Of a stretch of 36,854 nucleotides of DNA, positions 1 to 36,854 are shown one piece after another. Source of the stretch: Psychrobium sp. (GTDB lineage Bacteria > Pseudomonadota > Gammaproteobacteria > Enterobacterales > Psychrobiaceae). Made by a program: the position numbers and the translations under genes. Every line of letters begins with the position of its first letter. The first letter of the stretch is position 1. The stretch spans positions 1 through 36,854 of the forward strand of contig JABSRV010000014.1 in NCBI GenBank assembly GCA_013214905.1, read 5' to 3'. The notes below the pieces were generated by a model. The model saw nothing but the letters and a program-made list of their open reading frames with translations. It searched no databases and had not been told where the DNA came from.

Positions 1-76
1 AAGTGCTCATTTATGCGTATAAACTCCGCGCTTTCTCCTAAAACTTGCACCAAATGGCTGCGCGATGAACAGCTAC
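1..76 (+). repeat. Dispersed repeat R2, uninterrupted copy (76 bp)
   Basis: The first 76 bases recur almost unchanged at 14322-14472, where the same sequence is split by a 75-bp insertion. The repeat starts aagtgctcatttatgcgtat and ends gcgatgaacagctac. Only a few bases differ between copies outside the insertion. It may extend left of the window. It sits in an intergenic space, as expected for an extragenic repeat family. Confidence 0.8.
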
Positions 77-130
77 AGGTCATGCCGAATAGTTATAATA
101 TTTGATTAAGCAACAGCAGTTGTGTATTTT

Positions 131-157
131 AAAAGCCATCGTAACGATGGCTTTTTT
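131..157. terminator. Bidirectional Rho-independent terminator
   Basis: A perfect 11-bp stem (aaaagccatcg / cgatggctttt) with a 3-base loop is followed by a T run on the + strand and, on the - strand, by TTTT from the A run at 131-134. It lies just past the stop of the minus-strand oxidoreductase and would also end a gene entering from the left. Confidence 0.8.
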
Positions 158-162
158 GATCC

Positions 163-2658
163 TTAACCAAAATCATCACACTTTATTTGCTGCGCCGGCA
201 CGCCTCGGCTAACTAGCAAGCGAGAAACGTCTCGCATCATCGGTGCTGGGCCACAAAGATAGAATTCACAGTCTCCAATATTGTGATGAGCATTCAGATA
301 ACTGTCGAACAAATGCCGTTGAATATGTCCCACTGCGCCTCGCCAGTCATTGCCGACTGGTTGTGACAGGCTAACGTGCCAAGAGAAATTTGCTTTGCGC
401 CTGGCTAACGCATCAAAGTGGCTCTGGTAAAATATATCATCTTGCTGACGCGCGCCAAACCACAAGGATACTGTTCGGTAGCTGTTATTAACCACATCGT
501 CCGCTAATGCTTTCAGTGGCGCCATGCCAGCACCCGCACCAATAAGTATCATTTCTTTTCTGCTGGCATTGTCGGTGACAAAATCTCCCAACGGACCATT
601 AATAGTGACGCTATCTCCGGCGTTCAAATGCATCAGATAAGATGATGCAACGCCAGGGCCATAACCGCCTTGTGGTAATGCCAACTTAATATTAAAACTA
701 AGTTGTCCACGCAGTTGCGGGCTATTGGCTAACGAGTAGCTACGATTGATGCGCGACATAGAGCTGACCACATGGCGACTTAGCTGCTGTTGCTGCCAGT
801 AAGGTTGGTATTGAGCAGGTACGTTGAGTGAACTCAAAGAGATATTAAAGACTGGAATATCAAAATTAACGAACTGGCCGGCCGCGAATGAAAATGAGCT
901 ATTGTAGGGTAAACGAATAATTAACTCTTTGATAAAAGGAGTAACAAACTCATTGCTAATCACATCAGCAACGATTTTTTGCTGCGCCATCGCTTGATCG
1001 GTAATTTCTATGGTCAAATCACTGGTCACTTGCGTCTGACAAGCTAAGCGGCAACCTTGATTCATTTCCTGCATCGACAAGGTGGTTTGCTCTTGGGCTG
1101 ATAGTGAACTCTGAAAATTGATACCTTTGATGATGCACTGGCCACAAGTTCCATTGCCATCACAGCCAGATGGAAGTTCATGGCCCTGTTGGCGTAATGC
1201 ATGTAATAAGGGTTGCGCCCCATCCACTGTCAGAGTTTCTCTATGGCCATGTTTGGAATTTATGGTGATTTTATGTTGCTGGGCTCTCCTACTATGACCT
1301 TTGCCAATAACCCAAAAGAGCATCAAAAATCCGCTTATTGCCATCAGACTCGCTAGTGAAGTCAGTGTTATGACCAACCAATGATTGAAATCGCTGCGCT
1401 GACGATAATCCATAATATGCAACATCCAAAAGATGTCTTTTAAGCGCCAAATGTCCGTTTTTAGATCGATCACCTTGCCGGTAAACGCATCGATATACAG
1501 CGCGCTATGTTGCTGGTCAAGATAGCTTACTCGCCACAATGGCTGTGGATGGCGACGAGACTCGACGTGAACGCTGCCAACTTCAATGATCTGGTCAATA
1601 TTCGCATCACTGTTAAAAACACGCTGAGCAATATCCTTGGCTTGTGCTTGGCTTAATTTGACAGCCGTCAGGGTCTTTAATTGCAAGGGCAGGGCATTGT
1701 TCTGATCATTGATATAAACAACGGGCAATGTGACTGTGCGTTCAATGCGCAGCTGCGTACTTTGTGGTAATCGCTTAATGACTGAAGAGAAATCAACGAC
1801 GTTTGCGGAGAATGATTTTAGAGGTTGTGCTTGAAGCAAGTGGCGCTGATTAAGTTGCTCGCTAGTGACGATATTAAAAAACAAACCACTAACCACCCAC
1901 AATAAAAATTGCAGGCCAACAAAAATGGCTAGCCACTTGTGTACAAGGCGTAAGACGGCTAAAAAACCCGTGGCACTACCCGACTGACCAAAGCTATAAA
2001 ATATCAGCCATGCGCCACTGCTTGCCACAAGTAACGCCAATAGAGTGGCGAATGTTAATAGGAGATTATTGACGTTTTCACCGTCATCATAATCCATAAT
2101 ATGCAGGCGCCACATCCAATCGAAACCGCGCCATAAATCGCTGCGCGCTTTAACAAATTGTGCGGTGCTTGCTGAAAAATAAAGCGTCGGTGAGAAATCA
2201 TCATCGAAGGTTGCGCGCCATAGCGGGCTTTTTCGCCCTCCTAACTCTGATGGATAAGCACTTAGCAGTGTTACATCAAGCAATGCACCGCTCTCGTTAT
2301 ATGTCTCCAATGCGCGGTTGGTAATATAGTCTTTGTCCACGAAGATAGGTTTAGCCGTTGCTGCGTTGAGAACGAAACTTTTTGACTCGCTGTTAATAAT
2401 ATAAACCGCTTGTCCCAGCTGGTGGGTCAGGCTGACACGCTTTAATTGATTGTATTGTGTTGGAATAGGGGAAAGTTGGTCGCTAAGATAGCGTTTGGGG
2501 CTAGTTTTAACGAGGTGGTCACCATGAATAACATCAATGTCGATGCTTACCATGTATAAGCCACTTAACATCCAAATCACTAATTGAATGCCGACGATAG
2601 CGCTAAGCCATTTGTGGGTATTGCGAATGTATCGAGGCCACACAGATGCTGATTTCAA
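163..2658 (-). CDS. PepSY membrane protein fused to an NqrF-like ferredoxin/flavin reductase
   Basis: This 831-residue inner-membrane protein is a probable electron-transfer reductase. The N-terminal half holds two PepSY-type units, with membrane helices near residues 15-37, 200-222, 241-263 and 425-450, and the motif HIMDY occurs in both. A plant-type [2Fe-2S] ferredoxin domain follows, with ligands C499, C505, C508 and C540; this C-x5-C-x2-C-x31-C spacing is that of NqrF. The FAD site RSYS is at 639-642, a glycine-rich NAD(P) loop (GAGAGMAP) lies near 705-712, and the C-terminal FYLCGPAPMM is typical of ferredoxin-NADP reductases. Electrons probably pass from NAD(P)H through FAD and the cluster to an acceptor at the membrane. 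A periplasmic ferric-siderophore or flavin acceptor is inference from related PepSY proteins. No partner gene is adjacent. Confidence 0.85.
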   Translation of the reverse strand: MKSASVWPRYIRNTHKWLSAIVGIQLVIWMLSGLYMVSIDIDVIHGDHLVKTSPKRYLSDQLSPIPTQYNQLKRVSLTHQLGQAVYIINSESKSFVLNAATAKPIFVDKDYITNRALETYNESGALLDVTLLSAYPSELGGRKSPLWRATFDDDFSPTLYFSASTAQFVKARSDLWRGFDWMWRLHIMDYDDGENVNNLLLTFATLLALLVASSGAWLIFYSFGQSGSATGFLAVLRLVHKWLAIFVGLQFLLWVVSGLFFNIVTSEQLNQRHLLQAQPLKSFSANVVDFSSVIKRLPQSTQLRIERTVTLPVVYINDQNNALPLQLKTLTAVKLSQAQAKDIAQRVFNSDANIDQIIEVGSVHVESRRHPQPLWRVSYLDQQHSALYIDAFTGKVIDLKTDIWRLKDIFWMLHIMDYRQRSDFNHWLVITLTSLASLMAISGFLMLFWVIGKGHSRRAQQHKITINSKHGHRETLTVDGAQPLLHALRQQGHELPSGCDGNGTCGQCIIKGINFQSSLSAQEQTTLSMQEMNQGCRLACQTQVTSDLTIEITDQAMAQQKIVADVISNEFVTPFIKELIIRLPYNSSFSFAAGQFVNFDIPVFNISLSSLNVPAQYQPYWQQQQLSRHVVSSMSRINRSYSLANSPQLRGQLSFNIKLALPQGGYGPGVASSYLMHLNAGDSVTINGPLGDFVTDNASRKEMILIGAGAGMAPLKALADDVVNNSYRTVSLWFGARQQDDIFYQSHFDALARRKANFSWHVSLSQPVGNDWRGAVGHIQRHLFDSYLNAHHNIGDCEFYLCGPAPMMRDVSRLLVSRGVPAQQIKCDDFG

Positions 2659-3053
2659 AGTTCTAGCCGTAAAATATTGTCATTAATCAATAAGCTAACA
2701 TAGCGTTATCAATACAGAAAGTTGTTTTATACCCGTCATCCTTGCCGCCGCAGTTTTATTAAGAAATACGCACTGCTCGCCAGACTTCCTTACATCGCAG
2801 ATGTAAGGTTCTGCCTCGACCCTATTTCTCCAAAGGCCGGCGCAAGCGACGTTCAAAATAATTCCAGAATATTCTGTGTCTGCGGATTAGAATCACAATC
2901 ACTTAGCTTTTTGCTGGCTAAGGGCTCAATAAGCTCAGGCGATTCTAATCTTGACGGCTTTGGCTACACGGATGTAGGTACTCAGGTTTTGTCTGGAACT
3001 TAAAACCTACACTGCAATTCCCATCATTTTGGGTTTAGGGGCTGTCAATAAAA
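2659..3053. other. Gene-free spacer with several hairpins
   Basis: About 395 bases with no convincing gene; a 93-codon open frame exists but has no Shine-Dalgarno and runs through palindromes. Visible structure: a hairpin cttacatc/gatgtaag near 2789-2807, gattagaatc near 2885 matched by gattctaatc near 2941, a cagaatattctg palindrome, and ctacacggatgtag near 2962-2977. The last resembles hairpins at 7224-7237 and 14358-14377. It probably holds one or more degenerate extragenic palindromic repeats and the promoter of the minus-strand reductase near 2660-2720. Confidence 0.5.
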
Positions 3054-3074
3054 AGGCCATCTAAAAGATGGCCT
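3054..3074 (-). terminator. Rho-independent terminator of ribA
   Basis: The stem aggccatc/gatggcct with a 5-base loop is followed, reading leftwards on the minus strand, by a T run (A run at 3049-3053 on the + strand). It lies 17 bases past the ribA stop codon. Confidence 0.8.
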
Positions 3075-3090
3075 GTATCGCGAGGGGTTT

Positions 3091-3702
3091 TTAGCCTAAA
3101 TCACTTAACATGCTGGGCAATAACGTATGGCCCATTTTTTCGGCCTTGGTATTTAAGTAATGATGGTTGTGTATGTTACGTCCTACCTCGATGGCAATTT
3201 GTTCGACAACATCGATACCGACATCTTGCAGTGCTTTTACTTTCTTCGGATTATTGGTCAACAGTTTGACCTGACTCACCCCAAAGTGAGCAAGCATTGG
3301 TTTACACATGGTGAATTGACGTAAATCTGCGGCGAAGCCTAATTGTTCGTTGGCTTCAACCGTATCGGCACCGTTGTCTTGCAAGTGATAAGCACGGATC
3401 TTATTAATCAGCCCAATGCCACGACCTTCTTGACGTAAATATAACAACGCGCCTTGGCCTGCTTCAACAATGCTTGCCATTGCTGTTTCCAATTGGTAAC
3501 CACAATCACAGCGCATGCTAAATAGTGAGTCACCGGTTAGGCACTCAGAATGCAGACGAATCAACAGCGGTTTGTCGGCATCGATGTCACCGTGAGTCAA
3601 CATAATATGCTCTTGGTCACTTTCGATTTCGGTAAAACCGTGCATGGTAAATTCACCCAATCGGGTTGGTAAACGACATGAATCGACGTAACGTACAGAC
3701 AT
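3091..3702 (-). CDS. ribA: GTP cyclohydrolase II
   Basis: RibA converts GTP to 2,5-diamino-6-ribosylamino-pyrimidinone 5'-phosphate, formate and pyrophosphate, the first step of riboflavin synthesis, in the cytoplasm. The zinc ligands C54, C65 and C67 (HSEC...MRCDCG) fall at the same positions as in E. coli RibA, and the [10 protein letters not shown] active-site segment and the NNPKKV segment are intact. Length is 203 residues against 196 in E. coli. A separate ribA away from a rib operon is usual in gammaproteobacteria. The start at 3702 has an AAAGG ribosome site about nine bases upstream. It diverges from the DUF599 gene. Confidence 0.96.
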
Positions 3703-3956
3703 AAGTAAAACCTTTCATTTTTGAATCGAATAACGGTTTATTCGAAGAGTGCTATGCCAAAGATATATGGGCAGATAACAAAACTGCAAGTGCCAATAAG
3801 ATATAATTCTTACAATTATAGCTTTTATAGGCATTTATTTAAAATGATTACACCCAAACATCAGCAAAGACTTGGCAGCGCTGACGATAACCGCTATTTT
3901 ATACAATATTACTGCGATGAGTTTTAAAAGAAACGATTACAAAAGGAATTAACTCA

Positions 3957-4658
3957 GTGTCCAATGAATTGGTGTCTGTTGTTTGTGTTACATGGTTTAT
4001 TATTTGTTGGGTTGGTTACACCACGTTTGCGCGTCGCCAAGCAAAGAAAACAATTTGCATTGCCTCGGTGATGCACCGCCATCGAATCTCATGGATGAAG
4101 CGCTTGTTATATCGCGAGCACCTAATCGCCGATACAGCATTATTGGCTAGCTTAGAGCGCCAAGTAACTTTTTTTGCTTCCACCACCATTTTAATATTGG
4201 CCGCCTTATTAACGTTACTTAGCTCCTCTGAGCGATTATTTAAATTGCTGTCTGATATGCCAGGTGCCTATCCCAGCACCATACTCGACGTTCAGATCCG
4301 CTTAATGTTAATGATCGCAATATTCATCTACGCATTTTTTACTTTTACATGGTCGATGCGCCAATACGGTTTTTGTTCGGTATTGATGGGAGCCTTCCCA
4401 AAAGCGAAAGAACATGAAGAGGTAAGCGAAGAAAATCAGCGTTACATTATCCACTTGGCAAAAATAATTGATCACGCTGGGCATAGTTACAACTATGGCT
4501 TACGTTCATATTATTTCGCTATGTCAACGTTGGCCTGGTTTATTCATCCTATAGCGTTTTTAATTGCCACCACCTCGGTAGTGGTAGTTTTATATAAACG
4601 AGAATTCCATTCCCATACATTGTTGGTGATGGTTGGCATTGATGTGTCCAAAAAGTAA
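3957..4658 (+). CDS. DUF599 family membrane protein
   Basis: A 233-residue integral membrane protein of unknown function that fits the DUF599 family. Helices lie near residues 5-24, 74-94, 115-138 and 190-214. A charged loop after helix 1 carries an RRQAKK segment and the W-x-Y pattern (WVGYTTFARR) common in this family. The start is GTG at 3957, with AAGGA about ten bases upstream. The gene diverges from ribA, with about 250 bases between them, and is followed after 34 bases by the lytic transglycosylase, so the two may share a transcript. The family call is good; no function can be assigned. Confidence 0.75.
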   Translation: MSNELVSVVCVTWFIICWVGYTTFARRQAKKTICIASVMHRHRISWMKRLLYREHLIADTALLASLERQVTFFASTTILILAALLTLLSSSERLFKLLSDMPGAYPSTILDVQIRLMLMIAIFIYAFFTFTWSMRQYGFCSVLMGAFPKAKEHEEVSEENQRYIIHLAKIIDHAGHSYNYGLRSYYFAMSTLAWFIHPIAFLIATTSVVVVLYKREFHSHTLLVMVGIDVSKK

Positions 4659-4692
4659 ATTTTTAATTTGTATTAAATTAAGGTATTAAAAA

Positions 4693-5721
4693 ATGAAGTT
4701 AGCAAAAATTTTAGCCACAAGCGCCATCGCGCTTTCTTTCAGTGGCATCAGTACACTTGCGTTGGCTGAGCAAAAAGAAACGCAAACATTTGAGCAATGG
4801 TTAGTTGAACTGCGCATTGAGGCAAAGGATAAAGGCTTTAGCGAACAGCTGATTAAAGACGCATTGTTGAATTTGAAACCGTACCCTAAAGCGATAAAAA
4901 GCGATCGCGCGCAGCCTGAATTTAAACGAACTTTTGTACAATACAGTACCAAACGTTTGTCGGCTTGGCGTATAAAGACCGGCCTGAAAATGCAAAAAGA
5001 ACATCAAGAGCTACTAGAAAAAGTGGCTGAAAAATACGGTGTTCAGCCTCGATTTATTCTGGCCTTTTGGGGACTTGAAACAAACTACGGCACATTTACC
5101 GGCAACAATGACATTATTCGCTCACTAGCAACGCTGGCATTTGATAAGCGTCGTGGTAAATATTTTCGCAAAGAATTATTCAACGCGCTAACCATTTTAA
5201 AAGAAGGCCATATCGAGCTGGACAAAATGAAGGGCTCTTGGAGTGGCGCAATGGGGCAAGGGCAATTTATGCCAAGCAGTTTTTTGCAATTTGCCCAAGA
5301 CTTTGACGGCGACGGTAAAAAGGACATCTGGCACAACCAAGCGGATGTATTTGCCTCTATCGCTTATTACTTAAGTCACTTTGGTTGGAACGATCAGCAA
5401 ACGTGGGGACGTCAGGTACATTTACCAGAAAATGCCAAGACATGGATCAATGACGTACAGGCCGCTAAACCAGAGAAAGGCTGTCGTGCATTACGTGGTC
5501 ACAGTGACAAGTTAACGCTAGCTAAATGGAATGAGCTTGGGGTGCGCCGCCTTAACAATAAGGACTTGCCGAGTGTAAACCTGACCGCGACATTGACCAC
5601 GCCTGATGGCTTACATGGACCAGCGTTTTTAACCTATGGTAATTTCCGTACAATTTTACGTTACAACTGCGCCAACAGTTATGCGGTTACCGTAGGACTG
5701 TTGTCAGACAAATTTAAATAA
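4693..5721 (+). CDS. MltB-type lytic murein transglycosylase (periplasmic)
   Basis: It cleaves the MurNAc-GlcNAc bond of peptidoglycan to give 1,6-anhydro-MurNAc ends. The cleavable signal peptide is residues 1-25 (ALA/EQ), without a lipobox cysteine, so unlike E. coli MltB it should be soluble. The catalytic glutamate is E129 in FWGLETNYG. Other SLT_2 hallmarks follow: GAMGQGQFMPSS and an EF-hand-like DFDGDGKKDIW, a calcium loop as in Slt35/MltB. It fits the non-lipoprotein MltB_2 family, and at 342 residues lacks the C-terminal peptidoglycan-binding domain some members carry. Start at 4693 behind AAGGT. An EamA transporter begins seven bases after its stop and is probably cotranscribed. Confidence 0.9.
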   Translation: MKLAKILATSAIALSFSGISTLALAEQKETQTFEQWLVELRIEAKDKGFSEQLIKDALLNLKPYPKAIKSDRAQPEFKRTFVQYSTKRLSAWRIKTGLKMQKEHQELLEKVAEKYGVQPRFILAFWGLETNYGTFTGNNDIIRSLATLAFDKRRGKYFRKELFNALTILKEGHIELDKMKGSWSGAMGQGQFMPSSFLQFAQDFDGDGKKDIWHNQADVFASIAYYLSHFGWNDQQTWGRQVHLPENAKTWINDVQAAKPEKGCRALRGHSDKLTLAKWNELGVRRLNNKDLPSVNLTATLTTPDGLHGPAFLTYGNFRTILRYNCANSYAVTVGLLSDKFK

Positions 5722-5727
5722 CTCGCT

Positions 5728-6600
5728 ATGTGGATTTACTTCACCCTGCTTGCAGCATTTATGCAGGCGTGGCGCAACGCGTTTCAAAGTCGGTTAAGCC
5801 AAGACATTAATGTTATTGGGGTTACCTTGGCGCGTTTCTTGTGGGCGGGGCCATTAGTACTTGCTTACTTAGGTGCTTTGTATTTATGGCAAGACGCGCC
5901 CCTGATGACATTGAATTTACAATTTACAATGTATGTTGTTGGCGCGGCGTTAATGCAAATTGCTGCTACGGCCTTAATGGTCACCTTATTTAAGTTAAAC
6001 AACTTTGCCGTAGGCGCTGGGCTAGCAAAAAGCGAAGCCATGGTTGCCGCCATCTTAGGTACTATATTTTTTGGCACTAGCCTAACTATGTTTGGTTGGA
6101 TCGGTGTGGTTATTGGTGCGTTCGCTATTTTGTTAATGAGTGCTAAGCAAGGCATAAGAGGTTTGTCGTTAAAAACATTATTGATAGGCCTCGCCTGTGG
6201 TACGTGTTTTGCGCTGACATCCTTATGGGTGCGCGAGGCTAGTTTAACCTTGCAGTTACCCGTATTACATCGCGCCGCTTGGGTATTGCTTGCGGTGATA
6301 AGTTTGCAAACGGTGTTGTTGTTAGGCTATTTAGGCATTAAAGATCGCCATACAATTAGCGCCTTATTAGCCCAACCAAAACTTACTTTCTTAACAAGTA
6401 TGACAAGCTGCATTGGTTCTATTGGTTGGTTTAGCGCCATGGCATTGCAGGCGGTACCATACGTAAAAACACTCGGGCAAATTGAAGTGTTTTTTACTAT
6501 GCTGGTGGCGTTTTTTTGGTTGAAACAATCGGTGAAAATCAAAGACGCTCTAGGCTTACTGTTGATTGCGATAGCCGCTATAATGATCATGTGGGTTTAA
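5728..6600 (+). CDS. EamA/DMT-superfamily transporter
   Basis: A 290-residue, highly hydrophobic protein with about ten predicted helices in two EamA-like halves. It has the usual DMT layout, including a VGAGLAKSEAMVAAILG segment in the first half and VPYVKTLGQIEVFFTMLVA at the equivalent place in the second. Members export or import small metabolites across the inner membrane; the substrate cannot be read from sequence. The start at 5728 is six bases after the transglycosylase stop, so the pair is probably an operon. Its stop codon TAA shares its last base with the outer end of the 159-bp repeat R1. Confidence 0.85.
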   Translation: MWIYFTLLAAFMQAWRNAFQSRLSQDINVIGVTLARFLWAGPLVLAYLGALYLWQDAPLMTLNLQFTMYVVGAALMQIAATALMVTLFKLNNFAVGAGLAKSEAMVAAILGTIFFGTSLTMFGWIGVVIGAFAILLMSAKQGIRGLSLKTLLIGLACGTCFALTSLWVREASLTLQLPVLHRAAWVLLAVISLQTVLLLGYLGIKDRHTISALLAQPKLTFLTSMTSCIGSIGWFSAMALQAVPYVKTLGQIEVFFTMLVAFFWLKQSVKIKDALGLLLIAIAAIMIMWV

Positions 6601-6758
6601 TACCAATTCCGACAATTATCTGATTATTAGTACTGGTTAAAATTAACTATTAAATCGTTGCTCTCAATCCTAATAGCAAGCTATTAGTCAATCGAGCGCC
6701 TTGTACTAATTAATTTTTCCTACGCACAACAAGACCACATATTTATCGGAATTGGTAT
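6600..6758. repeat. 159-bp inverted-repeat element R1, copy a
   Basis: Ends are perfect 13-bp terminal inverted repeats (ATACCAATTCCGA / TCGGAATTGGTAT). The centre holds a perfect ctaatagc/gctattag hairpin. The reverse complement aligns end to end with 19812-19970, which is also 159 bp, with shared stretches such as ggattgagagcaacga and tggtcttgtt. It has no coding capacity, so it fits a MITE-like or extragenic repeat. It separates the transporter from yacL and must carry or border the yacL promoter. Confidence 0.85.
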
Positions 6759-6783
6759 AATACGATAAGTTATTGAGAGCAGT

Positions 6784-7164
6784 ATGGAATATCAATTTAA
6801 AAAGAATACGCTAACCGATTCTTACCGCGTGGAGTTTTCCATGGGGCATGAAGCGTTTGGTTCGTGGTTAATCGCTGAAATTGGCCCTGATGTGGCTAAA
6901 GTTAAGCACATTATCGCCCGAACAAAAGAAATGTATGGTAAACGCGATGTTGAAGAGTTAATTCATGGCGGTGATTTTGCGTTAACGTTAACCGAAGATG
7001 ACGCGATTATTAAAGCAAATAGCCTACATATTGAGAATGAGTTACCTGAAGGTGAAGATTTTTCATTGTACGATGATGAGCTTTTTAGCCAGTGTGGCTT
7101 AGACGATTTTGAAAGCATGTTACACAGCTGGTTAGAATTTATCACTCCTCGACGTTTGGGGTAG
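6784..7164 (+). CDS. yacL: UPF0231 family protein YacL
   Basis: A small cytoplasmic protein of unknown function, 126 residues against 120 in E. coli YacL. The opening (MEYQFKKNT..., MEFSMGHE-like FSMGHEAFGSW), the central residue pattern and the ending (SQCGLDDFESML) match the UPF0231 family. It is acidic, with no signal peptide or membrane segment. Start at 6784 with GAGAG about seven bases upstream. It stands alone between repeat R1 and a bidirectional terminator, convergent with rapA. Confidence 0.85.
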   Translation: MEYQFKKNTLTDSYRVEFSMGHEAFGSWLIAEIGPDVAKVKHIIARTKEMYGKRDVEELIHGGDFALTLTEDDAIIKANSLHIENELPEGEDFSLYDDELFSQCGLDDFESMLHSWLEFITPRRLG

Positions 7165-7177
7165 CCAATACAATTGT

Positions 7178-7215
7178 AAAAAAAGGGGTCATGATTTACA
7201 TCATGACCCCTTTTT
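7178..7215. terminator. Bidirectional terminator between yacL and rapA
   Basis: A perfect 10-bp stem ggggtcatga/tcatgacccc with a 6-base loop is flanked by seven A on the left and five T on the right, so it works in both directions. It lies 14 bases past yacL and 96 past rapA. A ctacat/atgtag hairpin follows at 7224-7237. Confidence 0.85.
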
Positions 7216-7310
7216 ATGTTTACGACTACATGGATGTAGAAGGTAGAGCGAAGCAGGATGCCCGAGCCGACGACTAACATGGCAAATAGCGGCGATATTA
7301 CGCGGCAGTT

Positions 7311-10208
7311 TTAGTCTGGCGAAACAACAATAAAACGCAAACAATCTAGCTGTACTTGCGCGTTGTCGATGTATTTTGCTAATTGCGCTTGCTCGGTGCG
7401 CAAATGCTCAATTTCTTCATCACGAATATTCGGGTTAACCGCTTGCAAGTCAACTAAACGTGATAATTCACTATCAAGTTCAGCATTCATTTTCGCTAAC
7501 GCTTGCGCTTTAATATCAACGAGTGCGTCTTGAGCCAAGCTACTGCTTTGCTGCACTTGCAGATGAATAAAGGCTTGTGAAGCGGTTACTAACTTACTGG
7601 CAATGTGGCGACCAATAGGGCTTAATTGCACGCTTAGCTTGTCGTAGCTAATGTTTTTGTGCAAGTTGTTGCCATTTTTGTCCATTAATAAACGCATTGG
7701 CGTGGCTGGTAAAAAACGACCTATGTGGTATTTTTTCGGCGCTGAAGTATCGGCAACGAAAATCAGCTCTAACAACATGGTACCGGCAGGTAGGGCTTTG
7801 CTCTTTAATACAGAGACCGCATTATTACCCGTGGTATCGCTCAATATCATATCGATACTGCCTTGCACCATCGGATGCTCCCAGTTAATAAACTGGAAGT
7901 CTTCGCGGGCTAATGCTGTTTCACGACTAAAAGTAACAGTGGTGCCATCTTCGCCTAATGCAGGGAATTGGCCTGTTAGCATATGGCCACTAGGGCGCAA
8001 GATAATAGCGTTATCACTATGATCTTCTTGCTCAACACCGCAAATGTCCAACATGTTAAACATGAAGGTTGGCAGCTCATGTCCATCATCGATTTTTGCG
8101 ATACGAGCAGCAATTTCTTTACCTGCCTTTTGACCACCGGAATTTAATTCCAATAGGCGATCTCGACCTTGCTCGACCTTTTCTTTTAGCTGTTGATGCA
8201 TTTCTTGTGTCGTGCTAATCAGCGATGCTAAGTCCTGGCTGGCAGTCTCTTCATCGTTGAGTAAGTCAAACAACGCGTCTTGCACATCGCTAAATACTAA
8301 GCCGCCAGAAGGACAGGTTTCTTGGAACGAATTAAGTCCCTGATGATACCAATCAAGCAATATCTTTTGACTTGAACCTTCAAGATAAGGCACATGTAAT
8401 TGAATATCATTGGCTTGACCAATACGATCCAAACGACCAATGCGCTGCTCTAACAAGTCAGGGTTTAACGGTAAATCGAATAAGACTAAGTGGCGTGCGA
8501 ATTGAAAATTTCGACCTTCAGAGCCAATTTCAGAACACACTAATACTTGCGCGCCATTTTCGCTTTCAGCAAAAAACGCCGCCGCTTTATCACGTTCAAT
8601 TAACGACAAACCTTCATGGAATACCGCACTGCGAATAGCTTCTTTAACGCGTAAAGCTTGTTCAATAACCAAAGCAGTATCGGCATGAGCACAAATGACC
8701 AACAGTTTTTCTTTGCTTGATTTGATTAATTCAATCAGCCATTGGATACGCGGATCAAACGCCCACCATGACGCATCTTTGCCTTCAAACGATTGGAAAA
8801 TTTCTTCAGGGTACAATGATTGTAAAGCCAGCTGTGCAACCGATTGCTTGCCGCCCATTAACTTAGCGACCTTTATCGAACCAGAATACTGCTTAGGCAT
8901 TGGCAATGGATAAGTATTAAGGATACGTTTAGGGAATCCTTTGACTGCGTGGCGGGTATTACGCATTAATACGCGACTAGTACCGTGGCGATCAAGTAAT
9001 AGTTGTAATAGCTCATCACGAGACGCAGACGCTGGATCTTGCGCGATATTATCTAATAAATCGCTGATATCACGTTCTTTTAGCATCTTGGTTAAGGTGC
9101 TGCGAGTATCGTCAGATAGCGCTTGCTGCTCCATTAACTCGTTTGCCGCAGTGGCTACGTGTTGATATTCTTTTTCTTCGTCTAAGAAACTCTGGTAATC
9201 GTAAAAACGATCTGGGTCTAATAAACGCAAACGAGCGAAATGAGACTCGTGACCTAGCTGATCAGGGGTTGCTGTTAGCAATAATATGCCCGGAGTCTGT
9301 TGCGCTAAGCCTTCAACGATACGATATTCACGTGATGGTTTGACACTGTTCCATTCAAGGTGATGTGCTTCATCGACAACAATCAAATCCCAATCGCCAT
9401 CTAATGCTTGTTTATAATGAACATTTTTACGCAGTAAACTTAGGCTAGCAATAATTAACTGCTCGCTCTCGAATGGGTTTTCAGCGTCTAACCCGGCTTC
9501 TATACAGCGTTCTTCGTCGAAAATAGCGAAGTTGAGGTTAAAGCGGCGACGCATTTCTACTAACCATTGGTGTTGCAGTGAATCAGGTAGAAGTATCAGC
9601 ACTCGCTCTGCACGGCCGGTTAAAACCTGTTGCAAAATAATCATGCCGGCTTCAATGGTTTTGCCCAAACCTACTTCATCGGCTAGTAAAACACGCGGCG
9701 CATAACGGCTACCGACTTCTTTAGCGATGTGTAATTGATGTGGGATCAGGCTAGCGCGGGTTCCAGCAAGGCCTAGCAAATCACTTTGTTGCATTTTATG
9801 ACGCTGAATTAAGCAATCATAACGCAAGCTAAAATGATTCATGCGTTCGATTTGTCCGGCGAACATGCGATCTTGAGGCTTATTGAAACGGATATTGTGA
9901 CATAACATCACTTCACGTAATTTTACGTCAGTTTCATCGTTGTCTTCACGATCGCCAGTATAGGTAACTAGACCATTATCGTCTTTTAAACCAGTGACGA
10001 TCATATTCCAGCCTTCATGGCTTTTTATACTATCACCGATATTAAAAATAACGCGTGTTAACGGCGCTTCTTCGCGAGAAAAATGGCGACTTTCGCCAGT
10101 TGCGGAAAATAGAACGGTGACGGTGCGGCCTTCAACAGCAACGACCGTGCCTAATCCGAGATCAGATTCAGTATCACTAATCCAACGTTGAGCCAGTACG
10201 TAAGGCAT
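7311..10208 (-). CDS. rapA: RNA polymerase-associated SWI/SNF ATPase RapA
   Basis: RapA (HepA) binds core RNA polymerase and uses ATP to recycle polymerase stalled after transcription. At 965 residues it nearly equals E. coli RapA (968) and follows it from the first residues. An N-terminal tandem Tudor-like region (1-110) precedes the Swi2/Snf2 core. Walker A is GLGKT at 180-184, the DEAH box is at 279-282, and the C-terminal helicase lobe includes CSEIGSEGRNFQ and QRIGRLDRIGQ. A long C-terminal domain follows. It is monocistronic. A 444-base spacer containing a MITE candidate separates it from the divergent kinase gene. Confidence 0.97.
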   Translation of the reverse strand: MPYVLAQRWISDTESDLGLGTVVAVEGRTVTVLFSATGESRHFSREEAPLTRVIFNIGDSIKSHEGWNMIVTGLKDDNGLVTYTGDREDNDETDVKLREVMLCHNIRFNKPQDRMFAGQIERMNHFSLRYDCLIQRHKMQQSDLLGLAGTRASLIPHQLHIAKEVGSRYAPRVLLADEVGLGKTIEAGMIILQQVLTGRAERVLILLPDSLQHQWLVEMRRRFNLNFAIFDEERCIEAGLDAENPFESEQLIIASLSLLRKNVHYKQALDGDWDLIVVDEAHHLEWNSVKPSREYRIVEGLAQQTPGILLLTATPDQLGHESHFARLRLLDPDRFYDYQSFLDEEKEYQHVATAANELMEQQALSDDTRSTLTKMLKERDISDLLDNIAQDPASASRDELLQLLLDRHGTSRVLMRNTRHAVKGFPKRILNTYPLPMPKQYSGSIKVAKLMGGKQSVAQLALQSLYPEEIFQSFEGKDASWWAFDPRIQWLIELIKSSKEKLLVICAHADTALVIEQALRVKEAIRSAVFHEGLSLIERDKAAAFFAESENGAQVLVCSEIGSEGRNFQFARHLVLFDLPLNPDLLEQRIGRLDRIGQANDIQLHVPYLEGSSQKILLDWYHQGLNSFQETCPSGGLVFSDVQDALFDLLNDEETASQDLASLISTTQEMHQQLKEKVEQGRDRLLELNSGGQKAGKEIAARIAKIDDGHELPTFMFNMLDICGVEQEDHSDNAIILRPSGHMLTGQFPALGEDGTTVTFSRETALAREDFQFINWEHPMVQGSIDMILSDTTGNNAVSVLKSKALPAGTMLLELIFVADTSAPKKYHIGRFLPATPMRLLMDKNGNNLHKNISYDKLSVQLSPIGRHIASKLVTASQAFIHLQVQQSSSLAQDALVDIKAQALAKMNAELDSELSRLVDLQAVNPNIRDEEIEHLRTEQAQLAKYIDNAQVQLDCLRFIVVSPD

Positions 10209-10366
10209 TTGGGAGTCTCTCTAGCCAGATAAAAAACGGTGGCGTATCTTACATTAACCACTAACGTTTTGCATGGCTAATCTAAGCATATTTTCAAAAA
10301 GTTTGAGCATCAATGCTAAGTGTAGTTTCAACGGCAAAAAAGGACGATAAAAAAAGCAGTATTTTA

Positions 10367-10535
10367 GGGTCTGTTGATCTTTGTAGCTTGTTTTTGCAGT
10401 GAGTTGTTTGTGTTTTATACAGGGCAGAGCCTATTGCCGAGGAGATAAAGCCGGGAATAACCAGGCCACAATCCTCATTCCTTGCTTAGAACACCTCTAG
10501 ATGAACGAAAATCAAGCGAAAAATTCAACAGACCC
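10367..10535. mobile_element. 169-bp MITE candidate with 11-bp terminal inverted repeats
   Basis: The spacer between rapA and the sensor kinase contains GGGTCTGTTGA at 10367 and its exact reverse complement TCAACAGACCC ending at 10535. Both are flanked by TA (TA-GGG...CCC-TA), which could be a TA target duplication. The inside has no open frame of note. This fits a non-autonomous derivative of an insertion sequence whose transposase is elsewhere. The rest of the 10209-10652 spacer shows no gene. Confidence 0.65.
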
Positions 10536-10652
10536 TATAGTTTTTATTTAAAAGTGGTGTCCGGACGTTATAATCGAGCAGATATTTTTGACCATCATTG
10601 ATTAACCAATGGCAAGGTCATGTGTGATGAACACTTTGGGCGGGAGCCATTA

Positions 10653-13600
10653 ATGCAAAGCAATATACTCGGTCGTTATAACCGCTCTATTTTATATACT
10701 TATTTCGGCGTGCTAGCGTTAGCGTTAATCGCCTCGTTATGGGTATTGAAAACCAACCGAAGCGATGCGATTCAAGAGCGCTATGCGCAAGTCATTACCC
10801 AAGAGCATCAAGTGCAGCGTTTGCTCGACTCTGGTGTGCGTGCCGTGACCTCGCTTAATCAATATGCTACCCAGCATTTAAGCCTTGCTGAGGCGCCACG
10901 CATTGAATTGCTATTGTCCTATTATTATTATTCCGATAACTCCATCGATAAAGTGTTTGAGATTGTGCCCAACGTCAAAGAAGAGGCGCAAGATCAATTC
11001 GTGATGGGGCTAATTACCGGCTCTGGAAATTTAGAGCAACGTAGTGATCAATATTATCGTGAAATGGACATGTTGTTTGAAATGAACCTGACTTTTCCGG
11101 TTGCGATGGAAATGGTACCCGATTCGGCGTGGATTTATTATTTGTCGGCCAACGAATTTATTGGTATTTACCCTTGGCCTGGTGATGCCTATGCATTTTC
11201 AGCCGATACCTATCAAAGTTTTGCCTATCAAGGAGCGTTAGCTAAAAATAATCCGCAGCGTAATGTGTATTGGACAGAAGCGTATTTTGACAAAGCGGGC
11301 AAGGGACTAATGACCTCCGTGGGCGTGCCGCTATACATTAAAGATAAATTTCATGGCGCGCTCGTCATCGATGTTACCTTGGCCAGTTTAAGTGAAGAGC
11401 TGCTGCCATTTTCAGCGTTTAATGGTCAAATGATGTTGCTCGACAGTAAACATCAAATCATGGCGCGCAGCTCGGGCATCGAAGACAGCAACGAGTTAGT
11501 TGTTGAGCAGCTAGCCGACCATTTGCCGCCAGCATTACGCAGACTAAGCAGTGAGCAGCTATTTGCCAGTAATCAAGGGCGCTTAATCAATGGTTATTAT
11601 GTGCAATCGGTGCAGCTTGCCAACGCGCCGTTCACCTTATTATATTTTGAGACGCAATCGGAGCTGTTTTCTGATTCATGGCGTCAATTTGTGGTGAGTT
11701 TAGTCTCTATTATGATGGCGTTATCCATCTTAGTTTCGGTTGTACATTGGTTAGCTCACAAGTCATTCATTGGTCCTGCTTACAAACTGATGTTGCATCT
11801 AGAAGACTGCGCCAAAGAACCCGTGCTGCCACCTGAAAATATGGATCATGGTTGGCGACCATTTTTCTCCTTGATAAGTCGTACATTCAACGAAAACAAG
11901 ACCTATACCCAGCAATTGGCCGAAGATAATCGCCAACTTGATATTCAGGTAGCGCAGCGTACGGAGAAATTGCGCGAGAGCAATAAGCGCCGAGAACATG
12001 AATATGCACTTTTACGTTCGCTTATTGACTCGATCCCCGATGTTATTTTTTATAAAGATACCGAAGGTCGTTTTCTTGGTTGCAACAAAGCGGCGCATGA
12101 AATGTTTGGTGTTACCGAGCAGCAACTTGTTGGTAAACATACCGATGAGATCCTCAAAGGCAGTTTAGCGAGTTTGTTGCAACAAGATGATAGGCAAGTC
12201 ATTGATGAAGGCAAGACCGTCACGGCATTGCAGCATTTAACTATTAACGATAACTCACGTTTATGGCAGACCCAAAAAACGCCATATACCGGCAGCAATG
12301 GCGAATTGATGGGGCTTATTGGCGTGGCGCGCGACATTACAACCGAGCACGAAGCAGCAGAAAAGTTACGTCACAGCGAAGAACGTTATGCACTGGCGAT
12401 GGACGCGGTCGAAGAAGGTTTGTGGGATTGGCACATTAATACCAACGAGTTACATTGCAACGCTGCTTATTTCACTATGCTGGGTTATCAAGCCAATGAA
12501 AAAAGCCCTGACTGGCGACAGTTTAGACGCTCGGTACACCAAGACGATTGGTTAATGGTTTATCAGAAGATTAATCAACATTTGGCCGATCCGTCATCGC
12601 CATACGAGCATGAGTTTAGAATGTTGGCCAAAAACGGCAGTTACGAATGGGTTTTAGCACGTGGCAGCGTGGTTGAATATGATGAGCTTATGAAGCCAAC
12701 ACGTATGTTGGGCACTCATAAGAATGTCACGAAGCGTCGTGAATATGAACGAGAGTTAATGGAAGCCAAGCAAGATGCTGAAATGGCCAATCGATATAAA
12801 AGTGAATTTTTGGCCAATATGAGCCACGAGATCCGCACGCCGATGAACGGCATTATGGGCATGATCCAATTAGCGTTGCGCACATCCCTTGATCATCAAC
12901 AACATGATTACTTGAATAAGGCGAATAACTCAGCCAATTCGTTACTGCATATCATCAACGATATCTTAGATTTCTCAAAAATTGAAGCCGGTAAATTGGA
13001 ACTAGAGCAGATTGAATTTGATCTTGAAACCGTGCTCGACTCGGTGATTAATGTCAACGTTATTGAGGCGCAAAAGAAAGGCCTAGATCTTTTATTGATA
13101 GCACCTTCTGAGCCGTTGATTTTAGTTGGTGATAGTCTGCGCCTAAATCAAATATTGACCAATATCGTGTCAAACGCGGTTAAATTCACCAGCAGCGGTT
13201 TTGTTGAATTGAGCTGTATGGTGACTCAAAACAATGATAGCGCCAGACTGATCTTTAGCGTAACTGACAGCGGTATTGGCATTGAAGAAAATAAGTTACC
13301 CAAATTGTTTAAGGCGTTTAGTCAAGCTGATGGCTCGACCACCAGAGAGTTTGGCGGATCCGGTCTAGGTTTATCTATTTCAGATCACTTAGTCGAAATG
13401 ATGGGGGGGAAATTTTTGGTTTCAAGCCAATTAGGAAAAGGTAGCTGTTTTAGTTTTGCCATAGACTTGCAATGCAAACCACAGAAACGGACATGGCAGT
13501 TACCTACTATGTTGCAATCTGCTGCGTTATTGCTCATTGAACCTGACGTGCGAACACAGGCTGTTTATGGTGGCATGTTGCGAGATTTTGGTTTCCAGTT

Positions 13601-14276
13601 GCAATGCGCCTCAGACATAAAGAGTGCATTGCATGACGTCAAAAAACAGCAGATCGTGTTACTCGATTGGACCAAGTTCAAAAATAAAGCGGCGTTAAAG
13701 CAGTTGACTGAAAAAAGTGCGGCGGCAATATTCCTGTTGGTTAACTACGGTGATGACGTGATGAAAGATCACGACATTGCACAATGGGTTACCGGCATCT
13801 TTAGCAAACCACTATCACCCAATGAAATGATCCGCCGCATCACGGAACATTTAAATAAAAACCCATTACAAACACAACAAAAGAAAGCTGAAAAAGTGGC
13901 TAAAGGGCTGATATTGCTCGTTGATGATAATATTATTAATCAACAAGTTGCCAAAGGTCTGTTAGAGTCGCAAGGCTATGAAGTGGAGTTGGCTGACAAT
14001 GGTCAAGAGGCCGTGGATGCGGTTGAAAAGAAAAGCTATCAATTGGTATTAATGGATATTCAAATGCCAGTGATGGACGGACTGACCGCCGCGCAAGAGA
14101 TTAGGAAGCATTTCACATCATTGCAATTGCCTATTGTCGCGATGACCGCGCATGCAATGAGTGGTGATCGAGAGAAAAGTTTAGACGCTGGCATGAATGA
14201 TCACATTACCAAGCCTTTGGTATTAAAAGATATGTTTGAAACGATTGAACGCTGTATGAAAGAGTCAAAACAATAA
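10653..14276 (+). CDS. Hybrid sensor histidine kinase with two PAS and two receiver domains
   Basis: A membrane-bound sensor kinase of 1207 residues from the start used here. ATG 10653 has GGGAG seven bases upstream and is preferred over the in-frame ATG at 10620. Helices at about 12-32 and 346-368 enclose a large periplasmic sensor region. PAS domains follow near 453-570 and 578-705. The HisKA H-box has H725 in MSHEIRTPM. The ATPase has its N box near 831 ([14 protein letters not shown]) and G boxes DSGIGI and [10 protein letters not shown] divergent receiver lies near 950-1055: the acidic pair reads IEPD, a D is kept in LLDW, and the K of SKPLS is kept. A canonical receiver near 1085-1200 has D1135 in LMDIQMP. 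No Hpt domain or partner regulator lies nearby; signal and output are unknown. Confidence 0.92.
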
Positions 14277-14321
14277 TGTAACAATTCAGCGTCTTGTCAT
14301 TTGTCACCATTTTGTTGTCGA

Positions 14322-14472
14322 AAGTGCTCATTTATGCGTATAAACTCCGCGCTTTATGAACTACATCCGTGTAGTTCACCAGCATAGCTGGCCAACTAAC
14401 GTTGTTCAAAAGTGTTCCAGACACTTTTGTCTCCTCAAACTTGCACCAAATGACTGCGCGATGAACTGCTAC
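14322..14472 (+). repeat. Repeat R2, copy interrupted by a 75-bp hairpin insertion
   Basis: Bases 14322-14355 and 14431-14472 match positions 1-34 and 35-76 of the window, so the 76-bp repeat is split at one point by 14356-14430. The insert contains two perfect 8-bp hairpins, gaactaca/tgtagttc (14358-14377) and aaaagtgt/acactttt (14408-14428), plus a weaker one around agcatagctggcc. No target duplication is obvious. It lies between the sensor kinase and the protease. Confidence 0.85.
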
Positions 14473-14518
14473 ATATCATACTAAATTACTACATAATAAT
14501 AAGAACTTGGGGAAAATA

Positions 14519-16909
14519 ATGAATGTATTTAAAGCCACAATCACATTGAGTATTGTGGCAATGTTTACGATGTCGCCGTTTGCCATAGCTGACAACTTTA
14601 GTGACAAAGTAGCGGGATTTAGTAAGAAATCAGGTTTTTTCAATATATATGGCAGCGAAAAAAAAGCGAGCTTACTACTTGAAGTCGATAAATTAGAGCA
14701 ACCGTTTGTCTATGTCACCAGTTTAATACAAGGTATTGGTTCAAACGATTTAGGCTTAGATCGCGGACAAATTGGTGATTCTCGCTTGGTGCAGTTTGAG
14801 CGTATTGGCGGGAAAATTATTTTACGCCAACTTAATCCATATTTCCGTGCCGATAGCAGTAATAAAAGCGAAGTTCGTGCGCTAGAACAAGCCTTTGCTC
14901 AATCTGTCTTATTGTCGTTTCCTATTGTTGCCGAGCGAAAAGGGCGCATATTAATCGATGTTAGCAAGTTTGTGACGCAAGATGTGCATGGAGTGGCTAA
15001 TCAATTAAAACGTAGTGGAGAGGGAAGTTATCGCGTTAATGATGCCACTTCAATGGCGTTATGGTCACAATCTAAAACGTTTCCCCGCAATACTGAGCTT
15101 AGTGCACTAGTGACTTTTAGTGGCGAGCCTAAAGGCAAGTATCTCAGCACGGTAACACCAGATGCACGTCATGTCTCAGTGCGCTTTCGCCACTCTTTAC
15201 TGCAATTGCCAGAAGATGGCTACAAGATGCGCGAATTCCATCCTTATAGCGGTTATTACGCCTTTGCTTATCAAGATTATAGCCAGCCGATTTCTAAGCC
15301 ATTAAGCCAACGTTATATTTATCGTCATCGTTTGGAACTTGATAAACAGGGCAAGGTTGTTAAACCTATTACCTTTTATCTAGATCCAGGCGTGCCAGAG
15401 CCAATTCGCGGCGCGTTATTAGACGGTGCTCGCTGGTGGAGCACGGCCTTTGACAAGGCGGGTTATCAGGGCGCATTTAATGTGAAAATGCTACCCGCTG
15501 ACGCTGATCCGCTAGACGTTCGTTATAACGTCATTCAATGGGTTCATCGTTCGACGCGAGGTTGGTCTTATGGCAGTTCGGTAAGTGATCCGCGCACCGG
15601 TGAAATAATGAAAAGCCATGTCACACTCGGTTCTTTACGCGTACGACAAGATTACTTATTAGCGTCTGGCTTGCTCGCGGGTCAAAACAAAGATCATGTA
15701 TCTAAGCTGGCACAAGCCATGGCATTAGCTCGTATTAGGCAGCTAGCGGCGCATGAAGTTGGCCACACGCTAGGCATCGCACATAACTTTGCCGCCAGTG
15801 GTGATAATCGTGCGTCGGTCATGGATTATCCGCATCCGTTGATTGATATCAAGCAGGGTGAAATAAGTATAAGCAACGCTTACGGCGTTGGCATGGGCGC
15901 TTGGGATGATCACTCAATCAAATACGGCTATGGTGATTTAAGCAAAGCGCAACTTACTCAATTGATAAATAAGAGCAAGAGCAGTGGCCTGCGTTTTATG
16001 TCAGACAGTGACGCACGTGCATCGGGTGGCTCGAACCCTCACGCTCACTTGTGGGATAACGGCGAGAAAGCAGACGTAGAGTTACTGCATTTAAGCAAGG
16101 TACGTCACATTGCATTGAGCAACATGAGCAGTGACATGTTAGACGGCGCATTGGCGCAATCTGAATTACGCGAAGCTATCGTGCCGATGTACTTATTGCA
16201 TCGTTTTCAGGTAACTGCTGCTAGTAAAATAATCGCCGGCATCGATTATAATTACGCCATGGTTGGCGAGACATTGGTTAATAAAGTGGTTGCCGCCAAA
16301 TGGCAGCGCGATGCACTTAACGCAGTATTAAGCACACTGACGCCAGAGTTTTTAACCTTGCCAGCAGCACTGATTGGCAAACTACCGCCTAAAGCGTTTG
16401 GCTTTTACAACAGTCGTGAGAGCTTTGATTCTCAAAATGGACGTAATATCGACGCTGTCGGTATGAGTGAAGCGAGTGCGCGCCATAGCCTTAATATATT
16501 GTTAAACAGCGCACGCATTAACCGTTTATTGTTACAGCAATATAGCGATGCTAAGCAGTTGTCTTTGGTGGAAGTGTTAGACCAAATTATTACTAAAACG
16601 ATTACCGAGTTTGAGCGTAAACAGCCTTCGAATATAGCCAACTTGGTGGCTCAGCGCACCAATACAGTAGTGATTGAGCAGTTGTTAAAAGCCTTGCACA
16701 ATGGCGGCGTATCGATGGAAGCTAAAAGCGTTATTATGCAGCGCCTTACTGCGCTAAGCGATTGGTTGGACAGCAAATTAATACGCGGTAATAAGACACA
16801 ACGCGCGCACTTTAAATTGCTAAAGAATGGCTTATTGAAAGGGCTTAGCGACAAAGATTTTAAATTGATCGCAAATCCAGCAAAATTACCACCGGGATCA
16901 CCGATTTAA
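14519..16909 (+). CDS. Periplasmic zinc metalloprotease (metzincin-like, DUF5117/DUF4953 type)
   Basis: A secreted zinc protease of 796 residues. The extended zinc site H412-E-x2-H416-x2-G-x2-H422-N (HEVGHTLGIAHN) and a Met-turn (SVMDYPHP) about 20 residues later define a metzincin fold. The N-terminal region (NIYGSEKKASLLLEVDKL..., RIGGKIILRQLNPYFRA) and the long C-terminal helical part match the large bacterial family with DUF5117 and DUF4953 domains. The signal peptide is about residues 1-24 (FAIA/DNF). I chose ATG 14519, with GGGGAA six bases upstream, over an in-frame TTG at 14507. Substrates are unknown. It is monocistronic. Confidence 0.87.
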   Translation: MNVFKATITLSIVAMFTMSPFAIADNFSDKVAGFSKKSGFFNIYGSEKKASLLLEVDKLEQPFVYVTSLIQGIGSNDLGLDRGQIGDSRLVQFERIGGKIILRQLNPYFRADSSNKSEVRALEQAFAQSVLLSFPIVAERKGRILIDVSKFVTQDVHGVANQLKRSGEGSYRVNDATSMALWSQSKTFPRNTELSALVTFSGEPKGKYLSTVTPDARHVSVRFRHSLLQLPEDGYKMREFHPYSGYYAFAYQDYSQPISKPLSQRYIYRHRLELDKQGKVVKPITFYLDPGVPEPIRGALLDGARWWSTAFDKAGYQGAFNVKMLPADADPLDVRYNVIQWVHRSTRGWSYGSSVSDPRTGEIMKSHVTLGSLRVRQDYLLASGLLAGQNKDHVSKLAQAMALARIRQLAAHEVGHTLGIAHNFAASGDNRASVMDYPHPLIDIKQGEISISNAYGVGMGAWDDHSIKYGYGDLSKAQLTQLINKSKSSGLRFMSDSDARASGGSNPHAHLWDNGEKADVELLHLSKVRHIALSNMSSDMLDGALAQSELREAIVPMYLLHRFQVTAASKIIAGIDYNYAMVGETLVNKVVAAKWQRDALNAVLSTLTPEFLTLPAALIGKLPPKAFGFYNSRESFDSQNGRNIDAVGMSEASARHSLNILLNSARINRLLLQQYSDAKQLSLVEVLDQIITKTITEFERKQPSNIANLVAQRTNTVVIEQLLKALHNGGVSMEAKSVIMQRLTALSDWLDSKLIRGNKTQRAHFKLLKNGLLKGLSDKDFKLIANPAKLPPGSPI

Positions 16910-16993
16910 CCTACCAGGGTAGTAACGCGTGGGTCGAGATCCCCGATAAAAAGACCACGGGGATGACATTTTCGGAGGAGTTCGCCTAGCCTC

Positions 16994-17082
16994 GTCATCC
17001 GGCAGTTTGACCAGTCCCGTCATCCGGCAGTTTGACCAGCCCTGTCATCCCGCAGTTTGACCGACCCCGTCATCCCGCAGTT
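16994..17082. repeat. 25-bp tandem repeat, three full units and a partial
   Basis: The unit gtcatccSgcagtttgacc plus six variable bases begins at 16994, 17019, 17044 and 17069. The fourth unit breaks off after gtcatcccgcagtt and leads into a hairpin atcccgcag...tgcgggat. On both sides (16935-16970 and 17138-17160) are further copies of a gatccccgata motif. The array fills the space between the convergent protease and regulator genes. Confidence 0.85.
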
Positions 17083-17171
17083 CTCTTATGCGGGATCTCA
17101 TTTAGCGATTTACCAAGCAGGGGGCAGGCACGCGTGATACGAGATCCCCGATAAAAGACTTCGGAGACTTT

Positions 17172-17792
17172 TTACAGCAGAGGTGTAATCAAATAACAGC
17201 AGCGTCTGGCACCGTCGATAATGTGTTCGGTGCGTTTTACACTGGCTAATGAGGCGAAGAGTTGCTGGAATTGATTAAGCTCTGACTGGCAAAAATTTTG
17301 ACAACTGGTCGCAGCGGCACAAATTGGGCAATGGTTTTCAATCAGCAAATAATCATTGTCTTGTTGTTGCCACGTCGCCATGTAACCTTCTTTAGAGCGC
17401 AGGTTAGCCAATGCCTCTAATTTACTGCTAATGGTGGTGTGCGGTGATAACTCACGGATATACAACACCATGCTATCGCTTTCACGCTGGGCAATGACCT
17501 TGTCTAACCCTTCTTGACCAAAAATAGATTGCACTGTCTCAATCAAGGCTACCGTTAAGTCACTGTGGCAATCGGGATAACGTGCATGCCCCTGTTCGGT
17601 CAATTGCCAATATCGAGTCGGACGTCCGACACCTTCGTTACGTTCAAAATGCTCAATTAAGCCATTTTTAGTCAGGCTATTAAGGTGCTGACGCACGCCC
17701 ATGGTGGTGAGTTTAAATTCCGTACTTAAGCCTGTAACCGACTGTGGGCCATGGCTTTTAATGCGAAAGAGTATTTTATCAGGTGTTTTCAT
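17172..17792 (-). CDS. SufR-like winged-helix regulator with cysteine cluster
   Basis: A 206-residue transcription regulator. The N-terminal winged helix (about 1-65) includes the recognition segment TTMGVRQHLNSL and the wing GVGRPTRYWQLT. The C-terminal half carries C155-P-I-C158, C164, C168, H190 and C198-C199 in the arrangement of SufR-type regulators, which bind an Fe-S cluster and repress Fe-S assembly genes. No suf gene is nearby, so the target is unknown and a general redox or iron-sulfur sensor is inference. It lies 67 bases after the kinase-like gene on the same strand and may share its transcript. Confidence 0.75.
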   Translation of the reverse strand: MKTPDKILFRIKSHGPQSVTGLSTEFKLTTMGVRQHLNSLTKNGLIEHFERNEGVGRPTRYWQLTEQGHARYPDCHSDLTVALIETVQSIFGQEGLDKVIAQRESDSMVLYIRELSPHTTISSKLEALANLRSKEGYMATWQQQDNDYLLIENHCPICAAATSCQNFCQSELNQFQQLFASLASVKRTEHIIDGARRCCYLITPLL

Positions 17793-17859
17793 GGCGCTAT
17801 TATTGATTAAGTCGCTTAATTTGTAAATTAAATACTTTGTTAATTAGCGCCAGCGCAGG

Positions 17860-19671
17860 CTAATTGAGCGCCAGTTTAGGGTTAAGCGGTAAGTAATCTT
17901 CACTTAGGCTGCTTTGCGCCGAAAAATGTTTGCTGTCTTTATACGGAAACTTCATAAAACCAGAAACGCCAATGCCTTTGATTAACGGTACTTGGGCAAT
18001 TAAGTTTTCTACTAACGCTTTAAACTCATTCTCTTTGCTAGCGTCTAATAACGACAAATAATTATGGATTTTTAAGTCGGTTTCCAAGGCTTCAAAGATG
18101 ATGCAACCCGTATGATGAATAAGGTTAAGCAATGCTAAGGTTTGCAGCATTTGATCGGGCAGATTGAGTTGCTCGTCGGGATCTTTTTCATCTTCAAAAT
18201 ATGAGTGCAGACGACTCTCATCACTAATGCTAGGTAAATCAAGTACCTCGAATGACAATGCCATCTCGTGTGGTGGCACAAAGGCCAGCTGTGAATTGTC
18301 ACGTTCAATATGTTTGGTTTGCTTGGCGTTAAAAAAACAGGCCTTAAAGATCCCTTCACGATCAATCGCCCGAGCTAATGTCACCATGTTATTGACGGCA
18401 GCACTAAATGAAAGGCGCAGCTTTTCATCGTACAAATTCAGGTTTGAATCTATCGCTAAGCCTTGTTGTGTCCAATGAATTGCCAAACCGCCAACCACCG
18501 GAAATTTAGCCAGTCGGCTAACCGCCGCTAAAAATGCCTTGGCATTATCACCCATACCTTGCAGAAAATTTTTGTAATAGTTATCGAGCTGCACATCGTC
18601 GATGTTGTCAAAGTCATTTAAGTGCGCTTCTTCTTTTAAAAACGAGCGCCGTGACGAGTACACCACCGACTCTAATTCCTGATCCGTATGATGCATCCAA
18701 ACGGGCAATGCAGATACCGTGTCTGGCACGTGTTGTGCCGGCATCACTATGTTTTTCATGTATTTCATATTATTAATGAAATAATCACCCGCCTGATGAC
18801 GCAGTTTAATGTCATCACTCATCATGTTTTGCAAGGTAACTGCAAACTCTTTGGGCAAGCCCAAGGCTGTAGCGGGGATAACCTTAGATCCAAAGCGACA
18901 AGACTGCCCCGACGCCAACGCATATAGCGTTCCAGCGAGCCCTTGTTCGTCAAAGCGTACCGAGGATAATTCGCCTGCTAGTTGTTCTTCACCAATAAAA
19001 TAAACATCACCTAGGCGCGCGTTGCTATTTTGTAAATCACCAGACATTAATTCCATCACGTTGCGACTATAAAACTGTCCCTTGGAGTCTACTTGCGCAA
19101 ATACCGACGATCCCCAATCGATTAAACCAACTTCGCCGGTACTTGGATTATAAACAATATTTGAGGGCTTAATATCACCATGAATAATGACTCTGTTTTG
19201 CTGGCGTAAATGCAATAAAACATCGACTATTTGACTGGCAATATGCATTACCTGAGCCGCACACAATGGACCATTTTTTAAAGAGTATTGTTCCAAGTCC
19301 ATGCCCTGTGCCCGTTGCATGGCTAAAATACGTTGCTTACCAATTTTGAAATAACCGAGAAATGCAGGCACTAAATCATGAGTGACTTGTTCCAGCATAA
19401 AGCCTTCTTCTTCAAGCCTGTCTTGCACGTGTTCAGGCAGGGTAATACGTGAAAACTTAAATACATGATGCTCGTCGGCTGCGATGCTCGCCGCGAAAGC
19501 AAAACCGTAAGCACCTTTGCCCACGTATTCAATATCGCTATAACCTAACTGCTGTAATTGTTGCTGACACAAGTCTAACCAATTACGCATCTTAGTCGCG
19601 TCATGATGATTCAACAGATAAATGGATTGTTCTTGCGCAATGTAGAATTGTTGTAGGTTTGGCTTGCTCAT
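17860..19671 (-). CDS. Serine/threonine protein kinase-like protein
   Basis: A 603-residue soluble protein with an N-terminal kinase domain (about 45-300) and a roughly 300-residue C-terminal region I do not recognise. Kinase motifs: glycine-rich loop GKGAYGFAFA (51-60), ATP-binding K72 in HVFKFSR, catalytic H164-G-D166 with K168 and N171 (HGDIKPSN), and D185-W-G in place of DFG. All key catalytic residues are present, so it may be active, though HGD and DWG are atypical. There is no membrane segment or PASTA repeat. Start at 19671. It precedes the SufR-like regulator on the same strand; no phosphatase gene is adjacent. Confidence 0.83.
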   Translation of the reverse strand: MSKPNLQQFYIAQEQSIYLLNHHDATKMRNWLDLCQQQLQQLGYSDIEYVGKGAYGFAFAASIAADEHHVFKFSRITLPEHVQDRLEEEGFMLEQVTHDLVPAFLGYFKIGKQRILAMQRAQGMDLEQYSLKNGPLCAAQVMHIASQIVDVLLHLRQQNRVIIHGDIKPSNIVYNPSTGEVGLIDWGSSVFAQVDSKGQFYSRNVMELMSGDLQNSNARLGDVYFIGEEQLAGELSSVRFDEQGLAGTLYALASGQSCRFGSKVIPATALGLPKEFAVTLQNMMSDDIKLRHQAGDYFINNMKYMKNIVMPAQHVPDTVSALPVWMHHTDQELESVVYSSRRSFLKEEAHLNDFDNIDDVQLDNYYKNFLQGMGDNAKAFLAAVSRLAKFPVVGGLAIHWTQQGLAIDSNLNLYDEKLRLSFSAAVNNMVTLARAIDREGIFKACFFNAKQTKHIERDNSQLAFVPPHEMALSFEVLDLPSISDESRLHSYFEDEKDPDEQLNLPDQMLQTLALLNLIHHTGCIIFEALETDLKIHNYLSLLDASKENEFKALVENLIAQVPLIKGIGVSGFMKFPYKDSKHFSAQSSLSEDYLPLNPKLALN

Positions 19672-19811
19672 GTTTAGTCGCTATTAAGACTCTATGCACC
19701 ACAATAGTGAAATTAGGCAGGTTGAGCAACTAGTGATCGGACAAAGAACTAAGGTTGAATAAAAATTCAGCAATAAAAAGTTGCGTAAATTAGTAATTAT
19801 ACTAATAATTA

Positions 19812-19970
19812 ATACCAACCCTCGTTGAAGAGTGGTCTTGTTATGCATAGGGAAAATTGGTGAACACTAGGCTCTCGATAGAGTAATAGCTCGCTATTGG
19901 GATTGAGAGCAACGACGTATTCAGCTATTTTAACCAGCATAAGTGGGCAGTCTTTAATGCGGATTGGTAT
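19812..19970. repeat. 159-bp inverted-repeat element R1, copy b
   Basis: Aligns over its full 159 bp with the reverse complement of 6600-6758. Its terminal repeats are less perfect (ATACCAACCC / GGATTGGTAT). The central hairpin gtaatagctcgctattgg is kept as a variant. It lies in the 400-base spacer between the kinase-like gene and cytochrome c; otherwise that spacer shows only an A/T-rich stretch and a short aaatgagcactt match to repeat R2 near 19991. Confidence 0.85.
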
Positions 19971-20070
19971 AATAGGTTAGAGTGCCGCCAAATGAGCACT
20001 TACGCAATAGTCGAAAAAGTCCAAAAATAAAAATTGAACGTTGAATATTTTAGCAATCGGGAGATTTACC

Positions 20071-20385
20071 ATGTTAAAGAAATATTACCTCGCACTCGCT
20101 GTTGTTTTATCATTGCCAATGATGGCTAATGCAGCGGGAGACGCCGCTGCTGGCAAGGCTAAAGCCGCCATTTGCGCTGCGTGTCATGGCGCTGATGGAG
20201 TTTCAATCGCACCAATGTATCCTAATTTGAAAGGGCAAAAAGCCGCTTACATTGAGTCATCACTTAAAGCCTTTAAAGATAAAACGCGTACGGGTGGCCA
20301 AGCGGTGCAAATGTATGGCATGGCAGCGATGTTATCGGACGATGATATTAAAAACTTAGCCGCGTATTACAGCTCGTTGAAATAA
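20071..20385 (+). CDS. Small periplasmic class I cytochrome c
   Basis: A 104-residue precursor with a signal peptide of about 21 residues (MMANA/AGD). The mature part of about 83 residues carries one haem-binding CAACH motif near its start and a distal methionine, probably in MYGMAAML. This is the cytochrome c553/c5-like size class that shuttles electrons in the periplasm. The start at ATG 20071 is preferred over an in-frame TTG at 20041: it has GGGAG eight bases upstream and gives a proper signal peptide. It is monocistronic, with a strong terminator behind it. The redox partner is unknown. Confidence 0.92.
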
Positions 20386-20441
20386 CCCATTGAAGTAGTT
20401 CGTTGAAATAGCTCTTTGAAATAGCATTTTAACAAAGCCAT

Positions 20442-20483
20442 AAAAAAGCCCGTCAGTGAAATTACTCACCGACGGGCTTTTTG
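20442..20483. terminator. Bidirectional terminator between cytochrome c and valS
   Basis: The stem aaaaaagcccgtc / gacgggcttttt, with an inner gtga/tcac extension, closes on a short loop. It has T runs on both strands and lies between the convergent cytochrome c and valS genes. Confidence 0.88.
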
Positions 20484-20513
20484 TTAGATTAAGGCGCTGA
20501 ATAGTTACAAAAC

Positions 20514-23291
20514 TTAAAGCGCTTCAATAGTCGCCTGTTGCTCTTTTAACTTAGCAATGGTTGCTTCCATTTCGCTCATCTTGGCACGTTCTTTTTCAAT
20601 CACATCAGCAGGCGCTTTCGCGACAAAACGTTCGTTAGATAACTTGCCACTTGTGCGCGCCAAGTCTTTAGCTACTTTCTCTAACGCTTTGCTAATACGC
20701 GTTAACTCAGCTTCTTTATCGATTAGACCAGCCATAGGAATCAAGATTTCCATCGTGCCCACCAATGCCGTTGCCGACGCTGGCGCTTGCTCGCCATCGC
20801 TTAACAGCGTTAGGCTTTCAAGTTTCGCTAATGCTTTTAAGAAAGCTTCGTTGTCGCTTAAACGGCGCTGATTTTGTGCATCAACATTTTTCAGTAATAC
20901 GTTTAATGGCTTGCTTGGACTAAGATCCATTTCACCACGAATATTACGAATGCCAACGATAAACTCTTTCACCCATTCCAAATCATTTAGGGCCGTCTCA
21001 TCAATCAAACTTGCGTCTGCTTTAGGGAACGGTTGATTCATGATGGTAGCATGCTCGTCACTGGCGCCATTAATACCGGCTAGTGGTGCAAGACGCTGCC
21101 AAATTTCTTCGGTGATGTATGGCATTAATGGGTGCAATAAACGCAGAATAGCTTCTAGCGTTAATGCCAGCATTTTACGCGTGCCGCGTTTTTGTGCTTC
21201 GGTGCCTTTGAACAATACCGGCTTAGTTAGCTCTAGGTACCAACCACAGAACTGATTCCAAGTGAATTCATAGATACATTGCGCCGCTAAATCGAAACGA
21301 TATGTGTCTAAATGGCCGCGATATTGGGTGATAACTTGCTGTAACTTAGCGTCGATCCAGCGATCTGCTAGGCTAAACTCATGCTCATTGCCACTTAAGA
21401 ACTCTTGCTCTTCAGTATGCATTAATACATAACGGCTGCCATTCCATAACTTGTTACAGAAGTTGCGGTAACCTTCAACACGGCTTAAATCAAAGCTGAT
21501 TTCACGGTTGCTAGAGGCTAATGAGGCAAAGGTGAAACGCATGGCATCAGTGCCGTAAGAGTCAATGCCGTCTGGGAACTGAGCGCGAGTAGATTTTTCA
21601 ATCTTCGCCGCCATTTGTGGTTGCATCATGCCAGCAGTACGCTTAGCCACTAACTCTTCTAACGTGATACCGTCTAATAAATCGATAGGATCTAAGACGT
21701 TACCTTTAGATTTAGACATCTTATTGCCTTGCTCATCGCAAATTAGGCCGGTGATGTAAATTTCTTTGAACGGGACTTTACCGGTAAACTTCTTGGTCAT
21801 CATGATCATGCGAGCAACCCAGAAGAAGATAATGTCAAAACCCGTCACCAATACAGAGCTTGGCACGAAGGTTTCTAAGTCTTCGGTTTTTTCTGGCCAG
21901 CCCATGGTCGCAAATGGCCATAATGCCGATGAGAACCATGTATCTAACACGTCTTCGTCTTGGCGTAATTTAACATCATCACCTAAGTTGTGCTTAATAC
22001 GTACTTGCGCTTCGCTTTCGCCAACGTAGAAATTTTCTTGCTCGTCATACCAAGCAGGAATGCGATGTCCCCACCACAATTGACGTGAAATACACCAATC
22101 TTGAATGTTTTCCATCCAGTTGTAATAGGTCTTGTCCCAGTTTTCAGGCACGAATTTAATTTCGCCGCTGCGCACTGCTTCAATAGCAGGCTCGGCTAAT
22201 GGCTTAACTTTGACATACCATTGGTCGGTCAACAGTGGCTCGATGATGCTGTTTGAGCGATCGCCGCGTGGCACCATTAATTTATGAGGCTTGATTTCAA
22301 CCAGCAATCCTAGCGCGTCTAAATCGCTAATAATCTGCTTACGTGCGTCAAAACGATCCATGCCGCGATAAGCTTCTGGACAATCTTCATTCATTTCAGC
22401 ATTTTTAGTTAAAATGTTGATGAGTGGTAACTTATGACGCTGACCCATTTCATAATCGTTAAAATCATGAGCTGGGGTTATTTTTACACAACCGGTACCA
22501 AAATCTGGTTCAACGTAATCATCACCAATAATTGGAATTAAACGACCCGTTAGCGGCAATTTAATTTCTTTGCCGATCAAGTGTGCGTAACGCTCATCTT
22601 CTGGATGAACAGCTACCGCGCTATCGCCTAACATGGTTTCTGGACGAGTCGTTGCGACAACTAATGCGCCACTGCCGTCACTTAGCGGGTAAGACATATG
22701 CCACATGTGACCGTCTTCTTCGGTGCTAACCACTTCTAAGTCAGATACCGCGGTGTGCAATACTGGATCCCAGTTAACTAAACGCTTGCCACGATAGATT
22801 AACCCTTCGTCATGCAGTGAAATAAACACTTCTTGCACGGCTTTAGACAAGTCTTCGTCCATGGTAAATGCTTCACGCGACCAATCTGGCGAGGTGCCTA
22901 AACGGCGCATTTGGCTAGTGATGGTGCCGCCAGATTTCTCTTTCCAATCCCAAATCTTCTTCACGAAGTCTTCGCGACCTAAATCGTGACGTGTTTTACC
23001 TTCGGCGTTTAATTGGCGTTCAACGACCATTTGCGTGGCAATGCCCGCGTGATCGGTGCCTGGTTGCCATAAGGTATTGTCGCCGTCCATGCGGTGATAA
23101 CGGGTTAGCGCATCCATGATGGTATGCTGAAAAGCATGCCCCATGTGCAGGTTGCCGGTGACATTTGGCGGTGGCAATAAAATACAATAGCTTGGCTTAG
23201 TCGTATCGCCGTGCGGCTTAAATTGGTCAGTTGCTTCCCATTTTTTATAAATGGTTTGCTCTATGGCTTGTGGGTTATATGTTTTTTCCAT
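20514..23291 (-). CDS. valS: Valine-tRNA ligase
   Basis: ValS charges tRNA-Val with valine in the cytoplasm and edits mischarged threonine. It is a class I synthetase of 925 residues (E. coli 951). The HIGH-type motif is H49-M-G-H52 after [13 protein letters not shown] is at 524-528, and a C-terminal coiled coil rich in K/E (about 855-925) is the usual ValS tail. The editing (CP1) domain is intact in length. It follows holC with a 34-base gap in the conserved gammaproteobacterial order pepA-holC-valS. Start at 23291. Confidence 0.98.
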
Positions 23292-23325
23292 GATCCGATC
23301 TTTGTATGTTAGGCGTTAGCAGTGA

Positions 23326-23754
23326 TTAATCTTGATGCAAAACAGGTGCAAGGTTCATCACTCTGGCGTGATGAAAACGCTCTCGCGCTTGCTGTTTTTG
23401 CTCAGGTTCACTAGGAATAAAGTCGACTATTTGGCCGAAATTTACTGCAAATTGTGGCATAGGGTGCTGCAGGTTAATTAATACCTGACGGCGTCCCTGT
23501 GGCATTTGATGGCCAATCTCGATTGGCGCACCGTAATGTGGGCCTTCGCCCTGCAAATTATGCGGAATAAATTTCGCTGGTGGTAATTGCCACATTAATT
23601 CATCGATAGCTTCGCTGGTTTTAACGTCCATTGTCGCAATGAAAACGCGCAGGCCTTGCTGATAATAATCAGCGGCAAGCTGGCACACTTTTTCATGCAG
23701 GTTAGGCGCTGATTCAGTGGGGGCAGACAAATTGTAAAATGTAGTATTGGCCAT
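23326..23754 (-). CDS. holC: DNA polymerase III chi subunit
   Basis: HolC (chi) links the clamp loader to single-strand DNA-binding protein during replication. It is 142 residues (E. coli 147). The start MANTTFYNL, the FIPHNLQGEGPHYGAPIEIG segment and the VDFIPSEPEQKQQARERF stretch correspond to E. coli HolC, and its place between pepA and valS supports the call. Start at 23754. Confidence 0.95.
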   Translation of the reverse strand: MANTTFYNLSAPTESAPNLHEKVCQLAADYYQQGLRVFIATMDVKTSEAIDELMWQLPPAKFIPHNLQGEGPHYGAPIEIGHQMPQGRRQVLINLQHPMPQFAVNFGQIVDFIPSEPEQKQQARERFHHARVMNLAPVLHQD

Positions 23755-23769
23755 AGCTCTTAATCATTT

Positions 23770-23802
23770 AAGGCAGCGACATTACATTAATGTCACTGCC
23801 TT
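23770..23802. terminator. Hairpin between pepA and holC
   Basis: The inverted repeat aggcagcgacatta / taatgtcactgcct (one mismatch) lies in the 94-base pepA-holC gap. On the minus strand no long T run follows, so it may attenuate or process the transcript rather than end it fully. Confidence 0.55.
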
Positions 23803-23848
23803 TATCTTTTATTAATACCCATAATCAATGATCACGGGTATGTAAAAC

Positions 23849-25354
23849 TTAATCGGCTAGAGAACTAGCGCGGTTAAGTAAAAACTGGGTTAACAAAGGC
23901 ACCGGACGACCGGTTGCGCCTTTGTTAGCACCGCTATTCCATGCAGTGCCGGCAACATCAAGATGCGCCCATTGATATTTCTTGGTGAAACGCGACAAGA
24001 AACAAGCGGCGGTAATGCTGCCTGCTGCACGGCCACCAAGATTGGTGAAATCGGCAAACGGACTGTTTAACTGCTCTTGATACTCATCCCATAACGGCAA
24101 GCGCCATGCGCGATCGCTTGATTGCTCACCGGCATTTAATAGCTCATGCGCTAGTGGATTATGCGTGCTCATTAAGCCACAAGCGTGTTTACCTAATGCA
24201 ACAATCACAGCACCGGTTAAGGTAGCCGTATCAATCACTAACTCAGGATTAAAACGCTCGACGTAAGTTAATACGTCACATAACACCAAACGGCCTTCGG
24301 CATCGGTATTTAATACTTCAACGGTTTGACCCGACATAGTAGTTAATATATCACCCGGGCGATATGCGTTTGACGAAGGCATGTTTTCACAACCTGCCAA
24401 AATGCCAATCACGTTTAGCGGTAAATCAAGATCAACCAATGACTGCATCGCACCTAAAACACCGGCTGCGCCGCCCATATCGTATTTCATTTCGTCCATG
24501 CCATCGCCTGGTTTTAATGAAATACCGCCGGAATCAAAGGTTAGCCCTTTGCCGACTAATACAATAGGTTTCGCGTCGGGATCTTTAGCGCCCTTATAAG
24601 TCATGATGGTCATTTGAGATTCATTGACACTGCCACGACCCACGGCTAAATAAGCTTCCATACCAAGCTCAGCCATTTGCTCTTCACCAATGGTCTCAAC
24701 GGTCATTTTTTCGCAAGACTCACTTAATTGGCGAGACTGGCGTGATAAATAAGCTGGGTTACAAATGTTTGGCGGCATATTCGCCACGTCTTTACACAGG
24801 CTCATGCCATTAGATACAGCGTTACCATGACTAATAGCGCGCTCACCGGTTGGCAATTCACGGCGTGTTGGCACGTTAAAGACTAACTTACGCAGTGGAC
24901 GACGCGTTTCATCTTTTTTGCTTTTAAGCGCATCAAAGACGTAAAGACTGTTGGTGGTGGTTTCGACGGCTTGACGCACCTTCCAATAAGTATCGCGACC
25001 TTTAACGTGTAGTTCGGTAAGGAAACAAACTGCTTCCATCGAACCCGTGTCGTTTAAGGTATTAATGGTTTTAGCAATAATCTGTTTGTATTGACGTTCG
25101 TCTAACTCACGTTCCTTGCCACAACCCACTAATAAGACGCGTTCACTTAGCACGTTATCTACATGGTGCAATAACAGTGTTTGGCCCACTTTGCCTTCAA
25201 GATCGCCGCGACGTAAAAGATTACTAATATAACCATCGCTGATCTTATCTAGTTGCTCTGCGATAGGGGATAAACGACGTGGTTCAAACACACCGACAAC
25301 AATGCAGGCACTACGTTGTTTCTCGGGACTGCCACTTTTTACACTGAACTCCAT
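23849..25354 (-). CDS. pepA: Leucyl aminopeptidase (M17)
   Basis: PepA removes N-terminal residues from peptides with two metal ions in the cytoplasm; in E. coli it also binds DNA as an accessory factor in Xer recombination. At 501 residues (E. coli 503) it has the M17 signature N349-T-D-A-E-G-R-L356, with metal ligands D351 and E353, and the upstream metal and catalytic segment [24 protein letters not shown]. The start at 25354 has GGAGAG a few bases upstream. It diverges from lptF over a 219-base promoter region and probably heads the pepA-holC-valS unit. Confidence 0.97.
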
Positions 25355-25573
25355 GAGCTCTCCTAGGTTCTTAAAGACAAAGGCTTTTAATTGTTAGATA
25401 ATAGCGTGCTCGACGATACCTTTGATCTATCCGTGGTCGATTAAGTACGCAAGTGATATATAATGTTAGTCAATATCGCCCGAATGCGATTATTTAATTG
25501 ACCGAAACGGGTAGTTTACCGAAATATTAGGCCGTTTACAGTAAAATTGTAAGTTTAGTGATGGAAAACACAG

Positions 25574-26743
25574 TTGATAATTTTTAGTTATTTAATTAGA
25601 GAAGCATTAAAGTCTCAGCTCGCAGTGCTGTTTGTTTTAATGTCGATTTTTCTCAGTCAAAAGTTTGTAAGGATCTTGTCCAACGCCGTCGACGGTGACT
25701 TGCCCGGTACGCTAGTTGCAACGCTGGTGGTATTGAATTTACCCAAGTTGGCAGGGCTCATTTTACCGTTAAGTTTGTTTCTTGGCATACTGATGGCACA
25801 CTCACGAATGTACGCCGATAGCGAAATGACCGTCATGCACGCGACTGGCATTAGTGAATGGTATGTTACCCGTGTCACCCTAGTGTTAGCCTTTATCATG
25901 ATGATTATTGCTGGCTTAAACAGCATTTGGTTAGGGCCGTGGGCGCAAGAAAAAGAATATCAGGTGATGGATGAGGCACAAGCGGTCGCTGGCATATCAA
26001 CCCTGTCTCCTGGGCGTTTTCAATATTCGTCTAACAAAAAAGCGGTGATATACGTTGAATCGATTACCGATGGCCAGCTAAATAACGTATTTGTAGCACA
26101 AATGCCCGCATTGCCGCCAAAAGAGCAAGATACTCCATTATTATTGGCACCTGAAATCGTGGTCGAAAAAGATAGCAGTGTGGTTATTGCCGCTAAAGGC
26201 AACGTCGTTGAAGAGAGCTCGGGCTCGCAGGTATTGCAGTTGTCTGACGGTAAACGTTATCAAGGTAAACCCGGCGGCGCGCAATATTCAACAATCGAAT
26301 TTGCAAACTATCAAATGCAAATAAAAGAACAAGAAGTAGAGCAACGCCGTAGAAAATTAAGCGCGATACCATTGATGCAACTGATTGAAGATGGTGACGT
26401 CGACTCAATGGCCGAAGTACATTGGCGTTTGGCTATCCCATTAACGATCCCATTGTTAACACTTATCGCGGTGCCATTAGCGAGAGTGAGCCCGCGCCAA
26501 GGTAAGTTTTCCAAATTATTTCCAGCCATCATGTTATTCCTTGGTTATTACGTGATGCTGATGGCGGGGCGTAGTGCGCTAGAAGACGAAGTTATCCCAA
26601 TGCACGTCGGCCTATGGTGGATCCACATTAGTGCGCTGGTATTGGGCTTGTCCCTGTTAATGAAAGAGCGTAAATTTGGTGTGGTAGTGCGTGCTAAATT
26701 CAAAAAATCGGCACCTAAAACAGACAAAGGCTCCACCGCATGA
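25574..26743 (+). CDS. lptF: LPS export permease LptF (TTG start)
   Basis: LptF with LptG forms the transmembrane part of the LptB2FG ABC transporter, which extracts lipopolysaccharide from the inner membrane and passes it to LptC. It is 389 residues, with three helices on each side of a periplasmic beta-jellyroll (about 115-265). The N-terminus MIIFSYLIREALKSQLAVLF aligns from residue 1 with E. coli LptF (MIIIRYLVRETLKSQLAILF), which supports the TTG start at 25574. No ATG fits, and the ribosome site (GATGGA) is weak, so modest translation is expected. The gene diverges from pepA and overlaps lptG by 4 bases. Confidence 0.96.
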   Translation: MIIFSYLIREALKSQLAVLFVLMSIFLSQKFVRILSNAVDGDLPGTLVATLVVLNLPKLAGLILPLSLFLGILMAHSRMYADSEMTVMHATGISEWYVTRVTLVLAFIMMIIAGLNSIWLGPWAQEKEYQVMDEAQAVAGISTLSPGRFQYSSNKKAVIYVESITDGQLNNVFVAQMPALPPKEQDTPLLLAPEIVVEKDSSVVIAAKGNVVEESSGSQVLQLSDGKRYQGKPGGAQYSTIEFANYQMQIKEQEVEQRRRKLSAIPLMQLIEDGDVDSMAEVHWRLAIPLTIPLLTLIAVPLARVSPRQGKFSKLFPAIMLFLGYYVMLMAGRSALEDEVIPMHVGLWWIHISALVLGLSLLMKERKFGVVVRAKFKKSAPKTDKGSTA

Positions 26744-27810
26744 TTAAAATTTTAGATATTTACATCGCTAAAATTATTGCTTCGAGCACGGCGTTTTGTT
26801 TGCTTATTTTAGTCGGATTAAGCTCAATGCTTAAATTTGTTGAACAGCTAAAATCGGTAGGACAAGGTACCTACTCCATGTTTGATGCGGCGATATTTGT
26901 CGTTTATATGGTGCCGCGTGATATCGAATTATTCTTTCCAATGGCTGCCTTATTAGGGGCGCTAATCGGACTCGGCATGATGGCGAGCAACAGTGAATTA
27001 GTGGTGATGCAAGCCGCTGGTATTTCACGGTTACAGGTCATCTTATCGGTGATGAAAACCGCTATTCCATTAATGTTATTAGTCATGATCTTAAGTGAGT
27101 GGGGCGCACCGTGGGCAGAACTGCAAGCGCGTAACTTACGCACCCAAGAGATATCTGGTGGCAGTTTGATTAAAAGCGAACATGGGCTTTGGGCTAAAGA
27201 TGGCGAGCGCTTTGTTCACGTCAGCAAGGTTATTGAAACGGGTTTCCTAACTGGTGTGACAATTTATCAGTTTGATCAAAACAAAAGCCTATCAAAGGTA
27301 ACGAAAGCTGAAATTGCACGATTTAAAGGAAAAGAGTGGCAGTTGGAAGTAGTGCACCAAACCGAGTTTTCAGCGCAAAAAACAACGGTAACTAATACGG
27401 AAATCCTGCCTTGGTTTTCAACATTAACACCTGACAAATTAGGTGTGGTCGCGGTTAACAAGCCAGAATCCTTGTCTATAGAAGGCTTGATTGATTATTT
27501 AGCTTATCTTAAAGCGAACAAGCAAGAGACTGATCGTTATCAACTAGCACTGTGGCGTAAGGTAATGCAGCCATTAACTGTTGCGGTAATGATGTTGCTA
27601 GCGTTATCGTTTGTGTTTGGTCCGCTGCGCAGCGTAAGCATGGGCGCAAGGTTGGTGATGGGAGTTATAACAGGTTTTGCTTTTCATCTAAGTAACGCAG
27701 CATTTGGTCCAATAAGTATGGTCTATAAACTGCCACCAATCTTAGGGGCGGTCATTCCAAGTTTATTCTTTTTAGCCATCGCCACGTACTTTCTGAATAG
27801 ACGCGCTTAA
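26740..27810 (+). CDS. lptG: LPS export permease LptG
   Basis: The partner of LptF in the LptB2FG exporter, 356 residues (E. coli 360). Three N-terminal helices, a periplasmic beta-jellyroll (about 120-265) and three C-terminal helices are visible. The segments ELFFPMAALLGALIGLG and SELVVMQAAGIS are characteristic. The start ATG 26740 overlaps the lptF stop in ATGA, so the two are translationally coupled, which helps keep them equimolar. Confidence 0.97.
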   Translation: MIKILDIYIAKIIASSTAFCLLILVGLSSMLKFVEQLKSVGQGTYSMFDAAIFVVYMVPRDIELFFPMAALLGALIGLGMMASNSELVVMQAAGISRLQVILSVMKTAIPLMLLVMILSEWGAPWAELQARNLRTQEISGGSLIKSEHGLWAKDGERFVHVSKVIETGFLTGVTIYQFDQNKSLSKVTKAEIARFKGKEWQLEVVHQTEFSAQKTTVTNTEILPWFSTLTPDKLGVVAVNKPESLSIEGLIDYLAYLKANKQETDRYQLALWRKVMQPLTVAVMMLLALSFVFGPLRSVSMGARLVMGVITGFAFHLSNAAFGPISMVYKLPPILGAVIPSLFFLAIATYFLNRRA

Positions 27811-27823
27811 AAACAACTATTAG

Positions 27824-27863
27824 TCATGTTGAGTAAGGCGTTAATTAGCCTCGCTCAACATGA
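27824..27863. terminator. Hairpin between convergent lptG and RDD gene
   Basis: A 10-bp outer stem tcatgttgag/ctcaacatga with an inner partial stem (aaggc/gcct) lies in the 60-base gap between converging genes. T runs are short, so termination strength is uncertain. Confidence 0.6.
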
Positions 27864-27870
27864 TGAAGTA

Positions 27871-28371
27871 TTAAAGCTGATCCCAATTCTTAATTTTATT
27901 TGCCTCTAAACTCAGTACCACAATTTCGGACGCTGACATTCTGTCTGGCAAGCTCATACCTTCTGATTTTTTCGACAATAACCATAAGTTACCTAGACCG
28001 AAAAATCCTGTACTTAAACGCAGTAGCGCTTGCAGCAACGTGATTGAGCTGCCGTCCATGCGTTGTACTTTCAAGCGCCATGCACGCATGCCCAATGTTT
28101 GACCGCCATGGGTCCAGAACCAGACAAAGAAAATACAGACCACCGCAATCAAATAACCAGAATAGACATCACTTTTAATCAAACACGCTTGAATGTCTTG
28201 CTGATCAGGGCAAAAGGTAGGATTAAGATACGATAATACTGCAATCGTAATAAAACCAATAAAGTGAGCTACCGCATAAACGGCCATTGCTACCATAAAG
28301 TCATACATTAACGCGCCAAAGCGTCGTCTAAAACCCGCACGAGGAAAATCGGCGTGATTATCTTGAGTCAT
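27871..28371 (-). CDS. RDD family membrane protein
   Basis: A 166-residue inner-membrane protein with three to four helices (about 28-52, 72-92 and 105-150). The RDD signature is present: an R in GFRRRFGALMYD, the D at its end, and a second D in SLPDRMSAS. The central GGQTLGMRAWRLKV stretch is typical of the family, whose members have been linked to transport or stress. No specific role can be read. Start at 28371. It is convergent with lptG and next to the tRNA-Leu gene. Confidence 0.87.
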   Translation of the reverse strand: MTQDNHADFPRAGFRRRFGALMYDFMVAMAVYAVAHFIGFITIAVLSYLNPTFCPDQQDIQACLIKSDVYSGYLIAVVCIFFVWFWTHGGQTLGMRAWRLKVQRMDGSSITLLQALLRLSTGFFGLGNLWLLSKKSEGMSLPDRMSASEIVVLSLEANKIKNWDQL

Positions 28372-28494
28372 TATTTACACCCTACAAAAAATTTCGGCTA
28401 GTTTAACAAATATGGCGCTCGATACCAATTTGATTAAATCCTCAGCAATCAAACGCCTTAGCGGACCTATTTAACGAAATTATCACTTTGGCTA

Positions 28495-28522
28495 TTGCCA
28501 ACAAGACAAGCATGGGTATAAT
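28495..28522 (+). promoter_or_regulatory. Sigma70-type promoter of tRNA-Leu
   Basis: TTGCCA at 28495-28500 and TATAAT at 28517-28522 are separated by 16 bases and followed by a G/C-rich gcgaccc, the discriminator typical of stable-RNA promoters. Transcription would start near 28529, about 34 bases before the tRNA. Confidence 0.7.
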
Positions 28523-28562
28523 GCGACCCATACCAACGACTCGTCGTTAGATTACATAAAAT

Positions 28563-28647
28563 GCCGGTATGGTGAAATTGGTATACACGACGGATTCAAA
28601 ATCCGTTGCTTTCGAGCGTGGCGGTTCAAGTCCGCCTACCGGTACCA
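28563..28647 (+). tRNA. tRNA-Leu (anticodon CAA)
   Basis: 85 bases with encoded CCA. The acceptor arm gccggta/taccggt pairs with a G-U at the first position. The anticodon stem acgga/tccgt has loop ttcaaaa, giving CAA (reads UUG). A long variable arm and the T-arm ggcggttcaagtccgcc are present, as in class II leucine tRNAs. In enterobacteria the corresponding leuX gene is a known island integration site. A terminator follows at once. Confidence 0.95.
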
Positions 28648-28661
28648 TTTTATGTTTAAAT

Positions 28662-28686
28662 CAACCAACGAAAGTTGGTTTTTTTA
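28662..28686 (+). terminator. Terminator of tRNA-Leu
   Basis: The stem aaccaac/gttggtt closes on gaaa and is followed by TTTTT, 15 bases after the tRNA CCA end. Confidence 0.88.
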
Positions 28687-28801
28687 TGCCTGGAATATAG
28701 TGAAAGCCTTACAGTGTCTGATTAAATAAGTTATACCACTATATTTAATAGGCATTCTTTATGTAGGTTTTTATAGCCTGAAAACTCCCAAATCCATACC
28801 T

Positions 28802-28921
28802 CTTCCTGTCTATATCCTGTAAACCCATGTGCGGATTATGTGCGCATCTAGATCCTAGTTAATCCTAATCTTTACCATAGCCAACACTCCTAGCTGCTAA
28901 CTGCTCTGGTCTTTCTCCTGT
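28802..28921. repeat. Modular non-coding repeat, block 1, copy A
   Basis: About 120 bases aligning with 35478-35597 at roughly 70% by eye. Shared words include ccatgtg, ttaccatagccaa and tcctgtc-atatcc-gtaaa. A short upstream match (tgaggttttttttatgcctg at 35352 against a similar stretch at 28763) suggests the homology extends left with gaps. Confidence 0.65.
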
Positions 28922-29021
28922 TTTTTTCCGTGTAAATTAGTAGCTATGCCTTCTAGTAACGCCGCTTATAAGTCCCCAGCATTAGCCTAAGTTTGACGAA
29001 TCTAGGATTAGAAAAATATAT

Positions 29022-29053
29022 CCCCCAACCCGATGTAAGTTCGGGTTAGGGGG
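29022..29053. other. Strong hairpin within repeat copy A
   Basis: The stem cccccaacccga / tcgggttaggggg has one bulged A and a 7-base loop. It is followed on the + strand by tattcttt, so it could terminate rightward transcription. A hairpin of different sequence occupies the same place in copy B (31207-31235). Confidence 0.7.
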
Positions 29054-29138
29054 TATTCTTTCACATGGTTCTACTAATCAACGGGGTAGGCCATAGAATT
29101 AGGCTTAGTTCGCCAGAACAAGCAATCTGGATTGTGCT

Positions 29139-29690
29139 GTGAGCAAGGAGCGGCACAAAACGCGGTCACTTTAATAAACCTTAATGAATGCTAAAAATAA
29201 TTAAATATTTAAAATTCCTGTTCTATTATATTGTTAGCTCGCGCGGCGTTATTTTTGTTAAATCTGATTCCGATGGGCTCTTGAATTAAGTAGTAGCGTC
29301 AAAAGTTTTGTCTGCCGTGGACTTGTCTGGTGGCTTATATCGCTTTCTAGCAGTTGTGAACTGATGCTGTTTTTAATTAACTTCACGCTACAACTCTGCA
29401 CGAAAACTTGTCTATAGCCTCAAATTTTGGAGGTTGGCTTTTGGTTGTGCCTTGCCTTTGGTAAGTGCTGTTCAGTGTTGTCTAGGGTCGGTGATGTGTA
29501 CCTATAAAGCTAACTCGCCTGGTCATGGGGGCAGTTGATACTTTTAGGCTTAGTTGTTTTGACTACTTGAAGAGCGTGGCATCTTCGGTGCCTTAAATAT
29601 CGTAATCGATAAATTGTCTTACGCCTTATTTAATCGCGTTTTGCTGGATGTGTGTCACAAGCTCGTATGGGGATATATAACATTTACCAT
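29139..29690. repeat. Modular non-coding repeat, blocks 3-4, copy A
   Basis: Starts with gtgagcaagg. The first 101 bases (29139-29239) match 31283-31383 at identical length and about 70-75% identity, strongest at the right end (aaattcctgttctattatat), and finish at GTTAGCT. A second conserved stretch at 29648-29690, including cgtatggggatatat, matches 31728-31770. The sequence between has drifted and shows no reading frame. Confidence 0.7.
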
Positions 29691-29829
29691 ACGCACGTTT
29701 CTAATATTTCCCAAATATTGCCAGTTAACCCAGTAAGCCTGATTATATGGTTTATTACCGCTGTCTTAATATTTGAGGTTTAATTAACTGCATGATGCTT
29801 ATTCTGTTATATAGAAGTGGTTACGCACA

Positions 29830-29865
29830 AAATGTAGTGGTCCATGTTATTTGACCACTACATTT
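29830..29865 (-). terminator. Terminator of the HTH gene
   Basis: A perfect 13-bp stem aaatgtagtggtc/gaccactacattt with a 10-base loop lies 19 bases past the stop codon. Read on the minus strand it is followed by a short T stretch. Confidence 0.7.
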
Positions 29866-29883
29866 AAATTATAAATATCACTG

Positions 29884-31029
29884 TTAATCAAGAACTTTAG
29901 CGCCAGGGATATACCCGCCTAACTTTGATACTTCATGTTTTATGTCGTTAGACAGATCAGTTGAACAACCACACCATTTTCGAATTAATTCTATTTCCTT
30001 TAAAAAATTGATATGGCATAAATTACTTATAACTATATTTCTAACTTCTCCATGTCCAATAGCCTGTTTATCGGTCTCAAAATCCGAACCATCATCTAGG
30101 CGGATCCATAGGTGATAATTCATATTTTCAGATAAGTATAGCCTTAAAATAACTCGTCCCCATTTATCAGGTTTAGAATTGAAAAATTGAGTGTTTGATG
30201 AGTAACAATATGGAGGTTTTCTAAATCCAAATATGTCATTATCGCTCCCCAATGAATTAGTGGTTAGGTCATTAAAAGACAAAGATACCCTTTCATTTAT
30301 TTTAAAAGATTCGTCATGGATTTCATCTAATCTATAAGTATCACCTTTAAATTCAAGAACTATGTCACCATTAATAACCAATTCATTCAATTTAACAGAG
30401 GGGGTGACATCTGACATATGAAAGCTAAAATCAGACATTAACTCAAATTTGAAGAATGCAATTCTATATAGATTTTCCACCAATTTACTGTCGGGCTTTA
30501 CTATATAATTTAGCCCTGCATCGGTTAAGATTGACAGTTCTATATGTAATTCTTTATCCGCACTGGTATGCTTGTTCTTACATTCGTTATACCAAAATTT
30601 AAATTTAGGCAATAATAGCAACTCATCAAGAAAGCGCAGTTTTTCATCGTCCGAAGCTGTACCATCAATAACGTTGATACAGTCGAGTATTTCTTTTTGA
30701 TAATCGGCACGTGTTAGTAATTCATAAATTCGATGCTTTAATCTTTCCTTTGATGACTGTGAATAATTATCAGTGAACTCGTTTACTGAGTCATACACTT
30801 CAGCATTCATATACTGTCCTTTACCACGCCTAGGATAACCATAATTATCAATGATGATTTGACGTTGACTCGGTAATAACTTTCCTTTCCCTCTTTTATA
30901 TTCACTTATTCTAGAGCCTTCAAGCCCGAGCAGTTCACCCAGCTCTTTTTGATTTCTACCTTCGTTCAAATAAGCTGATATAGCATGTTGAATCAATAAC
31001 ATCGATTCATTTTTAGATACGGGTTGCAT
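29884..31029 (-). CDS. HTH protein with unrecognised C-terminal domain
   Basis: A 381-residue protein. Residues about 25-55 (QKELGELLGLEGSRISEYKRGKGKL) form an XRE/Cro-like helix-turn-helix, so it probably binds DNA. The remaining roughly 300 residues match nothing I know: a helical part (about 80-150), a mixed acidic part with many aromatic residues, and a C-terminus CGCSTDL...GGYIPGAKVLD that looks like a conserved tail. There is no signal or membrane segment. The start ATG 31029 has GGAA nine bases upstream. It is A/T-rich compared with the core genes and transcribed alone, between repeat copies A and B. A regulator or a defence protein with its own HTH are both possible. Confidence 0.7.
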   Translation of the reverse strand: MQPVSKNESMLLIQHAISAYLNEGRNQKELGELLGLEGSRISEYKRGKGKLLPSQRQIIIDNYGYPRRGKGQYMNAEVYDSVNEFTDNYSQSSKERLKHRIYELLTRADYQKEILDCINVIDGTASDDEKLRFLDELLLLPKFKFWYNECKNKHTSADKELHIELSILTDAGLNYIVKPDSKLVENLYRIAFFKFELMSDFSFHMSDVTPSVKLNELVINGDIVLEFKGDTYRLDEIHDESFKINERVSLSFNDLTTNSLGSDNDIFGFRKPPYCYSSNTQFFNSKPDKWGRVILRLYLSENMNYHLWIRLDDGSDFETDKQAIGHGEVRNIVISNLCHINFLKEIELIRKWCGCSTDLSNDIKHEVSKLGGYIPGAKVLD

Positions 31030-31206
31030 GTGTAGTATTCCGTTTAGTTATTGTGTGCTATTAACTATAATCATATTACAAAAAGTGTCATTACGTGTAA
31101 TCTGTAATTATTGCGAATAAATTACACCATCGATAAGGCTGTACAGTTTATTTGTTAGTAGGGTGTTTATCAAAAGACTGTACGCGAGTCGGAAACTAAA
31201 ATAATG

Positions 31207-31235
31207 CCCCACTTCGAATTGATATCGAAGTGGGG
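31207..31235. other. Strong hairpin within repeat copy B
   Basis: A perfect 11-bp stem ccccacttcga/tcgaagtgggg with a 7-base loop. Its right arm and the following words (tcgaagtggRgtctta, then gggtg) recur near 35655-35685 after block 1 of copy C, where the left arm has decayed. The rest of 31030-31282 is the promoter side of the HTH gene and shows no gene. Confidence 0.7.
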
Positions 31236-31282
31236 TCTTATATTGGGTGCTGTTAGTCAGGACGTTCGTTTTTTGCTCGGCG

Positions 31283-31770
31283 GTGAGCAAGGAACGGCGC
31301 AAAGTGAATTCACGATAATTTGCCTTATTAAAGACTAAAAAATAAATAATATTAAAAATTCCTGTTCTATTATTTTGTTGGCTAAATGCGTCAAAATTTT
31401 TCGTAAAATGATCTGGTGTGGCGGTTCGCTGGGCTTAAGTTGCCAAATGGGCGCATGTGGTGGCTATCTATTGTGAAACCAATGAACTAGCGATTTTTCT
31501 TAATCGAGATCGCTGACGATTTACAAATAGTTTGGCATATTTTTGATGCGCGTTTCACTAAGGGCCTACTATTGAGTGGTGGTGTTCTGCGTTATATATG
31601 CGTTGTGATGTGCGATTATGGTTTGAAGCTCACTGCTCGTGTACTGGAACGCTGAAGCTGGATGTTGTGTAGTTGAGCATCGTAAATGGTAGGTAGTGTT
31701 TCCCTTTGTGCTGTTAAGAGTTTCATGGTGTGTGTCATTAGTCCGTATGGGGATATATGATATTTATCAC
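31283..31770. repeat. Modular non-coding repeat, blocks 3-4, copy B
   Basis: Matches copy A at both ends: 101 bases from gtgagcaagg to GTTGGCT (31283-31383), and 31728-31770 with ggtgtgtgtcatta and cgtatggggatatat. The middle is divergent and about 60 bases shorter than in copy A. No gene is visible here or in 31771-31905; the cassette core begins at 31906. Confidence 0.7.
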
Positions 31771-31905
31771 GGTGTGGTTTATTCAGTCTTAGATTAAATG
31801 AGTGTTTTCATCGTAACTAGTTGAAATTACGAGTATATTGAACTAGTATCATTTGAAATTAAATATCTGCGTTGCGGCATTATCGCGCAATCCGGATAAT
31901 ATACT

Positions 31906-31912
31906 GTTAGCT
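31906..31912 (+). other. Left core site of an integron-type cassette
   Basis: GTTAGCT fits the GTT-start of integron recombination cores and is the exact reverse complement of AGCTAAC, the first seven bases of the attC-like site at 32500. In a circular cassette these two would pair. The gene start is only 24 bases downstream, as is usual in cassettes. Confidence 0.65.
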
Positions 31913-31935
31913 GTTCATCATTGCTCGGAGATATC

Positions 31936-32505
31936 ATGGAAGAACATGAAGTGAAAATTTACTTTGGCGGAGATTTGACTAATTTGTATGAATTAGGTTG
32001 GATTTCGTCGGATTTAAGTGCATTGATCGATTTTACCGAATTAGTAGAATCTGGAGATCAAGAGAGAACAGAAAAATACTTTGGTGAAAAAGCTCGTGGG
32101 TTTAATCGTTATACTAAGGTAGTTGACAAACCTCATAAAAGACCTGAAATTGTTGATGTCAGAAAAGGTTCAGTTGAATTAGTTATAGCTGGTTGTAGTG
32201 TTGCAGTAGCTGTAATTATGCCCCTTGTTCAAATTGCGGTACAAAGGTATTTTAATCAAAGAGATGAAGAATTATCTTTTGAAATTAGCCCTCAGGATAC
32301 AAGTTTACAACGAATTATGAATACGTTTGCAAATGGTGAGTTTGGGCGAGGCTCAGAGGGTTTAGAATTGCTAATGTCAATTCTTCAACAAAGGAACTAC
32401 AACGTAACACTTCTTGCTCAAAATATTTATCTTGTTGAGCATGTTATTGAAAAATATTCACAGCGTATAATTAAAACAATTAAAAAGAACCGAAAAAACA
32501 GCTAA
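31936..32505 (+). CDS. Cassette-borne single-helix membrane protein, unknown function
   Basis: A 189-residue protein I cannot place. Residues 1-75 look soluble and charged (KIYFGGDLTNLYELGWISSD). One membrane helix lies at about 80-102 (VELVIAGCSVAVAVIMPLVQ), introduced by DVRKGS. A soluble C-terminal part of about 85 residues ends in a lysine-rich helix. I use ATG 31936, with GGAG seven bases upstream, instead of an in-frame TTG at 31921. The stop codon TAA lies inside the R'' box of the attC-like site, so gene and site form one compact unit. It is convergent with the ATPase gene. A membrane effector or immunity factor is only a guess. Confidence 0.75.
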   Translation: MEEHEVKIYFGGDLTNLYELGWISSDLSALIDFTELVESGDQERTEKYFGEKARGFNRYTKVVDKPHKRPEIVDVRKGSVELVIAGCSVAVAVIMPLVQIAVQRYFNQRDEELSFEISPQDTSLQRIMNTFANGEFGRGSEGLELLMSILQQRNYNVTLLAQNIYLVEHVIEKYSQRIIKTIKKNRKNS

Positions 32506-32554
32506 CAAATAAGAATAGGTGTCGCGTAGCCGACACCTTATTCGGGTGTTGGGC
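32500..32554 (+). other. attC-like recombination site (55 bp)
   Basis: R'' AGCTAAC (32500-32506) opens and R' GTTGGGC (32548-32554) closes the site. Between them lie a spacer aaataa, an imperfect stem gaataggtgtcg / cgacaccttattc with one extra base on one side, and a 5-6-base loop. The outer and inner stems, unpaired spacer and extrahelical base are the features of short attC sites, and the right end gggtGTTGGGC resembles those of classic resistance cassettes. No other convincing attC is visible in the window. Confidence 0.7.
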
Positions 32555-32684
32555 AAGCCCAGAAGCCCGCCTTATATAGTAAATTGAGATTCTTTGTTTG
32601 ATGGACACGCAGCCTGTGGGTAAACTCAAGCCGAGTGTGGTTAAAGTAAAGTGGTCAGGTCGCTTGTATAGGGATACTTATAAC

Positions 32685-34448
32685 CTACCCTGCCATGTAC
32701 TCAATCACAGAGCTTTTAATTTTTTTAACTCGAACATCCTGGATGTACTTCATTCGTACCTCATTCTCTTCTACATCATAAAGGTGACCAATATCTGCAA
32801 ACTTATCACTTAATCTATTTATTATTTTACTTGATAGCGAAAGATTAGAAAGACCGTGCGATCGCAATATTTTATAAAGGGATTCAGGCTCATCTTGTTG
32901 AATTTGAGAGCCACATTTAGGACAAAACTTAAAATTTTCATCAATAGTTCTAAAATCACATTTTGAATCTGTACAGCCAAACTCTGTGGATTCATTCAAT
33001 CGCTCAGAAATTTCTTTAATAAAAAGAGTTGTATCATAATAAGCCTGGTTATTCTCTATAGCGACAGACGTATTTTTTAATTCAGATATGCTCTTTAAAA
33101 CTAAATCGGTAAAAACTAAACTAGGGTTTAATGTTACGTAATAACCATATTTATGGTGACCTATGCTCTTCTTGCTATGATCAATTTTCACTATATTAGA
33201 GTAATCAAGAATAGAAAACATCTTTTCTAATTCATCATAAGCTGTAGTGGAAACAAAAAAACCAACTGATAACTTTCTCTTTTTTTCTATTTGCTTATTA
33301 TTCCATACTCGTAAGTTTGGAATGATTATTTCTTTCATCATATCTTCAGCTTCACTAATATGCTGTGAATATTTAATTAAGCGCTGTTTTAAAGTTTCAA
33401 ATTCCTTCCATTTAATATTAAAAACAGTACGAATAGTATTGATTAAAAACTGGACAGAAATATTAGATTGAAAACCCTTCGTATTTTCAATTTCATCAAT
33501 AATATGAAAGGCAAATCTTGGATTTCCATTACTACAGATACAAATAGTATCTATAATATCTTTATTAATAGTAAGTTTATTCCAGTACCCTTTATCAAAT
33601 TCTTGAATTCTTCTTTGCAATATATTTTTTACATATTTAATGTCTTCCGCACTATGCATATTCCATGAGACTTTTAGCTCTTTAGCATCCTGGCCTCGTT
33701 CAAAGTACTTTCCGTAATTAGTGATGCCTGGGTATACCGCAGCTTTACATGCAATTTTAGGATCTCTTAATGATTTAAAGAAAGTGAAAAATTTTTCCTG
33801 TTGTGAGTGAGAAAAGACATGAGCTGCTTCATCAAACAAGAATACAATTCGACTTAAATTGAAGTCATTAATGAGATTTTTCAAAAACTCTTTAAAATTC
33901 TGAGGGTTATCTAAAATGTTTGTGAGTTCTGTTGACGGTATTTTGTTTTTAAGATCTTGGTTTGTTTCAATATCTGCTTTTTCTAAGACCTTAATGTAGT
34001 CGTTCAATAAAGAGGAGTATTTATCGATATCCGTTTCAATGGAAGATCCAAAAATCACCTCTAGTCTCTTATTAAGCTTAGGAATGCAATCTGGTTTTAG
34101 TTCTTGTAATTTTTTTAATGTTTCTGAGAGGATTTTACCCATTGTCCACTGTAAAAAAGGATCTATGGAGTTATCGACTACAGTGATTCTCTCTATTCGA
34201 ATAGACTCTTCAAAGCTTACCCAAACAGGTAAAATACTATTTTTTCCGAACTCTTTAGTCGACTGCAACATTGCAGCCTTCATAAGCATTGTCTTTCCTA
34301 CACCACGACTTCCTTCTAAAAGATACTGCTCGGAATCTAAAAGCCTTGTAATTTTATCATCATTACGTGTTATGAAATACTTAGTTATTAACTCTTCAGT
34401 CAGACTTTCCGTGCGATCAAGTAAATAATCACCTAACGATTCCTTCAT
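32685..34448 (-). CDS. ORC/CDC6-like P-loop ATPase with zinc ribbon and HhH-like tail
   Basis: A 587-residue ATPase. Walker A is GSRGVGKT (46-53), Walker B IVFLFDE (201-207), and a sensor-2-like SNGNPR (306-311) resembles ORC/CDC6-type AAA proteins. A four-cysteine zinc ribbon follows (C492, C497, C509, C512; C-x4-C-x11-C-x2-C). The last 60 residues, ending DVRVKKIKSSVIEYMAG, look like a helix-hairpin-helix or SAM-like nucleic-acid-binding fold. Together these suggest ATP-driven action on DNA or RNA. The start ATG 34448 overlaps the stop of the preceding gene by 4 bases, so the two are translationally coupled. It is strongly A/T-rich, which points to transfer. An anti-phage role is inference from architecture and context. 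Confidence 0.78.
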   Translation of the reverse strand: MKESLGDYLLDRTESLTEELITKYFITRNDDKITRLLDSEQYLLEGSRGVGKTMLMKAAMLQSTKEFGKNSILPVWVSFEESIRIERITVVDNSIDPFLQWTMGKILSETLKKLQELKPDCIPKLNKRLEVIFGSSIETDIDKYSSLLNDYIKVLEKADIETNQDLKNKIPSTELTNILDNPQNFKEFLKNLINDFNLSRIVFLFDEAAHVFSHSQQEKFFTFFKSLRDPKIACKAAVYPGITNYGKYFERGQDAKELKVSWNMHSAEDIKYVKNILQRRIQEFDKGYWNKLTINKDIIDTICICSNGNPRFAFHIIDEIENTKGFQSNISVQFLINTIRTVFNIKWKEFETLKQRLIKYSQHISEAEDMMKEIIIPNLRVWNNKQIEKKRKLSVGFFVSTTAYDELEKMFSILDYSNIVKIDHSKKSIGHHKYGYYVTLNPSLVFTDLVLKSISELKNTSVAIENNQAYYDTTLFIKEISERLNESTEFGCTDSKCDFRTIDENFKFCPKCGSQIQQDEPESLYKILRSHGLSNLSLSSKIINRLSDKFADIGHLYDVEENEVRMKYIQDVRVKKIKSSVIEYMAG

Positions 34449-35134
34449 GATAATTCCTGTAATAATTGTGTTCTTGAGGCTAATTTATTAATTTCAAAAC
34501 TCGATCTATCATTAAATCTTAAGATGTACATTATCGCTATAATATTCATAATATTTAGGTAATGTGTTTCGAATTGTTTAAATTCAACTTTTTTATATGA
34601 TATTTTTAACGATTCTTTTTTAAACAATGTTTTATTTCTACCATGAACAACATCACATAATTTAGAATATTCAAGAGACAGAAATGAACTAATAGAGTCT
34701 TTATTTTTTTCTAAATCAACAGCACCATTATTAAAAGCTGTAATATATGAAGTCATATAAAATGAATCATCTCGAACTAAAGCGCTTACATATTTATTAG
34801 CTTTAGAGTTTTCATTTTTAGCGATATTCAATTCAATTTTATGATCATAAAAGTAGAACGAGTGGCATGCTAGCTCCAGAATATTTCTCAGGCCAGAAAG
34901 TGCTAATCGATTGTAACCCGATATAGATGCATGAATTACAGATATCACTTCTGAAATGATTTCATTCCAATAGAAGCTAGTATCACTATCAGATTCAGAG
35001 AACCTTTCGCCGATTTCCATAATAGAATTCAAAGCTTCAAGAATACCTGTGAGATCATTATCATGAAGAGTCTCAGTCTGAATCTTATTATTTTTCGCAA
35101 TTAAAGCTAACAGGGTATTTTTTGTGTATGACAT
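34445..35134 (-). CDS. All-alpha HEPN-like protein coupled to the ATPase
   Basis: A 229-residue, mostly helical protein. Two segments stand out: YNRLALSGLRNILELACHSF (74-93), with R83 and E87, and YSKLCDVVHGRN (156-167), with H164. Such paired helices with an R/E-rich helix and a late histidine are seen in HEPN-like and DUF5677-like proteins, but the canonical R-x4-6-H motif is not clear, so nuclease activity cannot be claimed. It is first in a two-gene unit, and its stop overlaps the ATPase start in ATGA. Start at 35134. The promoter should lie within 35135-35250. It is strongly A/T-rich. Confidence 0.65.
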   Translation of the reverse strand: MSYTKNTLLALIAKNNKIQTETLHDNDLTGILEALNSIMEIGERFSESDSDTSFYWNEIISEVISVIHASISGYNRLALSGLRNILELACHSFYFYDHKIELNIAKNENSKANKYVSALVRDDSFYMTSYITAFNNGAVDLEKNKDSISSFLSLEYSKLCDVVHGRNKTLFKKESLKISYKKVEFKQFETHYLNIMNIIAIMYILRFNDRSSFEINKLASRTQLLQELS

Positions 35135-35248
35135 ATCAAATATCAGTTAATTCAAGTAGATGTAAGCTAAATAAAAACATTCAAAAAGTCAATCTATGAT
35201 ATATATTTAGATAGTCCCTCCAGCAGTGTCAGGAACAGCAAAGATGAA

Positions 35249-35342
35249 ACACGCATAAAAATATAGCTAATAAATAACGAGTTAATGAATACGTTAGAAC
35301 ACTTCAACCAAATAGCGATTTATATCATTAGGGTTAGCAAAT
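35249..35342. repeat. 94-bp direct repeat, copy 1
   Basis: From acacgcataaaaat to gtttagcaaat-like gttagcaaat. It aligns with 36228-36322 in the same orientation, with about 12 mismatches by eye. The two copies lie about 980 bases apart, on either side of block 1 copy C and a possible gene remnant. Confidence 0.85.
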
Positions 35343-35477
35343 CTCACATCGTTGAGGTTTTTTTTATGCCTGAAACTTAGAGAATCCCAGTTAGAGCTTG
35401 TCTATTATCGCGGTGCAACTATCATAACATCGTGAAATGCAGTTCAACACAGCCTAAAAGCGCCTCACGCCATACAA

Positions 35478-35597
35478 CCTCCTGTCCATATCCGGTAAAA
35501 CCATGTGTTGATGAAGTACGTCATTAGATTCTAGCCAATCCTATGCATTACCATAGCCAATACGGCTAGCCGTTAGCTCCTCTGGTCGTCCTCCGGC
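35478..35597. repeat. Modular non-coding repeat, block 1, copy C
   Basis: Aligns with 28802-28921 (words tcctgtc, ccatgtg, ttaccatagccaa, ctctggtc). It is followed at 35634-35690 by a decayed version of the copy-B hairpin region (tcgaagtggagtctta, gggtgt). Blocks 3 and 4 are absent here. The surrounding 35343-35990 shows no gene, only a run of ten A near 35749-35758. Confidence 0.6.
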
Positions 35598-35992
35598 ACT
35601 TTTAGAGTATATGAGCGTGGCAAGAAGAGTGCCCCCCCAAATTTGAATGGCATCGAAGTGGAGTCTTAACTGGGTGTCGGAAAGCGGGAACAGTACGGCA
35701 AGTCGCTAGATCTTTGCTGAACAATTCTGTTGATAAAAGGTCGTGGGTAAAAAAAAAATAGGCTTGGCGAATTTGTCACTGAGTTTTTTGTTTTCTTGTC
35801 ATGGACGTGGATTAGAGGTGGCGAGATGCTGCCGAGTAATGAACCCCTGATGATCAACTGTAAACATGCTGACTATCAGGAGGTTTTTCTATTATTTGTA
35901 ATAATAATCTCGCTTTTTTTACATGGGGTGAGTATCCCAGTTAATAAATTAGTTAGAGCCTTTCATTTAGGATATGGTTAAGTATTCACCAT

Positions 35993-36235
35993 TTAACGGT
36001 AATACACTCTGCGAATAGCAGTTTTCAATTTATTGACAATCTCTTGAGATCCCCAGTTATTTTTACCTCTCAAGCTTTTCTTAAAATAAACCTTTAATTG
36101 ACGGAGCTTAGGAAACTCATCATCACTATCAACGACTTTGTCTATTGCTATAACAAGTTCATAGCAACGAACTCTTGTGTTAAGACAAGGGTTTTGGATA
36201 ACTATTTCAGTAAGAAGAAAAGAGGGGACACGCAT
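35993..36235 (-). pseudogene. Short ORF, possibly a gene remnant
   Basis: An 80-codon frame whose second half (CYELVIAIDKVVDSDDEFPKL, then YFKKSL...WGSQEIVNKLKTAI) has the charge and helix pattern of real protein. Its start codon lies inside the 94-bp direct repeat, there is no clear ribosome site, and the product is not recognised. It is more likely the 3' end of a broken gene than an intact one. Confidence 0.3.
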
Positions 36236-36322
36236 AAAAATCTAGCTAATAAATAACTAGTTAATGAGTACGTTAGATTTCTCCAATCAAATAGCGATTT
36301 ATACTATTTGGTTTAGCAAATG
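36228..36322. repeat. 94-bp direct repeat, copy 2
   Basis: The partner of 35249-35342. It includes tagctaataaataactagtt and caaatagcgatttata. A shorter, inverted relative of its outer end (acgtgtcccatctttct) occurs near 36393-36410. The following 36323-36766 contains no credible gene. Confidence 0.85.
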
Positions 36323-36766
36323 ATAGTTATCTTGGTGCTGTGTTAAATAAATTTTTGATGAAAGCTATTGAATATCAGCTATATTCTTATACGTGTCCCA
36401 TCTTTCTCCATAAATACAACAACTGGAAAATTCATGAAATCACTTTCACTAGCTTTGATCGATATTGGTGGCAAGAGAGTGACATTGCACGAGGCACTTT
36501 AGGGAAACCTGATAGCTGCCTCAATATCTTACATTTCAAACAATGACAACGGTTAGCACTATGCGTATTTCGCTCTGACAAATGGGTGTTATAGCGGTGT
36601 TAATTTTGTCGTAAACTTTATGCTCATAATTATTTTAATTTCCTTAAAGCTCATTATTTACTCATTATTTACGCCATCCGTTTTTCATTTGATGATGCAA
36701 CCGTACTTGCAAGTTATATCAATAATTGAACCAGTTAATTAATACATTAAATAAAGAGAAGCCCTC

Positions 36767-36854
36767 ATGAATTATCAAAACAACAAATTGAGTAGTCTCC
36801 TATCTGGAACATCTAAAGCTAGGAAATTAAGCACTGCCGTTATTGTGGCGTTAG
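36767..36854 (+). CDS. 5' end of a gene leaving the window (exported or membrane protein)
   Basis: ATG 36767 has AGAGAAG about six bases upstream. The 29 visible codons read MNYQNNKLSSLLSG, then a basic stretch KARK and the start of a hydrophobic segment (STAVIVAL). A long polar, basic lead before a hydrophobic core is common in signal peptides of large outer-membrane receptors such as TonB-dependent receptors, but the family cannot be decided from this fragment. Confidence 0.55.
   Translation, partial: MNYQNNKLSSLLSGTSKARKLSTAVIVAL

Follow-up and report, generated by a model that had tools for sequence, protein, structure and literature searches.

Positions 31906–32554 of the window, i.e. 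of the whole 36,854-nt stretch of DNA analysed here (the whole of contig C46, JABSRV010000014.1, in a 447-contig, 93.6% complete draft genome of Psychrobium sp.), most probably belong to a decayed integron (rough probability 0.86), consisting of an attI site and one cassette, in which the integrase gene intI has been lost and one end of an IS91-type element that targets attC sites has patched the attC. The preliminary description of the locus proposed an integron-type cassette lacking an integrase, either inserted at a secondary site or surviving as the only remnant of an array. The cassette type is borne out and the survivor reading comes close to the truth, while insertion at a secondary site is contradicted by the attI-type left flank.

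The limits of the cassette agree with those first described. On the forward strand, the 5′ core site GTTAGCT (31906–31912, crossover G|TT), taken as the attI/cassette junction from its sequence and its alignment to other attI loci, is the exact reverse complement (7/7 nt) of the R″ core AGCTAAC at 32500–32506, so that the cassette carries its own 5′ core complementary to R″ at the 3′ end, as integron cassettes do. A GGAG resembling a ribosome-binding site (31927–31930) precedes an open reading frame of 189 codons (31936–32505, forward strand), whose ATG at 31936 lies 24 bases past the left core and whose TAA (32503–32505) sits within R″; the site closes with an R′ box, GTTGGGC, at 32548–32554. 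The 189-aa ORF is the cargo gene. Its product gave no Pfam match above the cut-off and none in NCBIfam or PADLOC, and no relative of it was found among the order's 393 remaining genomes (394 with its own), in the other eight of the nine genomes of the genus, or among the plasmids and viral contigs searched; the structure predicted from the single sequence was unusable (pLDDT 35.6).

The site at 32500–32554 has the shape of an attC. Folding of the bottom strand as single-stranded DNA reproduces the second stem and the extrahelical base noted earlier, with an inner stem carrying that base and an outer stem (−9.5 kcal/mol, z −3.44, equalled by 0/200 shuffles); the top strand of the same site folds with a z of −2.80, and two of 200 shuffles were as good. 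Six sites in the window combine NNNYAAC, an inner stem (eight perfect pairs, one bulge allowed) and GTTR, and a search 150–1600 bp upstream of each for an exact 7-nt core succeeded for one of the six, namely this one. Against it, a simple home-made attC grammar, which ignores the upstream core and carries no calibrated error rate, gives the site 10.5, which puts it at rank 44 among the window's 712 candidates; the cause is the weak pairing between R″ and R′ in the integrated state, which also counts against the main reading. On the same scale eight native-like attCs obtain 9.0–15.0 and the intact aadA1 attC 14.5, and the site falls within the native-like range. A scan at Rfam gathering thresholds matched tRNA-Leu alone. 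The site is not the native attC of one complete cassette (31907–32548), as had been supposed, since an IS91-family end follows R″ and runs past R′ to about 32671. A native folded attC of the form R″-L″-L′-R′ is therefore lacking: judged from sequence comparison, the site is a chimera in which R″, the sole surviving part of the original attC, comes from the cassette and the rest from an IS91-family element, with an attC-like fold. In terms of the SALIN criterion, the window holds one attC-like site, a chimeric one, and no intI.

The left flank is recurrent in the genus. By homology and by intI linkage in relatives, an attI-type site is attributed to 31757–31905 (forward strand), its best conserved part ending ..GGATAATATACT at 31905. 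Segment 31700–31930 was searched in nine genomes of the genus and found matches in five, that of the window included. Besides the window itself there were 12 matches, 10 of which span the stretch immediately before 31906, and nearly all of these finish in ..GGATAATATACT, or in a version of it, right at the GTT core (L048 has ATT). Positions 31813–31909 are 83–85% identical to three loci of genome G005, and about the last 35 bp of the site match further loci in G000 (the genome of the window), G004, G005, G006 and G007; the part at 31757–31812 aligns weakly by eye, which counts against the attI reading. With a pattern composed after the flank alignment had been viewed, 12 attI loci were located, at which the end of about 35 bp (97 bp in the three G005 loci) recurs, ending ..ATAATATACT|GTT or near it. 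An exact complement of the core follows 279–1195 bp downstream in eight of the 12, window included, as expected of a first cassette, a count that stands without a chance control.

The linkage of this attI family to intI is directly seen in relatives. A divergent intI scoring over the cut-off starts 323 bp from the attI in G004:C14 and 332 bp from it in G005:C117, and reading upstream of intI in G002:C8 disclosed a diverged attI copy in the equivalent place beside a divergent intI. The three integrases are 70–75% identical to one another and 47–49% identical to the enzyme encoded on contig C154 of the window's own genome. In the stretches fetched around the 12 attI loci, IntI similarity is absent in nine, intI is present in two and a broken intI in one. 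G006:C2 and G002:C8 share a neighbour gene, which lies ∼0.5 kb from attI in the former versus ∼3.1 kb in the latter; no IntI was found at the G006:C2 locus, where the ∼2.5 kb shorter distance would fit a deletion of intI. At an attG or other secondary site the flank would not be an integron site; here it is attI-type sequence. Since the left flank belongs to an intI-linked attI family, the left boundary is no random secondary site, and from the recurrence of the family and its intI linkage the cassette appears to sit at the entry site of a former integron.

Inside the attI module, a promoter-like TTGAAA-N17-TAGTAT (31821–31849, forward strand, 9/12 match) is a candidate Pc, and TTGACA occupies this position in several aligned copies, as judged by eye; promoter patterns are not enriched in the attI region (three found, shuffle mean 3.8), and activity of the candidate is presumed. 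A second attI-type site without intI is present in the same genome at about position 3464 of contig C55 (L019), with several ORFs after it; this contig also shows a broken IS91-type end at 4779 and, by eye, phage-like ORFs beyond. In G006, three attI-led cassette loci (L109, L110 and L111) occur in a genome with no integron integrase over the cut-off.

Next to the attI of the window, where a complete integron would have its intI, the gene has been lost, and no remnant of it was detected within the window (best E 0.37). The earlier statement that intI is missing holds for the window and fails for the genome, in which the proposed look-up disclosed an integron integrase on C154 (402.6 bits, cut-off 265) and a second, split one on C397, truncated by the contig end. 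A type-A intI may be present elsewhere in the draft genome, which counts against the best explanation.

Several other features of the surroundings deserve mention. Stretches just after the tRNA-Leu gene (28563–28647) recur ∼6.68 kb further on (28679–28927 and 35359–35603, 73–85% identity); these repeats frame the region of the integron remnant and are possible edges of an island. A 104-nt direct repeat (29136–29239 and 31280–31383, 76%) has copies ending ..CTATTATNTTGTTRGCT, another core-like heptamer of the form GTTRGCT, and a second short repeat (29649–29689 and 31729–31769) has a similar spacing. A 106-nt repeat (35237–35342 and 36216–36321, 85% identity) is mostly intergenic. On the reverse strand, 32685–35134 holds two overlapping genes, encoding a 587-aa ORC-CDC6-like AAA ATPase (PF24389, 43.9 bits, cut-off 27) and a 229-aa protein that matched nothing; PADLOC gave a weak PtuA match (E 0.003) for the ATPase and nothing further for the pair.

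The right-hand site leads to the mobile element. The remnant of an IS91-family ori (3′) end, reversed relative to the cassette, occupies 32507–32671 on the reverse strand, its start being ambiguous by a few bases and its far end approximate. Its hairpin (32513–32543, arms 32513–32524 and 32531–32543, one extrahelical base), supported by folding and covariation, plays the part of L″/L′, and the R′-like box GTTGGGC at 32548–32554 belongs to it as well, the corresponding heptamer being GTTGGAC or GTTGAAC in 63 of the 83 copies described below. Four further places in the same genome, each behind a different sequence, match positions 32502–32552 with 88–98% identity across 43–51 bp. On C95 and C147 the similarity extends past R′ to a reversed IS91-family transposase gene (tnpA), and on C74 (L018) there is only a degenerate piece of tnpA (residues 277–353). 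The transposases of the intact C95 and L056 copies are Y2/HUH enzymes with the IS91 zinc domain (PF04986, PF14319). On C95 a gene for a 304-aa integrase-like protein precedes tnpA, and its counterpart in L056 encodes a protein of the phage integrase family. In the window, similarity to the IS runs to ∼32671, ∼117 bp beyond R′, and then stops; tnpA (best E 3.8), with its HUH and zinc domains, and the IS 5′ end are gone. The empty site ...ataatatactGTTGGGCaagc put forward earlier has to be abandoned: GTTGGGCAAGCCC is IS sequence, and no relative is therefore expected to carry the ...ataatatactGTTGGGCaagc junction. On contig C147 (L017), a 420-aa ORF (3723–4985) near the IS91-type insertion looks by eye like an IS110/IS1111-type transposase, and some members of that type are described as targeting attC in the accessible text of PMC9229058.

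A covariance model, R1, built from 28 copies of the IS end, none of them from this genome, matches 32500–32558 of the window with 83.4 bits (E 2e-20), which places in the window the ori end and hairpin common to intact copies; the intact aadA1 attC (L199) gives no match to R1 at E 1 or better. Among these 28 copies, both sides have changed in six of the 17 hairpin pairs (18 cells), a score not attained in any of 500 shuffles, and sliding the pairing abolishes the covariation signal.

Across the order, 53 of the 394 genomes searched contain the IS-end pattern, and a reversed control pattern gave one match; regions were fetched from 28 of the 48 matched genomes outside the genus. The pattern with at most two substitutions yielded 83 copies on the fetched loci (28 genomes of other genera, the genus itself and four plasmid records), a set that misses known copies such as that on C74 and in which several copies are near-identical or lie in one array. 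With one row containing N dropped, 82 copies remain. In 80 of these the base preceding AAC is T; conservation of AAC itself is partly built in because the search pattern contains it. The copy's own 7-nt core is found 150–1600 bp upstream in 55 of the 82, compared with a mean of 16.4% when cores are borrowed from other copies (maximum 30.3% across 1000 shuffles); 27 of the 82, on the other hand, have no own core in that range. Four further plasmid copies (L195–L198), outside this count, have it in two cases (L195 and L196). Similarity to tnpA lies downstream in 47 of the 83 copies, and its reversed orientation in 47/47 reflects the element's own layout and thus gives no independent evidence.

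The far end, GGCTTCGTTCAAC or a close variant, was found in 36 copies, all with GTTCAAC or a near variant, which the far-end pattern itself demands; 35 of the 36 right flanks are distinct. Setting aside L056 and one copy with N leaves 34 sites that can be joined across the element, and 27 of them resume with AAG. A GCGTT-type end is reached in 31 of the 34 with a permissive pattern that has no control, and the inner-stem score is ≥7 in 15 of the 34 versus 4.1% of 680 random joins, the mean score of which is distorted by the default of −99 given where GTTR is absent. By eye, most of the 34 right flanks are the remainder of a long attC. Wherever both flanks are readable, the element in most cases separates an attC's R″ from its L″. 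Exceptions, with an ori end lacking an attC core or remainder, are C74 (L018), L049, L050, L053 and one L179 copy, L184 being doubtful; L018 and L049 have no R″ core, and L053 and the L179 copy have a non-attC flank. A plain pair of sites is in aadA1 cassettes. In the E. coli plasmid NZ_LT985243 (L056), whose copy lies in a class 1 integron, the aadA1 attC reads GTCTAAC, then ∼2.3 kb of IS, then AATTCGTTCAAG..GTTAGAT, and the uninterrupted aadA1 attC of NZ_CP023143 (L199) is the intact partner of this occupied site. The junctions share AAC or AACAA, so a short target duplication looks the same as shared ends. In a class-wide search, a stricter pattern matched one of 369 genomes, that of the window, probably on account of the few genomes of the order in that sample. 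The IS-end module was not found in phages, and the E. coli-type module occurs among plasmids only in NZ_LT985243's own record and in none of the E. coli genomes.

The decayed integron has to be weighed against other explanations of the locus. That of the preliminary description, a complete cassette with a native attC inserted at a secondary chromosomal site by an IntI acting in trans, draws on the exact core matches at both ends, on the IntI found elsewhere in the genome and on the SALINs (solitary cassettes) described in Shewanella in the accessible text of PMC9229058. It is nevertheless very improbable, the left flank being a recurrent attI-type sequence that two relatives carry next to intI and a third likewise in a diverged version, and the right site, together with ∼117 bp past R′, being IS91-type sequence. 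It is hardly credible, too, that the cassettes natively have this short type of attC and that the IS inserts just past R′, at CAAG, outside the attC. The module does look like an attC and ACAAGCC surrounds the R′ end in most copies, but the same module is found on unrelated cassettes whose preceding attCs are long and different, the E. coli module interrupts the aadA1 attC, the second half of which comes after the IS, and the remainder of a long attC stands beyond the far end in most of the 34 sites. A rather unlikely explanation concerns the left boundary, where attI loci without intI could be working satellite arrays, with attI and promoter copied around the genome and served in trans by the resident IntI. 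For nine of the 12 attI loci the fetched stretch is devoid of IntI similarity, several intI-less loci are trailed by more than one core, and G000, G005 and G007 each combine an intI over the cut-off with intI-less attI loci, as such arrays would have it. Yet G006, a 100% complete genome in nine contigs, has no IntI over the cut-off, and nothing found there therefore serves its three attI loci; one syntenic locus looks like an intI deletion; and the known IntIs of G000 are just 44–50% identical to the type-A enzymes.

For the decayed integron, the following order of events is proposed. A type-A attI with a promoter-like sequence would have received the cassette by IntI-mediated attI × attC recombination. 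Later, an IS91-family element encoding an HUH TnpA and an accessory tyrosine recombinase would have entered the attC, separating R″ from L″ and with its ori end abutting R″. The bulk of this element would next have been lost, taking the rest of the original attC with it and leaving ∼165 bp of ori end. This end supplies a hairpin, one extrahelical base and a box of GTTGRAC type, so that an attC-shaped site still trails the cassette, and the patched site may continue to recombine. The gene is absent from every other genome searched and the upstream flank occurs nowhere else in the genus as this locus; neither insertion is therefore observed here as an empty site.

With the insertion, the R′ position comes to hold GTTGAAC or GTTGGAC from the IS end (63/83 copies), and the far end offers GTTCAAC as a new R″; two attC-shaped sites thus arise from one attC, the element between them gaining cassette boundaries. 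The HUH transposase presumably recognises the folded bottom strand of the attC, as the folded attC resembles the element's own ori end (a hairpin, a few bases and GTTR), and IntI would be able to use the new IS-derived sites. The odds are about even that a widespread IS91-type subgroup has such a double mobility, in which the HUH enzyme inserts at a folded attC, two working attCs result and the element becomes an IntI-mobile cassette. The upstream cassette would then stay mobile, IntI could excise, shuffle and export the element, and decayed insertions may seed new attC sequences, of which the window would be an example. The lack of an excision scar speaks against dual mobility: GTTGRAC is missing from 20 of the 83 copies, and inspection of these by eye gave no convincing module with another cassette straight behind it; the best candidate, L194, has no matching R″ downstream. 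The outer pairing in the chimera, confined to about TAACA/TGTTG, counts against use by IntI. Both observations suit a somewhat less likely alternative, in which the likeness of IS end and attC is coincidental, any IS91-type ori having an end hairpin and the GTT boxes being meaningless to IntI. IS91-family ends do carry hairpins, which fits this alternative as well. Its difficulty lies in the GTTGAAC/GTTGGAC at the place of R′ and the far-end GTTCAAC of 36 copies, which form matched cassette boundaries, and in ISShvi3, credited with a new cassette structure in the accessible text of PMC9229058.

The integron remnant itself is modest, and the interesting part is the element family. Should the patched sites recombine, the element would be a transposon that mends the attC it has disrupted and acquires another route of mobility; it would also be a possible source of new attC sequences, the origin of which is, to our knowledge, an open question. 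Integron searches read a short attC without an integrase as a solitary cassette; as such a site is here the end of a transposon, IS91 ends may account for some of the SALINs and CALINs called in marine gammaproteobacteria. The attI-type sequence offers a handle for finding integrons that have lost intI, since IntegronFinder, according to the accessible text of PMC9024848, does not detect attI outside class 1.

The locus and the element resemble several known systems. Other IS91 members carry an extra tyrosine-recombinase gene, and we know of no description of IS1111-attC elements or group IIC-attC introns as rebuilding two attC-like sites. These elements and introns also target integron attC sites (PMC9229058, accessible text), using other enzymes. 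The ISCR elements of class 1 integrons are likewise rolling-circle elements of IS91 type linked to integrons (PMC8876359, accessible text), and attG sites are named in the part of PMC12901181 available. SALINs and CALINs (a single attC, or a cluster of attCs, lacking an integron integrase) are established entities in the accessible texts of PMC9229058 and PMC9024848; the window shares with them a cassette without an adjoining intI and differs in keeping an attI with a promoter-like sequence and in having a non-native attC. ISShvi3, likened by description and also named in PMC4744853, and other IS91-family elements with a tyrosine recombinase share the Y2/HUH transposase, the IS91 zinc domain and the extra integrase-like gene. 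In the accessible literature outside subscription journals and ISfinder, the combination of attC targeting with apparent rebuilding of the site by an IS comes down to a single sentence on one element, ISShvi3, and the accessible text of the paper that describes it (PMC9229058) states that no IS was detected interrupting attC sites. Here, in contrast, the IS91-type element, which looks able to rebuild attC-like sites, lies within the attC in several genera, with R″ on one side and L″ on the other.

Follow-up and report, generated by a model that had tools for sequence, protein, structure and literature searches.

Near the end of a Psychrobium sp. contig, two overlapping genes raise the question of whether an ORC/CDC6-like ATPase and a HEPN-like protein form a two-gene defence module, as a preliminary description of the sequence had proposed. 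The window considered here is the whole stretch of DNA that was analysed, 36,854 nucleotides in length. Both genes lie on the minus strand. The first (34445–35134) encodes a HEPN-like partner of 229 aa and the second (32685–34448) an ORC/CDC6-STAND-type AAA+ ATPase of 587 aa, and these ORFs reproduce exactly the coordinates proposed earlier, including the ATGA start/stop overlap at 34445–34448. A terminator-like hairpin, recognized by its consensus match only, is found 3′ of the pair on the same strand (32517–32538). The G+C content of the pair is 30.7%, compared with 43.8% in positions 1–28400 of the window, so that the genes are indeed more A/T-rich than the core genes.

An ORC/CDC6-STAND-type ATPase with an alpha-CTD-like tail

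The window ATPase matches the Pfam family ORC-CDC6-like (PF24389; E 1.8e-11, 43.9 bits versus a cutoff of 27), with the best-scoring stretch covering only the N-terminus and the P-loop (residues 12–67 of 587). The same family was matched at E 0.01 or better by all 77 homologues scanned; the accession was not found mentioned in the open literature searched. Among known structures, the AlphaFold2 model of the ATPase (pLDDT 91.4) comes nearest to Cdc6/Orc1 (2qby; 256 residues aligned, Z 14.2) and then to the archaeal STAND-like ATPase 2qen (Z 13.2 over 321 residues), an alignment of the whole model that extends to residue 450, a C-terminal winged helix being possible. CED-4, plant NLRs and RADAR RdrA (Z 11.6) follow among the structural matches, and the model also resembles the DNA-binding proteins Cdc6, TnsC and MuB.

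The sequence motifs agree with this assignment. Walker A (GSRGVGKT, residues 46–53; 34290–34313), Walker B (FLFDEA, residues 203–208; 33825–33842) and the sensor-2-like GNPR (residues 308–311; 33516–33527), all on the minus strand, are 100% conserved in the 77 homologues, with G46, R48, G49, G51, K52, D206, A208, G308, P310 and R311 invariant and either E or D at position 207. With Walker A and B, an ORC-type core fold and GxPR all present, the protein is an ORC/CDC6-STAND-type AAA+ ATPase. Downstream of this core are a four-cysteine zinc ribbon (C492, C497, C509 and C512; 32913–32975, minus strand), which weakly matches Zn_Ribbon_1, and a C-terminal helix-hairpin-helix (HhH) domain (32688–32876, minus strand). 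Zinc-ribbon and HhH/alpha-CTD families are matched by many of the 77 homologues, the tail being assigned to RNA_pol_A_CTD in 18 and to HHH_5 in 15. Every element that had been read from the sequence (P-loop, Walker B, GNPR, zinc ribbon and HhH tail) therefore proved real, and the tail can be refined to an HhH domain resembling the RNA polymerase alpha-CTD: the family profile matched the alpha-CTD of PDB 3gfk at E 3.8e-6, and the RpoA of the same genome was also matched. Judging from these profiles, the tail is of the HhH class and its nearest sequence relatives are RNA polymerase alpha-CTDs, the likeness being at fold level only because the columns of the alpha-CTD interface residues R265, N268 and K298 are not conserved. 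For the same reason, the idea that the tail is a decoy mimicking the RNA polymerase alpha-CTD to trap phage factors is unsupported.

Elsewhere in the genome, a 712-aa ORF (L114 2091–4226, G000:C404) matched the ATPase profile weakly and locally, over the P-loop region and a second stretch; it is probably another P-loop protein.

Near-constant pairing with two families of HEPN-type partners

When 84,980 species genomes and viral contigs were scanned under the guidance of profiles, 102 loci were obtained, among them 80 genome loci that were the best of 170, and the addition of six earlier loci (the window copy and five plasmids) gave 108 ATPase homologues. Queries built from alignments found homologues, and scans with a single protein gave none in viral contigs, phages or a class sample. 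A HEPN-type gene adjoins the ATPase gene in 107 of these 108 homologues (best 80 of 170 genome loci included), the exception being L081, a locus that ends at a contig end. The homologues of the two genes are thus adjacent almost without exception rather than rarely, a pairing far beyond chance, and the intergenic gaps mostly range from −4 to +10 nt. The set was gathered by the ATPase, with adjacency in the reverse direction checked on a few cases: among 398 genomes of the phylum, two further matches to the window-type partner were detected, one of which adjoins the ATPase. The other, a distant member of the partner family, shares its operon with a ParA-type ATPase, and the family is therefore also paired with another ATPase. 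This three-gene operon (L122 2541–4570, G411) encodes the ParA-type ATPase, a 149-aa protein and the distant HEPN-like protein, and a convergent gene of 617 aa lies downstream.

The partner occupies one of two positions. The window-type partner (U) is immediately upstream of the ATPase gene in 70 of the 108 homologues and a different partner (D) immediately downstream in 37, while none has both. The D partner is of the RiboL-PSP-HEPN type and has an Rx4H motif, RHxxVH; HEPN_RiboL-PSP (PF18735) was weakly matched by 10 of 31 D partners. Treating U and D as one family was rejected (hhalign probability 0.2%), the D partners of these sister subtypes having no detectable profile homology to the partner in the window. 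Since no sequence relationship can be detected between the two families, both are HEPN-type, and one is placed upstream and the other downstream, the ATPase lineage has either taken up HEPN-type partners on two or more occasions or swapped them. In the ATPase tree, U and D form two clean halves (support 100). The zinc ribbon pattern was seen in each of the 36 D-type ATPases examined and in 13 of the 67 of U type. Within the D half, a 13-member clade, sampled from plasmids and IMG/VR contigs, adds an N6 methylase directly upstream of the ATPase. Four subtypes can thus be distinguished: U with zinc ribbon, U without zinc ribbon, D, and D with N6 methylase. The window does not belong to the last, as its ORFs include no N6 methylase directly upstream of the pair. 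At L099–L108, L003, L005 and L006, the genes for the N6 methylase, the ORC-type ATPase and the RiboL-PSP-HEPN-type protein are consecutive, an arrangement like that of restriction-modification (R-M) systems, although no DNase is visible among the three genes.

Distances between ATPases and between their U partners are strongly correlated (Mantel r 0.91 for 65 pairs, 0 of 2000 permutations); the two proteins co-diverge.

A HEPN-like partner with an altered motif

Sequence and profile searches with the window partner gave no Pfam match and no convincing family match, although DUF5677 was weakly matched by 19 of its 62 relatives. Searching PDB sequences with partner profiles yielded nothing useful, and there was no significant match in a viral-protein fold library or, using the partner model, in Foldseek (best E 0.27). 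The model, built from an alignment of 61 sequences, is confident (pLDDT 89.8) and all-alpha; plasmid loci were left out of the alignments used for structure prediction. In a structural second look, HEPN proteins and Csm6 fill the first six of 981 aligned chains (2hsb, 1wol, 2q00, two Csm6 entries and 4nqf). When the putative four-helix core (residues 48–210; 34505–34993, minus strand) is aligned to 2hsb, 121 of 126 residues are covered and Z is 8.1, a value that is low for helical bundles, unrelated ones reaching 6–7. Together, these comparisons lend moderate support to a HEPN helical core fold.

Motif conservation was examined in the U homologues. R83-x3-E87 (34874–34888, minus strand) is present in 69 of 70, the remaining one being gapped, and the HG of H164-G165-R166 (34637–34645, minus strand) in all 68 ungapped rows. 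R83, E87, Y156, H164, G165 and R206 are nearly invariant, and R83, E87 and H164-G165 vary only in truncated copies. R166, by contrast, is restricted to the clade of the window, most of the family having HGN. The Rx6H motif (R157-x6-H164) is found in 55 of the 70 homologues, and the window has S157-x6-H164 instead; members of its clade carry S, G or K at 157 together with HGR, and position 157 or position 166 is basic in every U homologue that is not truncated. The preliminary description had likened the R/E and HGR motifs of an all-alpha protein to HEPN effectors. The all-alpha fold, the conserved R/E motif and the ranking of HEPN proteins and Csm6 bear this out in part, but HGR is clade-specific and the canonical arginine of HEPN Rx4-6H is missing from the window partner. 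Because the Rx4-6H motif is absent, we call the protein HEPN-like and do not class it with the active HEPN RNases. With S157 replacing the arginine, its catalysis may have changed or disappeared, and the residue patterns would also fit a catalytic arginine that was possibly relocated in this clade, HGR taking the place of Rx6H.

Compared with the HEPN superfamily (Anantharaman et al. 2013, PMC3710099), the partner shares a helical core like that of 2hsb, 1wol and Csm6, a conserved late histidine and an association with ATPase and R-M genes, but differs in lacking a Pfam HEPN match and, in the clade of the window, in having HGR and no Rx4-6H arginine. HEPN families without this arginine are listed in the same work. 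One could thus regard the HEPN-like protein as a non-catalytic adaptor and the ATPase as the active part, which would remodel or block invading DNA through a DNA-directed mechanism. The predicted likeness of the ATPase to DNA-binding Cdc6, TnsC and MuB points the same way, and ORC/TnsC-like ATPases do remodel or block DNA. Such an adaptor is nonetheless quite improbable: the near-invariance of H164, R83, E87 and R206, together with the basic character of 157 or 166, suggests that the active site has been retained, and the D-type partner still has Rx4H.

A variable tRNA-Leu site and a scattered distribution

The left edge of the variable region that contains the pair is a tRNA-Leu(CAA) gene (28563–28647, plus strand), the nearest tRNA to the pair. 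The flank comprising an RDD gene and this tRNA was matched in 10 of 10 genomes of the genus, and the ATPase gene was absent from all nine genomes other than that of the window. A closer look at six relatives revealed no other cargo gene of the window at the tRNA-Leu site. The placement of the pair in a tRNA-linked island is therefore upheld. The same island encodes a 381-aa protein with an HTH-like start (29884–31029, minus strand) and a 194-aa protein (31921–32505, plus strand), neither with convincing family matches. Imperfect intergenic direct repeats (76–85%) punctuate the stretch, namely 28775–28918/35451–35594, which brackets a 6.7-kb block containing both genes, 29136–29239/31280–31383, 35237–35342/36216–36321 and 29649–29689/31729–31769; parts of them recur in congeners at the same tRNA-Leu site. 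Two congeners have the tRNA-Leu 3′ region duplicated downstream of the tRNA (L153, 18589–18660; L154, 2815–2924), consistent with an integration hotspot whose cargo differs among relatives.

Homologues are scattered over many phyla, including one archaeon, most on genome contigs and some on plasmids. The closest full-length homologue (best 80 of 170 genome loci) is from a Bacteroidota genome and is 71% identical, while within the class the window-type partner is rare, found in the genome of the window alone among 369. A Colwellia fragment (L014 6295–7702) matches positions 33775–35177 of the window at 84% DNA identity, beginning just upstream of the HEPN-like gene; this pair is decayed, a frameshift splitting the HEPN-like gene and the ATPase being truncated after about 225 residues.

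An ORC/CDC6-type ATPase with a DNA-binding tail, carried in some cases by plasmids, could also be the initiator of a mobile element, acting in replication or partition with an accessory helical protein. This is highly improbable, as most homologues are on genome contigs and no conserved adjacent replication genes were seen among their neighbours; moreover, we know of no HEPN-type proteins that serve as replication factors.

Genomic company and known defence systems

Among 94 neighbour proteins of the homologues, strong PADLOC matches include type I, II and IV R-M, AbiU and PbeA, whereas the matches of 82 control proteins, drawn from 13 Pseudomonadota stretches only, are mainly to UvrD-like, RtcR-like and mad3-type models and mostly look like housekeeping proteins. 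This plain comparison is suggestive of defence-gene company. With the PADLOC-DB 2.0.0 profiles, the window ATPase gave only weak matches (best 0.0031) and the window partner none, the only matches of the partner families being weak ones to RTasHEPN, Csx1/Csm6 and AbiP. Membership of the homologues in PADLOC mad8 or PDC-S01 was rejected, as the similarity is weak (best 1.3e-5 and 2.8e-6).

The preliminary description knew of no named anti-phage system with this pair, and we likewise found none in PADLOC, NCBIfam or the open literature, a search that did not extend to preprints, papers behind a subscription or the present DefenseFinder models; structure prediction returned ORC/CDC6 and HEPN-like folds, and neither a known system nor a housekeeping function surfaced. 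ORC/CDC6 ATPases and HEPN domains have been described in conflict systems (PMC3710099, PMC10853773, PMC12839542), but not as this pair, and the linkage of HEPN domains with R-M and AAA+ subunits is an established theme (PMC3710099). In systems related to type-1 BREX (PMC12839542), the ORC/STAND AAA+ ATPase DUF499 (BrxC-like) is functionally linked to HEPN; there, however, HEPN is often fused to the multidomain ATPase, which has wHTH and RRM-fold domains, whereas the window encodes the two proteins in distinct genes and its ATPase bears a zinc ribbon and an alpha-CTD-like HhH. PARIS (AriA ATPase and AriB) and RADAR RdrA may share the two-gene logic of NTPase sensor and effector (PMC9122126), but have other ATPase families and other effectors (TOPRIM, adenosine deaminase). 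Overlap with the E. coli systems of the DefensePredictor paper (PMC13092281) is unlikely because no E. coli homologue was found at the DNA level.

A toxin–antitoxin or addiction module, in which the ATPase would hold a HEPN-like toxin and mainly stabilize the island or plasmid, would account for the compact overlapping pair, the plasmid homologues and the tRNA hotspot here, and HEPN toxins are common in such modules (PMC3710099). We consider it unlikely, since the ATPase is large and has sensor-like nucleic-acid-binding domains, one subtype includes a DNA methylase for which an addiction module has no need, and many R-M genes are among the neighbours.

A candidate sensor-effector module

The predicted folds and the near-constant adjacency support the candidate two-gene module of a HEPN-like protein and an ORC/CDC6-like ATPase, and on balance the pair is probably a portable sensor-effector defence module. 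The sensor-effector reading is based on the architecture, the conservation, the association of a single ATPase lineage with two families of HEPN-type partners and the kinds of genes nearby; a defence role is further favoured by the closest full-length homologue being in Bacteroidota while congeners lack the ATPase gene. We infer complex formation, nucleic-acid sensing, RNase activity of the HEPN-like protein and defence, the last on circumstantial evidence. The module is most likely of the abortive-infection type, with the ATPase sensing foreign nucleic acid and releasing a HEPN RNase. The ATPase would be a nucleotide switch whose zinc ribbon and alpha-CTD-like HhH domain serve to read nucleic acid; depending on nucleotide, it would restrain the HEPN-like partner or build active dimers from it. 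Upon infection, the switch would change state and the HEPN-like protein would act, most likely by RNA cleavage, leading to growth arrest. In the methylase subtype, the N6 methylase may mark self DNA, so that the complex would resemble an R-M system whose target is RNA.

More tentatively, and short of what we would call probable, the homologues could constitute a widely distributed and so far undescribed group of immune modules. In these, HEPN RNases that can replace one another would be under the control of an ORC-type ATPase whose reader resembles an alpha-CTD; one subtype, marked by a methylase, would restrict invaders through cleavage of RNA and not of DNA, and in the clade of the window the catalytic arginine would have been relocated (HGR, not Rx6H). 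The strict pairing makes these genes a clean candidate, with one ORC-type switch lineage joined to two unrelated HEPN-type partner families. If they are a defence system, they would represent a widespread sensor-effector family missed by current profile libraries, and their subtypes would point to an R-M-like system with RNA as its substrate.
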